This document shows positions 1 through 49,653 of a stretch of DNA of 49,653 nt, in pieces. The notes beneath the pieces are model-generated. The model had not been told where the DNA came from. It was given only the letters and a program-made list of their open reading frames with translations, and ran no database searches. Position 1 is the first letter of the stretch. Each line of letters begins with the position of its first letter. Origin of the DNA: a virus; IMG/VR virus record IMGVR_UViG_3300046467_000794, positions 1 through 49,653 of that record; one strand, 5' to 3'. The translations under genes were made by a program, and so were the position numbers.

Positions 1-3000
1 GGAATGTAAGGCGGGTCAACGGGACGACTGACAACGCTGCTATCCCCGAAGGGTCGTGCCCCTTGTTCCAGCACATTGTAGAGGGGGCCAGCGGGGTCGA
101 TGATCACATAGTCGTCCTCTTGGACGCCCTCCTCGGTCCACGAGGTCACTGCGGTGTCTTTCATCTCGTTGTCCACGTCGATGAATCCGCCGTCCTCGGC
201 TGGGTCAACGTAGGGCACGCGCCGGGTGAACACGACCTCTTGAGTCAGGAGATCAAGCAACTGCTCATTGGACTGCTCATGCGGGACAATGGCTTGCTCG
301 ATGTAGACCTCAAACTCCTCGTCACCCACGATGGCGGGGTTGGTCAAGCCAGGACGGCGTAGGATCAAGGTGGTGGCATCCTCGACCCGCTGGATTTCTG
401 CGGTGTCGAGCACCTCCCCGTTCTCATCCACCACACGCACCACGTCCCCAGCGTGGATGTTCACGTCGTCATCGTCGAACGCCCCGAGGTTGGTGGCATA
501 ACCGTCGTACACGGTCGTCAAGGCCACCAAGGTGCGGGATGCGTCGTCGTAGGAGCCCATGAACCCGCGTCGGATCTCGTAGACGTACCGCAGGGGTTCC
601 ACGAGGTCGATGATATCTATCTGGATCTGGTGCCAGCGCCGGGTTCGTCGGATGGAAGCGAACACGGACTCGTGTTCTGTTCGCGGCACCGTCGCTGCGG
701 AGAAGGGTTCGTAGTCCCGTGCGCCGATGGTGTCTGTGGTCAGCGTGTCGTAGGACTCGGCCACGACCTTGCGCTGGTCGTTGTTGATGTTCTGAACAGG
801 GCGCGGGAACGAGGGCTCAAGGAACACCCCGGAGTACGCGAAGAAGCCTGGATCACCCTTCGTGCCGTCCCCGATGGGGTCGATGTTATTTGAGGCGACC
901 CATCGGTCGGAAGGCAGCAAGCAACCCAGTGACCTGTAGAGTCTTTCGGCGCTGATCAGCGTCCCGCTAAGGTGGTAGACCTCCTTATCGTCCCCGAAGT
1001 GAATCTCCTTCCACGAGGCCCACCAATCGGGGTAAGCGTCGGTCTGCAAGTACGTGCAGACACCAGCAACCGGGTCCGTTCGTATACCGCCACTGGAGTC
1101 CGGCTGGTACATGCGCCCGTACACCACAGCCTTCTTTCGGGGGTAGAACTCCGTGTTGTCCTGGGGCGTGGGTATCCCCGCTACCATTTCGTCCGCGCCT
1201 ACTGGGAAGAACCCCTCAATGTCGTGAACCAAGTTAGATCCAGCCGAGAAGACACGCCAAACGTCATCAGCAGCCAGTGGGGAGAGGCCATTAATGTCGA
1301 GTGCGGGGTCAAGCATGGTGGCATTGCGGTTGCCTATCGTGATGGACTGGAATCCAGCCATCAGATCATGAGCGCCGTCCCGCATCTCGGGGCCGAGCAA
1401 GTTGTTGCCTGGGAGGTGTGATCCCATCTGCCGTATGCCGAAATAGGTCATGCCAGAGACGTTGCCTCCGACGTGGAGAGCAACAGCAGCCCAGAAGTCC
1501 GCAGGGTCCAGCGTGTCGTCGTCGGCATACCTCGGGCCGGTAGTCGGGTCTACCGTCACGTTCGTGTTGATGACGAGGGTTCCAGTCGCGTAGTCCCAGT
1601 CAGTGACGCTGGAGTAGGCGACGGAGTACACGCTGTCAGCGTCCACGATCCATCCCGTATTCGCCGGGTCAGGGCCAGACCCATCCACGTCCTCGGAGTA
1701 CGAGGCGTACTGGTTCTTGAGGATCAGGTACAGCCTGCCGCTGGCCCCCCACCCGTGTCCGGCTGTGCCCGAGGTAGGTGCGCTTGGGCTCCCCATCACT
1801 GTGAGTACACCAGTCAAGGTGATGGTTTCAGCGTCTTCGTCGAAGGCACTGATCGTGGGGAAGGTGAGGTCCACGAAGCCGTCCCCGGCGGGGAGGTAGT
1901 CCGCTCCGCTGCTGCCCGCTGTGGGATCGGTGGTGTTTCCGTCCCAGGTGTCCGCTGACGGTCCAGTAGCCTGCGATGCCGGGAACGGTGCTACACCCGG
2001 CTCGTGCCACTGGCGTCCAGCGAGCAGAAGTGCGCCGACGCCTGAGACGGCGGGGTCTTCCTGCCCGCTAAGAATCATCTGACTGGTTTCCTCGGTCACG
2101 TAAGTCCCGTCACCGTCTGGGACTGCGTGCCGCACGAGGTAGGTGCCGCACTTGACCGCACCCCCGTCGAGATCAACGAATGAGGGGTTGCCCCCAATGA
2201 CACAGATGTCATTGGGGACGATGTTGGTCGGCCCCCCCACGCTGCCAGTGCCAGTGAGGAGGTAGTTCCGGTTCCCTTCCAACACGTAGGTGCCAATGTC
2301 TGTGATCACTCGGGTCAGGTCCGAGTCCCCGTCGTAGAAGGTGTAAGTCCCCGCGCAGATGATGTAGTCGCCTGCCTCACCCACTGTTGCTTGGAGGTCC
2401 GAGGAGGATGCCGCAGACAGAGTGATCCCCTCGATCTCTGTTCCGCTGGTGGGCGCGAGTGGGATGTTCCCGTGCCCTTCCCAGGACATCAACCGGACGG
2501 CACCTGTGTTCGTTCCCGCATCGAAGGTGCCGACATAGTTCAGAGTGTCTGCACTGTATCCAGGGGTCACCCCGTCGATGGTCAACCTGTTGAGGAAGGT
2601 AAGGTACAACCCCGCGCTCCCGTTGATCTCAGTTGCGTCGTTCACCGTCAACCCGGACACGCCGTTGGCGGTGATCTCCCAGACGTTCAGGGCTGCGCCC
2701 AACTCGACGGAATCCCCGTTGGCCGGGAGGTAGTCACGCGGCTTCGCGAGGGTGAAGTCGAGAAGTTCTGTGAAGGTGAGCCTGTCCCTAAGCACCGCGC
2801 ATGTCTCTGATCCGATGCAGTTACCGCCCACAACCGCATTGCTGGAGACACTCCCTGTCTCGACGTCTCCGTAGGTGTCGATGTCCAGCCTGAAGTCGTA
2901 GTTGGTGCCGATGTTCAAGCCCAGTGCGTCCTCCAGACTGTCAGTCGATCCGGGCCACCCGGTCCAGTAGTTGAGGGTGATGGTGTCGGACCCGAAGACC

Positions 3001-6000
3001 GGGTGCCCACCCGGAGAGGGAGCCTGGATGTTGCCAGTGAGCGCGTTGTAGAAGTAGGTCCGTACCAGCATCCCGTTACCTGTGACGATGGTGATGGCTC
3101 CGAGGAACGCCTCGCCGGGGTTAGCGTTGGGGTCCGGGTCATAGATCCTGATCACGAATGCGTTGAACACCCCCGCAGCCGCTCCCAGGTTGATGATGCC
3201 GTCCAGCAGTGAGAGGTCCGGCATGACCCCCGTTGAGGAGGAGTTGGTGATGGTGCTGAAGTCGATGACTGTTGTCCACGTCGATGACGGCCCATCGTAG
3301 GTCGACGCTGTCGGGATCTTGACCCCCTCGTTGCCGCCCTCAGTCTCCTCCACGTAAGCAGCCCACCCACGCAGCGTGTAGCGATGGCTTCTGTCAGCCA
3401 GCGGCATGGGGCTCTCCACTGCCCCCTTCATGGCGGGGGACACGAAACGAGGGATCTCGATGGTTCCAGGGGTGTCTGTGCCGTTCACCTCGTAGACGAC
3501 ATCCGCCACTTCCAAGATGCCCGTTGCTCCTTCCCAGAAACCAGTGCTCTCTGCTCCTTGCTCCACCTGGGAGAACAGGAGGTCAAAGCGCCTGAGATCA
3601 CCGAGCCCGGTATTGTCTGTGAGCGTGGGGTTGGCGGTATTCCACACCGTGGCCTCGTCCAGTTTCCTGTCGGTGTAGAGCGTGGCCGGGTTCTTGGGAT
3701 AACCAGCCCAGACGGTAGCCTCGTACAGTTCGCCGTCCCCGACGAAAGTCTCGTCCGGGTACACAGCCTTGAAGACCTGCTCCTCGTCACTGGGGTAATA
3801 CGCCGGGGCGTAGGGCGTCGTATAGCCCGTGTCCTCGTAGATGCCCTCCAACAGCGGGGCGACCTCGCCCAACACCTGCAACTCGTTCGGGACACCCTTC
3901 ATGAACGGGATCTGTTGGTCCCCGGAGTCGTCTTTGTCCTCGCCCAGCAAGCAGGGTAGTTTCAGCGGCTCCGTGTCCGTGTTGATGAACTGGACACTCC
4001 CCTCGACGCAGGTGAGCGGGTCGGGAGGCTTCTGCCCAAATAGGGCCTGTAGGTCCAGAAAGAAGTTGTCGTCAGGACCGGGCAGTGTGACGTCTTTGAA
4101 GTTGCCCTGGAGTTTGCCCAGACCGAGATCGAACCGCATCCGATAGTTGGGGATGGCCTCGGCCATGGCCGCTTGCAACTCGGCCAACTCTTCTGCGTCA
4201 CTGGTGCTTGCACCGTCGTCCCATGCAGCCCCACTTCCGACACCGATGAACACGGTGTCGGCGTAGCCGTCGTCGTCTGAAATCACGGTGTCAAGGCGAT
4301 CTGTGGAAGCCCCATCCACAAAGACCCCGTTGCCGCCGACCTTGTCGAAGGAACTTCCGCCGTCGTCTGTGGTGCCCAGAATCAGGACACAGCCCGCCAA
4401 CACCGACTCGACGTAGATGCCGTTGCCGTCCGAGTCCTTGAGGGAGTACACAGAACCATCAGGCTTGCCGTAGTTGGCCCGCTGACCTACCTCAAAGACT
4501 GGGGTCGCCATGTCTGGGTTCCCGGACTCCAGTGAGTACACGGTGCCCGTGGGGTTGGTGGACGTCACCATGTCTGAGACGTCGGGGAAGCCCGTGTCAG
4601 GATCGATGGGAAACTCACCCAGCGTCAATGGGGTCGCCACGATGGTTGCGTAGCCGACCGTGATGATCCCAAGGGCGGTGTCCAACTCTGTGGACCCGCT
4701 CGGGTAGTAGGCCCACACCCGCCCTCGTGCCTGCCGGGGCTGTGCATTGACCTCGATGATGTTGGGAATCTCACCCAGCGCGTTGTTGGAGACCACACCG
4801 TTCGGCTTGAAGGTGGTGCTGACCGTTTGTTCGCTGGTCTCACCCGGTTCCGGCCCAGGCACTTCGATGTCCCGTCCGGGGGTGAAGAAACCGGGGTACT
4901 GGGTCGCCGGGTCATAGTTGATGCCAGGGAACAGCCGGGAGAAGTGCTCCGTCTCGGTCGGGAACAGCCGGGAGAAGCGGTGGTCCTCCCACATGCCGTC
5001 GAAGTTGCCCTTGAACGTAAGGACCGGGAACATGAACGTGCCACTGAAATCAAAGATCGGCTTGCCGAGTTTGACCAACACCCGGTCGTCCATGTCGTTC
5101 TTGATGTACCGATGCTGCTGGTCAACAAAGAAGGTGAACAGAGCCGGGTCCATGGTCGGCCCGCTTGTCTCGCCCGGACGTCCTTCAGGGACAGCGGCGT
5201 CGGGGAAGGGAACTTCTGCTGCCGGGGGCAGGTAGATGATGTCCTTGGTTCGGAAGTAGCCGTCGTTAGATGCAAACGCAGAGGGAGCCCAGGCGTCGAT
5301 GATCTCACGCCACAACAGTCTGTTGTTGAGGTTCCCGGTGATCGCGTCCTCGTAGCCCGGTGGCGAGTACCTCTTGTCGTGCCCGATGAAGAACCGGAAC
5401 TTGCCGTCCCGGTCCCCGATGATCCTGCCGTCAATGGCCTCAAGCACCTGCTCAAAGGCCAGGATGACCCCGTTGAAGAACTCGACGAAGACCCGCGCTC
5501 CCCGGTCTTGGTTAGCCGCATCTTCGGCCCCACCCCGTAAACCGAAACCACCTTTCTTGGAGATGTCCTCTGCCCCGGCGGTGAAGAACGCGGGGCCGCC
5601 CGAGTATGGGATCACACCTTGCTTGGCGGACACAACGGACACTTCCCCGAGGTACTCCTCCATCATCTGGATCGAGTAGAAGAACGAGTCTTGGCTACGG
5701 TAGGAGTACTGTGCCTTCAGCACGGCACCCAGCAGTCGGTTCTCCACCGACGGTGTGACCATGTAGAGGTACCGCCCACGGTACACGGGGTACAGGACAG
5801 CCCCGTCCGCTGCCGTCGGACCCACTGCAATGAGCCTCGTGTAGCGGAAATGGAGGTACTGCCCAGGCTGCAACGCTGCCTGGGTGGGGTGTTGGAACAC
5901 AACATCGCCGGATGCAGGGTCCACGGTGTAGTCCATGCCCTCGACCAAGACCTTGCCCGGAAGGTCTGTGCCATCGCTGTCCACGCGGCCCATCAGGAAC

Positions 6001-9000
6001 AGGTCGTATTCCTCGGAGGGGACGAAGGGGCTGATCCCCCTGAACTCGACCGGAGCGGGAGCGTAGACCTGCCGCACTGACACCCTGACTTCTTCGCTGT
6101 TGTCGTGCGCCTTGTAGGCTGGCGTTCCCAACTGGACGAGGGTGTTGTACCCGTCCTCTGACATGGCAGAAGCCACGATAAGGTAGGGGTAGCCACCGAT
6201 CTCAAGGAGATGGTTCGTTTTCATCCACTGGCGAACATCCCCGTAGAAGATCGCGGTGACTTGCCCCTTGTCCATCTCCAGTAGTGGGGTCACGGCTGTG
6301 TCGAGAGTAGGCATGAACCCAGGCGAACCGCCTCGACTCACGCTTACAAGGAAGTCGGAAAGGGTGAGCCCCGCATCGCGCCCAGGAGCGCGGCTGCCTG
6401 CTTCCCGTTCGGGAGGGGGAAAGACGGTTACCGTTGTTTCGTCTGTGTCCGCTTGGTAGATGCTGGAGTCGATGTAAAGGAAGGTCGGCCCCAGTACCAT
6501 CAGAAGGCCCGCCAGGAAGTCCCCTGTGCGGTCTGTCTCCAGGGTGAAGGTGCTGGCCTCCGCTTCGATCCAGAAGGGCTTACGGAACACGGGAGGCGTG
6601 CTTACGGTGTACGCGGACTCGCCCCCAAAGGCTTCCAGCACCCCGTAGTTGATCTTCACCACGGTCTCGGCGTCAGTCTCAAGAAGCGCCGCAGCCTCGT
6701 CGATGATGGTGATGACGTTGTCGATTGCCGTAGCGTTGGACACCCCGGCAAAGTTCATCAGATTCGAGCCGACCCACATGAACTCCTCCACCTTCTCGGA
6801 GACGGTTCTCTCTGTGGGGTTGAATGACCACTGGGTGTCATTGATGTAGGTGGCTACCTCCAGGGTCACCATGAGAGACAAGAACTCGGTGATCTCGATC
6901 TCGTCGCCGTTGTCGTCGAGGGCCTTGTCGCCGTTGGTGTCAGCCTGGAAGTAGTTGACCTCGACGATCTGCCACTCCCGGAGCGGCTTGTTGAACAAGA
7001 CACTCCCGTTCATGGGGTTGGTGACCACGTCGAGTTTGTTCTCTGTGACCATCTGCTCGACGAGGTACGCGGTCTTTCCCGCCTCGGCGGTAGCAGCCCC
7101 AGTGGGGATGCTGATCTCGCCGTCGGAGCCGTTGATCTCGCACTCCTTGCTGGGCAGATCATCGGGATTGAGGAACAACTGGTCGAAGTAGACCGGGCTA
7201 CCTCCGAGTTCACTCACCACGTCCACTCCAACGAGGATTTCTCCCGTGGAGGTGTCTACGTCGATGTCCCCGACGTTCACTGATCCCACGTTCAGGGTCA
7301 GGTTCCCGTCGGTAGTGGAGAAGGGCATGGCCCCTACGCGGATCTGGAAGTAGGAGGCCGTGACCGAGAGGGTCAGGTGAGGATCGGTGAGGTCCGGGCA
7401 CACCAGCCCGGACGCCATGACCAAGCCAAGGTTCACACCCCGCACGAGGTAGGTGGGAACCAACTCAAAATCGACCAGTGGGAACTGAGGCTCCAGACCG
7501 AAACGCAGGCGGACAACGCGATTGGAAGCGATGGCATCGACGACAATGGCGTTGAGAGGGAGGGGCGCAGTGCCATCGTGCCCAACCACACCTGCTGAGG
7601 TCAGAACCCGGACCTTGAAGGGCTCCTCCGGGAAGTGGTTGGTCACAACCCGCTGCACGTCTGCCAGCAGGGTCAGATCAACATCGTCCCTCGTCTGGGC
7701 CTTGTAGATGCGCCATTGGGCTGAACTTTCGGTAGCCGCGAAGGTCGGGGATACGGTGAAGGTCGCGGGACTCACCGAGGTGCCCTTGAAGGTGATCGTG
7801 TAGATGCCTTCCCCGTCGCCACCCAGGATGTGCAGGAGGTAGCCCGGTTCAACTGCGTCATAGAGCGCCGTCTGGTCCGAGACGTTCATGTCATAGAACG
7901 CTGAGATCCCGCTGTTGAACGTGCCCTTGCCGCCTGCTGCGACCTCCTCTCCCTCTGGGGTCACCAACTCCGCTTGACCCGGCTGGCCTTCGCCGGGCAT
8001 CAAGAAATCAATGGTGAAGTCGTCCGGGGAACCCGTGAAATCAGCGGGGAGGGTCTGTCCAACAACGTCAGTCGCTCTCCGAAGATTCAACCCAAAGGTG
8101 GTGTCGTCCATCGCGAGGGGGTCAACCGTCTCCGGGAACACCGCGACATGCTCCAGTTGAAGGGTGGAGGTGGGGTACGGAACCTGCGTCCCCGAGGTGG
8201 TGCCTTCAGCGGACCAGATGAGGCGGTCGTTTACCCAGTCGTAGACAACTCCCACGTCCAGGGTCGTCTGGTAGTTCTCCATGTCGATGAAAAGGATCCC
8301 CAGCACCACTTGGAAGTGGGAGACGTCCGAGTAGCCGGGAACGTCCAGCAGAGGGGGCGGTGTCAGTGTGAGAAAGGGGTTGGCAGGGATGCTGTCAGAC
8401 AACAGAGTGTCGTCGAGGCGGTCCACGGCTCGGACATCTGGGATGCTTGCCGTGCGGTCCATGTTCACGGGGCTGCGGAACACTCCAATGTAAGACCCGT
8501 TGTCCGGCAGCCAGCGGAAGCGATCCTCCGCGTCGTCCATGTCCACGCGCCATCCGGGCAAGAAGCCCAGTGCTGCGTGTCCTGAGAGATCAGTTTGATC
8601 AGTGTCCGGGTAGGCACCGTTGGGATCGTTCCACCCGATCTCCACTGATCCTGTGCTCAAGTTGTCGGCTTGCAGGAAGATCCGGCCTCGGATCACACCA
8701 ACATTGGCGGCGGGCAACGCTGGTGTGGAGTTGGCGATCATATCTGCCACCACATCTTCGGCAGAGTAATCAGCAGCGATGCCTGTGGGGTTGAGGGTGA
8801 TCGCGCCCCACTCGTAGGGGACGTTGTCGATGGCGAAGCGGATGATCTCACTGCCTATGAAGGTGTAGTCCTCACGGAATCGGGAGAAGATACGCGCCTC
8901 GTCTGCGTAGACCGAGGGGATCGCTTCTGCCGACCGGAAGTAGAGAGGCTCATCGCGTACTGGCCGTCGTCGGAACTGGATGCGCGAGGCGTTCTCGTAG

Positions 9001-10796
9001 CCCGAGGGCTGGAGGCTTGCGTCCTCGACCGTCATCCGGGAGATCTCCACCTCATTCCGGGGCACTTGGAACCTATGAGTCTTCAAGTCCTCGTCGTACT
9101 CAAGGACATCCAAGTTCTCGTAGGCGTACTCCTTGCTGAAAAGGAAGGTGTCTCCGTACAGGCGTGTGGCCCCGCCTCCGCTGATCCGACGCACGAGGCC
9201 ACAGCCCCTTGGGCGCGTTTGCGGGGGGTTGGACGCGATGTTGGCTGCTGTGGGGGTCTCCCCCGTACCGTCCTCCTCCCAGCGGATGCCACTGATGCCC
9301 GGAGGGGGCAAGCACACGGCCCGAGGCACCCAGACCTTGCCACTCATCTCCACCACAGCGTGGGTGCCGTCCAGGGGTTGTCCTGCCTCGTTCAGCGCCG
9401 CTATGGGTGCCTTGAGGGGGAGGGGCTGGGTGTTGAGCGCCAGCCCGTCGAAGTACAGGCGTGCTCCGAGGTAGGGGATCTCGTAGTCAGCGGGGTCCGT
9501 CGGGGTTTCTGCTCCGGGAGTGCAGCGAGCGATGTCTGCATCGGAGAGTACGATCTTGCCAGTCGCCTTGCTCCACTGGAAGGAACCTGTAGTGACCCCC
9601 GATGGGGCATCGAGATCAGCATCCGTTTCCACAGGGATTGGGGTCAGGTATCGCCTTGACCCGATCCGCAGAAAGGGCCGGTCTGTGGCCTCGGGGGTGG
9701 GGGACAACGACGGGAAGCCCTGGTTGGACCCGGTGGGAAAGTCCACCATGGCACCCATGTCGCCATCAGCATCCGGCAGGTAGGTTTCCGCGTTGTACCA
9801 GAGGTCGCGCCCCGCTTCGTCTGTTGCGAAGGCCGGGTTGAGGAGCAACACACCAGCAGTGACACCCACAACCGCATTGAAGGCGTCCCAGGCACCATTC
9901 CAATCGCCGCTGGCGTTTGCATCGGACACGACGAGGATGTTCAAAGGCGTGCTGTCTGCGTCTGCATAGAGCCCGCAGCGCACCAACGCGAACGCATCAG
10001 GGTCAGCGGAGTCACCCGGAAGTTGATCATTGATCTCAAAACGGGAGACCGGCGGCACCAACTTGTACTCTTCCTCTGGCATCACCGCGCCCAGCGTTTG
10101 CGCGGCCCCTCCCCTCAAAGGGAGCCATCGAGAAGTCTTGCCGTCCCACCCAAAGCGAGTCATGGCGGGATCGTTCTTCGTCCACCAAAAGGCGGGACTC
10201 GCCAACAGGTAGGCCGTCGCTACGATGGCATCTCCCCGCTCCGCAGAGAAACCCCCCTCCAGGGCGAGGATGGCAGTTGCGTCGAGTGTGACCTTCCCGA
10301 TGGTGGGATCATCATTGATGACCCCGCACACGATGACCTCGGGAAGAGGAAGAACCTTGAGGACTGTGATGGAAATGACTTCCGAGATGTCGCGCTGGCC
10401 TTCATCTCGGATGTAAAAGGAGGTGGTTCCGTCATTGTATAGAGGGATAGCAGTCGGTACCGGCAACGTGTCGGGGATGGGGTCTCCAGTAGAGGAGCCG
10501 CCCACGATAGCCATCGTGACGTCTTCAACCGTGCTTAGAGAGCCTGTGCTCGCCGCGAAGACGCAGTACTGCTCGGTCCCCTGCTGGGATTCCGGCTTCT
10601 CCAGCACCGCAGCCCGGTACATGTCCGCATAGGGCTCCACAGGCTCCACTGGGATTACTTGGTAGCCCAAAGCGGTCATCGTATCGGGCAGGATGTGGTC
10701 GCGGTCTACACCTGTGACCGCTTCGTTGGAGTCCTGGGCATTACCGGACGCCACACGGGCAGGACGAAGCACATAACCGTTGAGATTGAAACCCAC
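1..10796 (-). CDS. Giant virion/baseplate-associated protein, 3' end beyond window
   Basis: I translated the complementary strand codon by codon from a GTG at 10796 to the left edge and met no stop: 3598 sense codons, with the true C-terminus outside the window. The GTG start is chosen because GAGGG lies 7 bases upstream and the frame is closed by a TGA shortly before. The preceding gene ends 10 bases away. The sequence is rich in Asp, Gly, Pro and Thr, has no signal peptide or long hydrophobic segment, and alternates beta-rich stretches, as in phage fibre or baseplate proteins. An 11-residue in-frame duplication (HFSRLFP repeated) lies near residue 1950, a VYSL pair near 2080-2120, and a GDVVRVVDENG-type module near 3440. 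It closes the tail operon, after spike and hub, so a baseplate periphery or host-contact role is inferred. No enzymatic motif was recognised. Confidence 0.9.
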   Translation of the reverse strand, partial: MGFNLNGYVLRPARVASGNAQDSNEAVTGVDRDHILPDTMTALGYQVIPVEPVEPYADMYRAAVLEKPESQQGTEQYCVFAASTGSLSTVEDVTMAIVGGSSTGDPIPDTLPVPTAIPLYNDGTTSFYIRDEGQRDISEVISITVLKVLPLPEVIVCGVINDDPTIGKVTLDATAILALEGGFSAERGDAIVATAYLLASPAFWWTKNDPAMTRFGWDGKTSRWLPLRGGAAQTLGAVMPEEEYKLVPPVSRFEINDQLPGDSADPDAFALVRCGLYADADSTPLNILVVSDANASGDWNGAWDAFNAVVGVTAGVLLLNPAFATDEAGRDLWYNAETYLPDADGDMGAMVDFPTGSNQGFPSLSPTPEATDRPFLRIGSRRYLTPIPVETDADLDAPSGVTTGSFQWSKATGKIVLSDADIARCTPGAETPTDPADYEIPYLGARLYFDGLALNTQPLPLKAPIAALNEAGQPLDGTHAVVEMSGKVWVPRAVCLPPPGISGIRWEEDGTGETPTAANIASNPPQTRPRGCGLVRRISGGGATRLYGDTFLFSKEYAYENLDVLEYDEDLKTHRFQVPRNEVEISRMTVEDASLQPSGYENASRIQFRRRPVRDEPLYFRSAEAIPSVYADEARIFSRFREDYTFIGSEIIRFAIDNVPYEWGAITLNPTGIAADYSAEDVVADMIANSTPALPAANVGVIRGRIFLQADNLSTGSVEIGWNDPNGAYPDTDQTDLSGHAALGFLPGWRVDMDDAEDRFRWLPDNGSYIGVFRSPVNMDRTASIPDVRAVDRLDDTLLSDSIPANPFLTLTPPPLLDVPGYSDVSHFQVVLGILFIDMENYQTTLDVGVVYDWVNDRLIWSAEGTTSGTQVPYPTSTLQLEHVAVFPETVDPLAMDDTTFGLNLRRATDVVGQTLPADFTGSPDDFTIDFLMPGEGQPGQAELVTPEGEEVAAGGKGTFNSGISAFYDMNVSDQTALYDAVEPGYLLHILGGDGEGIYTITFKGTSVSPATFTVSPTFAATESSAQWRIYKAQTRDDVDLTLLADVQRVVTNHFPEEPFKVRVLTSAGVVGHDGTAPLPLNAIVVDAIASNRVVRLRFGLEPQFPLVDFELVPTYLVRGVNLGLVMASGLVCPDLTDPHLTLSVTASYFQIRVGAMPFSTTDGNLTLNVGSVNVGDIDVDTSTGEILVGVDVVSELGGSPVYFDQLFLNPDDLPSKECEINGSDGEISIPTGAATAEAGKTAYLVEQMVTENKLDVVTNPMNGSVLFNKPLREWQIVEVNYFQADTNGDKALDDNGDEIEITEFLSLMVTLEVATYINDTQWSFNPTERTVSEKVEEFMWVGSNLMNFAGVSNATAIDNVITIIDEAAALLETDAETVVKINYGVLEAFGGESAYTVSTPPVFRKPFWIEAEASTFTLETDRTGDFLAGLLMVLGPTFLYIDSSIYQADTDETTVTVFPPPEREAGSRAPGRDAGLTLSDFLVSVSRGGSPGFMPTLDTAVTPLLEMDKGQVTAIFYGDVRQWMKTNHLLEIGGYPYLIVASAMSEDGYNTLVQLGTPAYKAHDNSEEVRVSVRQVYAPAPVEFRGISPFVPSEEYDLFLMGRVDSDGTDLPGKVLVEGMDYTVDPASGDVVFQHPTQAALQPGQYLHFRYTRLIAVGPTAADGAVLYPVYRGRYLYMVTPSVENRLLGAVLKAQYSYRSQDSFFYSIQMMEEYLGEVSVVSAKQGVIPYSGGPAFFTAGAEDISKKGGFGLRGGAEDAANQDRGARVFVEFFNGVILAFEQVLEAIDGRIIGDRDGKFRFFIGHDKRYSPPGYEDAITGNLNNRLLWREIIDAWAPSAFASNDGYFRTKDIIYLPPAAEVPFPDAAVPEGRPGETSGPTMDPALFTFFVDQQHRYIKNDMDDRVLVKLGKPIFDFSGTFMFPVLTFKGNFDGMWEDHRFSRLFPTETEHFSRLFPGINYDPATQYPGFFTPGRDIEVPGPEPGETSEQTVSTTFKPNGVVSNNALGEIPNIIEVNAQPRQARGRVWAYYPSGSTELDTALGIITVGYATIVATPLTLGEFPIDPDTGFPDVSDMVTSTNPTGTVYSLESGNPDMATPVFEVGQRANYGKPDGSVYSLKDSDGNGIYVESVLAGCVLILGTTDDGGSSFDKVGGNGVFVDGASTDRLDTVISDDDGYADTVFIGVGSGAAWDDGASTSDAEELAELQAAMAEAIPNYRMRFDLGLGKLQGNFKDVTLPGPDDNFFLDLQALFGQKPPDPLTCVEGSVQFINTDTEPLKLPCLLGEDKDDSGDQQIPFMKGVPNELQVLGEVAPLLEGIYEDTGYTTPYAPAYYPSDEEQVFKAVYPDETFVGDGELYEATVWAGYPKNPATLYTDRKLDEATVWNTANPTLTDNTGLGDLRRFDLLFSQVEQGAESTGFWEGATGILEVADVVYEVNGTDTPGTIEIPRFVSPAMKGAVESPMPLADRSHRYTLRGWAAYVEETEGGNEGVKIPTASTYDGPSSTWTTVIDFSTITNSSSTGVMPDLSLLDGIINLGAAAGVFNAFVIRIYDPDPNANPGEAFLGAITIVTGNGMLVRTYFYNALTGNIQAPSPGGHPVFGSDTITLNYWTGWPGSTDSLEDALGLNIGTNYDFRLDIDTYGDVETGSVSSNAVVGGNCIGSETCAVLRDRLTFTELLDFTLAKPRDYLPANGDSVELGAALNVWEITANGVSGLTVNDATEINGSAGLYLTFLNRLTIDGVTPGYSADTLNYVGTFDAGTNTGAVRLMSWEGHGNIPLAPTSGTEIEGITLSAASSSDLQATVGEAGDYIICAGTYTFYDGDSDLTRVITDIGTYVLEGNRNYLLTGTGSVGGPTNIVPNDICVIGGNPSFVDLDGGAVKCGTYLVRHAVPDGDGTYVTEETSQMILSGQEDPAVSGVGALLLAGRQWHEPGVAPFPASQATGPSADTWDGNTTDPTAGSSGADYLPAGDGFVDLTFPTISAFDEDAETITLTGVLTVMGSPSAPTSGTAGHGWGASGRLYLILKNQYASYSEDVDGSGPDPANTGWIVDADSVYSVAYSSVTDWDYATGTLVINTNVTVDPTTGPRYADDDTLDPADFWAAVALHVGGNVSGMTYFGIRQMGSHLPGNNLLGPEMRDGAHDLMAGFQSITIGNRNATMLDPALDINGLSPLAADDVWRVFSAGSNLVHDIEGFFPVGADEMVAGIPTPQDNTEFYPRKKAVVYGRMYQPDSSGGIRTDPVAGVCTYLQTDAYPDWWASWKEIHFGDDKEVYHLSGTLISAERLYRSLGCLLPSDRWVASNNIDPIGDGTKGDPGFFAYSGVFLEPSFPRPVQNINNDQRKVVAESYDTLTTDTIGARDYEPFSAATVPRTEHESVFASIRRTRRWHQIQIDIIDLVEPLRYVYEIRRGFMGSYDDASRTLVALTTVYDGYATNLGAFDDDDVNIHAGDVVRVVDENGEVLDTAEIQRVEDATTLILRRPGLTNPAIVGDEEFEVYIEQAIVPHEQSNEQLLDLLTQEVVFTRRVPYVDPAEDGGFIDVDNEMKDTAVTSWTEEGVQEDDYVIIDPAGPLYNVLEQGARPFGDSSVVSRPVDPPYI

Positions 10797-10806
10797 GTAG
10801 CGACCC

Positions 10807-11382
10807 TCAGATGATGCTGGACTTACTCACACCAGTACCCGGCGCGGGGCCGGTAGGACCGGCTGCAACCCCAGTTCCAAAACCAGTAAGGAACATAGTC
10901 GCAATACCGGGCGAGAGTGCCGCAGCCAGTTGGCTGGCAGCAGGGCCGATGAGTCCTTGTGCGGCCATTCCTGCTATCAGCAGTGGGGTCAGAGTCGCCG
11001 GGTTGGCAAAAATCACCTTGGCGATGTCCGCTCCTATGGCCCCCACACTTGTCCCGATGTACTGCCCAGACGCGGAGTAAGACGTGCCGATTCCTATGCC
11101 GACTGCTGTTCCTATCTGGGGGGCGGACATACCTATCATCCCCCCAGCGGACACAGAGGCTATTACCGGGGCCGGGATAGGCGGGAGCACGAACTTCCCG
11201 GTCACCACGCCACCGCCCAGTGTGCCGTTCACGGACCCGACCAATATCACGTTGACAGGGTTCACCGTCCAGGCCACCACCCCGATCCCTATGCCCGTAC
11301 AGGTTTGGAACCACGCTGGCCCTTTCAGCGCAGGACTGGCTGCAATGATCGCAGCCGACACTGCCTGTGGGGTAACAGCCAT
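10807..11382 (-). CDS. Gly/Ala-rich hydrophobic baseplate-region protein
   Basis: A 191-residue protein made almost wholly of Gly, Ala, Ile, Val, Thr and Pro, with very few charged residues. It carries several hydrophobic stretches separated by Gly or Pro (for example around residues 25-55, 75-105 and 130-165) but no classical signal peptide. The ATG lies one base after the spike gene's TAA, with GGGG just before it, so it is translated with the spike gene, and its stop is 10 bases before the giant gene. Its place between spike and giant protein suggests a baseplate component or a membrane-active ejected protein. The composition would allow membrane insertion. I do not recognise the family, and function is inferred from context only. 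Confidence 0.8.
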   Translation of the reverse strand: MAVTPQAVSAAIIAASPALKGPAWFQTCTGIGIGVVAWTVNPVNVILVGSVNGTLGGGVVTGKFVLPPIPAPVIASVSAGGMIGMSAPQIGTAVGIGIGTSYSASGQYIGTSVGAIGADIAKVIFANPATLTPLLIAGMAAQGLIGPAASQLAAALSPGIATMFLTGFGTGVAAGPTGPAPGTGVSKSSII

Positions 11383-11383
11383 C

Positions 11384-13804
11384 TTACCCCACTCGAAAGG
11401 TCACACAGCCGACCGTCCCGGAAGTCATGAGGGGTCGGCCTGTGAGACTGTCGAGGCAGCCATCAGTCACCACGCCACCAGATGTTGATCCGCTCGCAGA
11501 GACGCTCACGAAGGTTCCCTTGACCCCGACCTTGGCAAGACTCTTGATGGTTGTACCAGCGGTACCGGACACCGTGGCAGAGCCCTTTGAGGCAGACATT
11601 TTGGCAGAGCCCACGTTGGCTGTAGCGGTAAGGCTGGAGACTCCCGCATCAACCTTGTTGTCGAGACCGGGGAGGCCGGTACCCAGCATAAACCCCGCCC
11701 CTACGATCATCATCTCAGGTGTATCGACTGTCATGCTGCGGAAGTTGATGGACCCGACCTTCACCATCGTGTCGTGCTTCCCCAGCGTGAACTCCTCTGA
11801 GCGGCCCCCGTAGAGCACGGAGTACTCGTCCACTGCGCCCCCAGTAACGCCTGTTGCGGGATTCCCCGTAAAAGCCGTGGAGCGAAGGCTCCCGTTCGTG
11901 GGGAGAGAGTCTTTCGGGCCACCGAAGGTGTATTCAGACTTCCCACTGATGGTCGTGCCCATCGTCTTTGTGGACAGTGACACCGCGTCCCCGGAGTTTA
12001 TGTTGAGTGCGGCAGAGGCGGTCATCCCAATGACTTTGGCTTCCTCTACGATCTCATTCCCAGAGAGTCGCACCTTGTCTGCTGCTTCTACGAGGGTGCT
12101 TCTGGCACTCCTGAGAGACAACGCAACCTTGGCATTCGATGGGGCGTTGGGGTTTTCGTTCCCATCCGAAGCACCAGCGGAGTTTGCACCGCCACCAAAG
12201 ATCTCCACCGACCCGTCGGAGGATGAGATCTCCACTCCCACGTTGTCCGCAGGTCGCCCACGCGCTGCCGTCATGGATATGGTGCCTTGTGCCGTCGTTG
12301 TTTGGCTCGTGCCGCCCTCATCGGTGCCCAGGAACACTCGCTTGCCTGTACGGAGGTTCTCCTGCACAACCGCTGACCCGTGGCCTTGGAAGTTGCTCAT
12401 CCATGCGCCAGCCTTCGACAAGGCGATGAACGACTCCTTGGTGGGGTCTTCAGGATCACGAGAGCGGATCAGAAATGCCAGTTGGTCTCCCAGGCTGTCA
12501 GACGCCGGGTTGTATGGGCGGATGCCCGGTGCGGGCGAGCCGTCCTCGGTGGAGATCTTGGCCACCAATGGGATCCCGTAGCCAGTGGGGTCATTGAAGG
12601 GGTCATTCCCGACGACGGTTCCGAGGACGAACTCCACCATCGGAGAGTTCGGAGACTGGTTGTTTGGGTCTTGGGGGTTCCCGGCACCGCCGTCGGCGTC
12701 CGGCATCGAAGGAGGGGTAGTCTTCAGAAGGCGGTCCACATCCAGGCCATCCGTTTGCTCCGTGACCGGCAGGGTGCCATCCGTCGTGTGTGCCACCTCA
12801 ATGCGGTACTCAGTGAAGATCCCCACGCCCTCGGAGGTCACTCCGTTGGACTTCAGGTCTGAGCAAACCCGATACATGGGCTTGCCGCCGTAGGTCGCAG
12901 ACTTCCCGACGACCAGATTGCCTGCGGCATCAAGGAACATGCCTCGACCCAAGGTGATCGTCGGGTTGAGCGAGACTGGGCACAGGAAGTCACCGCCGAA
13001 GATTTCTGCGGGCCGGTACACCCCTGCGTTGTTTTCGGTTTTTTCGAGATTGGGAGGCGCGAGGGGGGTTTTTGTTTCGTCCACCTGCCGATCAGAAGCC
13101 CAGTCGTAGGTTCCTTCCGCCAACTGAGTCGGCAACAGGTTCGCGTCCCGCTGGATCATCCCGGAGTAGGTACGGAAGCCCGCTCCTGCGTGGAACTGCT
13201 GAAGACTCCTCACCACAAGGGCTTGATCTTGATCCCGCAGGATGAGTTCGTTCCCCCGCCGGTTGGCCAAGGTGGCGCTCTCCGTGAGCAACAGGTCAGA
13301 TCCCTGCGAGGAGGAGGCGATGATGTTGCCCGCTTCAATCTGCCGCAACTTGTGGCGGGATATGGAGGCAACCCCTTTCAAGACCTCCTGGTTCTTTGGG
13401 GTCAACGAGAGTTCTCCGGGGGCATGGGATCTCACGTTGAGCCAGTCGTACCCGGCATCCACGCTGGGGACATACCACCCCAAGATCACGAACCTCTTCG
13501 ATGCTCCTGACTCTGCGGGGGCCTGCCCCACAAGGCAGATATCACCCACCTCTGGGATAGACCCAAGGAAGTGCCGGTTCCCTGCACCGGGGAAGGTGAT
13601 CGGGATCTTTTTCATCGGGGCATCCCCGCCAGCCAGAGCCTTCAGATCAACCTCCATGCGCTTGGCATTCACCCGCGTCACCACGGCGTGCCGCATGGGG
13701 AAGTTCTTTCCTCCCCCCAGAGAACTCTTCTTGAGGTTGGATTGTCCAACCTCAACCTTGATCTCACCTTGGGTGACGTCGTGTCTTCTGTCTCCGTTTC
13801 CCAT
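11384..13804 (-). CDS. Baseplate central spike, gp5/VgrG-like
   Basis: 806 residues from an ATG preceded by AGGAGG at good spacing. The open frame extends further upstream, but this start sits on the hub gene's TGA. Residues about 35-110 look like the OB-fold domain of T4 gp5/VgrG spikes (VTRVNAKRMEVDLKAL, then a GSIPEVGDICLVG stretch). The middle holds wall-facing segments, and the last 350 residues are repetitive, Ser/Gly/Thr-rich beta sequence fitting a triple-stranded beta-helix needle. The extreme C-terminus (TDGCLDSLTGRPLMTSG) resembles the end of spikes that bind or form a PAAR-like tip. In the family this trimer sits under the hub and pierces the outer membrane. No lysozyme domain is visible. 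It is encoded directly after the hub, as expected. Confidence 0.75.
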   Translation of the reverse strand: MGNGDRRHDVTQGEIKVEVGQSNLKKSSLGGGKNFPMRHAVVTRVNAKRMEVDLKALAGGDAPMKKIPITFPGAGNRHFLGSIPEVGDICLVGQAPAESGASKRFVILGWYVPSVDAGYDWLNVRSHAPGELSLTPKNQEVLKGVASISRHKLRQIEAGNIIASSSQGSDLLLTESATLANRRGNELILRDQDQALVVRSLQQFHAGAGFRTYSGMIQRDANLLPTQLAEGTYDWASDRQVDETKTPLAPPNLEKTENNAGVYRPAEIFGGDFLCPVSLNPTITLGRGMFLDAAGNLVVGKSATYGGKPMYRVCSDLKSNGVTSEGVGIFTEYRIEVAHTTDGTLPVTEQTDGLDVDRLLKTTPPSMPDADGGAGNPQDPNNQSPNSPMVEFVLGTVVGNDPFNDPTGYGIPLVAKISTEDGSPAPGIRPYNPASDSLGDQLAFLIRSRDPEDPTKESFIALSKAGAWMSNFQGHGSAVVQENLRTGKRVFLGTDEGGTSQTTTAQGTISMTAARGRPADNVGVEISSSDGSVEIFGGGANSAGASDGNENPNAPSNAKVALSLRSARSTLVEAADKVRLSGNEIVEEAKVIGMTASAALNINSGDAVSLSTKTMGTTISGKSEYTFGGPKDSLPTNGSLRSTAFTGNPATGVTGGAVDEYSVLYGGRSEEFTLGKHDTMVKVGSINFRSMTVDTPEMMIVGAGFMLGTGLPGLDNKVDAGVSSLTATANVGSAKMSASKGSATVSGTAGTTIKSLAKVGVKGTFVSVSASGSTSGGVVTDGCLDSLTGRPLMTSGTVGCVTFRVG

Positions 13805-13805
13805 A

Positions 13806-16800
13806 TCAGTCCTCCTTTTCCTCACCCGTACCGCCGTACTCCTCGGCATCCTCCAAGTCGTCGAAGCCTCGATAGGAAAGCGGTGGGGTGACACTCTGGT
13901 TCAAGTTCTCTTCCGCTGCGTCCAGGCGTTCCTGTTCTTCTTCCTCGGTGCCCTGTGACTCCGAACGACCCTCAGCCAACTCTTGGAACTCCTCCAACGT
14001 CTCGGCCTCCTGCGCTGCCTCGACGAGTTGCGTCACGCTCTCGATGTTGCGTTCGACTTCCGTGATGGCCTCTTCCCACTGGGTCGCGATCTCCCCCTCC
14101 TCCCCAAACGCGGTGGTGGCGGCTTCTGTGAGGCTGTTCACCATGCCCCCCGCCGTTGCGAAGGTCTCGGCCAACTTGTTCCCCGTGGAGATGTCCATCA
14201 TCTCCCCGCCAAGCGCCTGCTTCACGATCTTGTAGTCGTAGCCCGCCACGTCTGCCTCTGTGGTGAGGAAGTCGTTGACACTCTCATCGTCATGCAACTC
14301 TACGAACTCACCGGAGAATGCTTGTAGCCAGTGGGAGGATTCTGCCCCTTTGCACAGACAGATCGTTGTGTCTACCGTGGTCAGGGAGGCTAACTCCTCG
14401 GCGCTGACCTCCAACTCGATGGACTGCCCTCGGCTCGCAGTGGTTACCGGGGAGTTCCTCACAAAGATTGATTCCGAGGTGCTGCCCGCTTGCAGGGCTT
14501 CAATGGCTCCCTGAAGGTTGGCCTCGGTAACACCGAGACCCTCTGCCAACTCGGCGCGGATCGCGGCCCCGAGAAGGCCAAGGGCTTTGGGAACATCGAC
14601 GCCCTTTGGGGTGAGGGCCGCGATGGATGCCGCGAAGAACCGCTCCACAGCGAGCATGGATTGTGTGTTGGCGGACGAACCGCCTATCTCCAACAGGGTC
14701 TTGTACGACTCCACGGTCAACCCGCGCCCATAGGCGAGTGTGCCGTAGACCTCGTAGCCTCGGTTATCCGACACCGGAAGCACGGTGGAGTAGTCGTCAC
14801 TCTCCGTGTACTCAGTGGTCAGTACTGTGGTCTTTCCCCCTGTGGTAGTCACCTCAAATCCGAAGTCTTCGGTGATGGCTGTGATGAAGGTTGCGTATGC
14901 TTCCGTTTCTGCGGGGGTGGGGTCGGGGGGCGATCTTGTACTCGTGTCTGGGCGTTCGTCGGACCAGGTCTCCACCCATTCCATCTGTATCAACTGCAAC
15001 TGCTGCGACAGTGCCGTAGCGGATGCCGTGGCAACTCGGGTCACCCCGGCGGCATCGGCCAGGCCGGTAAGTCCGGGATCGGAGCGGTCTACTCGACCTA
15101 CCTGCTTAGTGACATCCTTTTCGATGGGTATGAGCGTGCGCCGTGACCCAGTGGTTGTGACCGTCCTGTGGGTAAGTGCAAACATGGTCCCGTGGAAGTT
15201 GAACGCCATGGTGCCATTGATGTTCTCGATTACTGATGAGTCTGCTCGTTGACCCCCTTTGGGGTGGACGTATGACCCCGAACCGGCGAAGAGGAGGCCG
15301 GTTGGGTAGTAGTAGGCGGTCGTTTCTTCCTCGTATGAACTGCTGCTGGAGACGCCAAAGGCGGCGAAGGAGTTCTCGAACTTTGAGAGGGTCTCATTTA
15401 CCGGGGATCCGACTGCCTCGCCGTCTATCGCCCCGTAGAAGGGCCCGTCAACGACACCAAGACTCTTTCCGAGCGTCTGGAGGGCACCCCAGAGCAAACC
15501 GTAGCCCAACTCGGTCTGGCTCGTGTCTCCTCCGAAACGATCTTCGGCAGACATCGTCACGCCGTCGGTCTGTTTAAGAGCGGTCAACACAAGAATCTCC
15601 CGGAACAACTCCTCTGCGGCAGGAATCGGAAGTAGCAGCGCCGCTAAAGCGTTGGTCCCCAGTGACTCGACCACATGAGGCACACGAGTGGTGATTTTCT
15701 GGAAGGTGATAAAGCGGATGTCCCGCGTGGTCACGTCGATGTGCTGGATGGCTGTTGAATCTGCTTCCTCGTCTTCATTCTCCGCTCCGGGAGGGGAGAA
15801 ACCGTAAACCCGCATCCCTCGGACGGGCAACCCTCCCTTGACCTTGATCCTATCCCCCTCCTGGGTCAGCATGGTGCAGCCTGTGAATGCTGCATCAACC
15901 GGACCACCGGGCACCGTTTTCGACAACTCCCCTATTTCCATGTCTACCACCAGGGTAGAGGGGGACTGGTCACTCGGGCTATCCATGAGAGACGAGGAGT
16001 AGTAGCGGTACTCCCCCCTGGAAGCGCCAGAACCGAACACGTTCTTTAGGTTCCTCTGGATCCCCATGTAGTTGTTCAGATGGTCCGCATCAGGAATGGC
16101 GGTACTTTGTCTGATCTTCACTGCGGCCAATAGGGAGCCGAAAGATGTAGACTCCGCATCAATCTCGGGAGGTTCCGACTCGGGATCATTCATAGCCGTG
16201 CTGTAGTCGTCATAGGCAGTGATTACCTCGGCTCTGCTTACCGTCCAGTCCTGCGCTGGGTCCGCGCTCTTGGCGACGAGGTACACGTCATCTTCGCCGG
16301 GCTTACGGCGCAGTACTCCGAGGGAGAGGGCTGTGTCGAAGTAGGTGTCTCCGGTAGTGAAGTACAAGCCGCCCGGCATCATCGTCGGGTTCACCTTATT
16401 CGGGTCCAGGGCCATCACCACGTTGGGGACGCCCATGACTCTCGGGGGCCCGGATGCCTCGTTATCTGCCCCCTCAATGTCCTCCGGGAACACGTACAAG
16501 GGCATCGGCGGGTACTCGCCCGGAGCGTCCATGTGTATGTCGTTAAGGGTGGGCAACTTCATGCTCCCGGCCCCATCACTGCGGTCAGGAAGTCCGGGGG
16601 GCAACCACTTCGCTCGTTTTGCAACACCTGTAATAGTCGTCTGACATGCAGACCCTGGCGCATACGAGTGGCTCAGGGACTTGATGTAGAAGAAACAGTC
16701 AAGATGTGCGACCCACACCGGGTATCCGGGCCGCAACTCTGGGCGCATGGGGATTGTGATCTGAGCCGAACGCATCTCTGCATTGGCCGTGTCGAGGCGC

Positions 16801-18251
16801 ATGATGGCCCCGATGAACATCTGCTTGCTTCCCGAGTAGTAGTGGCTCTCAAAAGAGGTCTCACGCCAGCCATACTGAGCGATCAGCCGCCAGTCAGCGA
16901 ACTTTGCCTGACGGGTGCCGAACTCCCCGGACAAGATCCCCTGGAAGTTCGTGAACAGCGACCCGGAGCCCTTCACGTAGGTCGCCTCGGGCTCGCGCTC
17001 GGACTCCGAGATGGAGATGAGATCACGGTCCCTGATGCAGTAGACCTCATCCTCGGAGGTGTCGAGGTTGTAGAAGGGCGGCTTGAACACGATGTCGCCG
17101 TCCACGTCTTGGTAGAACTCAAAGCCCACGATGTCCTTGACCGCGTTGGCAATCTCCATTTTGGACATGTACTCCGCTTCAAAGAAGTTGACCGCCCCCA
17201 AACGCCCCAGATCAAGCGTGTACGCCTGCATCTTCATGGCATCGAGTTTGGTGCCATCCTCATCCATGACAGCGCCAGTACTCTCGGTTCCTCGGTATCC
17301 GAAGGAGCGGGCAACGGCTGCCTTAGTGGCGTCGGTGTCGAGGGCCCCATAGTTGTTTGGCAGTGTGAGGCCAAAGGACGTGAGGAAATCAGCACTGTTC
17401 GTCGCAGCGTGGTCAAACATGCCCAGGTACGACTGCTCAAAAGCGTTGAACAGGCTCCCGTCAAAGCCGTACATGCGGAGGCGTGTAGAGGATTCTGACC
17501 ATCGCTTCTCCCACCACAGGGCTGCGTGCTTGTAGAGGCTCGTCCCTGAAGACTGGTCCACCGCAGCGATGTTCGTTGCCTGGGAGATTGTCCAGTTTTG
17601 ACCGAAGCAAGCGCCGAAGCCCACCCGCATCAAGGAATACATGATCCCATAGGGGGACATTCCCGTGAACTTGTGCCCGCTGAGGTTGATGTTGGAAGAC
17701 GAGTCTTCGGGCATCTCCCCAAAGACGGAGCCGTTGGTGGAGATATAGAGGTACTGCCAGAAATGCAGAATGCTGGAACACGTCAGGGAGGCCGAGTAGA
17801 AGCCCCCGGAGAACTCGTGTGACACCTCGGTGACCACCCCACGGAACACTTGGTAGTAGGGATAGACTGGGGTCTTGTCGCTGAGTCCCTCGTCGGAATC
17901 ATCCGACTCATCTTGGCCGGTTAGGGCGTACCCTGTCACCGGGAAGTAGCCTCGCATGAGGACCACAATCTCCAGGCCGGGGTGCAGGACGTAGTTCCCG
18001 TCGTGCGAGAAGACATCCGCCTTGTGGCGGGGGATCGCCATCGTCACACTACAACTGCTGACAGGCTCCGTGGTCGCATCAACAGAGATAGTGGTGACGT
18101 ACTTGTTGAAGTCCGTCTTGTGGCCGCACGTTGCACAGACCGCCAACTCGGTGTGCCCATTGATGAGCACCTTCGCGTCCGGGGTGTACCGAACGACGGT
18201 CTGTGTGCCCTCTATCCATGAGCCAACGTATGGTCTGTTCTTAATGCCCAT
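13806..18251 (-). CDS. Baseplate hub, gp27/XkdQ-like, with long C-terminal extension
   Basis: 1481 residues. The first ~560 resemble phage hub proteins of the gp27/gpD/XkdQ type: an early beta-rich domain, a central part that includes DIVGFEFYQDVDGDIVFKPP, and a block ending RPGYPVWVAHLDCFFYIKSL followed by SHSY and a TTITGVAKRAKW-like strand, a pattern common in hubs of large phages. A CATC pair lies near residue 38. The remaining ~900 residues are unusual in size and end in a strongly acidic, coiled-coil-like tail (roughly 1370-1460). The ATG overlaps the upstream gene's stop (TAATG), so translation is coupled. The hub would link tail tube to spike. The extension has no recognised domain and could scaffold the baseplate or contact the giant protein. 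Confidence 0.75.
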   Translation of the reverse strand: MGIKNRPYVGSWIEGTQTVVRYTPDAKVLINGHTELAVCATCGHKTDFNKYVTTISVDATTEPVSSCSVTMAIPRHKADVFSHDGNYVLHPGLEIVVLMRGYFPVTGYALTGQDESDDSDEGLSDKTPVYPYYQVFRGVVTEVSHEFSGGFYSASLTCSSILHFWQYLYISTNGSVFGEMPEDSSSNINLSGHKFTGMSPYGIMYSLMRVGFGACFGQNWTISQATNIAAVDQSSGTSLYKHAALWWEKRWSESSTRLRMYGFDGSLFNAFEQSYLGMFDHAATNSADFLTSFGLTLPNNYGALDTDATKAAVARSFGYRGTESTGAVMDEDGTKLDAMKMQAYTLDLGRLGAVNFFEAEYMSKMEIANAVKDIVGFEFYQDVDGDIVFKPPFYNLDTSEDEVYCIRDRDLISISESEREPEATYVKGSGSLFTNFQGILSGEFGTRQAKFADWRLIAQYGWRETSFESHYYSGSKQMFIGAIMRLDTANAEMRSAQITIPMRPELRPGYPVWVAHLDCFFYIKSLSHSYAPGSACQTTITGVAKRAKWLPPGLPDRSDGAGSMKLPTLNDIHMDAPGEYPPMPLYVFPEDIEGADNEASGPPRVMGVPNVVMALDPNKVNPTMMPGGLYFTTGDTYFDTALSLGVLRRKPGEDDVYLVAKSADPAQDWTVSRAEVITAYDDYSTAMNDPESEPPEIDAESTSFGSLLAAVKIRQSTAIPDADHLNNYMGIQRNLKNVFGSGASRGEYRYYSSSLMDSPSDQSPSTLVVDMEIGELSKTVPGGPVDAAFTGCTMLTQEGDRIKVKGGLPVRGMRVYGFSPPGAENEDEEADSTAIQHIDVTTRDIRFITFQKITTRVPHVVESLGTNALAALLLPIPAAEELFREILVLTALKQTDGVTMSAEDRFGGDTSQTELGYGLLWGALQTLGKSLGVVDGPFYGAIDGEAVGSPVNETLSKFENSFAAFGVSSSSSYEEETTAYYYPTGLLFAGSGSYVHPKGGQRADSSVIENINGTMAFNFHGTMFALTHRTVTTTGSRRTLIPIEKDVTKQVGRVDRSDPGLTGLADAAGVTRVATASATALSQQLQLIQMEWVETWSDERPDTSTRSPPDPTPAETEAYATFITAITEDFGFEVTTTGGKTTVLTTEYTESDDYSTVLPVSDNRGYEVYGTLAYGRGLTVESYKTLLEIGGSSANTQSMLAVERFFAASIAALTPKGVDVPKALGLLGAAIRAELAEGLGVTEANLQGAIEALQAGSTSESIFVRNSPVTTASRGQSIELEVSAEELASLTTVDTTICLCKGAESSHWLQAFSGEFVELHDDESVNDFLTTEADVAGYDYKIVKQALGGEMMDISTGNKLAETFATAGGMVNSLTEAATTAFGEEGEIATQWEEAITEVERNIESVTQLVEAAQEAETLEEFQELAEGRSESQGTEEEEQERLDAAEENLNQSVTPPLSYRGFDDLEDAEEYGGTGEEKED

Positions 18252-19510
18252 TAGTCAGTAAACCCTGACTCAAACGTACCCGTGGGGGTGAAGAAGGCAC
18301 CCAGCGCCTCCAGCGGGGTCGTGCTGTCTGGGTCGTCTGGCACCGCGTCCGCGTCTCCTGTGAACTGCTCTGTTCCAGAGAGCCCCAGGAAAGACATAGG
18401 ACCGCCCGAGATGTCTCTGGTGCCGGGGGTGCCTGCCATCATCGCTGCCAACTCGGACGAGGAGAATGAGCCTGGGCCTGGGGTGGGGGTGGCCAAGGGC
18501 AACACGATGAGGGGCTCTTCTGCGTGGTCGTACATGCGGCCTACGGTGAACTCCATGCTCCACTCGATGCGGTGCGGGTTGTTTTCATCGTAGGTGTAGT
18601 CGAACGTGTCGATCTGACCAACGTAGGTCATCTGGTCGTAGTCGATAGCCACAGCCCCGATGAACAGGTGCGCCTCTGACTTGCCGATGGTGTCGTAGAT
18701 GTAGCCGTTGTTCCGAAAGATGTGGTACAGCGAGATGAACTGCTGGAACGCTGCGCTGTTCCGCTTTGATGCGAACTGAACCCCCGTGGGAACATCGGTC
18801 TCGTTGACCTGAAACCCGCTTGCTCCTCCGATAGAGGAACCGGGGTCAATCCCAGCACACCATGCTCCGGTTGATCCCGAGATAGACAACTTGGGCTGTG
18901 ACTCACCCCAGCGTTCAAAGACGTATCCGTAGCGCGTGCGTTGGGTGAACTGTTGCACCGCCGTGTAAGAGACACTCATCTCGGAAGGGTTGACGAACAG
19001 GGTCAAGGGAGGGGTCTGAAGCATCTTCTCCACCTGATACTGGATGTCAGCCACCGTCACGTTGTCTGCCAGCACTGAACGGGCTTCCGTGCCCATCGTG
19101 GTCTGGAGTACGCGCCCCGCCGACAGGGTGGCGTTGAGATTCGTCAGCACAGTGCCAGCCTCCTCACTGTCGGAGACGGTCGCCAGCCCGATGGACCGCC
19201 GCAGGTCGTTGGCGAACATCTGATTCGTGATGGTGGTTTCTACACCTCTCCCTATGAGGTTCACGTCAACCCTGCTGTCATCGGGCAGCAACGCCTCCGG
19301 GACCACGAGCCGCAGTGTGAAGGGCGACAACTTCCGCGCCATCCTGTTGGTGCCGTCGTAGGGCACGCCCGCCTGGGTCTCAAACGTGTAGGTGAGACCG
19401 GGGCCAACGGTGAGACCGTCGTACCGATCCGCGATGTACTCGCTCTCCGCGCTCGCGTCCGTCGTGGTCTGCGTTGACGAGGCTGGTGGGTAAAGTCCGT
19501 CTACGGCCAT
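18251..19510 (-). CDS. Tail tube-end/baseplate protein, larger paralogue
   Basis: 419 residues from an ATG that overlaps the stop of the preceding gene (TGATG), with GGAG 6 bases upstream. An in-frame start 42 bases earlier is possible but lies inside the neighbour. The central part (about 185-340) contains LTLFVNPSEMSVSYT, then RTRYGYVFERWGE and GSTGAW, a pattern found in baseplate or tube-cap proteins of many long-tailed phages. The same pattern is in the next gene upstream (19510-20127), so the two are paralogues. This copy has an extra N-terminal domain of about 170 residues and a Pro/Gly/Ser-rich tail. Position between tape measure and hub supports a role at the tube-baseplate junction. 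The exact homologue (gp48/54, gp53 or XkdP type) cannot be settled by eye. Confidence 0.7.
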   Translation of the reverse strand: MAVDGLYPPASSTQTTTDASAESEYIADRYDGLTVGPGLTYTFETQAGVPYDGTNRMARKLSPFTLRLVVPEALLPDDSRVDVNLIGRGVETTITNQMFANDLRRSIGLATVSDSEEAGTVLTNLNATLSAGRVLQTTMGTEARSVLADNVTVADIQYQVEKMLQTPPLTLFVNPSEMSVSYTAVQQFTQRTRYGYVFERWGESQPKLSISGSTGAWCAGIDPGSSIGGASGFQVNETDVPTGVQFASKRNSAAFQQFISLYHIFRNNGYIYDTIGKSEAHLFIGAVAIDYDQMTYVGQIDTFDYTYDENNPHRIEWSMEFTVGRMYDHAEEPLIVLPLATPTPGPGSFSSSELAAMMAGTPGTRDISGGPMSFLGLSGTEQFTGDADAVPDDPDSTTPLEALGAFFTPTGTFESGFTD

Positions 19511-20127
19511 CAGAACTCCAGTGGGTTGGTGGTAGTCAGTGCCGTCCGCCACGATTGAACTTCGGTGGACACTTCAAAGGTGGTGCTCATCGTGAACTGG
19601 TACGGGTTCGCGCTCGATTCCTGTACGTTGAAGTCGGTGAACCAGCCGAGGTAGACCCCGCCGTCGAACGTGATCTTGATCTGACCCTGCAACGCGACCT
19701 GTCCGTAGATGTCATACACAGAGCCGTTGTTATGGAACAGCGCGAGGATGTCCAAGTATGAGTTGTAGGCCAGGGTCTCCCGGCGTGTGCCTTCCGTCAT
19801 TTCTGGAGAGGTGACATCGGATAATCCTGAGTAGAGGCGCATGAATCCGCCCGTAGCCATGTCGAAGGCGATGGTCTGGGTGCCATCACCCCAATGCTGC
19901 TCCACGAAGCCCCCCTTAGTCTGGGTTCGCTCAATGACCTTCGTGTAGGAGATCTTCATGCTCTTGGGGTTTACATGGAGGACCAACTTGAGATCATCCG
20001 GGAGGACACTCGTGACCCCATCCGGGGCGATGATGTCGAACACCACCGGTCTGACCCCACGCCCGGAGAACTCGTCCTCAAAACCCGCCGGGAATGCCCC
20101 TGTAAATACTGGTGTTCCAGTCCCCAT
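19510..20127 (-). CDS. Tail tube-end/baseplate protein, smaller paralogue
   Basis: 205 residues. The ATG follows the tape-measure TAG directly, with GGGGGAG in front. Residues about 45-100 read KLVLHVNPKSMKISYTKV, then RTQTKGGFVEQHWGDG, and end in an ATGGF element, matching the larger neighbour's core. The C-terminal half (about 115-195) continues the match: a short helix with FHNNGSVYDIYG, and YLGWFTDFNVQES resembling YVGQIDTFDYTYDE in the neighbour. It is therefore almost a bare version of the shared core. Tape-measure-adjacent genes of this kind generally form the tube-proximal ring of the baseplate. No enzymatic residues were noticed. Translation is coupled on both sides. Confidence 0.7.
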   Translation of the reverse strand: MGTGTPVFTGAFPAGFEDEFSGRGVRPVVFDIIAPDGVTSVLPDDLKLVLHVNPKSMKISYTKVIERTQTKGGFVEQHWGDGTQTIAFDMATGGFMRLYSGLSDVTSPEMTEGTRRETLAYNSYLDILALFHNNGSVYDIYGQVALQGQIKITFDGGVYLGWFTDFNVQESSANPYQFTMSTTFEVSTEVQSWRTALTTTNPLEF

Positions 20128-23100
20128 CTACTCCCCCATAGCCGCACGGAGGGCTTGCTTGATCATCCGCAGGGTCTTTTGGGCGTTGCCAGATTCGTTG
20201 ATGGTCAGGTTTTGGATGACGGCGCTTTTGCCGCCGACTCCCCGATCCATAGCACCGCCCGGTTTCATGCCGACGAAGTCATCGGCCCGGTCGATGGGCG
20301 TGATGGTGCCGCCGTACCGCCCACCCGTGTAGATGAAGTCCCTGGCACCCACCGCTCGCAGGATGCCTCGTTCCTCGGCGTTGGTGCCCGGAGTGCCGCC
20401 AGCCTCGTCAGCGGAAGCCGCGAAGGCGCGTTTGAGTTCTCTCTTTTGGGCCCTCGTGAGAGTGCCTCCCTCGGACACGGTTTCCATGATCCCGGATAGG
20501 CCGCTCACGGAAGAGTTCCCTCGCGAAATGATCCCGCCGAGTTCGCTTGCCCGCTGGGTGTTGGTCATCTCCCTGATGGCTGTCTCTACGTCGCCCACAG
20601 AGCGTGTGGTCGCGCTTTGGGCGGTGTTGGCGAGAGCGGCGTCCTCTTCTGCCTTCTTCGCCGCCAATCGTTCCTGCTCGTCGATCTGCTTGAGCAACTC
20701 CTCCATCTTCTCTGGGTCCATATTTTCGAGAGCATCGCCCATGGTCTCGTAGACGTAGTCGCCGCTGCTGTCGGTCTCCCACACCCGTGCGTTACCGCCT
20801 ATGGAGCCTGCTTCTCCGTGGCCTTGAACGCGCTGGAACGCGTCTATATGGGTGCCCTCAAAGTTTGCTGAGTCGTCCGCCCTTGCGAATCTGGACTTCT
20901 TCCTCCCCATATCAGAGAAGGTCATACTCCCTGACTGGCCTGTTCTGGCGTTGACCCCACTGTCATCCCACTGGGTCGCGCCAAAGACATTGCTGCCGAA
21001 AATCTCCTGCATTTTTTCGTCGCCATACTCGGCCCGCAGGGCCTCAAGCCTTGACCCGGCAGCCTGGAGTTGACCCCCTTCGGTGCCGTCCCCTGCCGCC
21101 CCCGCCAATGAGGCCGTCGCCCGCTGTCTGCGGGCATCATCGACGTCCATGCCCCCAGCGACGTTCATCGACAACGACTGCCATGCCTCTTGGTCCACGG
21201 CGGCCTGTTCGTACCTGGCTTCCAGGCTGGCGATTTTCGTGGCCTTCGCGTCGTCGTCCATGTCGCCCTGTTCGGTCGCACGGATCTCCGACATGAGGTC
21301 GGTCATCGACGTGCCCAACCGTTTCTGTTCCGACTCCGCCTCGGCCATGGCCTCCTTGTTGTTGGTGTCGGACCCCCAGAAATCCATCATGGAGTTCACC
21401 ATGCTGGTGACCCCACCGCCGATGAAGTTCAAAGCACCCGAGATCTGGCCTCCGAGGACATCCCCGATGGTCTGTGTCGCCACGAGTTGCTGCTTGGCCA
21501 TATCCATCATGGGATCACCGGGGGGAGTCGTGGCCATCTTTGCCATGTCCTCCTCGGTGAGCAACGCGCCGGGATCTTCCGCGATGGCTGCGGCCACGGA
21601 GGCGAGGTTCACGTTGGTCTGCCCCTGCTCCAGCATTTGACCGCCTGCCCGGTTGAAGATCTCCTTCATGACCTCGTACTGCTCGCCTTGCAGTCCGGTC
21701 AGTTCCTCAAAGGCCGCCATGGTTGCGACGGAACCCTCTACCTCGCCAAAGGAGGACACCCCCAGGACTCCCAGAGCGGAAGACACTGTGGCTGCAATCT
21801 CTGTGGGGCGGTCCACGGCCCCCAGCGCCATAGCGCGGTCCATGTTGCTGCCGCCCCCTTGAGCCACGCGAGCCAACTGTGTGAGGTCTTCCAAGGACCG
21901 CACAGCGGCATCCCCGTCGCCTCCCTTGTCATTGATCTCCGCAGCGATCTGAGCCTGCACCTGCCCCAACTCAAAGCCCTGCAAGGAGGCCAACTTGTCG
22001 ATGTCGAACTGTCCTGCCAAGTCCGTAAGCCCTGCGTTCTTGAACGCCTTGGTGATGTCGAAGTCGCCAGCGAGAAGTTGCTCGCCACGGTTCGCGATCT
22101 GCCGGTTTGCCCCTGCTTGCAGGGTGTTGGACATGGCGGCACCCCCCGTCATGGTCTTCGTGTATTTGCCACGGATATCCATGTTCTTGAACCCACCCGT
22201 CATGCCGAGGGTTTGTTTGGCGAGGTCTTCACCGAGGATCTTGACCAACCCGACCATGAGTTCGGCGGTGTCCCCCAGACGAAAGTTGTAGAGGGCCATC
22301 CCGGAGGTAGCCTCACTGATTGCAGCGAAGAAGGATCGGGTGTTCATGCCCGACATCTGCGCGGCTTGCCCGAAGCCAGCCATGGCATCTGTCATGGCTG
22401 CCTGGTTCATTCCGAAGTTTTGGTACATTCGGTTGGTCATCGTGGCGAGATCGTCGGCGGAGATCCTCAATGCCGTCGTCGTCGCGATGCCGAAAGTCAT
22501 GGCCTTGGTCATCGCGCTCACTTGGTTGGTGGCCCCTGTCCACCCCTTCATCTCCCGGATAGTCAACCCCGCTTCATTGAAAGCCGTCGTCATCTCAAAG
22601 GCTTTTTCCGCCGAGACATTGAACGAACGAGAGACCCGCGAAGCAGCCTTCCGCATCCGGTGCAGGCTGGTCTCCAGTTTGCTCGTGTTCTCGTCCAGGA
22701 GGTCGAAACCGGACGCACCCTCCAGAATCTTCTTGTTCCACTCCTTGACCTTCCCGTAAGCGGCAGCGAACACCGCGACGACGGCAGCCATGGCCACAGC
22801 AACACCGGCAATCGCTCCAGCAGCGGCACCAAGGCCAGCGGCAGCGCGGCCCAGCATCGCCATGCCCTTGCCGCCCATGCCCCCCATCTTGGCTCCACGA
22901 GCCATCATATTCTTGCCACCGCTGACCAGAGATCCCCGGTTCTTCTTCAAGGCACCGCCGAGGTTCCGAATGAGATCATCCGGGTTGAGGCTGTCGAGAG
23001 TCAGCCCCTTGTTGACCAGATTGGTGAACGTCTCGGCACCGTCTTGGACCTTGTCCTCAAACTTGCGACCGGCCCGTTCCATCCCCTCCTCGTACAACTT

Positions 23101-23523
23101 GACGAGGTCTTGCTGGGCGTTCTTGCGGTCGTCGATGATCCCGCGCATGGCCTCCTGCTCACGCTTGATCAGGCCCTCCAAACTCGATCTCTGATCCTTC
23201 AGCCTCGTCTTCGCAGCCTTGTCCTTCTCCTTTTCGATGGCAGCATTGAGGGTGGCTATGGCCTTGCCCTGGTGGCTGATGTTGTCCAAGCGGGTCTTGA
23301 ACTCATCCCGCAGGTTCGCTGCTTGCTCTTTGTGGCCCACCTTGATGGCGTCCACGAGGGCTTTGGCGTAGTCAACCCTCAGTTGCTTGTGGCTTGTCTT
23401 GATGGCGCTGCTGAGGCCCGACACAGCGGCCCCGCCCACCACTTTCTCAATCTCGCGCTGTGCTTTGCCCGCATCGCGGACATTCAGCATCAGATCAGCA
23501 GCAAGTTCGATGGGCACAGACAT
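20128..23523 (-). CDS. Tail tape measure protein
   Basis: 1131 residues with the hallmarks of a tape measure: long charged helical N-terminal region (about 60-160), a Gly-rich stretch followed by an Ala/Val-rich hydrophobic segment at about 228-258, then long helical sequence rich in Ala, Met and Gln, and a basic C-terminus. It is the largest helical protein next to the chaperone-like genes and ahead of the baseplate genes, as in most tailed phages. With the usual 1.5 angstrom per residue, it predicts a tail of about 170 nm. The start ATG has TAGGAG 7 bases before it, and a copy of the CGGTAG-type motif lies just upstream. No peptidase or lysozyme motif was seen inside. Confidence 0.9.
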   Translation of the reverse strand: MSVPIELAADLMLNVRDAGKAQREIEKVVGGAAVSGLSSAIKTSHKQLRVDYAKALVDAIKVGHKEQAANLRDEFKTRLDNISHQGKAIATLNAAIEKEKDKAAKTRLKDQRSSLEGLIKREQEAMRGIIDDRKNAQQDLVKLYEEGMERAGRKFEDKVQDGAETFTNLVNKGLTLDSLNPDDLIRNLGGALKKNRGSLVSGGKNMMARGAKMGGMGGKGMAMLGRAAAGLGAAAGAIAGVAVAMAAVVAVFAAAYGKVKEWNKKILEGASGFDLLDENTSKLETSLHRMRKAASRVSRSFNVSAEKAFEMTTAFNEAGLTIREMKGWTGATNQVSAMTKAMTFGIATTTALRISADDLATMTNRMYQNFGMNQAAMTDAMAGFGQAAQMSGMNTRSFFAAISEATSGMALYNFRLGDTAELMVGLVKILGEDLAKQTLGMTGGFKNMDIRGKYTKTMTGGAAMSNTLQAGANRQIANRGEQLLAGDFDITKAFKNAGLTDLAGQFDIDKLASLQGFELGQVQAQIAAEINDKGGDGDAAVRSLEDLTQLARVAQGGGSNMDRAMALGAVDRPTEIAATVSSALGVLGVSSFGEVEGSVATMAAFEELTGLQGEQYEVMKEIFNRAGGQMLEQGQTNVNLASVAAAIAEDPGALLTEEDMAKMATTPPGDPMMDMAKQQLVATQTIGDVLGGQISGALNFIGGGVTSMVNSMMDFWGSDTNNKEAMAEAESEQKRLGTSMTDLMSEIRATEQGDMDDDAKATKIASLEARYEQAAVDQEAWQSLSMNVAGGMDVDDARRQRATASLAGAAGDGTEGGQLQAAGSRLEALRAEYGDEKMQEIFGSNVFGATQWDDSGVNARTGQSGSMTFSDMGRKKSRFARADDSANFEGTHIDAFQRVQGHGEAGSIGGNARVWETDSSGDYVYETMGDALENMDPEKMEELLKQIDEQERLAAKKAEEDAALANTAQSATTRSVGDVETAIREMTNTQRASELGGIISRGNSSVSGLSGIMETVSEGGTLTRAQKRELKRAFAASADEAGGTPGTNAEERGILRAVGARDFIYTGGRYGGTITPIDRADDFVGMKPGGAMDRGVGGKSAVIQNLTINESGNAQKTLRMIKQALRAAMGE

Positions 23524-23547
23524 TGGGGCTCCTACCCTGAGAGGGCC

Positions 23548-23562
23548 ATAGAAGGACTATGA
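23548..23562 (-). promoter_or_regulatory. Promoter-like motif copy (1 of 11)
   Basis: Minus strand TCATAGTCCTTCTAT, degenerate at the 5' end (TCA for CGG), 25 bases upstream of the tape-measure ATG and overlapping the previous stop codon. Confidence 0.5.
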
Positions 23563-24765
23563 CTTGAGGCGGGGGTTCCGCCGCGAGATTTTGTCCTGTA
23601 GGGACTCTTTCTGGGGGCCTTTCCCTCCCTCCGGTTCGGCCTTCTCCGGTCGTCCAGAACCTCCGATCCACCCTACCTCTACGTCGGTCTGGACGTACTT
23701 ATCAAAACGGTCCCGTTCGGGTGACGTGGCCTGTACGCGAGCGGTGGGTTGGTGCAAGATTTCTGGGTTGATCTGAGCCAACTGTTCGGGCGTGTACCCC
23801 ACGATGGTGGTGCGTCCGCTGATACCCCTGGCCTCCACGTTCTCTCGCGCCTTCTTCAAAGCATCCCGGCGCTCCTGGCGGGTCTTCTCCAGTTGAGCCC
23901 GGTGGTACGCTTTGTACTGCCCCACCATGTGGTCGTGGTAGTCCTTCTCGCCGCGCACGGCCCGCATCAACTCTGCCTGCATCTCTTCGACTGTCTGGGA
24001 AGCGTGGACCTTTGGCACGGTGAACGTCTGACCGTTGACAGTCACGGTGATGGGCTTCTGCTCCTCACGCTCACCGCTGATGATCCAGTTGACGGCATCC
24101 TCTATGGCCTGTTGTTGGCGGGACTTCTTCTTTTGGTCCCACTGGTCGTTGGCTCTCTTTAGAGATTTCGCTCCCTTGTTGGACATGGAGCCTACGATAG
24201 AGCGGGTGTGTTGCCATTCCCGCAGATCGGTCTCGTACTCATCGTCGGCTTCGTTGTAGGCCACCCAGAGCCGTTGGATGATGTTGTCCAACGGCTGCTG
24301 TATATTGCGTCGGTGGGTTCGCCAAAGGTTCCGCGAGTAGTGCTCGTTGCAGTAAGCATGGGTGACTCGGGTGGCCCGGTCCATTCGCTTACGGAGCCCC
24401 ACCACGTAGGAATGGAGGACATCAACGGTCTCGATGCGGGTCTTCTCCAGCCACTCCTTGAAGACATGGAAGGCTGCGTTGGGCTCTCGGTGATCCACGA
24501 TGAAGCCATCGACCATGTAGACCGAAGCCGCTATATGATGGCGCTTCCAGTTGGGCTCATCCGCGAAGGCACGGAGCAAGAAGGACGGGGACGCCCAACT
24601 GGGGATCGTGGAGAAGGCGACGTGGGTGTCCCCTATCGGCACGGTGTGGGAAAGGAACCCAATCGTGATGAGTTCCTCCACGTCACTATAAAGGAACCGC
24701 CGTCCTTCAGCCTCTCGCAGAAGGGATGATTCGGCGGCCTCCCGAAGAAGTGCCTCACGGTCCAT
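23557..24765 (-). CDS. Tail assembly chaperone-like or tail-associated protein
   Basis: 402 residues, helical and charged, with many Arg/Lys/Glu/Gln residues and a basic C-terminus. It sits between the tube/chaperone gene and the tape measure, where the second (G-T type) tail chaperone is usually encoded. There is no convincing Shine-Dalgarno sequence before its ATG. It is in the same frame as the upstream gene and separated from it by one TGA and three codons, so it could be made by reinitiation or by readthrough. Residues about 60-160 (PSWASPSFLLRAFADEPNW and VYMVDGFIVD) look like a folded domain, followed by a long helix-rich region. Homology to known chaperones was not recognised; the call rests on position. 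Confidence 0.6.
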   Translation of the reverse strand: MDREALLREAAESSLLREAEGRRFLYSDVEELITIGFLSHTVPIGDTHVAFSTIPSWASPSFLLRAFADEPNWKRHHIAASVYMVDGFIVDHREPNAAFHVFKEWLEKTRIETVDVLHSYVVGLRKRMDRATRVTHAYCNEHYSRNLWRTHRRNIQQPLDNIIQRLWVAYNEADDEYETDLREWQHTRSIVGSMSNKGAKSLKRANDQWDQKKKSRQQQAIEDAVNWIISGEREEQKPITVTVNGQTFTVPKVHASQTVEEMQAELMRAVRGEKDYHDHMVGQYKAYHRAQLEKTRQERRDALKKARENVEARGISGRTTIVGYTPEQLAQINPEILHQPTARVQATSPERDRFDKYVQTDVEVGWIGGSGRPEKAEPEGGKGPQKESLQDKISRRNPRLKS

Positions 24766-24774
24766 CAGGCACCA

Positions 24775-25950
24775 TCAGCGTGATGGCTTGAAGTGGGGGT
24801 TCTCCGTGCTTGCAGGGCCTTTGCCCTTGCCTTTGGCCTTGCCCTTGCCCTTTGCCTTGCTCTTACGTCCGCGAGGGGACACTTCCTCTTTCGGGAGGCG
24901 GAAGGCTTCTACACCGCCCACAGACCCAACCGGGACAGCATCTCGCAGTGGGTCGCTCGGCTCTGCTTCCGCAGCCTCCTGGGCCGCCAAGGAGGCTTGG
25001 CGGCGGGCTTCCATGATCCTCATCTCTTCGGCGGCCACGACTTCCGGGTCGTCACCGTCACCAAAGGACGAAAGCACCTCTCCCGGAATGTGTGTGGGGG
25101 TGGGGGTGGGGAAAGAGGAAGGGGGTGGGGACGTCTGGGGGAGTACGGACTTGCGTGCCCCCCGCGTGGTCTGGGGTGCCTCGGGGGTGACTTCTACCTC
25201 GCCCTCCGACTCGTCTTCCGAAGGCTCCGGTGCTTTCGGTCGCCGTGCGTCCTGCTCGGCTGCCATCCTCTCTTTGCGGAGGATGGCTTCTGCCTCTGTC
25301 CGCATGAGGGCATCGTCCGCGTCCCGTTCCATCGCCTCTCCCGCTTGAACGAGGCTGGTGATCTGTTGGGCTGTGACGCTGGGATCACCCTTTGCTCGCG
25401 TTTCTCGGTCTTGACGCAGAGACTTCAGGCGGGCTTCCACCCGTTCGATCTCAGCATCCAGATCGGGCAGCGTGGTCTGGGCGATTTTGTCAGCCTCGTC
25501 CGCGATCTTCTGAACGAGATCACCGTAGCGAGCAAAGCACACGGTGATCATGGCGCGGGACCACCCCTGCACGATTTCTCGCATCGCGATACCACGAGGC
25601 ACCTGAACGGGAGTGCCGTTCTCCAGTGTTTCACCTGTCAGGACGTACTTCTCTTCACGGAGGTCGAGGTCATTCACCTGCACGATGGCATTGGCGATGA
25701 TCTCGATCCTGAACCTGTCGAAGTAGTCCATGGCCGCAGCGCGGCTCATGTTGTCATTGGAGGCCAGCCCTTCCTGGGCTTGGATGTCATCCAACACCGA
25801 TGAGGCGAACCGCTGTACCGCGACTTCCTCCAGCGGGAGGAGCGGGCGCAACGTAACGTCCATCCCCTCGACCGCCTCAAAGGCGAACTCATCTCGCCCC
25901 ATCTTTGAAAGAGGAGCAAGAACTTGTTTGAGAGTGCTGAGGTCGAGCAT
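24775..25950 (-). CDS. Tail assembly chaperone-like protein with low-complexity tail
   Basis: 391 residues. The N-terminal ~170 residues fit a tail assembly chaperone (FAFEAVEGMDVTLRPLLPLE near the start, then helices), and the gene lies directly after the tube gene. From about residue 175 there is a coiled coil, then a Pro/Thr/Ser-rich acidic region, and a C-terminus built of alternating Lys-Gly and Lys-Ala (KGKGKAKGKGKG). Its ATG has GGAGG upstream, but that site is inside a 14-bp hairpin (25954-25989), which may throttle translation relative to the tube. The next gene continues in the same frame after a single TGA. Chaperones of this class bind the tape measure, and the basic tail might bind nucleic acid or the acidic tape-measure precursor (inference). 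Confidence 0.6.
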   Translation of the reverse strand: MLDLSTLKQVLAPLSKMGRDEFAFEAVEGMDVTLRPLLPLEEVAVQRFASSVLDDIQAQEGLASNDNMSRAAAMDYFDRFRIEIIANAIVQVNDLDLREEKYVLTGETLENGTPVQVPRGIAMREIVQGWSRAMITVCFARYGDLVQKIADEADKIAQTTLPDLDAEIERVEARLKSLRQDRETRAKGDPSVTAQQITSLVQAGEAMERDADDALMRTEAEAILRKERMAAEQDARRPKAPEPSEDESEGEVEVTPEAPQTTRGARKSVLPQTSPPPSSFPTPTPTHIPGEVLSSFGDGDDPEVVAAEEMRIMEARRQASLAAQEAAEAEPSDPLRDAVPVGSVGGVEAFRLPKEEVSPRGRKSKAKGKGKAKGKGKGPASTENPHFKPSR

Positions 25951-25953
25951 GGG

Positions 25954-25989
25954 GTTCCTCCGTCGAGATTGTACCCTCGACGGAGGAAC
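25954..25989 (-). terminator. 14-bp hairpin between tube and chaperone genes, covering a ribosome binding site
   Basis: Bases 25954-25967 pair perfectly with 25976-25989 around an 8-base loop. On the minus strand it follows the tube gene stop by a few bases, and its 3' arm contains the GGAGG used by the chaperone gene. It lacks a clear U-run, so it may act as a partial terminator, RNA stabiliser of the tube transcript, or a translational brake on the chaperone. Confidence 0.75.
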
Positions 25990-25996
25990 TTACCCG

Positions 25997-26758
25997 CTAC
26001 GAGGCGTTGAAGGTGCTTCCGTAGATCAGGGATCCCGTCTCACCTGTACTCGGGTCGTTGCCCGTGCCGAGGAACTCACCGTACTGGACGCTGGAGAAGT
26101 CATGGACATCGGTGATCGTCATGGTCCCCGACTCCATCACCATCGCGGTGTCCTTCTGGTAGGAGGTATTCCAGTCTCCCCACCAGCACCCTTCGTAGTA
26201 GGTGATGAGGATCTGGTGCGAGCCAGGGCTCGTGCCGTTGCCCAGTGCGCCACCGCCACCGAGGGCTCCGTCGTACTTGAGCGTTCCGTAGGCCCCGAAT
26301 CCAGTCTCAGCAGCCGTACCGTCACCAGCAGAGGTCAGTTCCTTGTCTGCAATGACCGAGAAGACGATCTGCTGCTCGACATCGAACGGCCAACGGTGAT
26401 GTCGCAAGGAACGAACCGGCCCACTGACCCCAGAGGCGTATCCGGTGCTCTGCCACAGGTTGGAGAGATAGAGCATCGTGCGCTCAACCGAAGCCGTCAT
26501 GGGCTCGGTGTTGCCGGGCACGAGTTCTGCGATGATGTCACCGAAGCCAATGCCGCGCACAGGCTCAATGGTACGGGATTCCGTGGGTCCGAAGTTGGAC
26601 AAGACCCCAATCTGGAACAGACCCTCACCGCCGTAGGCAGGTGCAAGGACACGGACCTTCTGCGTGACAACACTTCTCGTGTTGGGGCTCGTCCCGAAGT
26701 TGTAGATTTGAGACGATCCCTGAATGCCGCCTGATGGATTGAGGTCTGTGTTAGCCAT
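25997..26758 (-). CDS. Tail tube protein
   Basis: 253 residues, beta-rich, Gly/Thr/Ser-rich, with no signal peptide and no long helix. It is the first gene of the tail run and is followed by chaperone-like genes and the tape measure, the standard position of the tail tube. The features that support this are size, composition, a central segment with DIIAELVPGNTEPMTASVER and the TYYEGCWWGDWNTSYQ stretch near residue 185. The ATG is preceded by CCGGAG. A perfect dyad copy of the repeated promoter-like motif lies 34 bases upstream, and a strong hairpin follows, both in keeping with a highly expressed structural gene. A sheath gene is not adjacent, so whether the tail is contractile cannot be shown from here. 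Confidence 0.7.
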   Translation of the reverse strand: MANTDLNPSGGIQGSSQIYNFGTSPNTRSVVTQKVRVLAPAYGGEGLFQIGVLSNFGPTESRTIEPVRGIGFGDIIAELVPGNTEPMTASVERTMLYLSNLWQSTGYASGVSGPVRSLRHHRWPFDVEQQIVFSVIADKELTSAGDGTAAETGFGAYGTLKYDGALGGGGALGNGTSPGSHQILITYYEGCWWGDWNTSYQKDTAMVMESGTMTITDVHDFSSVQYGEFLGTGNDPSTGETGSLIYGSTFNAS

Positions 26759-26791
26759 GGTTCACTCCGGGGATGCTGCTTGTTGTGAAGT

Positions 26792-26806
26792 ATAGTCGGA
26801 CTATCG
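26792..26806 (-). promoter_or_regulatory. Promoter-like motif copy (2 of 11), perfect dyad
   Basis: Minus strand CGATAGTCCGACTAT. ATAGTC and GACTAT are perfect inverse copies around one base, 34 bases upstream of the tail tube ATG. This is the most symmetric copy. Confidence 0.6.
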
Positions 26807-26816
26807 AGAGAGAAGT

Positions 26817-27203
26817 TCAGGTCCAAGAGGCGTAGGACACTTTGGTGCCTCCGTCGTACTCGCGGGCCAGCCCCTCATCGAGCAAGACCCCGTTGACGAA
26901 ACCGTCCTCTTCGGTCCAGACCTTGACGAGCAACCGCCCGTACTTGTCGGGCCTCTTCACCGAATGAAGGACAACCATCTTGCCGAGGATCATCTCACGG
27001 AGTCGGTCACGGGCTTTGAACCCTGCCTTCTTCTCCCGTGCGGACTTCGTGCGGATCTCGGGGGTGTCAATGCCCAGAAGCCTGCACTTGACCTTGGCTC
27101 CGAGGCCGAGGCCGAGATCAAGTGCAACAGTGATGCTGTCTCCGTCATACACGGAGAGCACTTCGGCGCGGTAGACATACGGAGCCGGGATTTCTGTTGG
27201 CAC
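26817..27203 (-). CDS. Staphylococcal-nuclease-like (thermonuclease family) protein
   Basis: 128 residues spanning one SNase fold. The catalytic set of micrococcal nuclease is present: Asp22 in YDGDSITV, Arg41 in the CRLLGIDTPE strand, Asp46 and Glu49 in the same motif, and Arg90 in DKYGR. So it should cleave DNA or RNA with Ca2+. No signal peptide is visible, which argues for a cytoplasmic or virion-packaged enzyme, for example host DNA degradation. The start is a GTG; AGGAGG stands about 10 bases upstream and there is no in-frame ATG that fits. A promoter-like motif copy (27234-27248) lies immediately before it. It sits directly upstream of the tail tube, an unusual place for a nuclease. 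Confidence 0.88.
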   Translation of the reverse strand: MPTEIPAPYVYRAEVLSVYDGDSITVALDLGLGLGAKVKCRLLGIDTPEIRTKSAREKKAGFKARDRLREMILGKMVVLHSVKRPDKYGRLLVKVWTEEDGFVNGVLLDEGLAREYDGGTKVSYASWT

Positions 27204-27233
27204 AGTGGAGGCCCTCCTGCCCTGGAGGTCATG

Positions 27234-27248
27234 ATAGGAGGGCTACCG
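27234..27248 (-). promoter_or_regulatory. Promoter-like motif copy (3 of 11)
   Basis: Minus strand CGGTAGCCCTCCTAT, exact consensus, 31 bases upstream of the GTG of the SNase-like gene. It lies in the divergent interval 27204-27348. The rest of that interval has a CCCCTC/GAGGGG hairpin-like sequence before the plus-strand gene, but no clear plus-strand promoter. Confidence 0.65.
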
Positions 27249-27348
27249 GGTCTTCAGCCAGCATTTTCCAGGGAGGGGGTAAGGTTCCCCTCCTCATCCC
27301 GTAAGACGAGGGGTGGGGTTCCTATGAACACGAGGGGTAGAGTGCCAC

Positions 27349-27696
27349 ATGTCCGATGACACAAAAAAGGTCGTTGACCTTGATCAACACCGCATCAAGT
27401 TGGCCCTGGAGGGCAAGCCGGGGGTTCCCGATCTGGACACCGACCCCATGGCGTATTTTGAGGTGGTCTGGGGGGCGGAAGCCTACGGGTGGAACGCTGT
27501 CACGGTGGACATGGAAGCCTATCGACAAGGGGTGCCCTTGGAGAGTCTGGTCCTTCGATCCCCGGAGACTTCCTACGAGGTTGAACTCATCATCACTCAC
27601 CTCCGGGCGCTGGCGAACGACATCGCCCTTCAATATCGACTCAATCATCTCCTTGAACCCCATCCAGACGATCTGGGCGGGGAGGAGGAGTCGTGA
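27349..27696 (+). CDS. Small acidic phage protein, unknown function
   Basis: 115 residues, first of a three-gene plus-strand cluster set inside the minus-strand tail region. The ATG has GAGGGG about 12 bases upstream. It is mixed alpha/beta by appearance (a DPMAYFEVVWGAEAYGW stretch, then a helix-rich C-terminal half) and ends in an acidic tail with GGEEES. Its stop overlaps the next gene's GTG by four bases (GTGA), indicating one operon. No family was recognised. Confidence 0.75.
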   Translation: MSDDTKKVVDLDQHRIKLALEGKPGVPDLDTDPMAYFEVVWGAEAYGWNAVTVDMEAYRQGVPLESLVLRSPETSYEVELIITHLRALANDIALQYRLNHLLEPHPDDLGGEEES

Positions 27697-27929
27697 GCAA
27701 GCCGTATCTCTACAAGATCACATGGTCGATTGTCTGGGGCACTTCGGTGCCGGGAACCTCCCAGCGGGAGGAAACCTCCGGCGAACTTCCAGACGAGTAC
27801 GTTGGCTTAGGGACTGCCCTCAAGGCGGCCTGTGCCTGGAAGGAGAAGATGAAGAGCACGCACACAGATATACGAGAACACAGGACTGAAGTTGTCCGTG
27901 TGGACCCCCCTATCACCCCCCAAACATGA
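27693..27929 (+). CDS. Small phage protein, unknown function
   Basis: 78 residues from a GTG that overlaps the upstream stop (GTGA), with GGAGGAGG ideally placed in the end of the previous gene. It begins with a beta-like KPYLYKITWSIVWG segment, continues with a helix around residues 40-55 (ALKAACAWKEKMKS), and ends Pro-rich. It has no membrane segment and no recognised motif. Co-translation with its neighbours is the only functional hint. Confidence 0.7.
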   Translation: MSKPYLYKITWSIVWGTSVPGTSQREETSGELPDEYVGLGTALKAACAWKEKMKSTHTDIREHRTEVVRVDPPITPQT

Positions 27930-27939
27930 GGACATTCCC

Positions 27940-28119
27940 ATGAACATGACAGACAAGATCGACAGGATTATCAACGAACTCCAGGCAGCCCGCGCTGACG
28001 CAGAGAAGTGCGATGGTGGGAAGGCTGGAGCCCCCGGCACCCGTCTTCGCAAGGCTGCCTCGCAGGCCAGCAAGGACTTGGCGGAACTCCGCAAGGACGT
28101 TCTCGCTGCACGGGGCTGA
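27940..28119 (+). CDS. Histone H1-like (Hc1-type) small DNA-binding protein, tentative
   Basis: 59 residues from ATG 27940, which has GAGGA 8 bases upstream; an in-frame start 48 bases earlier would overlap the previous gene and lacks such a site. It is one helical hairpin rich in Ala, Lys, Arg and Asp. The middle (GGKAGAPGTRLRKAASQ, then LAELRKDVLAAR) resembles the GNKAAGTRxRKA...LRK pattern of the Hc1/H1-like family found in chlamydiae and other bacteria. Such proteins bind and compact DNA. The match is short and by memory only, so the call is tentative; an unrelated helical phage protein is the alternative. Confidence 0.5.
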   Translation: MNMTDKIDRIINELQAARADAEKCDGGKAGAPGTRLRKAASQASKDLAELRKDVLAARG

Positions 28120-28134
28120 TTGTCCCCTCAAACC

Positions 28135-28159
28135 CTAAACTACGCCCCGTCGAGTTTAG
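28135..28159. terminator. Small hairpin in convergent intergenic region
   Basis: CTAAAC at 28135-28140 pairs with GTTTAG at 28154-28159 between the end of the plus-strand three-gene cluster and the end of the minus-strand gene at 28194. The stem is short and there is no U-run directly behind it, so termination is plausible from position but weakly supported. Confidence 0.3.
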
Positions 28160-28193
28160 AAGTCAGGCCCTCTGCACTGTAAGTGTGGGGGGT

Positions 28194-28790
28194 TTACTTC
28201 TTTTTAGGGGCCTTTGCGACCGCTTCACGCTTCTTTGCCTGAACCTTGGTGTCTTGTCGAGACAGTGCTTCCCTAACCCGGAGCCTACGCAGGTTCCCCT
28301 GGTTCTCCGAGGTCATCCGGGTGTTGCCGAATAGGGTCATCTCCTTGGTGTCCTTGTCCTGCCAACGAGAGGTCAGACCAGTCGCCCCAGGCTTGATCGC
28401 CTTCACGATCTTGGGGTCCATGGACTGGATGGCTATGTCCCAGATCATGGAGAGGTGGGTGCCCGCGCTGATAAGCAAAGGCTGGCCTCCGTACATGGTG
28501 CTCTGCCGTTCCTTGAACAGCAGGATGCCGGACGCTGTGCGGAGTTCCAGATCGAAGTGGTACACCGGCATCGGGATCTCGGGCTTGTCAAAGTCCAAGA
28601 TCAAAGGGAGAGCGAGGCGTAGATCGCCGGGGATTGCCCCCTGGATGCCTCTGATGTAGCCCCACCCCTTGATGATCACGTCGAGATCTCGGGCATTGAC
28701 GAGCCTTTGGAGAACTTCCTGTTCGGTCTCCGACATCGGGGTGTAGTTACTCCCCGCGATGCCTCCAAAACTGTTCTTGTCACGGGCCAT
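28194..28790 (-). CDS. Probable virion structural protein, unknown function
   Basis: 198 residues from an ATG with AGAGG 6 bases upstream. The N-terminal third contains a helical part (SETEQEVLQRLVNARDLDVI), the middle is beta-rich (PMPVYHFDLELRTASGILLF), and the C-terminus is very basic, ending in APKKK. The charge pattern suggests contact with nucleic acid or an acidic partner. It lies between small DNA-binding-type genes and carries no enzymatic motif that I recognise. Virion role is inferred from location and composition. Confidence 0.7.
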   Translation of the reverse strand: MARDKNSFGGIAGSNYTPMSETEQEVLQRLVNARDLDVIIKGWGYIRGIQGAIPGDLRLALPLILDFDKPEIPMPVYHFDLELRTASGILLFKERQSTMYGGQPLLISAGTHLSMIWDIAIQSMDPKIVKAIKPGATGLTSRWQDKDTKEMTLFGNTRMTSENQGNLRRLRVREALSRQDTKVQAKKREAVAKAPKKK

Positions 28791-28823
28791 GTGGACCTCT
28801 GGTTAGATCGTCGTTCACGGTGG

Positions 28824-29246
28824 TCACCCTACCCGAGACACATAGCAAGCACGGGGCCGCCCCTTCTTTGATCCCGCGTAGAACTCCACTGAGGTGCCAA
28901 TCACAGGGGTGAAGGTGGCTATCAGATCGCTCCTGTGAAGGAAAAAGGTATCCGGCCCACGCTCGATGAAACCCCATCCTTTGGTTGAGTCAAAGGACTT
29001 CACCGTGCCTCGGAGATGGGTGGGAGCAGCGGTACGTCGCACGGAAGATGCTCGCGGTGACTTCCCTCCGGCAAGGATCTCGGGCACCTCGACCACCTCC
29101 CCAGAAATGGGGAGGGGTTCACCCGGAGCAAGACGCACGAAGTCCTCCACGCGGAAGTACACCCGTGAGCCGACCCCATCGTCGACGGGATTGCAGAATC
29201 CATAGCCGTTCACCATGGAGTAGAGGTCCACTCTCATGGTGGGCAT
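28824..29246 (-). CDS. Tandem cold-shock-domain protein
   Basis: 140 residues with two cold-shock-like OB folds. The C-terminal copy (about 75-140) is clear: GTVKSFDSTKGWGFIE contains the RNP1-type KGWGFI, and DTFFLHRSDL is the RNP2-type strand. The N-terminal copy (about 3-55) is degenerate but keeps the order: VNGYGFCNP, then RVYFRVEDFV, and a GEVVEV strand. A proline/arginine linker joins them. Cold-shock domains bind single-stranded DNA or RNA and melt structure, so a role in transcript or replication-intermediate handling is likely. ATG 29246 is chosen because GGAG lies 7 bases upstream; a GTG three bases earlier is also possible. Confidence 0.82.
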   Translation of the reverse strand: MPTMRVDLYSMVNGYGFCNPVDDGVGSRVYFRVEDFVRLAPGEPLPISGEVVEVPEILAGGKSPRASSVRRTAAPTHLRGTVKSFDSTKGWGFIERGPDTFFLHRSDLIATFTPVIGTSVEFYAGSKKGRPRACYVSRVG

Positions 29247-29269
29247 CACTGACTCCGGTAGCCCTCGGG

Positions 29270-29539
29270 CTAAAGTGCCCCGAGGATTTCAGCCTTAGTC
29301 CACGATGCCTCCACTGTGATCCCGGCGGCCTCTGCGGCAGCGGTCAACTCAGCCTTGGTGTTGGACATTGACAACTCCGGGGCCGCTTCAGGGGCGGGGG
29401 CAGGAGCAGGAGCGGGGGCAGGAGCCTGTATGGCTCCCCTCGCTGCTTCGGTTCTTGCCTTGGCGGCTGCTTTTTCCACGGACGACGGACGACGGAGTGT
29501 TCCCCGCTTCTGGTGTGTTTTGAGATCGATGATAGGCAT
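29270..29539 (-). CDS. HeH/SAP-like small protein with Ala-Pro linker
   Basis: 89 residues from ATG 29539, with AGAGGA 8 bases upstream. The start PIIDLKTHQKRGTLRRPSS is basic, followed by a helix, an Ala-Pro repeat (APAPAPAPAPAPE), and a C-terminal helix-extension-helix element: NTKAELTAAAEAAGITVEAS followed by WTKAEILGAL. This last part resembles the HeH/LEM or Lsr2-type C-terminal fold used for DNA or protein contact in many phage proteins. A stiff Ala-Pro linker tethering a small binding domain to a basic anchor is the simplest reading. The gene overlaps no neighbour and is followed by a short TAGCCC-type palindrome. Confidence 0.7.
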   Translation of the reverse strand: MPIIDLKTHQKRGTLRRPSSVEKAAAKARTEAARGAIQAPAPAPAPAPAPEAAPELSMSNTKAELTAAAEAAGITVEASWTKAEILGAL

Positions 29540-29556
29540 TGGTGTTTTCCTCTCAG

Positions 29557-29925
29557 TTAGGGTTTCGGTACTTCCAGCCATACCCCGGCGGTCACTTCTT
29601 TATGTTGGATGCCGTCGAGGAGAGTCATTTCGTCCACCTTCGGCCACAGGAAGTAGTCGGGATGCGCTGCGACGAGAGCGTTCAACCGTTCCTGGCTCAC
29701 TTGATCCAGGGTGGGCAGCAGATCGAAGAACTGAGTACGCGCCATCGGGTTGTTCCTAACCGCGAACAAGATGAACTCGTCCTCCAGTATCGCTGGGTTG
29801 CCAGGATACCTGACACGCACCTCTCGACCATCCGGGAGAGTTTCAATGGTGGTAGGACCGCCCTGCAAGCCATTCGCGCTTGAGCCGTAAGTCCAAAACC
29901 CGTAGGGGAGTTCCTGTTGTGCCAT
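29557..29925 (-). CDS. Small phage protein, unknown function
   Basis: 122 residues from ATG 29925 behind GGAGG (6-base spacing). The sequence is globular, with an aromatic N-terminus (ELPYGFWTYGSSANG), a region with DGREVRVRYPGNP, a helix around residues 60-95, and a last beta strand (HKEVTAGVWLEVPKP). A motif copy of the CGGTAG type is 24 bases before the start, so it likely heads the transcript that also carries the HeH and cold-shock genes. I recognise no family. Confidence 0.72.
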   Translation of the reverse strand: MAQQELPYGFWTYGSSANGLQGGPTTIETLPDGREVRVRYPGNPAILEDEFILFAVRNNPMARTQFFDLLPTLDQVSQERLNALVAAHPDYFLWPKVDEMTLLDGIQHKEVTAGVWLEVPKP

Positions 29926-29948
29926 TACGCCTCCACGGTACATGGGGC

Positions 29949-29963
29949 ATAGAAAAACTACCG
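29949..29963 (-). promoter_or_regulatory. Promoter-like motif copy (4 of 11)
   Basis: Minus strand CGGTAGTTTTTCTAT, 24 bases upstream of the ATG at 29925, overlapping the end of the previous gene. Confidence 0.6.
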
Positions 29964-30521
29964 GGGAGGGAGTTTCTTGGAGTGCAGGGGCGCACTGGTG
30001 CCCACCTCATCCCGCAGTCGGCTACGCGGGGCTTCCGGTTCAGCACACTCAACGATCCCCAGTGCCACGTCGATTCGCCCCGATTGGCTGGCTTTCCAGG
30101 TCTCAATGCGGTGGATGATCTCCCGCTTCTGCCGCCCCAGGTCTTCGATGTCCAGACCGAGTGTTTCGGCCTCCGCACGGAGTGCAGCCAAGGAGGGCAA
30201 CCCAGCGCCACCGGGGGCTACTGTTGCATTGGGGGAGACCTGCTTCTTGTAGGTGATCTGTAGGCGAACCGACCCGTCAGCACCCACTTCGATTGCCGCG
30301 CCGCCACGACGACGGTGGCCCTTCATCATGTCCTGTGCGGCCAGTGCGACAAGGCTATTGTCGGCCAGCGCCTCGTTGGCTCTCTTGAGGGCTTCTTGTG
30401 CCTCAGACACCAACGTGCCTACCGTAGTGAAACCCCCACCATCCGCGACGGCCACCGCCAACACGGCGGTTCGGAAGGGTTCCTGTACGGGAATCTCTAC
30501 CGGCTTGAGTTTGCGAGTCAA
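29958..30521 (-). CDS. Phage protein, unknown function
   Basis: 187 residues if a TTG at 30521 is used, which has GGGGGGAGG exactly 7 bases upstream. An ATG 18 bases earlier (30539) has only a weak GGTAAGG directly against it, so the TTG is preferred. The N-terminal part is hydrophobic/beta (FRTAVLAVAVADGGGFTT), with helices around residues 35-55, a basic MKGHRRRGG stretch, a strand with VRLQITYKK, and a long C-terminal helix rich in Glu/Arg that could form a coiled coil. It is divergent from the exonuclease gene. Function unknown. Confidence 0.68.
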   Translation of the reverse strand: MTRKLKPVEIPVQEPFRTAVLAVAVADGGGFTTVGTLVSEAQEALKRANEALADNSLVALAAQDMMKGHRRRGGAAIEVGADGSVRLQITYKKQVSPNATVAPGGAGLPSLAALRAEAETLGLDIEDLGRQKREIIHRIETWKASQSGRIDVALGIVECAEPEAPRSRLRDEVGTSAPLHSKKLPPR

Positions 30522-30648
30522 AGTTGTACCTCCCCCCATCCTTACCCGACGGGAACCAAAGTCCACCCCCCCTCCCCCAAAGTGGAAGAGACAAGCGTGG
30601 TGTAGGGGTACTTTTTGGGTACAACAACCCAAAGTGAGGTCAGCACGG

Positions 30649-31341
30649 ATGAATATGAAGGCAATCTGTTTCCTTGATACAGAGACCACAGGTCTCAACC
30701 CCCAAAAGGCCGAGGTCATTGAGGTCGCCATCATTCGGCGGGACCATGATGGCACGGAGTCTCGTTTCCACAGCCTCGTCAAGCCTGAGCGCATCGAGGA
30801 TGCCCACCCAAAGGCATTGGAGATCAACGGGTACACGAAAGACCCCTCTCGCTGGGGCAAGGCCCCGCTGATGGCCGAGGTTGGGCATCAGATTGCGGAC
30901 TTCACGAAAGGGTCAGTGATCTGCGGACACAACATCTCCTTCGACGAGGGGATGCTCGCGGCCAACTTCAAACGGGCCGGGGTCAGGCGGCGCGTCCCCT
31001 ACCACAAGGTGGACACAGTGACCTTGGCCTGGGAGCACCTTGTGCCTATGGGCCTTGCCCGTCTTGGGCTGGATGCCATCCGGGACTTCCTGGGATGGAG
31101 CAAGGAGGGAGCACACACCGCCATGAAGGACGCCGAGGATGTCATGTCCCTTTACGACCTGCTGTGTCGGATCACACCAGACAAGAGAGAGGGCCTGGAG
31201 AGGTATCTCAAGATCAAGCAGATACACGAGGAAACCAAGGAAGACGCACCCTGGATCTGGGACGACCATGACCCCACAGCCCCCACGGTGGAAATCATCG
31301 AGGAGGACGATCCCGGTAGCCCGTCTATGTCGGACCTATAA
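30649..31341 (+). CDS. DnaQ-type DEDDh 3'-5' exonuclease
   Basis: 230 residues. The epsilon-subunit/RNase T-like fold is clear: Exo I FLDTETTGL with Asp10 and Glu12, Exo II CGHNISFDEGML with Asp99, Exo III HTAMKDAED with His156 and Asp161. This is a complete DEDDh active site, so it should remove nucleotides from 3' ends with two metal ions. The first ~180 residues are the domain; the last 45 are acidic and rich in Asp, Glu and Pro, possibly a partner-binding tail. GAGG precedes the ATG at 30649. The open frame extends 396 bases upstream, but that part overlaps the opposite gene and has no start signal. It could be a proofreading subunit or an RNA/DNA trimming enzyme; no polymerase is in the window. 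Confidence 0.9.
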   Translation: MNMKAICFLDTETTGLNPQKAEVIEVAIIRRDHDGTESRFHSLVKPERIEDAHPKALEINGYTKDPSRWGKAPLMAEVGHQIADFTKGSVICGHNISFDEGMLAANFKRAGVRRRVPYHKVDTVTLAWEHLVPMGLARLGLDAIRDFLGWSKEGAHTAMKDAEDVMSLYDLLCRITPDKREGLERYLKIKQIHEETKEDAPWIWDDHDPTAPTVEIIEEDDPGSPSMSDL

Positions 31342-31373
31342 GGTGACCCTCTCACCCCGACACGGAGTTTCCC

Positions 31374-31586
31374 ATGGCCGCTCGTTCCACCACATCTGAG
31401 TATTACCCGTCCCCGCCCTTCTACACCCTCAAGGTCAAGGGCAACGGCTACAGCAGCACCGCCACCCCGGCCAACGGGTACACGGCGGCCACGACTGCCA
31501 ACGTCGTCAAGTCGAACGCTTGCTGTGCTCCGACCGCCTCAACGGTGGGCTCGATGCCGAAGATCACTGTTCGGTTCTCAGCCTGA
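31374..31586 (+). CDS. Small Ser/Thr/Ala-rich protein, unknown function
   Basis: 70 residues, ATG preceded by CGGAG at 8 bases. It follows the exonuclease by 32 bases on the same strand. The composition is Ser, Thr, Ala, Tyr and Asn-rich with a CC pair, short beta-like stretches at both ends (FYTLKVKGNGY and KITVRFSA), and no charge clusters. A strong hairpin follows it. It might be a small decoration or virion protein; this is a guess from composition. Confidence 0.65.
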   Translation: MAARSTTSEYYPSPPFYTLKVKGNGYSSTATPANGYTAATTANVVKSNACCAPTASTVGSMPKITVRFSA

Positions 31587-31624
31587 GCACTGTCCTCTCG
31601 GCACCTGATCATCGGGTGCCTCGG

Positions 31625-31657
31625 AGCCCTCTCGGTTTCCATCTGGCCGGGAGGGCT
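31625..31657. terminator. Bidirectional hairpin terminator
   Basis: AGCCCTCTCGG at 31625-31635 pairs with CCGGGAGGGCT at 31647-31657 (one G-U pair) around an 11-base loop. It lies between the ends of a plus-strand and a minus-strand gene. A second small hairpin (31600-31620, GGCACC/GGTGCC) precedes it. U-runs are weak in both directions. Confidence 0.65.
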
Positions 31658-31661
31658 TCGT

Positions 31662-31946
31662 CTACGACAAGGCAGTGATCAGGTCGGCCTTCTTCATGCT
31701 GGAGTAGCCTGGGAGGCCCCGCTCCTTGGCGAGCGCACGGAGTTCTGCGACCTTCATCTTCGCGAGGTCCAGGGTATCCCTGACCTCCTGGGCGGCTTCC
31801 TGCACCTCTTCAACGAAGGGTGGTGCTTCCTGCCCCAACCGCTTGAAGGCTTTGGCGACGGTGGTCCACGGGGTGTTGGATCTCGTCTTCCGGGACACCG
31901 AGCGTTGGTGGCGCTTCACGATCTTCATGGCGATTCGTTTGTTCAT
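31662..31946 (-). CDS. SAP/Rho-N-like domain protein
   Basis: 94 residues. The N-terminal 30 are strongly basic (RIAMKIVKRHQRSVSRKTR), the middle is an amphipathic helix, and the C-terminal 35 match a SAP or Rho N-terminal-type helix-turn-helix element: MKVAELRALAKERGLPGYSS then MKKADLITAL. Such domains bind DNA or RNA. The ATG is one base after the actin-like gene's stop, with GAGGA in front, so the two are made together. With the HeH-like protein at 29270 it is one of two small tethered nucleic-acid-binding proteins in this region. Confidence 0.75.
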   Translation of the reverse strand: MNKRIAMKIVKRHQRSVSRKTRSNTPWTTVAKAFKRLGQEAPPFVEEVQEAAQEVRDTLDLAKMKVAELRALAKERGLPGYSSMKKADLITALS

Positions 31947-31947
31947 A

Positions 31948-32967
31948 TCAGTCCTCTTCGTGCTCTTGCATAGCCTGGATCAGTAAGCCTCGGGCAACGG
32001 CGTTCATTGGATCGGAAGCGTGCCGAATCTCGCTGATCTCGATGGGGAACTTCCGACGTTTCTTCGCAAAGACCTCCTCAAAGAAGGGCAAGAAGTTGCC
32101 AGCAAGGCTCGTCCCGCCAGACACCACGAGGGGGATGGGCCGAGGCAGCGAGAAACGGTCCTTGATCTTGGCGAACTCGCGAGTGGTTTGGTCAATGCAG
32201 TACTCAATGAGTGCCTTGTAGTAGAGCACCAGTGCTTCCTGCTCGCGCCCCTCTGGGTTCAGCAGGTCCACACCCCTCTCCTTGAGGGCGCACATGCGGC
32301 TCTTGGTGCTTCCCGTAGCCTTTGCAGCCCCACCGTCGATCCAGTCGCCGCCACGGGCCACAGAGAAGCACAGACCCTCTACTCCGCTCACTGCGAGAGC
32401 GAGGTTGCACATACCTGACCCGAATGAGATGCCAAGACCGGAGAAGCCTTCGGCAGCAGTCTCCGCGTAGATGATAGCCATCGCTTCGTTGCCCGCGTAA
32501 GGCTCGTACCCGCACTCAGTGACGATGCGTTCAAAAACGCCCCGGTGGTAGACCACGTCTCGGTCCTCATCCACGGGGGATGCCGGAACTGAGAAGTAGC
32601 AGACCTCTTTGCCCTTCTTCTGGGGATCACCCAGGACGTTCTTGATCATCACACCCAGTACGTCGAGTGCATCCATCTCACCGGCAGAAATCAAACCCTG
32701 AGAGAGAGGTCTCCGTGCCTCGCGGCCAAAGACGTTCGCCATCTCCATGGCTGCATCTCCGACGACGATGATTCCATCCTCCCCGTGGTCGATGAAGTTG
32801 ACCCCAGACAACTTGAGCATCCTCTTGGCCCCCGAGTCCAGATCCAGGAAAGCGTCCCGCATCCGACTGGTCTCCACCGAGCCCCCCTCCGTGCGGCGAG
32901 CAGCGACAATGTTCATTGTGCCGATGTCCAGGCCGACACCCAGCGGGGCTTGCTTCTTGGTTGGCAT
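31948..32967 (-). CDS. Actin-like ATPase (MreB/ParM/Hsp70 superfamily)
   Basis: 339 residues with the actin-fold ATP motifs in order: phosphate 1 GLDIGTMNIVAA (residues 12-23, Asp14), a connect-type region near the middle (GNEAMAIIYAETAAEG), phosphate 2 GISFGSGMCNLALAV, and adenosine VVSGGTSLAGNF. The length is that of MreB. The DIGTMN form, with Met where Thr/Ser is common, resembles non-canonical MreB-like or AlpC/ParM-like proteins. Actin-like proteins form filaments that segregate or position DNA; phage versions are known for moving replicating phage DNA to the membrane. AGGAGA precedes the ATG. It is co-transcribed with the SAP-like gene downstream, which is a plausible DNA adaptor (inference), and follows a structural gene. 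Confidence 0.82.
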   Translation of the reverse strand: MPTKKQAPLGVGLDIGTMNIVAARRTEGGSVETSRMRDAFLDLDSGAKRMLKLSGVNFIDHGEDGIIVVGDAAMEMANVFGREARRPLSQGLISAGEMDALDVLGVMIKNVLGDPQKKGKEVCYFSVPASPVDEDRDVVYHRGVFERIVTECGYEPYAGNEAMAIIYAETAAEGFSGLGISFGSGMCNLALAVSGVEGLCFSVARGGDWIDGGAAKATGSTKSRMCALKERGVDLLNPEGREQEALVLYYKALIEYCIDQTTREFAKIKDRFSLPRPIPLVVSGGTSLAGNFLPFFEEVFAKKRRKFPIEISEIRHASDPMNAVARGLLIQAMQEHEED

Positions 32968-32975
32968 GGGTTCTC

Positions 32976-33608
32976 CTACTTCTTACTTTTCCGCAGCGCC
33001 TTGAGTGCGGAAGCGGCGTCGTCCAGTCCTTCCACGTCGGCAGACGAGTCGGATTGGACGTTGAGGCTCTCTGTGTCAGCCCTAACGATACCCGTGGGGA
33101 TGAACAACGGGTCTTCTGGGCCATTGAACACAAGATCCTCTGCTACCCCCGAGGGGGCCATCTTCACTGACCCCAGCACACGAGTGAGGGCTTGCTCAAT
33201 ACGGATGTCAATGTCCCCCAGCCCTTCACCTTGGGGCAGCAACCCCAGGACTGCTGCTACCGCAGCCTCGGAGGCTTCTTTGGCTGCTTTGCTGACCATG
33301 TCCCTTGCCTGTTCGGGGTTAATCCCCTCCTTGATCACCTCCTTGATCACCTCCGTCTTGTGGGTGATGTGGTGTCTTGCCACCTTGTTTGGGCGGGACA
33401 TTCCAACAGTGTGGACCGGGGGCTTCTTCGGGGGATCTTGAGACACTCGGCACCTCGGGCTGGAGGATACCTGCACCTCCCCCAGCCGGATAAGGGCCTG
33501 GAGGCAGGTGGACTTCTTGAAATCCTCTGATTCGATCCAAGCAGGGCCGGGACCAACAGTAATCCCGAGGTCTTGGATGTAGATTGGTTTGCTGGCGTCC
33601 ACCCGCAT
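32976..33608 (-). CDS. Phage virion-type protein, unknown function
   Basis: 210 residues. The ATG overlaps the upstream stop (TGATG). The first ~60 residues hold a beta-rich element (YIQDLGITVGPGPAWIE, then LQALIRLGEVQVSSS) of a type common beside neck genes in large phages. The middle is a helix with repeated EVIKE (residues about 85-95) and many Ala, and the C-terminal third is Asp/Ser-rich and ends in KSKK. I do not know a function. The location after a tail-completion-like gene suggests a neck or tail-completion role. Confidence 0.65.
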   Translation of the reverse strand: MRVDASKPIYIQDLGITVGPGPAWIESEDFKKSTCLQALIRLGEVQVSSSPRCRVSQDPPKKPPVHTVGMSRPNKVARHHITHKTEVIKEVIKEGINPEQARDMVSKAAKEASEAAVAAVLGLLPQGEGLGDIDIRIEQALTRVLGSVKMAPSGVAEDLVFNGPEDPLFIPTGIVRADTESLNVQSDSSADVEGLDDAASALKALRKSKK

Positions 33609-34177
33609 CAGAACAGGGCTCCTTGTGAGAGGAACAACTCAACGATTTCTTGAGCCAGTTCCTCCATCACCCGTACCCGCCCCTTGCGAACTCCGCGCTC
33701 TATGAACGTATATCGGAGGAAGCCGGGATGAATCCATGCGTTACCGGCGAGCGGGGCGGAGCGGAAGATCACGCGCCCATCCTGGGTGACTAATGGAACC
33801 GTCTTAATCTTGGGGCCGGTCAACCAAGTCATCCGGTAGGGCTGGGTGGCCCCAGAGGCTCCCCCAGAGGCTCCCGGAACAATCGTGTGGGCCTCGGCTG
33901 TGGGCCATGAAGAAACGATCTCAATGGTGGAGGAACCTTTGATCTGGTACGAGAACGAGTCCACGAACTTCACACTGTCCGGGATGGGTACTGGCTTCCC
34001 CCTCCCCCGGAGACCAGCCGTCTTTGCCATGTCCTTCTTGATCTCCTTCTTGATCGAGTCGAGGAGGATCTCCCCGGCCTTCCTCATCATCGGCAGGGTC
34101 ATTCGGGCCACGTTGGGTGCGTCCCGCTTGAGAAGGGGTTTGGCGTAAACACCTCGGATTCGGGCATCTTCAGCCAT
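33608..34177 (-). CDS. Neck/tail-completion-like protein (HK97 gp10-like, tentative)
   Basis: 189 residues: an N-terminal helical region (MRKAGEILLDSIKKEIKKD), then a beta-rich part (KFVDSFSYQIKGSSTIEIVS and IKTVPLVTQDGRVIFR), and a terminal helix ending at residue 189. The order of a helix, DSFSYQI-type strands, a Gly-rich loop, and a final HPGFLRYTFIERGVRKG segment resembles HK97-gp10-type neck or tail-completion proteins. The domain match is by eye. The gene overlaps both neighbours (8 bases upstream, TGATG downstream), so it is part of a tightly coupled structural operon. Confidence 0.6.
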   Translation of the reverse strand: MAEDARIRGVYAKPLLKRDAPNVARMTLPMMRKAGEILLDSIKKEIKKDMAKTAGLRGRGKPVPIPDSVKFVDSFSYQIKGSSTIEIVSSWPTAEAHTIVPGASGGASGATQPYRMTWLTGPKIKTVPLVTQDGRVIFRSAPLAGNAWIHPGFLRYTFIERGVRKGRVRVMEELAQEIVELFLSQGALF

Positions 34178-34484
34178 TGAGCACCTTCCATACGGTCAAG
34201 GTGAGAGACACGACTGAGATCACGACACCTATGAGGGCGAGGCGCTTGCTGAAGCGAGCAGTGGTGTAGGCATCCCCGAGGTTGTCGCGCTTGATCTTGT
34301 AGTCCAGGTGGTCCATTGCGTTCATGCCGGGAACACGCTCAAAGAAATCCCCGCACTCACGTTCCTCAAAGACCTCCCCCTCCACGAGTCTGGTCTGGTA
34401 CCACAGACACACCCCTGCGTACTTCTTCTCATGGTGGTGGTCGGGATACTTCGACCACATTCCACATCGCCCGCACCGTGCCAT
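34170..34484 (-). CDS. Cys-rich protein with C-terminal membrane anchor
   Basis: 104 residues from ATG 34484 (GAGG six bases upstream); longer forms lack a site. The N-terminus has CGRCG, then HHH and VCLWYQ, and ECGDFF, a set of Cys and His that could bind zinc. After a charged linker a single hydrophobic helix follows (about 79-99, LALIGVVISVVSLTLTVW) with a few residues inside or outside. This is a C-tail-anchored layout: cytoplasmic metal-binding domain plus membrane anchor. A motif copy lies 26 bases before the start. Function unknown; a membrane-associated regulator or lysis-related protein are options. Confidence 0.7.
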   Translation of the reverse strand: MARCGRCGMWSKYPDHHHEKKYAGVCLWYQTRLVEGEVFEERECGDFFERVPGMNAMDHLDYKIKRDNLGDAYTTARFSKRLALIGVVISVVSLTLTVWKVLNG

Positions 34485-34509
34485 CGCACACCTCATAGGC
34501 GGTGTTCCC

Positions 34510-34524
34510 ATAGAAGGGATACCG
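34510..34524 (-). promoter_or_regulatory. Promoter-like motif copy (5 of 11)
   Basis: Minus strand CGGTATCCCTTCTAT, one mismatch in the TAG core, 26 bases upstream of the ATG at 34484. The distance and strand match the other copies, so it likely starts transcription of the Cys-rich protein and neck genes. Confidence 0.55.
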
Positions 34525-34552
34525 CTTACGGTGCCCCAAACGCCAGACTGCT

Positions 34553-35392
34553 TTATCCGTTGAGCGCCTCGACGACCTGCTCCTCGCTGATCCCCTTCTC
34601 CAACTCGTTCGCCATAGCGACCACCAAGTCCTCCACGAACTGCTCTGGGTCCATGCTCTTCGGCTCACCGTCTGCCGCCACAAGGTGCATGAGCCCTTCG
34701 GCCAGATGACCGCCAGCGCCCATTGCGTAGGCATCTCCCAGAGGACCGGAGATGGCCGCCAGAAGCCCGTGCTTGACGATGCCTTTGGTGAAGACATACG
34801 CGCCACCCGCAGCGCCTCCACTGGAGATTGCCAGGGTTGCGACACCTATCTCAATGCCGAGGACAGCAACCGCCTTCATCTGGGACTTCGTTGGCTTCTC
34901 ACCCTTGGCGATGTTCTTCAGGAGACCGCCGACCTCTTCCACCTCGTGCTTGAAGTGGTGGACAACCTTGTCGGCGTACTTGCCGGGCGCTGCCTTGACC
35001 GCCTTCGCGGCTTCCGTGGTCACCTTCTTGCGGTACTCGGGGTCAACCACGAACTTCTGCATGTCGCCCGGTAGTTTCTGGAGTGCGTCCTTGCCCTTCT
35101 TGGTCAAGCCCTTGGCCTTCTCCAGCCAGCCGGACACCTTCTTCGCCAGCCCCTCGTCCTCCTCACCTGCCTTCTCCTTGTGCTGGGCACGGATCTTGGC
35201 CTGTTCCTCTTTCGGGAGGGAGGTGAACACCACCTTGTTCTTCGTCTCTGGGTGGGTGAAGTTCTGTTCTTCCAGTGGCTTTGAGGCCACAAGGAACCGC
35301 AGCAGATCGCGGCGCTCTGGGTTGCCGGTTGACATAGTGGAGGCCAACCGGATCAAGGCATGGCGGTCAGAAGCAGTCAGCGTGTGGGGCAT
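34553..35392 (-). CDS. Protein with shared N-terminal DR..IR..ERR motif, long helical body
   Basis: 279 residues from ATG 35392, with AGAGGA upstream. Residues 9-31 carry the motif shared with the genes at 37879 and 38711 (DRHALIRLAS, then GNPERRDLL). The rest is Lys-rich helix (about 80-150) followed by a hydrophobic Gly/Ala-rich stretch around 180-235 that could insert in membranes (VAVLGIEIGVATLAISSGG), and an acidic C-terminus. The motif looks like a detachable address tag. It may be a virion-internal protein delivered with DNA (inference). A 13-bp hairpin containing a degenerate promoter-like motif precedes it. Confidence 0.7.
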   Translation of the reverse strand: MPHTLTASDRHALIRLASTMSTGNPERRDLLRFLVASKPLEEQNFTHPETKNKVVFTSLPKEEQAKIRAQHKEKAGEEDEGLAKKVSGWLEKAKGLTKKGKDALQKLPGDMQKFVVDPEYRKKVTTEAAKAVKAAPGKYADKVVHHFKHEVEEVGGLLKNIAKGEKPTKSQMKAVAVLGIEIGVATLAISSGGAAGGAYVFTKGIVKHGLLAAISGPLGDAYAMGAGGHLAEGLMHLVAADGEPKSMDPEQFVEDLVVAMANELEKGISEEQVVEALNG

Positions 35393-35413
35393 TGAGAAAT
35401 CCTCTCTGGGCAA

Positions 35414-35443
35414 CCCAGAACATAGAGCGTCTATTGTTCTGGG
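35414..35443 (-). promoter_or_regulatory. Hairpin containing a degenerate promoter-like motif (6 of 11)
   Basis: Arms 35414-35426 and 35430-35443 pair with one bulged base around a GCG triloop. The centre (35422-35436) is a symmetric version of the repeated motif, CAATAGACGCTCTAT on the minus strand. It also follows the stop of the upstream gene, so it could act as terminator as well as operator or promoter. Confidence 0.5.
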
Positions 35444-35721
35444 TGTTGGAACGTGGGCGTGCTCTCCCCGACCCAGGCTCCAGAGGTGTTGTGACAAAAC
35501 CAGTCACAGGCCGCATTGTAGTCGCAATCCATCCACCCCATGATTGCCTCGATGCACTTGTCCGTGTCGTAGACAGCAACATGTGTCCGGGCTTGCCGAG
35601 GCCAGTGGTCCTTGGGATCATCCGTGACCCCAACAAGAGCCGTGTCATAGACTTCACGAGGCTCCAGGAGCAGTGCTTCTGGGTTCAGGCCCTCAAGTCT
35701 GTCGAGGAGTTCAGTCGTCAT
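35431..35721 (-). CDS. Conserved small phage protein, unknown function
   Basis: 96 residues from ATG 35721, which overlaps the upstream stop (ATGA). It reads VYDTALVGVTDDP, then VAVYDTDKCIEAIM, CDWFCHNTSGAWVGESTP. This pattern (Asp-rich loop, alternating strand and helix, and a GAWVGE-TP finish) belongs to a small family I have seen in many phages, without assigned activity. The Asp and Cys/His residues could form a metal site, but nothing proves it. Coupling to the 702-residue gene suggests co-expression. Confidence 0.75.
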   Translation of the reverse strand: MTTELLDRLEGLNPEALLLEPREVYDTALVGVTDDPKDHWPRQARTHVAVYDTDKCIEAIMGWMDCDYNAACDWFCHNTSGAWVGESTPTFQHPEQ

Positions 35722-37826
35722 GATCCCTTGCCGCCGTAGGTGATGTTGGCCCACACGGGTGTTCTACCCCGCTGCTCGCGGGCATCATCGATCTTTGGAA
35801 CCTCGGTTGCCATTGGGGTCGCTTGGTCGTCGTAGCCCACCGGGTACGGATCAGCGTCTTGGCACGGAACGTCCTCGGGCTTCGTGTACCGGGTCTCGGG
35901 CCACGGCAAGCGTTCCAACTGACCCATCGGCACGCGGTAACGGATATCCCCCGTGTCCAGATACCCGACCTGGAACGCTTGTTGGAGGATGAGCCCACGC
36001 ACCTGTGTACGGCGCACTGGACCCACGCTGTATCGCTCTCCGTTCTGCTTCACGATGAAGTCTCGTTGCGAGAGCATCGGGCTGGGTCCGATCCAGACCT
36101 CATACTGCTGTTCCAGCCTGCGCCCATTGGGGGTCTGGGTCACGCGACGGTCTGCATCGTCCGGGCCGATGATGATGTCGATAGGGCCTTCGTACCCGCC
36201 TACCCAGCCAGTGCCGTAGCACTCAAGGCATGTGTTGGAAGGCTGCTGGCTATACTCCTCAAGTCGAGGATCCCAGACGCAGTCGCACTTGACCCCAGTG
36301 ACTCGACGAAGGAACAACTTCACGCGCTCCCCGCCCTGCTCCAGAATCCAGCGGTTCCGGCGCACAGCCTCACGCCAGATGTAGTCGAACCGCTCGCTGT
36401 TCATCGGGGAGATTGGTTCGGTGTACCCCAGCGGAGTCTCCACCAGTCCCGTGACACTCTCCCCCGAGGCGTCGATAGCCACTGTGGTCAGGCGGTAGAA
36501 GACCTTGTGCCGCTGGTCCAGCACGTTCACCAACTGGTCGCCACGCTTCCAGTAGTAGTTGACTGTGACCACGCTGGTGTCCGAGGGTGCGGTGAACCCG
36601 TCCCAGGACTCTGTGCTTGGGTTCCACACCGAGGTCGTATCCAGCGTGATCTGACCCTCCGGCCCGAAGACCGCAGCAACAGGAACCCTGGTGCCATCTA
36701 TACGGACCTCGACATCAAAGGGGGAATCGGCAGCGACCGCATTTCCGGTGCGCTTGATCATCGGGCGATTTCTCGTCTGGAGTCTCCAGACGTCCTTCTG
36801 GTTGGGGGCGGACCCTCGGAAGACCCAGCCTGTGTCCCATGAGATCAACTCACCCGTGGTCTCGACGATGTTGGTCTTGTCCCGGAAGAAGTTCGTCATC
36901 ACCGGGATGTGGTTCACCCTGAAGTACGGGCCCCGTTCTCCGGTGTCAGAGCGGTAGACATTGACCCCAAGGATCTGCCACTCACTGTTGGACTTACCTT
37001 CGCAGGACACGCCTGTTCCCCCGGAGGTCTGGGAGTCGCTGGTCACCAGTGCCGTGGTGTTGGTGGTGGAGATGATGATCCCATCGCCCATCGTCCCGTC
37101 CAGGAACGCAGCGATGAGTACGATGTCCCCGTCCGTCGTAGCGGAGATGAAGCCCAGATCATTGGTCGTGTCGTTGATGGCGTCCGCGATGCTGTCGGCG
37201 GTGTCGAAGTTAGTAGGCCCAACCCCGAAGTTCATGCCCCCAGCCGTTCGGGCAGTCTCAGCACTGAGCACCTGACCGCCGATGGTCAAGGTGTCGGGGT
37301 CCAACCCTCCAGAGAAGGTGCTCCCGGACGCTGTGATCCTGTCAGAGTCAGCGGACAGGGTGATGTCGTCACCCACCTCACCAGAAGTATCAGCAGTCAG
37401 AGTGATCACGTTGGCGGCGGCAGAGGCAGAGGCAATGCCCCAGGCCCCTATCGACCCGTCGTTGATCGCCGCAGCGATGTTCGTCGCGACTGTCGCCACG
37501 ACAGCAGAGGAGCCATCGAACTCGTCCACTCCCGGAGCCCCTGCAACCGCCGTGACGACAACACCGCCCACTTCGATGGTGTCTCCCGCCGTGATGGGGG
37601 CACCAGAGAGGGTGAGTGTCGCTGTGGAGGCTGTCAGGACATCAGGAATGCCCGCTACCGTCACAGACACCGTTGCACGGGTCGTGGGCGTAGCGGGGCC
37701 TGTGTTCAGAGTGGAGGGATCGTCCCACCGGATGTCAGCGTCCGACCCGTGGAAGGAGGACATCGCCGTGCCGTTGGCCGGTGGCCACGGGAATGATCCC
37801 GATACGGGCTCCCATCCTGCGGTCAT
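35718..37826 (-). CDS. Neck/connector-like virion protein with repeated N-terminal beta domains
   Basis: 702 residues. The N-terminal ~270 contain two tandem beta domains of the GDTIEVGGVVVTA type (about 80-180 and 180-270), each followed by an Ala-rich TNIAAAIN helix, as in phage fibre or adhesin repeats. The C-terminal ~330 residues look like a conserved neck or virion protein: RNRWILEQGGERVKLFLRR, then CDCVWDPRL and TCLECYGTGWVGGY, with five Cys that could hold zinc, and a beta-rich end. So a surface-exposed decoration seems fused to a connector-type core (inference). The ATG has GGGAG upstream inside an 8-bp hairpin (37831-37861), and a motif copy lies before it. It overlaps the next gene by four bases. 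Confidence 0.7.
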   Translation of the reverse strand: MTAGWEPVSGSFPWPPANGTAMSSFHGSDADIRWDDPSTLNTGPATPTTRATVSVTVAGIPDVLTASTATLTLSGAPITAGDTIEVGGVVVTAVAGAPGVDEFDGSSAVVATVATNIAAAINDGSIGAWGIASASAAANVITLTADTSGEVGDDITLSADSDRITASGSTFSGGLDPDTLTIGGQVLSAETARTAGGMNFGVGPTNFDTADSIADAINDTTNDLGFISATTDGDIVLIAAFLDGTMGDGIIISTTNTTALVTSDSQTSGGTGVSCEGKSNSEWQILGVNVYRSDTGERGPYFRVNHIPVMTNFFRDKTNIVETTGELISWDTGWVFRGSAPNQKDVWRLQTRNRPMIKRTGNAVAADSPFDVEVRIDGTRVPVAAVFGPEGQITLDTTSVWNPSTESWDGFTAPSDTSVVTVNYYWKRGDQLVNVLDQRHKVFYRLTTVAIDASGESVTGLVETPLGYTEPISPMNSERFDYIWREAVRRNRWILEQGGERVKLFLRRVTGVKCDCVWDPRLEEYSQQPSNTCLECYGTGWVGGYEGPIDIIIGPDDADRRVTQTPNGRRLEQQYEVWIGPSPMLSQRDFIVKQNGERYSVGPVRRTQVRGLILQQAFQVGYLDTGDIRYRVPMGQLERLPWPETRYTKPEDVPCQDADPYPVGYDDQATPMATEVPKIDDAREQRGRTPVWANITYGGKGS

Positions 37827-37830
37827 GTTT

Positions 37831-37861
37831 CGCTCCCGTCAGTCATATAACGGCGGGAGCG
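37831..37861 (-). promoter_or_regulatory. Hairpin covering the ribosome binding site of the 702-residue gene
   Basis: CGCTCCCG at 37831-37838 pairs with CGGGAGCG at 37854-37861 around a 15-base loop. On the minus strand the 3' arm holds the GGGAG of the downstream gene, and the 5' arm directly follows a promoter-like motif copy, so the hairpin would be at the 5' end of the transcript. Confidence 0.5.
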
Positions 37862-37876
37862 ATAGGAGGGCTACCG
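37862..37876 (-). promoter_or_regulatory. Promoter-like motif copy (7 of 11)
   Basis: Minus strand CGGTAGCCCTCCTAT, an exact consensus match, 35 bases upstream of the ATG at 37826. It shares CTGACA before the core with the copy at 40321. Confidence 0.65.
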
Positions 37877-37878
37877 TG

Positions 37879-38304
37879 TCAGCCCCACAGCCGCTTTCCG
37901 CTGTATGGACCGCCTTCGTTAGTCATGTCGCCCTTCCAGGTGAGGAGGACCGCAATCCTAAGATTGCCCTTGTAGTCTTGAACACCCATCTTCTTGGACA
38001 CGCCGTCGTACACGTTCGCCCCTCCGACACCCCAATCTTTCTCTCTCAAGAGAGACTTGACCCTGGACTCAAGTGCTTCCCACTCTGACATGATCGCTTC
38101 GGCAGTCATCGGCGCTCTGCTCTTGGCGGAGGATTGAAACACGATGTCCATAGTGTCGTCTGTTGAATCGTGGACGTAGTATCCACGATTCCACCCAGCG
38201 GCGTGCTTCTCCAAACCAGCGAGGATAGCCCGACGCTCATCGGACCCCTTCTCCATAGAGGAAGCAAGTCGAATCAGTTGGCTACGGTCGGCTATTTTGG
38301 ACAT
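37879..38304 (-). CDS. Protein with shared N-terminal DR..IR..ERR motif
   Basis: 141 residues; ATG with TGGAG 9 bases upstream. Residues 6-28 carry the shared motif (DRSQLIRLAS, then GSDERRAIL). The body is a globular domain with WNRGYYVHDSTDDTMDIVFQ, a helix (EAIMSEWEALESRVKSLLRE), and a strand with RIAVLLTWKGD. No enzyme signature seen. A motif copy precedes it. The tag plus small independent body suggests a cargo protein; the body itself is unknown. Confidence 0.75.
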   Translation of the reverse strand: MSKIADRSQLIRLASSMEKGSDERRAILAGLEKHAAGWNRGYYVHDSTDDTMDIVFQSSAKSRAPMTAEAIMSEWEALESRVKSLLREKDWGVGGANVYDGVSKKMGVQDYKGNLRIAVLLTWKGDMTNEGGPYSGKRLWG

Positions 38305-38337
38305 GGCGAAGTCTCCAGAAGTTACCTATCTGGGACG

Positions 38338-38352
38338 ATAGGAGGACTACCG
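38338..38352 (-). promoter_or_regulatory. Promoter-like motif copy (8 of 11)
   Basis: Minus strand CGGTAGTCCTCCTAT, 33 bases upstream of the ATG at 38304; consensus match. Confidence 0.65.
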
Positions 38353-38358
38353 GTAAGG

Positions 38359-38667
38359 TCAGTCCGCCTTGTCGATGACCACCTTCCCCTCGGGGGTGAC
38401 GCGCCACTGAGTCCCCTCCGGGATTCCGAGGCGCGTTCCTTCCTGTCGGAGCAGACCGTTCGCCTTGTTGTTCATTGCCGTGATCTCATCAATGATGGCA
38501 CCCTTGCGAATCTCCATGCGGCCAATCTCGCCAACAAAGTGATCGCTCCGCTGCCGGAACTGTGAAACGGCTCCCCATACCTCTTCTGAGATCTGCATCT
38601 CCGGTGCAGCCTGGACGGGCGTGGGGGTTTTCTTGCGGGCGGGCTTACGGGTCTTTGCAGTTGCCAT
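38359..38667 (-). CDS. Small helical phage protein, unknown function
   Basis: 102 residues. ATG 38667 is preferred because AAGGAG is 9 bases upstream; an ATG two codons earlier is too close. The N-terminus is basic and disordered (TAKTRKPARKKTPTP), and residues 35-75 form one long amphipathic helix likely to coil. The end is a small beta unit (EGTQWRVTPEGKVVIDKAD). This is typical of phage structural or scaffold-accessory proteins that oligomerise. Function is not recognised. Confidence 0.72.
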   Translation of the reverse strand: MATAKTRKPARKKTPTPVQAAPEMQISEEVWGAVSQFRQRSDHFVGEIGRMEIRKGAIIDEITAMNNKANGLLRQEGTRLGIPEGTQWRVTPEGKVVIDKAD

Positions 38668-38710
38668 GTTCATGGTCTCCTTAGATGACCCGTACCATAC
38701 CCAACCGATC

Positions 38711-39541
38711 TCAATCGGCGTCCTCGACGATGTCAGCCACATCCTTCTCGTAGTCACCCTTCCAGTTGGGGCGTCTGCCCAGGATGCCGAGGTACAAGAG
38801 ATCACCCTTCTTCGGGTTGACCGATACTGGGTACGGACGCTGCTGTGCCAGGATGGTGGTGATGACGCTCGTGCCGTCCTTCAGGTAGCGGAATGCGGTG
38901 ATGGGGCCAGAGTAATAGGGACGCTTGCGGTCCTCACCTCGGGCCTCGCCGCGCTCCTGGTACTCGGAGACAACGTGCTTGCGGTAGGAGTTGACCTCGC
39001 CGGGCTTGCTGAAGTAGATGGCTTCAACCATCGTCTGCTTGCCCTTCTGTCCACCCACCTCATGCTTCGGGGTGTAGCGATACAGCCCGGTCGTAACGCC
39101 GGTCTTCGTGCCCTCAAAGCGAGCGGTCTGTCCGTTCTTGTACTTGAGCAGGATGCTTTCTCGGTCCACCCTCTCGACGGTGCCCGGCTCGTACTTGAAC
39201 TCCTCAGCCACTTCCTTGTTGACCTCGGGAGTTTTGTCGGGCTTCGCCATGAGCATGTCACCGACTTCTACGTTGGGACCGCGCTTCTGCTTGGCAACGT
39301 ACTGGCTCGGCTCACGGCCCAGAATCTTCTCCACGACCTTGACCATGGCCCGCTCGGACATCGGAGAGTCAGCCATGTTGAGCATGACCCAGTCGGTGAA
39401 CTCCTGGGTGTCCTTGCTGATGGCCTCTTTCTCAAGGTCTGCCTGCTTGACAGCGGCAAGGAGAGCGCGTCGTTCGTCGTCTCCTTGGGGCAACGAGTGG
39501 GCTTTACGAATCATGGCGGAACGGTCGTTGTTGTCTGACAT
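38711..39541 (-). CDS. Protein with shared N-terminal DR..IR..ERR motif, SH3-like repeats
   Basis: 276 residues from an ATG with TGGAG upstream. Residues 6-28 are the shared motif (DRSAMIRKAH, then GDDERRALL). Residues 35-75 form a helical part, followed by beta modules with small-barrel character: VEVGDMLMAKPD, GTVERVDRESILLKYKNGQ, and a last one with NPKKGDLLYLGILGRR. These alternate Gly-Asp turns and hydrophobic strands as in SH3-like folds. A role in the virion or in binding nucleic acid is possible; nothing catalytic is seen. A motif copy lies 35 bases upstream. Confidence 0.72.
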   Translation of the reverse strand: MSDNNDRSAMIRKAHSLPQGDDERRALLAAVKQADLEKEAISKDTQEFTDWVMLNMADSPMSERAMVKVVEKILGREPSQYVAKQKRGPNVEVGDMLMAKPDKTPEVNKEVAEEFKYEPGTVERVDRESILLKYKNGQTARFEGTKTGVTTGLYRYTPKHEVGGQKGKQTMVEAIYFSKPGEVNSYRKHVVSEYQERGEARGEDRKRPYYSGPITAFRYLKDGTSVITTILAQQRPYPVSVNPKKGDLLYLGILGRRPNWKGDYEKDVADIVEDAD

Positions 39542-39576
39542 TGGGGGCTCCAGAAGGCTATGCGAGGAGTAGTTCT

Positions 39577-39591
39577 ATAGGAAGGCTACCG
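39577..39591 (-). promoter_or_regulatory. Promoter-like motif copy (9 of 11)
   Basis: Minus strand CGGTAGCCTTCCTAT, 35 bases upstream of the ATG at 39541, overlapping the TAG stop of the preceding gene. Confidence 0.65.
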
Positions 39592-39939
39592 GCGTTCTTT
39601 TTGAAGCAGGATTGTGATCTCATCAAGACTCTGATTCACAGCATCCATATCCTGCGAGATCTCTTGCAGGAGGGCGGTTTGCTCTGTGAGGGCTTGGTGC
39701 ATCTGTTGGTCTTCGGGGGTGTTGACCTGGACCTGCTTCGGGACCGGGTCAGCGTGCGGGTCGTTTGGGGGGAGCACCGTGATCTCGATGGCACTATCAA
39801 CCAGTTGTACTTCATCGGGGGTTTTAATAGAGCACACGTAGGTGCGGTAGAACGCGAGGAAGGCCGCCATGGCCAGCAGGACACTGACAGCAGCAGCAGC
39901 CTTGCCCTTACCTTTCCAGAAGAATGGAGCGAATCTCAT
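39586..39939 (-). CDS. Membrane-anchored coiled-coil protein
   Basis: 117 residues from ATG 39939 (GGGAG 5 bases upstream; a TTG just before is possible). A basic start (WKGKGK) leads into one membrane helix at about residues 14-33 (AAAAVSVLLAMAAFLAFY), then a Pro/Asp-rich spacer and a C-terminal coiled coil (about 80-115). This N-in type II layout with a periplasmic coil resembles inner-membrane spanins, and the start is embedded in the neighbouring gene, which is also usual for lysis cassettes. There is no lipobox and no endolysin in the window, so the lysis call is only a possibility. Confidence 0.7.
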   Translation of the reverse strand: MRFAPFFWKGKGKAAAAVSVLLAMAAFLAFYRTYVCSIKTPDEVQLVDSAIEITVLPPNDPHADPVPKQVQVNTPEDQQMHQALTEQTALLQEISQDMDAVNQSLDEITILLQKERR

Positions 39940-40207
39940 CAAGTCTCCCGTTGGCAGTGTCGATTTTCCCTTCCAGCCGCGCCAGATGCAAAGCGTTCTG
40001 TTGGACCCGGTCGTCGATTTCTTCGATCTCCGAAAAGCGCACCTCTAACCTTGTTACCTCACTCTGTGCCTGTTGGATAATCAAGTCCCTCTGGGCGTTT
40101 CCCGTCTCCAACTTGACGATCCAAAGTAGCGCCGGGATTACCAAGATCACGAGGATGTCCTTGCCCCACTGAAGGGCTTTGGTCTGTGTCTGGGGCGCTT
40201 CGGACAT
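39908..40207 (-). CDS. Membrane-anchored coiled-coil protein (holin/spanin-like, tentative)
   Basis: 99 residues, ATG with AGGAG upstream. Residues 15-33 form a membrane helix (DILVILVIPALLWIVKL), followed by a continuous amphipathic helix to the end that would coil. The gene overlaps the next membrane protein gene by 32 bases. Two overlapping small membrane genes with coiled coils suggest a lysis module, for example a holin or i-spanin pair, or a membrane-tethered complex. No signal for either is decisive. Two tandem copies of the promoter-like motif lie upstream (40239 and 40321). Confidence 0.7.
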   Translation of the reverse strand: MSEAPQTQTKALQWGKDILVILVIPALLWIVKLETGNAQRDLIIQQAQSEVTRLEVRFSEIEEIDDRVQQNALHLARLEGKIDTANGRLDEIRSILLER

Positions 40208-40238
40208 GGACAGGCTCCTGCTCTATCTGGTGGTAGGT

Positions 40239-40253
40239 ATAGCGAGGCTACCG
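40239..40253 (-). promoter_or_regulatory. Promoter-like motif copy (10 of 11)
   Basis: Minus strand CGGTAGCCTCGCTAT, 31 bases upstream of the ATG at 40207. An identical 15-mer lies 82 bases further upstream. Confidence 0.65.
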
Positions 40254-40320
40254 CTGCAACCGGGAGGAGTTCCCTCTCGACCCCTCGGAAGGAATAGTGG
40301 CCCGATGTCCAAGAGTAAGT

Positions 40321-40335
40321 ATAGCGAGGCTACCG
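40321..40335 (-). promoter_or_regulatory. Promoter-like motif copy (11 of 11), tandem
   Basis: Minus strand CGGTAGCCTCGCTAT, identical to the copy at 40239. No start codon follows within 40 bases, so the two probably act as tandem promoters or a double operator for the same transcript. Confidence 0.55.
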
Positions 40336-40369
40336 TGTCAGATTTCTCGGGGGCTCAAAAACGACGAAA

Positions 40370-40399
40370 GCGCCCCCGTGCTGGGGGGCACGGGGGCGC
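40370..40399 (-). terminator. Rho-independent terminator
   Basis: A 12-bp perfect GC-rich stem (40370-40381 with 40388-40399, 6-base loop) just after the gene ending at 40406. On the minus strand it is followed by TTTCGTCGTTTTT, a good U-rich tail. It separates that gene from the tandem motif copies. Confidence 0.85.
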
Positions 40400-40405
40400 G
40401 GTACT

Positions 40406-40771
40406 CTACAGGTCCAGAGGCAGACCATCTTCGCCGTGCGTTTCAAAGAACGCCTCGGGCATCCACATACACAGTCCTTTCAGCGGGCCGGAAACGGGTG
40501 CCCCCATCAACAGGAACGTCGCCCAAGGCTTCTCGGTCACGGGGTAGACCCTGATGGTCTTCCCGGTCTTGAGAGTGTGCTTGATCGAAAACTCGGCACA
40601 GTCATGAAGGCGCGTGACGCCCTCTTGCTCTGGGATGAACACCTTGCCGGTCTCATCGAGTTTCTGTTTGATCTGGGGAACCCACTCCTCCTCGATGATG
40701 CCAAGTCGGAGGTAGTACTCCAAAAGGCGGTCGAGATAAGGACGGGGGGTATCAGAAGGGGTGATAAACAC
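40406..40771 (-). CDS. Phage protein, unknown function, unusual start
   Basis: 121 residues. The only classical start in the frame is a GTG at 40771, but the Shine-Dalgarno AGGAG touches it, while an ATC six bases further on would be at 5-base spacing from AGGAGG; a TAG closes the frame 6 bases upstream of the GTG. The protein begins with a helical part (PYLDRLLEYYLRLGIIEEEW), then beta strands (RLHDCAEFSIKHTLKTGKTI) and a hydrophobic WATFLLMGAPVSGPLKGLCM stretch. No family is recognised. Its leader carries the covarying hairpin described in the findings. It is followed by a strong terminator, so it is likely a single-gene unit. Confidence 0.65.
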   Translation of the reverse strand: MFITPSDTPRPYLDRLLEYYLRLGIIEEEWVPQIKQKLDETGKVFIPEQEGVTRLHDCAEFSIKHTLKTGKTIRVYPVTEKPWATFLLMGAPVSGPLKGLCMWMPEAFFETHGEDGLPLDL

Positions 40772-40787
40772 CTCCTATATGGGGCCG

Positions 40788-40826
40788 CGTGAGTCTCCCC
40801 CTCACGTTGGGGTGCCACAGGGGCGG
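40788..40826 (-). ncRNA. Conserved leader element with hairpin, copy 1
   Basis: On the minus strand a 22-base box (40805-40826, CCGCCCCTGTGGCACCCCAA plus CG) runs into a 6-bp hairpin (40788-40806) with loop GGGGAGA, then about 11 bases to ATAGGAGG. The same arrangement precedes the gene at 41125-41532 with a different but still paired stem, which supports a selected RNA structure in the 5' leader. Confidence 0.6.
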
Positions 40827-41014
40827 GGGATGTTGGGGTCGGTATCAGCCGGGGCGCACGAGGCGCACCGTGCCGTTTCGTGACCGATCCATGACACTGA
40901 GCCTCGGCAACCTGCAAAGCAGATCCGCACTGGTTGGCTCTGGTGGCGTGGAGTCAGGACACGGGTAGCGGTGTTGAAGTTCCGCAGGGTCGTGTGGACC
41001 CTTGGCTTCGTCAT
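40802..41014 (-). CDS. Possible small Cys-rich protein, doubtful
   Basis: 70 codons with an ATG at 41014 but no ribosome binding site. It would contain CFAGC and RCASC pairs, a zinc-ribbon-like spacing, and end Pro-rich within the leader element of the next gene. It fills most of an otherwise gene-free 350-base interval (40772-41124). It could be a real small zinc protein, or chance open sequence in a leader; I lean slightly towards chance. Confidence 0.3.
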   Translation of the reverse strand: MTKPRVHTTLRNFNTATRVLTPRHQSQPVRICFAGCRGSVSWIGHETARCASCAPADTDPNIPRPCGTPT

Positions 41015-41068
41015 AGGATGGGAAAGGGCCGATAGGCGCTCCAGGGTTGGGGTTGGGGTCGAGGGAGA

Positions 41069-41111
41069 ATGAAGCCTCTCACTCCGACAGAACCGGAGTG
41101 AGAGGCTTCAT
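41069..41111 (-). terminator. 18-bp perfect hairpin, terminator
   Basis: Bases 41069-41086 pair without mismatch with 41094-41111 around a 7-base loop, 13 bases downstream of the gene ending at 41125 on the minus strand. The following sequence is only mildly U-rich (ATTCTCCCTC). Confidence 0.8.
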
Positions 41112-41124
41112 GGACATGGCTCGG

Positions 41125-41532
41125 TCAACGCTCTTCTTTGGGCTCCCCGAACCACTCCCCGTTGGGGCGCTTTCGGGTGAATCCCAGATCGTCGAGAGCC
41201 TCGCGGTACACCGCTCGGTACAACTGCCGCATGGCAGTGACCGGGGGGTACTTGTCTTCCGTGAAGAGATCATTGAGGCGCTCTGCGAGCACCTCGATGA
41301 TCTCCCTGTTGGCTCCGACGCCAACAGGGAAGCACTTGCGAGGGTTTGTTCCGACGATCCACGAAGCGTAGTCGTAGGCGTTGATGGCAGTGTAGGTGCC
41401 GTCTTGCCTAAGAATCCCCAGTGCTCGCAACTCCGGGCCTTTCCTCTTGCCTGAGCGGTGGTACTTTTTCAGACCATCACTCAGAGGAACGTACTCGATT
41501 GCGGCGAACATGGGTTTGCTGGTGGGTTCCAT
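41125..41532 (-). CDS. Phage protein, unknown function
   Basis: 135 residues; the ATG follows AGGAGG with a short 3-base spacing, and a second in-frame ATG (codon 8) is a possible alternative. It shows beta strands at the N-terminus (FAAIEYVPLSDG), basic residues (KKYHRSGKRKG), then TYTAINAYDYASWIVGTNPR and two helices (EIIEVLAERLNDLF, MRQLYRAVYREALDDL). The C-terminus is basic-aromatic. Charge pattern fits a nucleic-acid-binding protein. The 5' leader matches the leader of the gene at 40406, so the two are probably co-regulated. Function unknown. Confidence 0.7.
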   Translation of the reverse strand: MEPTSKPMFAAIEYVPLSDGLKKYHRSGKRKGPELRALGILRQDGTYTAINAYDYASWIVGTNPRKCFPVGVGANREIIEVLAERLNDLFTEDKYPPVTAMRQLYRAVYREALDDLGFTRKRPNGEWFGEPKEER

Positions 41533-41551
41533 AATCCTCCTATGTGGGAGT

Positions 41552-41590
41552 CGAAGACCTCCCCTCTTCGTTGGGGTGCCACGGGGGCGG
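41552..41590 (-). ncRNA. Conserved leader element with hairpin, copy 2
   Basis: Minus-strand box at 41569-41590 (CCGCCCCCGTGGCACCCCAA plus CG) followed by a 6-bp stem (41552-41557 with 41565-41570) and loop GGGGAGG, then about 9 bases to ATAGGAGG. Four of six stem base pairs differ from copy 1, all by compensatory changes. Confidence 0.6.
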
Positions 41591-41611
41591 TTTATGTGGG
41601 GTGCTCAGACG

Positions 41612-41720
41612 ACAGAACGAATGGGCTGTTTGCGCCGGACATGGGTCGCATGATCTCGATGGTGTTTGGTGTGCTCTCACCGAACAAAACGCATGGGCTG
41701 TTTGGGGCGGACATGGGTCC
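41612..41720. repeat. Two-copy 72-base direct repeat
   Basis: An imperfect unit with ATGGGCTGTTTG and CGGACATGGGTC occurs at about 41630-41647 and 41692-41719 (72-base offset between the GACATGGGTC cores), preceded each time by GTGCTC. The period is a multiple of three, and short minus-strand frames repeat every 24 residues through it, but none has good start signals. It lies between ligase and the leader element. Confidence 0.6.
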
Positions 41721-41784
41721 ATCCCTCGCGAACGATCAACCCGGCGGAGGGGGGTATAGGATCTGGGGTCACTGTTGTCCGGTG

Positions 41785-43683
41785 TCAGACCCGCGCCCGC
41801 ATCTCATCCAGACCGATGACCTCGATGCCGAGACCGCGTGCCTTCTGGGCCTTGCCCGAGGTCGAGTTGGGGTCTTTGGCGACGAGGATGGTCAGGTTCT
41901 TGGAGACACTGGACTTGATAAGCCCCCCGGCAGCGGCGATAGATGCCTCCAGAGCCTTGTCACGGACTCCGGTGAAGCACACAGCCTGACCAGTCATGGT
42001 GCCCGTTGCAGGGGCCGCAGGGGCGACGTAGGGGGCCACGGTGACACCCTCGCGGTAGAGGTCGAGGATCGTCCCCTTGCGAGCGTCGAAGCCCGCTCGG
42101 AACGACTCTGCCTTGCCCTTGCCGAAGCCGGGGACCGCGCTCAACTGACCCTCACTCGCGTTCGCGATGGCGTTGAGGTCCGTCATGCCAGCGGCCACCA
42201 GTTTCCGCACCATGCGGCGACCGCACAGGGGGATACCCAGCGAGCCAACGTAGGTGTCCAGGGGCAGCGTCTTGAGGCCGTTCAGCGAGTCGAGTGCCCG
42301 CTTCGCAGCACCTCCGACCCTGCGCCCTTCCATGTCGAGTGCGCCGACTGCCGTGGCGTCGAGTCGGTAGAGGTCAGCGATGGTCGAAACCATGCCAGCG
42401 TCAACGACTGCCTGGAGCAGCGCATCCCCGAAGTGGAGGACGCCGACCTTCTTGAGCCAGCGTCGGATGGCACCGAGGGTCTGAGCGGGGCACCCCTCGT
42501 CAGGACACATCAGGTACTCCCCGACCATGTTGAGGAGCGTGCTGCACTCTGGACACTCGTGAGGAGCCTCCAGTTCGTCCTTCATCGGGTCTTGCGAGAC
42601 CAGTGCCTCGACGTATGGAATCACATCGTTGCGGCGGGACACGAGGATGCCAGCACCCTCCATGAACCCGTTGCCGTCCGTGAGCCGACCGATGTTCGCC
42701 ACGTTGTGAAGGCTGGCTTGCTTGACCGAGGCCCCAGCGAGTTCAACAGGGTCAAACTCGGCAACGGGGGTCACGCGACCCGAGTTCCCCACCTGCCAAC
42801 GGATGTTCCGCAGGGTTGTGGTCCGGGCTTCGTGGGGAAACTTGTACGCGATGGAGCCAGCCGGACGGTGGTTCTTTTCGCCCACCAGTTTCCAGTCGTT
42901 GGTGTCGTCCATAATGAGGACCAACCCATCGATCTCGTAGGGCAGCGCGTCCCGTTCGCGCTGAACGTAGCGGTCGTAGACCGCCTGGATCTGGACCACG
43001 GCATTCGCCGTCTTCCACTTCGGGCAGGTGAACCCTGCCGAAGCGAGAGCCGTCAACTCTTGGTGCTTGTGGGTCAAGACCCCAACATCGGGGGTCATGT
43101 CGAAGGCAACCACAGTGAGGTGTTTGCACTTCGCCGGGTTTGACTGGCGCTTCGCGGTGCCCGCAGCGGTGTTCCTGGGGTTGCTGTCCCCCTGGAAGTG
43201 GGCGTTGAAGTCAGCCTTGTAGCAGACGATCTCGCCTCGGATGTAGCCGGACCAGTCACCCATCTGTGCGGGAAGGCCCTTCATGAGCCGGACGTTGGAG
43301 GTGATGTCCTCACCCGTGATCCCGTCACCACGGGTGACGGCTTGCGTGAGGGTGCCATTGTCGTAGCGCAGGCTGATGGAGATCCCATCCAACTTGTCCA
43401 CTACAAGCACGGCGGGGCTGTCCCCAACGGTGTTGGTGAACCAGTGCTGCATCTGGGGTTGGTCCTGAGCCTTGTTCAAGGAACCCATCGGGGTCTTGTG
43501 GGTCACCTTCGCCCAGCCGGACGAGGGTGCGGTTCCCACGTTGCCGAGAACGGGGTGGTTAGGGGCGAGCGCACGGAGGCTATCCTCCAGCGCATCGAAC
43601 TCCGCATCTGTCATGGTAGGGGTGCCCGCGTAGTACGCGGTACGTGCCTCCGTGATCGCGGAGGCAATCGTGTTGGGGTTCAT
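41785..43683 (-). CDS. ligA: NAD+-dependent DNA ligase
   Basis: 632 residues, complete LigA architecture. Residues 1-60 are the NAD+-binding Ia-type helices, the adenylation domain has Lys97 in VVDKLDGIS and Arg118 in TRGDG, then NPRNTAAGTAKR, EIDGLVL and YKFP motifs. The OB fold follows (TPVAEFDPVELAGASVKQAS), a Cys4 zinc finger (Cys377, 380, 393, 398), helix-hairpin-helix repeats (about 420-550) and a C-terminal BRCT domain (from about 555). It joins nicks using NAD+. It is slightly shorter than bacterial LigA (about 670) and keeps all domains, whereas many phage ligases are truncated. The KLDGIS form (Ile for the usual Leu) is a small deviation. AGGAG precedes the ATG within the upstream gene's TAG region. 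Confidence 0.97.
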   Translation of the reverse strand: MNPNTIASAITEARTAYYAGTPTMTDAEFDALEDSLRALAPNHPVLGNVGTAPSSGWAKVTHKTPMGSLNKAQDQPQMQHWFTNTVGDSPAVLVVDKLDGISISLRYDNGTLTQAVTRGDGITGEDITSNVRLMKGLPAQMGDWSGYIRGEIVCYKADFNAHFQGDSNPRNTAAGTAKRQSNPAKCKHLTVVAFDMTPDVGVLTHKHQELTALASAGFTCPKWKTANAVVQIQAVYDRYVQRERDALPYEIDGLVLIMDDTNDWKLVGEKNHRPAGSIAYKFPHEARTTTLRNIRWQVGNSGRVTPVAEFDPVELAGASVKQASLHNVANIGRLTDGNGFMEGAGILVSRRNDVIPYVEALVSQDPMKDELEAPHECPECSTLLNMVGEYLMCPDEGCPAQTLGAIRRWLKKVGVLHFGDALLQAVVDAGMVSTIADLYRLDATAVGALDMEGRRVGGAAKRALDSLNGLKTLPLDTYVGSLGIPLCGRRMVRKLVAAGMTDLNAIANASEGQLSAVPGFGKGKAESFRAGFDARKGTILDLYREGVTVAPYVAPAAPATGTMTGQAVCFTGVRDKALEASIAAAGGLIKSSVSKNLTILVAKDPNSTSGKAQKARGLGIEVIGLDEMRARV

Positions 43684-43691
43684 GGTGTCTC

Positions 43692-44186
43692 CTATGCGCT
43701 CAAGTACTGGGCGCGGATGGTGTTTGCGTCACTGACGGTCATGTTGCACACCAACTGCCCGGAGGCGTTGGTGGCACGTCCGTCGGTGTCGATGGAGGTG
43801 ATGGCATTGAAAGGGGCGGGCATTGTCGCGGCCCACTCGGAGAGCGGAGGCAGCGTGGCTGTCGGGACGGCTGCTTCGGGAGCCGGGGCATCCTCGCAGG
43901 ACTGGCTGACCAGCACGTAGCCGTCCTTCAACTTTTTGTCGGCGCGTGTGTCAGCGTCCCAGAAGGAGATGCCTCGGTTCGCTGTCTGTCCGTGGCGTCC
44001 GTCGTTCTTGCCGTAACGCACACGGATCGAGTCATTGGCTGAGGGGCGCTCGATGCACCAAAACTTGTCGGACTGTCCAGAGACGTTCTCTCCGTTGTAG
44101 CCCGTGTATTCGTACCGGATGCAAAAGGCGCGTCCGTCACCGACGGCGGCACGGATGCCTTGATAATCTGTGGGGTTCAGGTTCAT
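43692..44186 (-). CDS. WGR-domain-like protein next to DNA ligase
   Basis: 164 residues from ATG 44186 (GGAG 10 bases upstream). Residues about 35-95 look like a WGR domain: KFWCIERPSANDSIRVRYGK, then NDGRHGQTANRGISFWDADT and ADKKLKDGYVLV, matching the WGR order of a strand, R-x-G-x2-G-type turn, helix with Lys, and a GYV end. WGR domains in PARP2/3 and bacterial proteins bind nicked or broken DNA ends. A Pro/Ala-rich linker and a second small domain follow (about 110-164). Its stop codon overlaps the ligase ribosome binding site, so the two are co-translated. A nick sensor that helps ligase is a natural inference. No catalytic PARP domain is present. Confidence 0.7.
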   Translation of the reverse strand: MNLNPTDYQGIRAAVGDGRAFCIRYEYTGYNGENVSGQSDKFWCIERPSANDSIRVRYGKNDGRHGQTANRGISFWDADTRADKKLKDGYVLVSQSCEDAPAPEAAVPTATLPPLSEWAATMPAPFNAITSIDTDGRATNASGQLVCNMTVSDANTIRAQYLSA

Positions 44187-44263
44187 GGTGGTTGTCTCCG
44201 GTTGCCCCCTCAATGGGGGACAGGGAAAGGGTGTGGGGATCAAAGGAACGGGTGTTCTACATA

Positions 44264-44377
44264 CTTACGGGAACCCACCGCTGGATTAACGGGCGCTTCC
44301 TGACTTTTCGGAGGGGGTCAAAACATCGAACCTTTTTGCGCCCCCAGCCCGTTAATCGTGCCTCCGGTTCCCGTAAG
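44264..44377. promoter_or_regulatory. Mirrored inverted repeat in divergent intergenic region
   Basis: Two arms, each a 12-mer (CTTACGGGAACC), a variable 9-base spacer, and a 10-mer (ATTAACGGGC), face each other: 44264-44294 and 44347-44377. The 12-mers and 10-mers are perfect inverse copies, the spacers are not. The element is centred between the ligase/WGR operon (left) and the eight-gene plus-strand operon (right). It could be a pair of outward promoters, an operator, a replication origin element, or a long RNA hairpin. The rest of the interval (44187-44450) has no gene. Confidence 0.65.
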
Positions 44378-44450
44378 ACTATGAGAGGGGCGCACCCGCG
44401 CCCTGCACCTACAAACCTCCCCTGCCTCGTCGAGAGGTCAAAGGAACAGC

Positions 44451-45092
44451 ATGACCAATCTACAATCGTTTGAACTGATCGACTCCCGCTCCAAGGCGGA
44501 GCGTGTTGCCAACCTTCTCGGTGAGCACTGGTACGGCGGCAAGCAGACCCTCCCCAGCCTGGAGGACCGCATCGCGGTCGTCCAGATGATGCGGACTGAG
44601 ATCCGCTGGCGCGGAACGGCCCGCTGGGAAGCCAGTGGAACCGACTTTGCTCCGTGGAGCATGGTGAGTGATGCCACCCGTGGCTGGTCCGACTTCGCGG
44701 ACCTGCTGGACGGGGATGCCTTCCTGGGTTGCCTTTCACGGGCTCTCGACTTCGCCGGGTCCGGGGTCTGGTCCGGCATGGCTCGTTCCCCCCGGTGGGA
44801 TGCGAGTGCAGCCGAGATCATAGAGCACACCCGATCCCACTTCATCGAGTCTCACGAGGACGAGATCATCGACCCCGACGACGAGGCGATCCTCAACCTG
44901 CCCCCGGCAGTGATCGTTGCGGTCCACCTCCGCATGGAGGCCCGTTTCATGGACTGCATCCGTGACGAGGCTGATCTCCTTGTCGATGGCTCCGTCGAGA
45001 GCATCCAGCGCGACATTCAGAAGCGTTGGGGCAAGGTGATCAACGCCATCATCGAGTCCCGCGAAGACTCCAAGGAGGCCGCAAATGCTTGA
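44451..45092 (+). CDS. Phage protein, unknown function
   Basis: 213 residues, ATG with AAGGA upstream; first gene of an eight-gene plus-strand operon. It is mostly helical (RSKAERVANLLGEHWYGGK, then RIAVVQMMRTEIRW), Trp-rich in the first half, acidic in the middle (HEDEIIDPDDEAI) and helical to the end. No signal peptide or membrane segment. I recognise no family. Its stop overlaps the next ATG by 8 bases. Confidence 0.72.
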   Translation: MTNLQSFELIDSRSKAERVANLLGEHWYGGKQTLPSLEDRIAVVQMMRTEIRWRGTARWEASGTDFAPWSMVSDATRGWSDFADLLDGDAFLGCLSRALDFAGSGVWSGMARSPRWDASAAEIIEHTRSHFIESHEDEIIDPDDEAILNLPPAVIVAVHLRMEARFMDCIRDEADLLVDGSVESIQRDIQKRWGKVINAIIESREDSKEAANA

Positions 45093-45357
45093 CCCTACCT
45101 CTGCTGGTGTCCTGTCCCTGTTCCTACCGGGGCTGGGGCAACTGGCGACCGGGCGACCGGGCCGGGCGATCTACTTCGCCGTTCTGGCCTTGATCGTCTG
45201 GACGATTTCGTTCGCCCTGTTCGGGTGGGTCGTCCACATCTGTGCTGCGCTCGATGCGTGGTATCGGGCACAGCAAGCACTTAACCCTGCACCCGTCCTT
45301 GAGCCCATCCCCGTCAACCTTCCCCACAACGTCTACCCCTTTCCCCAGTCCCGTTGA
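45085..45357 (+). CDS. TM2-like small membrane protein
   Basis: 90 residues with two hydrophobic helices (about residues 8-20 and 28-56) and the pattern LSLFLPGLGQLATGRPGRA, typical of TM2-type or related proteins (A-x-LS-x2-PGLGQ). The N-terminus has no cleavable signal. The C-terminal 25 residues are Pro-rich. It is therefore an inner membrane protein, translated by overlap with its upstream neighbour (AAGGAGG in that gene). A role in membrane-tethered takeover or lysis timing is possible but not shown. Confidence 0.78.
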   Translation: MLDPTSAGVLSLFLPGLGQLATGRPGRAIYFAVLALIVWTISFALFGWVVHICAALDAWYRAQQALNPAPVLEPIPVNLPHNVYPFPQSR

Positions 45358-45375
45358 GGGACCAACGGAGATCCT

Positions 45376-45495
45376 ATGCACCTTCATCTGGCGAACTGCC
45401 ACGGCGAGTGGCTGGCCCTCGCTGCCGTCGCTGCCAACCTTCCCCTCGCGACCCTCTGGGTCCGTGCCACCTTCAACCACTACTTCGGAGACTGA
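45376..45495 (+). CDS. 39-residue hydrophobic microprotein
   Basis: ATG at 45376 with CGGAG 6 bases upstream, stop TGA at 45493-45495. The peptide starts HLHLANCHGEWLALAAVAAN and continues with a Leu-Pro-Leu membrane-like stretch, then TLWVRATFNHYFGD. The CHGEWL segment, a single membrane helix and a charged end resemble small membrane proteins found in other phages. It is one base ahead of the next ATG. Too short for most gene callers, but position, ribosome site and tight packing argue that it is translated. Confidence 0.68.
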   Translation: MHLHLANCHGEWLALAAVAANLPLATLWVRATFNHYFGD

Positions 45496-45496
45496 T

Positions 45497-45700
45497 ATGA
45501 ACAACGTGACTGAGTTCCTTGGCTACTTGTTCTGCGAGTTCGCCTTCCGGTGGTTCGACCGCTTCGACGGCACCCCCTTCGTGGGCGACATGGAGAACCA
45601 CACCGAGGCAGACGTGCAGTTGCACCACCGCTTCATCATGGGCGTGGGCAGTCGGTCCTACTCTTTGGGCTGTCACCTTTACAACTGCGGGGGTGCGTGA
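45497..45700 (+). CDS. Small phage protein, unknown function
   Basis: 67 residues, ATG one base after the microprotein's stop with CGGAG upstream. It begins NNVTEFLGYLFCEFAFRWFD, aromatic and hydrophobic, then an acidic loop and VQLHHRFIMGVGSRSYSLGC with several Cys and His. It ends CHLYNCGGA. Cys/His spacing would allow zinc, but it is not a recognised motif. Overlap of its stop with the next start (TGATG) shows coupling. Confidence 0.7.
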   Translation: MNNVTEFLGYLFCEFAFRWFDRFDGTPFVGDMENHTEADVQLHHRFIMGVGSRSYSLGCHLYNCGGA

Positions 45701-46017
45701 TGCCTGACCTCACCATCTTCCCGACCGCAATATGCGCCACCAATGTCTCTTGGGAGACCACCATTCAGGGTTCCACTGGAACCCCGTACACCGTCCGGTG
45801 GATGCGTCTTTCGCCCCGCGACATGGACATTCAGAGTTGCCAGTACGGACACACCTGCGAGTGCAGGGGCTTTGAGATCCGCCGTCACTGCAAGCACGTC
45901 AAGGCTGTGGAAGCCAGCGGCGCACGCTGCGGCTGGAACGCGACCCTTGAGATTTGTGACGAAACCTCGTGCCCCGACTGCGGCGGCCCGGTCGTCATCG
46001 AACAGGTAGGTGTGTGA
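45700..46017 (+). CDS. SWIM zinc-finger protein
   Basis: 105 residues. Residues 53-66 form a SWIM motif: CECRGFEIRRHCKH, i.e. Cys53-x-Cys55-x8-Cys64-x-His66. A second Cys pair (CPDC, 91-94) follows in a zinc-ribbon-like turn. SWIM fingers bind DNA or protein in recombination and transposition contexts (for example Rad51 paralogue partners, SWI2/SNF2). The protein is otherwise beta-rich. It is compact enough to be a pure binding module. Starts and stops overlap neighbours (TGATG both sides). Confidence 0.8.
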   Translation: MPDLTIFPTAICATNVSWETTIQGSTGTPYTVRWMRLSPRDMDIQSCQYGHTCECRGFEIRRHCKHVKAVEASGARCGWNATLEICDETSCPDCGGPVVIEQVGV

Positions 46018-46295
46018 TGTACGATCCTGAAACCCACTATGTCACCTGCACCTGTCACAGCGTGGACCACACCATCGAGTTCGTTGCCAATGACGACTCG
46101 GAGGACGATGACCTCATGTACGTGGCCGTTCAACTGCATCGCCACCCCTGGTGGCGTCGGCTGTGGGTCGGCATTCGCTACATCCTCGGCTACCGTTCCG
46201 TCTACGGGCACTGGGACTGCACGTCTCTGGGCGAACTGGAGGTCGCGAAGTTGCAGGCGTTCTTGAAAGTGGCTGCGGCCCGGCGAGGTGTGTGA
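46017..46295 (+). CDS. Conserved small phage protein with CTCH motif
   Basis: 92 residues. TCTCHSVDHTIEF at the N-terminus, a long acidic loop (DDSEDDD), a strand (LMYVAVQLH), then WWRRLWVGIRYILGYRS and YGHWD. This matches a small family widespread in tailed phages, with no assigned activity that I know of. The Cys and His residues near the start may bind zinc. Coupled to both neighbours through TGATG overlaps. Confidence 0.75.
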   Translation: MYDPETHYVTCTCHSVDHTIEFVANDDSEDDDLMYVAVQLHRHPWWRRLWVGIRYILGYRSVYGHWDCTSLGELEVAKLQAFLKVAAARRGV

Positions 46296-47044
46296 TGCTG
46301 CTGTACCACGGAACCAACGAAACCGTAGCCCGTTCCGCCCTGATCGCAGGGCTGATGCCTCGCGGCTGGCGTGAGGCTGACTCGATCTGGGAAGGTTGCC
46401 CTTCCAGCCCCGACCACGTCTACCTGACGACTGCCTACGCGGGCTACTTCGCCATGAACGCGACCCCCGAGAACGAACGGTGGGGGATCGTCGAGATCGA
46501 CACCGACCTCATCCCCGAGGACTTCGGCACTCTCGTCCCTGACGAGGACTTTCTGGAGCAGGCCACACGCGAACAGGAAACGCCCGCTGGGTGGGATCTT
46601 CCCGCCGAGGGCATGGAAGCCCGCACCGAGTGGTTTCGGGAACGCCTCTACTCTTTCGCCCACCTCTGGGACAAGTCCATCGAAGGGCTGGGCAACTGCG
46701 CCTACGAGGGCGCGGTTCCTCCGTCGGCCATCACGCGAGTGGGTTTGTTTGCCCCGACATCGAACCCCAGCATCGCCATGATGATTATGGACCCGATGAT
46801 CACCCTGATGAACTACCGCATCTGCGGCCCGAAGTACCGGGCGCTGGTGCAGTGGCTCATGGGCGACACGGTGGACCCGTCCGACATTGACCCCTTCTCC
46901 AACCTGACCCCTTTCATGCAGAACGGGGTTCAGGCTCCCCCCGAGGTCCGAAAGGCATTCGCTGGGCATGAGGACCGTGCCCAGCAGTTGCGGGACATGC
47001 TCGCTTTGCGTGACGGTCTGGAGGTGCTCCGTGCAAACGGATGA
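46295..47044 (+). CDS. ADP-ribosyltransferase-superfamily-like protein
   Basis: 249 residues. It begins LLYHGTNETVARSALIAGL, then DHVYLTTAYAGYFAMN, WGIVEIDTDLIP and further on NCAYEGAVPPSAITRV. This order (His5 in YHGT, Tyr43 in HVYLT, Glu138 in AYEG) is that of ART/Tpt1-like folds: His-Tyr-Glu, with a GL-x-P turn after motif 1. Members transfer ADP-ribose to proteins or DNA, or remove 2'-phosphate from RNA. In phages such enzymes modify host polymerase or translation factors. C-terminal 80 residues are helical and unassigned. The ATG overlaps the upstream stop. NAD+ would be the donor, which links it to ligase and the WGR protein nearby; this link is inference. Confidence 0.6.
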   Translation: MLLYHGTNETVARSALIAGLMPRGWREADSIWEGCPSSPDHVYLTTAYAGYFAMNATPENERWGIVEIDTDLIPEDFGTLVPDEDFLEQATREQETPAGWDLPAEGMEARTEWFRERLYSFAHLWDKSIEGLGNCAYEGAVPPSAITRVGLFAPTSNPSIAMMIMDPMITLMNYRICGPKYRALVQWLMGDTVDPSDIDPFSNLTPFMQNGVQAPPEVRKAFAGHEDRAQQLRDMLALRDGLEVLRANG

Positions 47045-47801
47045 TCTCCAACCCCGGATGCCCATTCCCCGACTGACCGAAGACCAGATGCGCGAGATCG
47101 TCCTCGACCGTCTCGCGTGCAAGGTCATGTTCAGTGGAGAGATCCCCATCGCCACCAGAAGCCTTTGTCTGCTTCCGGTGGCGATGGGGGCTCTTTCTGC
47201 TCCTCCAGAAATCCGCACCTTGCTGCTTGGATCAGCAGAGCCTCCCGAAACGCTGGAGGGTGACCCCGAGAAGCCAGAGCACCCCGGCTACCCGCCAGAA
47301 CCGGACGAGCCTCCCGAGAAGCCGACCCTTGCCAAGATCGACCCGGCCCTGCTCAATGACCTTGAGTGGGGGGACGTCAGTGAGGAGGACATCGCTGTGG
47401 CACAGGCTGAGGCCAAAGCCGAGAACCAGCGCCGCATCCGCGAGTGGGAGGAAGCCTCCTTCGCATGGCACGGTTCCCTTGATGCGCGTACTCGTGCTTG
47501 TAAGGATCTCGACGCTGCCCACGAGGCAGCGGTGGCTGCGTGGCGGGACTCTCTACCTGCCCATGAGGAAGCCAAGACCGCTCGACAGGCTGCCTACGAC
47601 AACTGGGTAGAGAAGCATGACCGCATCTTCGCGGAGTGGGGGGCCGACATCGGAGAGATCATGGGCCGCATGAAGGATGCCTTTCCGCGTGGGGTCAACG
47701 GCTGCCCGATGTTCCACGCCGTGACCATCATCCACAAGGACGACTGGGAGCGCATCGAAACCGCCATCGTCCGAGAGCAGGAGCGTCAGGTTCAAGTCTG
47801 A
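47031..47801 (+). CDS. Phage protein with internal low-complexity insertion
   Basis: 256 residues from a GTG (GGAGG 6 bases upstream) inside the end of the previous gene. The first 70 residues (RLTEDQMREIVLDRLACKVM, then VAMGAL) and the last 45 (FPRGVNGCPMF, then a helix with KDDWERIETA) together resemble a small phage protein I know in compact form. They are separated by about 140 residues of Pro/Glu-rich sequence and charged helix (EPPETLEGDPEKPE, then EAKAENQRRIREWEE), which looks like an insertion. No enzymatic residues seen. It ends tail-to-tail with the next minus-strand gene, overlapping by 10 bases. Confidence 0.7.
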   Translation: MQTDDLQPRMPIPRLTEDQMREIVLDRLACKVMFSGEIPIATRSLCLLPVAMGALSAPPEIRTLLLGSAEPPETLEGDPEKPEHPGYPPEPDEPPEKPTLAKIDPALLNDLEWGDVSEEDIAVAQAEAKAENQRRIREWEEASFAWHGSLDARTRACKDLDAAHEAAVAAWRDSLPAHEEAKTARQAAYDNWVEKHDRIFAEWGADIGEIMGRMKDAFPRGVNGCPMFHAVTIIHKDDWERIETAIVREQERQVQV

Positions 47802-48169
47802 CGGTCTGAACCCGTGAGCGTCCCTTTGTACTTCCACCACCCAAACCAGGGGCGGTCGCCCAGGTAGTCCTCGTCGTCCTCGTGCGTGTACGCTTCAACC
47901 TCAAAAGGGATGAGTTTGTACGCTTTGGACCCATCTCTGTGTCGAATCACAAGGATGAGCCAGAACAACGGGTACAGGATGAGAAATCCAAGCAGCAGCA
48001 GTTCCATCCACTGCTTGAAGTGGATGGTCTCGTGGCGCTTCCCGCGCTCTGAAAGCACCTCTCGGCAGAACACGAAGAAGCCAAGGCTGATGGCGTGAAT
48101 GTTGATCGGAGAGAGGTGGCTCAAGAAGACAGGCAGCCTGCTGTTGTCCACGAAGACTGGGAACTTCAT
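47792..48169 (-). CDS. Membrane protein with HEXXH motif
   Basis: 125 residues. His-Glu-Thr-Ile-His at 46-50 is a zinc-peptidase signature; a Glu-rich FEVEAYTHEDD (about 89-99) could supply the third ligand, as in gluzincin-like folds. A hydrophobic helix (about 55-77, MELLLLGFLILYPLFWL) follows the motif, and the C-terminus has YLGDRPWFGWW. The family looks like small phage or bacterial proteins with HE-x2-H-x-RQ, without proved protease activity. It shares ATGA with the upstream OmpA gene, so it is in that operon. Substrate unknown. Confidence 0.68.
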   Translation of the reverse strand: MKFPVFVDNSRLPVFLSHLSPINIHAISLGFFVFCREVLSERGKRHETIHFKQWMELLLLGFLILYPLFWLILVIRHRDGSKAYKLIPFEVEAYTHEDDEDYLGDRPWFGWWKYKGTLTGSDRQT

Positions 48170-49653
48170 TTGGCTTCTCCAAGAGGCTCTTCAACTTGCT
48201 CGGCACGCTCAACAACGAGGTCTATCCAGTCGGACCCGGTTAGCCCTTTGGGCTGCACAGAAATCCGCTCGCTGTCTATGCCCTGACTGACCAGATACTC
48301 AGTGACCACTCTCCCCAAAGCGGAGATACGCTGTGCCCCTTCTTCCTCACCCCACTCAGCCTGTGCATGAATCTCCACCCTGATCCGCAAGGTGGGTTGG
48401 TTGGCTAAAACCCCAGCCACTTGCCCGAGATTAGCGAACACGGAATCGGGCAGCGAGATCACTTGGACCTCGGGAGCAGGTGGTGGCTCTACGGGCGTGT
48501 GCTTCACGGGAGCGGGCTGTAGCACTGAGAGCGATAACAACCCCCGAAGGCGGGGAGTCCCTGCTTCACCGTTCAGCCCCACACCCATAGCAGGGGCAAA
48601 CACCACCAGCCCTTTCTGAAAGCGACCACCCACCACCACTTCTGACGGGGAGTGAACTCCAAACTCCCCAACCCATTCGGTGGTGAAGCGTGCTGTTTGA
48701 GGCCCGAGGTAGACCCCGGCCTTGGCCCGGAAAGCAGGCTCTTCTGGCCGGTAGATGCCGCCCGCTGCAATCGAAGCACCCCATCGAGGGCGGTACACAC
48801 CGAAGGTTGCTTCCCCCTCGGCTCCCCACGGGCTGTCCTCCTCAGCGGTGGGAAGGATGACCCCACCTCGGAGTACGCCCCCAATCCACTCTCCGTGGCC
48901 CGTGAACCCCACTGAAAGGCGCGGGTTCGCTATGCCTCCGATGTAGTCGCGAGCGTACCTGACGGGGAGATCCCCTCCCAGGACCAGTGCTCCCTTGGGC
49001 TTGCCGATGCGTCGTTGGTAACGGAAGTCGCCATGGAACAGGTGCCCCAACAGGAAGTCGTCGGAGTACCCGGTGTCCTCTGCCCGCAGCACCAATGGTG
49101 CCCAGGCATAGCCCCCAACCGCACGAAATGACCCTTGTTCCTCCCGCATGGGAGAATCCATCAAGGTGTAGGTGTCGCCCGTAGGGATGCGGTACGTCTG
49201 GCCGTCGGCCCCCAACAAGAGAGGTGCGGATAGAATAAACAGCCCTGCCACCCCCCACCGGGGAAACCGCTCACGCCTTCGCAGGAAGACCACCAAACAG
49301 GGCAAGAGGTAGAGCATCGAACGAGGGCTTCCACTACTCGTGGAACACCCGGAACAGTCCCACCCCCCGGCAAGATCGCGAACGGGGGAGGTGTCCTCTC
49401 CGATGTCCGTGTCACCCGTATCTCCGGTATCCCCAGTGTCGGGACGATCATCTTCGGGGTCACATTCGTCCCCAATCCCATCCTCGTCTACGTCCAACTG
49501 GTCTTCGTTGGGATCATCGGGGCAGTTGTCGATGTCCCCGCAGACACCATCACCGTCGGAGTCATTGAAGGGATCGTGGATGCACAGGTCATCAGAGTCG
49601 CAAATCTCGTCGCCGTCCGAGTCGTCTGGGTTGTCGAGGGGGCACGGGTCGCA
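48166..49653 (-). CDS. Outer-membrane/surface protein: TSP3-like repeats, MYXO-CTERM-like segment, barrel and OmpA-like domain; 5' end beyond window
   Basis: The frame is open from the right edge: 495 residues seen. Residues 1-75 are Asp-rich type 3 repeats (DNCPDDPNEDQ, then DVDEDGIGDECD), followed by Gly-Asp-Thr repeats. Then CSGCS, a hydrophobic helix and RRRERF, the order of MYXO-CTERM sorting tags, normally at a protein's end. Here the frame continues with a second hydrophobic segment (GVAGLFILSAPLLL) that looks like a signal peptide, a ~200-residue Gly/aromatic region fitting an outer-membrane barrel, and an OmpA-like C-terminal domain (GAQRISALGRVVTEYLVSQG) for peptidoglycan contact. 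It may be one fused protein or two read together. In phage context it could remodel the host surface or help outer membrane disruption (inference). Confidence 0.75.
   Translation of the reverse strand, partial: CDPCPLDNPDDSDGDEICDSDDLCIHDPFNDSDGDGVCGDIDNCPDDPNEDQLDVDEDGIGDECDPEDDRPDTGDTGDTGDTDIGEDTSPVRDLAGGWDCSGCSTSSGSPRSMLYLLPCLVVFLRRRERFPRWGVAGLFILSAPLLLGADGQTYRIPTGDTYTLMDSPMREEQGSFRAVGGYAWAPLVLRAEDTGYSDDFLLGHLFHGDFRYQRRIGKPKGALVLGGDLPVRYARDYIGGIANPRLSVGFTGHGEWIGGVLRGGVILPTAEEDSPWGAEGEATFGVYRPRWGASIAAGGIYRPEEPAFRAKAGVYLGPQTARFTTEWVGEFGVHSPSEVVVGGRFQKGLVVFAPAMGVGLNGEAGTPRLRGLLSLSVLQPAPVKHTPVEPPPAPEVQVISLPDSVFANLGQVAGVLANQPTLRIRVEIHAQAEWGEEEGAQRISALGRVVTEYLVSQGIDSERISVQPKGLTGSDWIDLVVERAEQVEEPLGEAK

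Follow-up and report, generated by a model that had tools for sequence, protein, structure and literature searches.

A structured leader common to two unrelated genes of a probable phage, and its possible role in translational control

Two genes that have no sequence similarity to each other, in the genome of an uncultured virus that is probably a phage, are headed by a common leader, which consists of a nearly invariant box, a hairpin with a constant purine loop and a variable but fully paired stem, and a Shine-Dalgarno sequence. We tentatively suggest, as a possibility somewhat short of even, that this leader is a cis-acting RNA operator, at which a regulator binds and controls the initiation of translation in both genes. 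That the element works at the RNA level is moderately supported. The preliminary description of this DNA had called it a cis-regulatory RNA; the conserved, structured leader, likely to act as RNA, stands, and the regulation is something that we infer, as we do the pseudoknot, the regulator itself, transcription running across the leader, and repression as opposed to activation.

Results

The stretch of DNA that was analysed (the window) is the whole of IMG/VR virus record IMGVR_UViG_3300046467_000794, 49,653 bases long and classed as linear. Known families account for few of its proteins, the clearest case being the product of ligA (41785-43683). Along the minus strand come ligA, then genes B and A, each with a terminator-like hairpin behind it, and then a membrane protein gene:

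41125-41532, minus strand: gene B (135 aa), outside known families and with no relative found
41069-41111, minus strand: terminator-like hairpin 3' of gene B, with perfect 18-bp arms
40406-40771, minus strand: gene A (121 aa), likewise outside known families, with an orthologue in the related contig L054 (56% amino acid identity)
40370-40399, minus strand: terminator-like hairpin 3' of gene A
39908-40207, minus strand: conserved gene for a small membrane protein

A comparison of genes A and B revealed no similarity (BLASTP E 5.4), and judged by their sequences the two proteins are non-homologous, which indicates that they did not come to share the leader through duplication of one ancestral gene. 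The predicted folds of both products were of low confidence (mean pLDDT 44-45).

The preliminary description had reported a shared box, a 6-bp hairpin with a GGGGAG(A/G) loop and ATAGGAGG ahead of both genes, and each of these parts was recovered where it had been placed, on the minus strand. The layout in both cases is the box CCGCCCCYGTGGCACCCCAACG, stem-GGGGAGR-stem, 8-9 bases, and ATAGGAGG:

40805-40826, minus strand: 22-base box of leader A, its final CG being the start of the stem
40788-40806, minus strand: hairpin of leader A, CGTGAG GGGGAGA CTCACG (arms 40801-40806 with 40788-40793)
40771-40778, minus strand: Shine-Dalgarno sequence ATAGGAGG of gene A, its last G being the first base of GTG
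41569-41590, minus strand: 22-base box of leader B
41552-41570, minus strand: hairpin of leader B, CGAAGA GGGGAGG TCTTCG (arms 41565-41570 with 41552-41557)
41536-41543, minus strand: Shine-Dalgarno sequence ATAGGAGG of gene B, 3 nt 5' of ATG

The two boxes are identical at 21 of 22 positions, and the similarity between the leaders reaches further upstream than had been described, to CTGA-N(3-6)-CCC..ACAT. Across the 49,653 bases of the record there are exactly two occurrences of GTGGCACCCCAACG, and ATAGGAGG alone shows no enrichment there (33 matches at one mismatch, compared to 28.6 expected). Three copies of the leader are known in total (A, B and one in L054), and every one of them lies directly 5' of a gene start with a Shine-Dalgarno sequence.

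Most of the difference between leaders A and B is concentrated in the stem, where 8 of the 10 differences within the 38-base core are found in the arms (hypergeometric P 0.00035). Four of the six stem pairs differ and all six are paired in both leaders, as had been claimed, and when one leader is given an arm of the other, the stem is lost. Pair counting gave four double changes with 100% paired cells, a result matched by 6 of 500 shuffles, and the chance that all four changed column pairs would still pair is about 1 in 81; all of these figures are indicative, as the apparent compensatory change comes from one comparison, that of the paralogous pair A and B, chosen after the fact. These phages show no general enrichment of hairpins upstream of gene starts (seen at 9 of 232 genes, compared to 6.8 expected), suggesting that the leader hairpin is special to genes A and B.

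Examination of two related contigs revealed that the leader-gene units differ in their presence between relatives:

L054 (G001), IMGVR_UViG_3300012953_000012, 205,564-base contig: gene order as in the window, with ligA first, then leader A with gene A, and last the membrane gene
L153 (G003), 67,944-base contig: ligA, then directly the membrane gene

Gene B is absent from the 205,564-base contig, and gene A, gene B and the leader are all absent from the 67,944-base contig; of the two units, that of gene A is thus shared by the window and L054, that of gene B is confined to the window, and L153 has neither. ligA and the membrane gene are kept throughout, and we regard the leader-gene units as accessory elements that were gained or lost. 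The terminator-like hairpin that follows gene B in the window (41069-41111) has its counterpart 3' of ligA in L054 (1478-1518), where the loop GGTTCTGTCGG is kept and the stem differs, which suggests that gene B was inserted between ligA and this terminator.

The 42-nt core of leader A, including both stem arms, is identical in L054. This run is the longest identical stretch of the compared interval, exceeding any in ligA, and it lies between genomes whose nucleotide identity is 78% in ligA, 68% in gene A and 55-64% in the non-coding flanks. The contrast between core and flanks, together with the co-variation of the A and B stems, supports the earlier suggestion that the leader is under selection. 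Homologous leaders with an unpaired stem had been named as the finding that would speak against it; the one orthologous leader has a stem identical to that of A, and its sequence adds conservation, not covariation. Stem sequence is therefore the same in orthologous leaders and different between the paralogous leaders A and B. The identity between orthologues indicates that stems are not simply free to vary, and the stem bases may matter in their own right, carrying a gene-specific meaning.

The total folding energy of the whole leaders was no better than that of shuffled sequences (z about 0). The hairpins alone have energies of -7.7 (A) and -5.3 (B) kcal/mol, and an alternative CCCC/GGGG hairpin has -7.0 kcal/mol in both leaders. 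An invariant CCCC, located two bases 5' of the stem, can pair with the GGGG of the loop, and when every H-type pseudoknot was scored without bias, under a simple penalty of 9.6 kcal/mol, one and the same pseudoknot proved optimal in A and B. Its predicted parts are S1 (4 bp, CCCC/GGGG), L1 (AA), S2 (the 6-bp stem), no L2, and L3 (AGR), with S1 positioned as follows:

40797-40812, minus strand: predicted S1 of leader A, CCCC 40809-40812 with GGGG 40797-40800
41561-41576, minus strand: predicted S1 of leader B, CCCC 41573-41576 with GGGG 41561-41564

A 2-nt loop across six pairs and a 3-nt loop across four are within the known limits for H-type folds. The score of the predicted pseudoknot was equalled by 12 of 500 shuffles of leader A and 20 of 500 of leader B (2-4%), and 4 of 232 other gene leaders scored better than leader A. 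S1 is invariant across the leaders, and its pairing takes no support from covariation. On this modelling, the leader hairpin and the CCCC/GGGG pairing are predicted to form a compact H-type pseudoknot. Pairing of the loop with the anti-Shine-Dalgarno sequence, as proposed in the preliminary description, is less economical than pairing of its GGGG with the invariant CCCC. An outer helix between the box and the Shine-Dalgarno sequence appeared in the fold of leader A and was dropped, being inconsistent over the three leaders. Compared with other genes, Shine-Dalgarno accessibility was in the lower third for A and B and in the upper tenth for the L054 leader.

Searches for additional copies returned little beyond these leaders. 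The box alone matched at least 119 stretches in IMG/VR, and besides the window the only real leader among the matches listed was that of L054, the others being due to chance. Tighter and structure-based patterns in IMG/VR likewise recovered L054 only, with chance matches in L130, L146 and L147; GTDB genomes yielded five chance matches, all without the stem; BLAST against phages and plasmids gave no significant match; and a covariance model, run on the window, G001 and G002 and then on the whole of G000, G001 and G003, gave three strong matches only. The further covarying copies hoped for earlier were thus not found in IMG/VR, GTDB, phages, plasmids or the covariance-model search, and three copies of a well-conserved leader constitute modest evidence. 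Neither the window nor G001:1-140000 had an Rfam match at the gathering threshold, the interval 40300-41800 gave chance matches only at E up to 10, and literature searches found no paper describing such a leader. The suggestion that the element is undescribed therefore holds as far as tested.

Several known element types were also compared with the leader and set aside. Inspection found no pair of core sites such as an integron attC-like site would have. The leader hairpins are followed by CGGCCCC and ACTCCC, with no direct U run of the kind that marks an intrinsic terminator or attenuator, and a terminator scan did not report them on the minus strand. An N4-like hairpin promoter was set aside because N4 hairpins have 3-nt loops.

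Discussion

If the leader is a translational operator, as we tentatively propose, its core would be the 6-bp hairpin, displaying the GGGGAGR loop, and the predicted pseudoknot would terminate 8-9 bases 5' of ATAGGAGG. An RNA-binding protein of the phage or the host, most likely of the phage, would recognise the constant parts of the leader and, once bound, would keep the 30S subunit off the neighbouring Shine-Dalgarno sequence, so that genes A and B would be controlled together. We can also postulate a more speculative and rather improbable extension, in which a portable, pseudoknotted translational operator moves with unrelated accessory genes of this little-known phage lineage, the stem being gene-specific and the loop and box constant, and in which one phage-encoded RNA-binding protein reads all copies. 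Newly acquired genes would then join one post-transcriptional regulon. Most known phage translational operators come from T4 and from RNA phages, and a compact leader in control of unrelated accessory genes would show how phages bring gained genes under common post-transcriptional control and would represent a small, portable RNA control part.

We tentatively place the leader among phage translational operators, without membership in a family. The T4 gene 32 pseudoknot has been called perhaps the only viral example in translational autoregulation (PMC3014915). Like that operator, the leader would be part of a phage mRNA with an H-type pseudoknot, here a predicted one, upstream of the ribosome-binding site, and the T4 element is used for translational control, a role that is conjectural here (PMC3014915). 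However, the T4 pseudoknot lies upstream by 67 nt, where it serves to nucleate gp32 on a stretch rich in A+U (PMC3014915), whereas the fold predicted here adjoins a G+C-rich start and is common to two unrelated genes. The gene 43 operator of T4 and RB69 resembles the leader in being a small hairpin by the ribosome-binding site, with a constant loop and a stem that may vary between phages, but it has a UAAC loop and serves one autoregulated gene, compared to GGGGAGR and two non-homologous genes here (PMC3014915).

Similarity to the SAS and ESAS of cluster K mycobacteriophages bears on whether the leader acts as RNA or as DNA. These too comprise a conserved sequence with an ATAGGAG end at the starts of unrelated genes, some with an upstream inverted repeat (PMC3203893, PMC11373665). 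The SAS is a 13-bp sequence, GGGATAGGAGCCC, at the start codon, with 11-19 copies per genome (PMC3203893, PMC11373665); the leader has only ATAGGAG in common with it, and occurs in 1-2 copies per genome and three in all. ESAS arms are 17 bp long, conserved in sequence and carry promoter hexamers (PMC11373665), unlike the 6-bp leader arms, which differ with compensation and have no sigma-70-like site. The reported location of promoter hexamers inside the ESAS inverted repeats (PMC11373665) nevertheless lends some weight to the alternative that the conserved block acts as DNA, being a promoter or operator of the phage with the inverted repeat as a protein-binding site. A long, exactly conserved block within non-coding DNA would be expected of such an element, and because each leader-gene unit lies 3' of a terminator-like hairpin, a promoter is needed somewhere between. 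We consider a DNA element unlikely, although it retains an appreciable chance, as the half-sites of a DNA operator keep their sequence, and the leader arms have changed at four of six positions and kept only their complementarity. In addition, no sigma-70-like site was found in the leader region, and the probable promoter motif of the lineage, GGTAGCCTCGCTATA, is located elsewhere and not in the leaders.

Another conceivable reader of the RNA is a CsrA/RsmA-type protein of the host, whose dimer would bind the loop GGA and bridge to the Shine-Dalgarno GGA. The anatomy is similar to that of the CsrA-repressed E. coli glgC leader, in which a loop GGA is closely followed, at similar spacing, by a second site that covers the Shine-Dalgarno sequence (PMC7652899), and such binding would account for a constant loop on a variable stem. 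By sequence, the two GGA motifs are 19-20 nt apart, within the reported range of 10-63 nt and above the 18-nt optimum (PMC7652899). However, the CsrA consensus is RUACARGGAUGU (PMC7652899), and the A two bases 5' of GGA is missing in leaders A and B, which have GGGGA and UAGGA; only the L054 Shine-Dalgarno sequence has AUGGA. The leader stem has 6 pairs, compared to 4 or fewer in most selected CsrA ligands (PMC7652899), the invariant box would be left unexplained, and no csrA was found in the three phage records. We consider a CsrA-type mechanism very doubtful. We give equally little credence to a purely mutational origin, in which template switching between the arms of a quasi-palindrome rewrote the stem in one step and pairing reflects the mechanism of mutation. 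Leaders A and B do differ simultaneously at all four inner pairs and are otherwise little changed, and the gene B terminator and its L054 counterpart likewise have a common loop and different stems. However, the leader core is far more conserved in L054 than its surroundings, which calls for selection, and template switching would not preserve the box, the loop and the distance to the Shine-Dalgarno sequence. Improbable to a similar degree is a recombination seam with no role in translation, the block serving as short homology for the exchange of gene cassettes, as proposed for T4-type promoter/stem-loop cassettes. The patchy presence of the gene A and B units in the window, L054 and L153 fits such exchange, as does the boundary sequence GACCCATGTCC..GTTCTGTCG that is repeated around the units, but a pure homology seam offers no reason for complementary changes in the arms or for a fixed Shine-Dalgarno distance.

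Additional observations

Upstream of leader B, at 41589-41719, are two tandem-like 59-nt repeats with a spacing of 72 nt, 75% identity and the sequence GACCCATGTCC..GTTCTGTCG; they resemble L054 sequence 3' of ligA. The start of gene A is ambiguous (40763-40778, minus strand): the final G of AGGAGG is also the first base of a GTG, and 5 nt past AGGAGG there is an ATC, which might serve as a rare start codon. In L054 (1820-1840, CACATGGAGGTGCTTATC) an in-frame ATG lies within the Shine-Dalgarno sequence of the gene A orthologue. Between the upstream terminator and leader A is a small open frame that starts with ATG in L054 (GGAGCCCTATG, 1552-1758) and with ATC in the window (GGAGCGCCTATC, about 41032, minus strand); a second frame in this region is likewise partly conserved, and both are no more than candidate coding sequences.

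The conserved, non-coding motif GGTAGCCTCGCTATA(C), a probable phage promoter of this lineage, is present on the minus strand of the window at 40233-40253, 40315-40335 and 39576-39590, in L054 at about 2265-2285 and in L153 at about 9872-9890. Upstream of the membrane gene it is a run of 19 nt that is identical between relatives. The relative G001 also encodes a 3824-aa protein with no Pfam match (L138:8029-19503, equivalent to G001:128029-139503).
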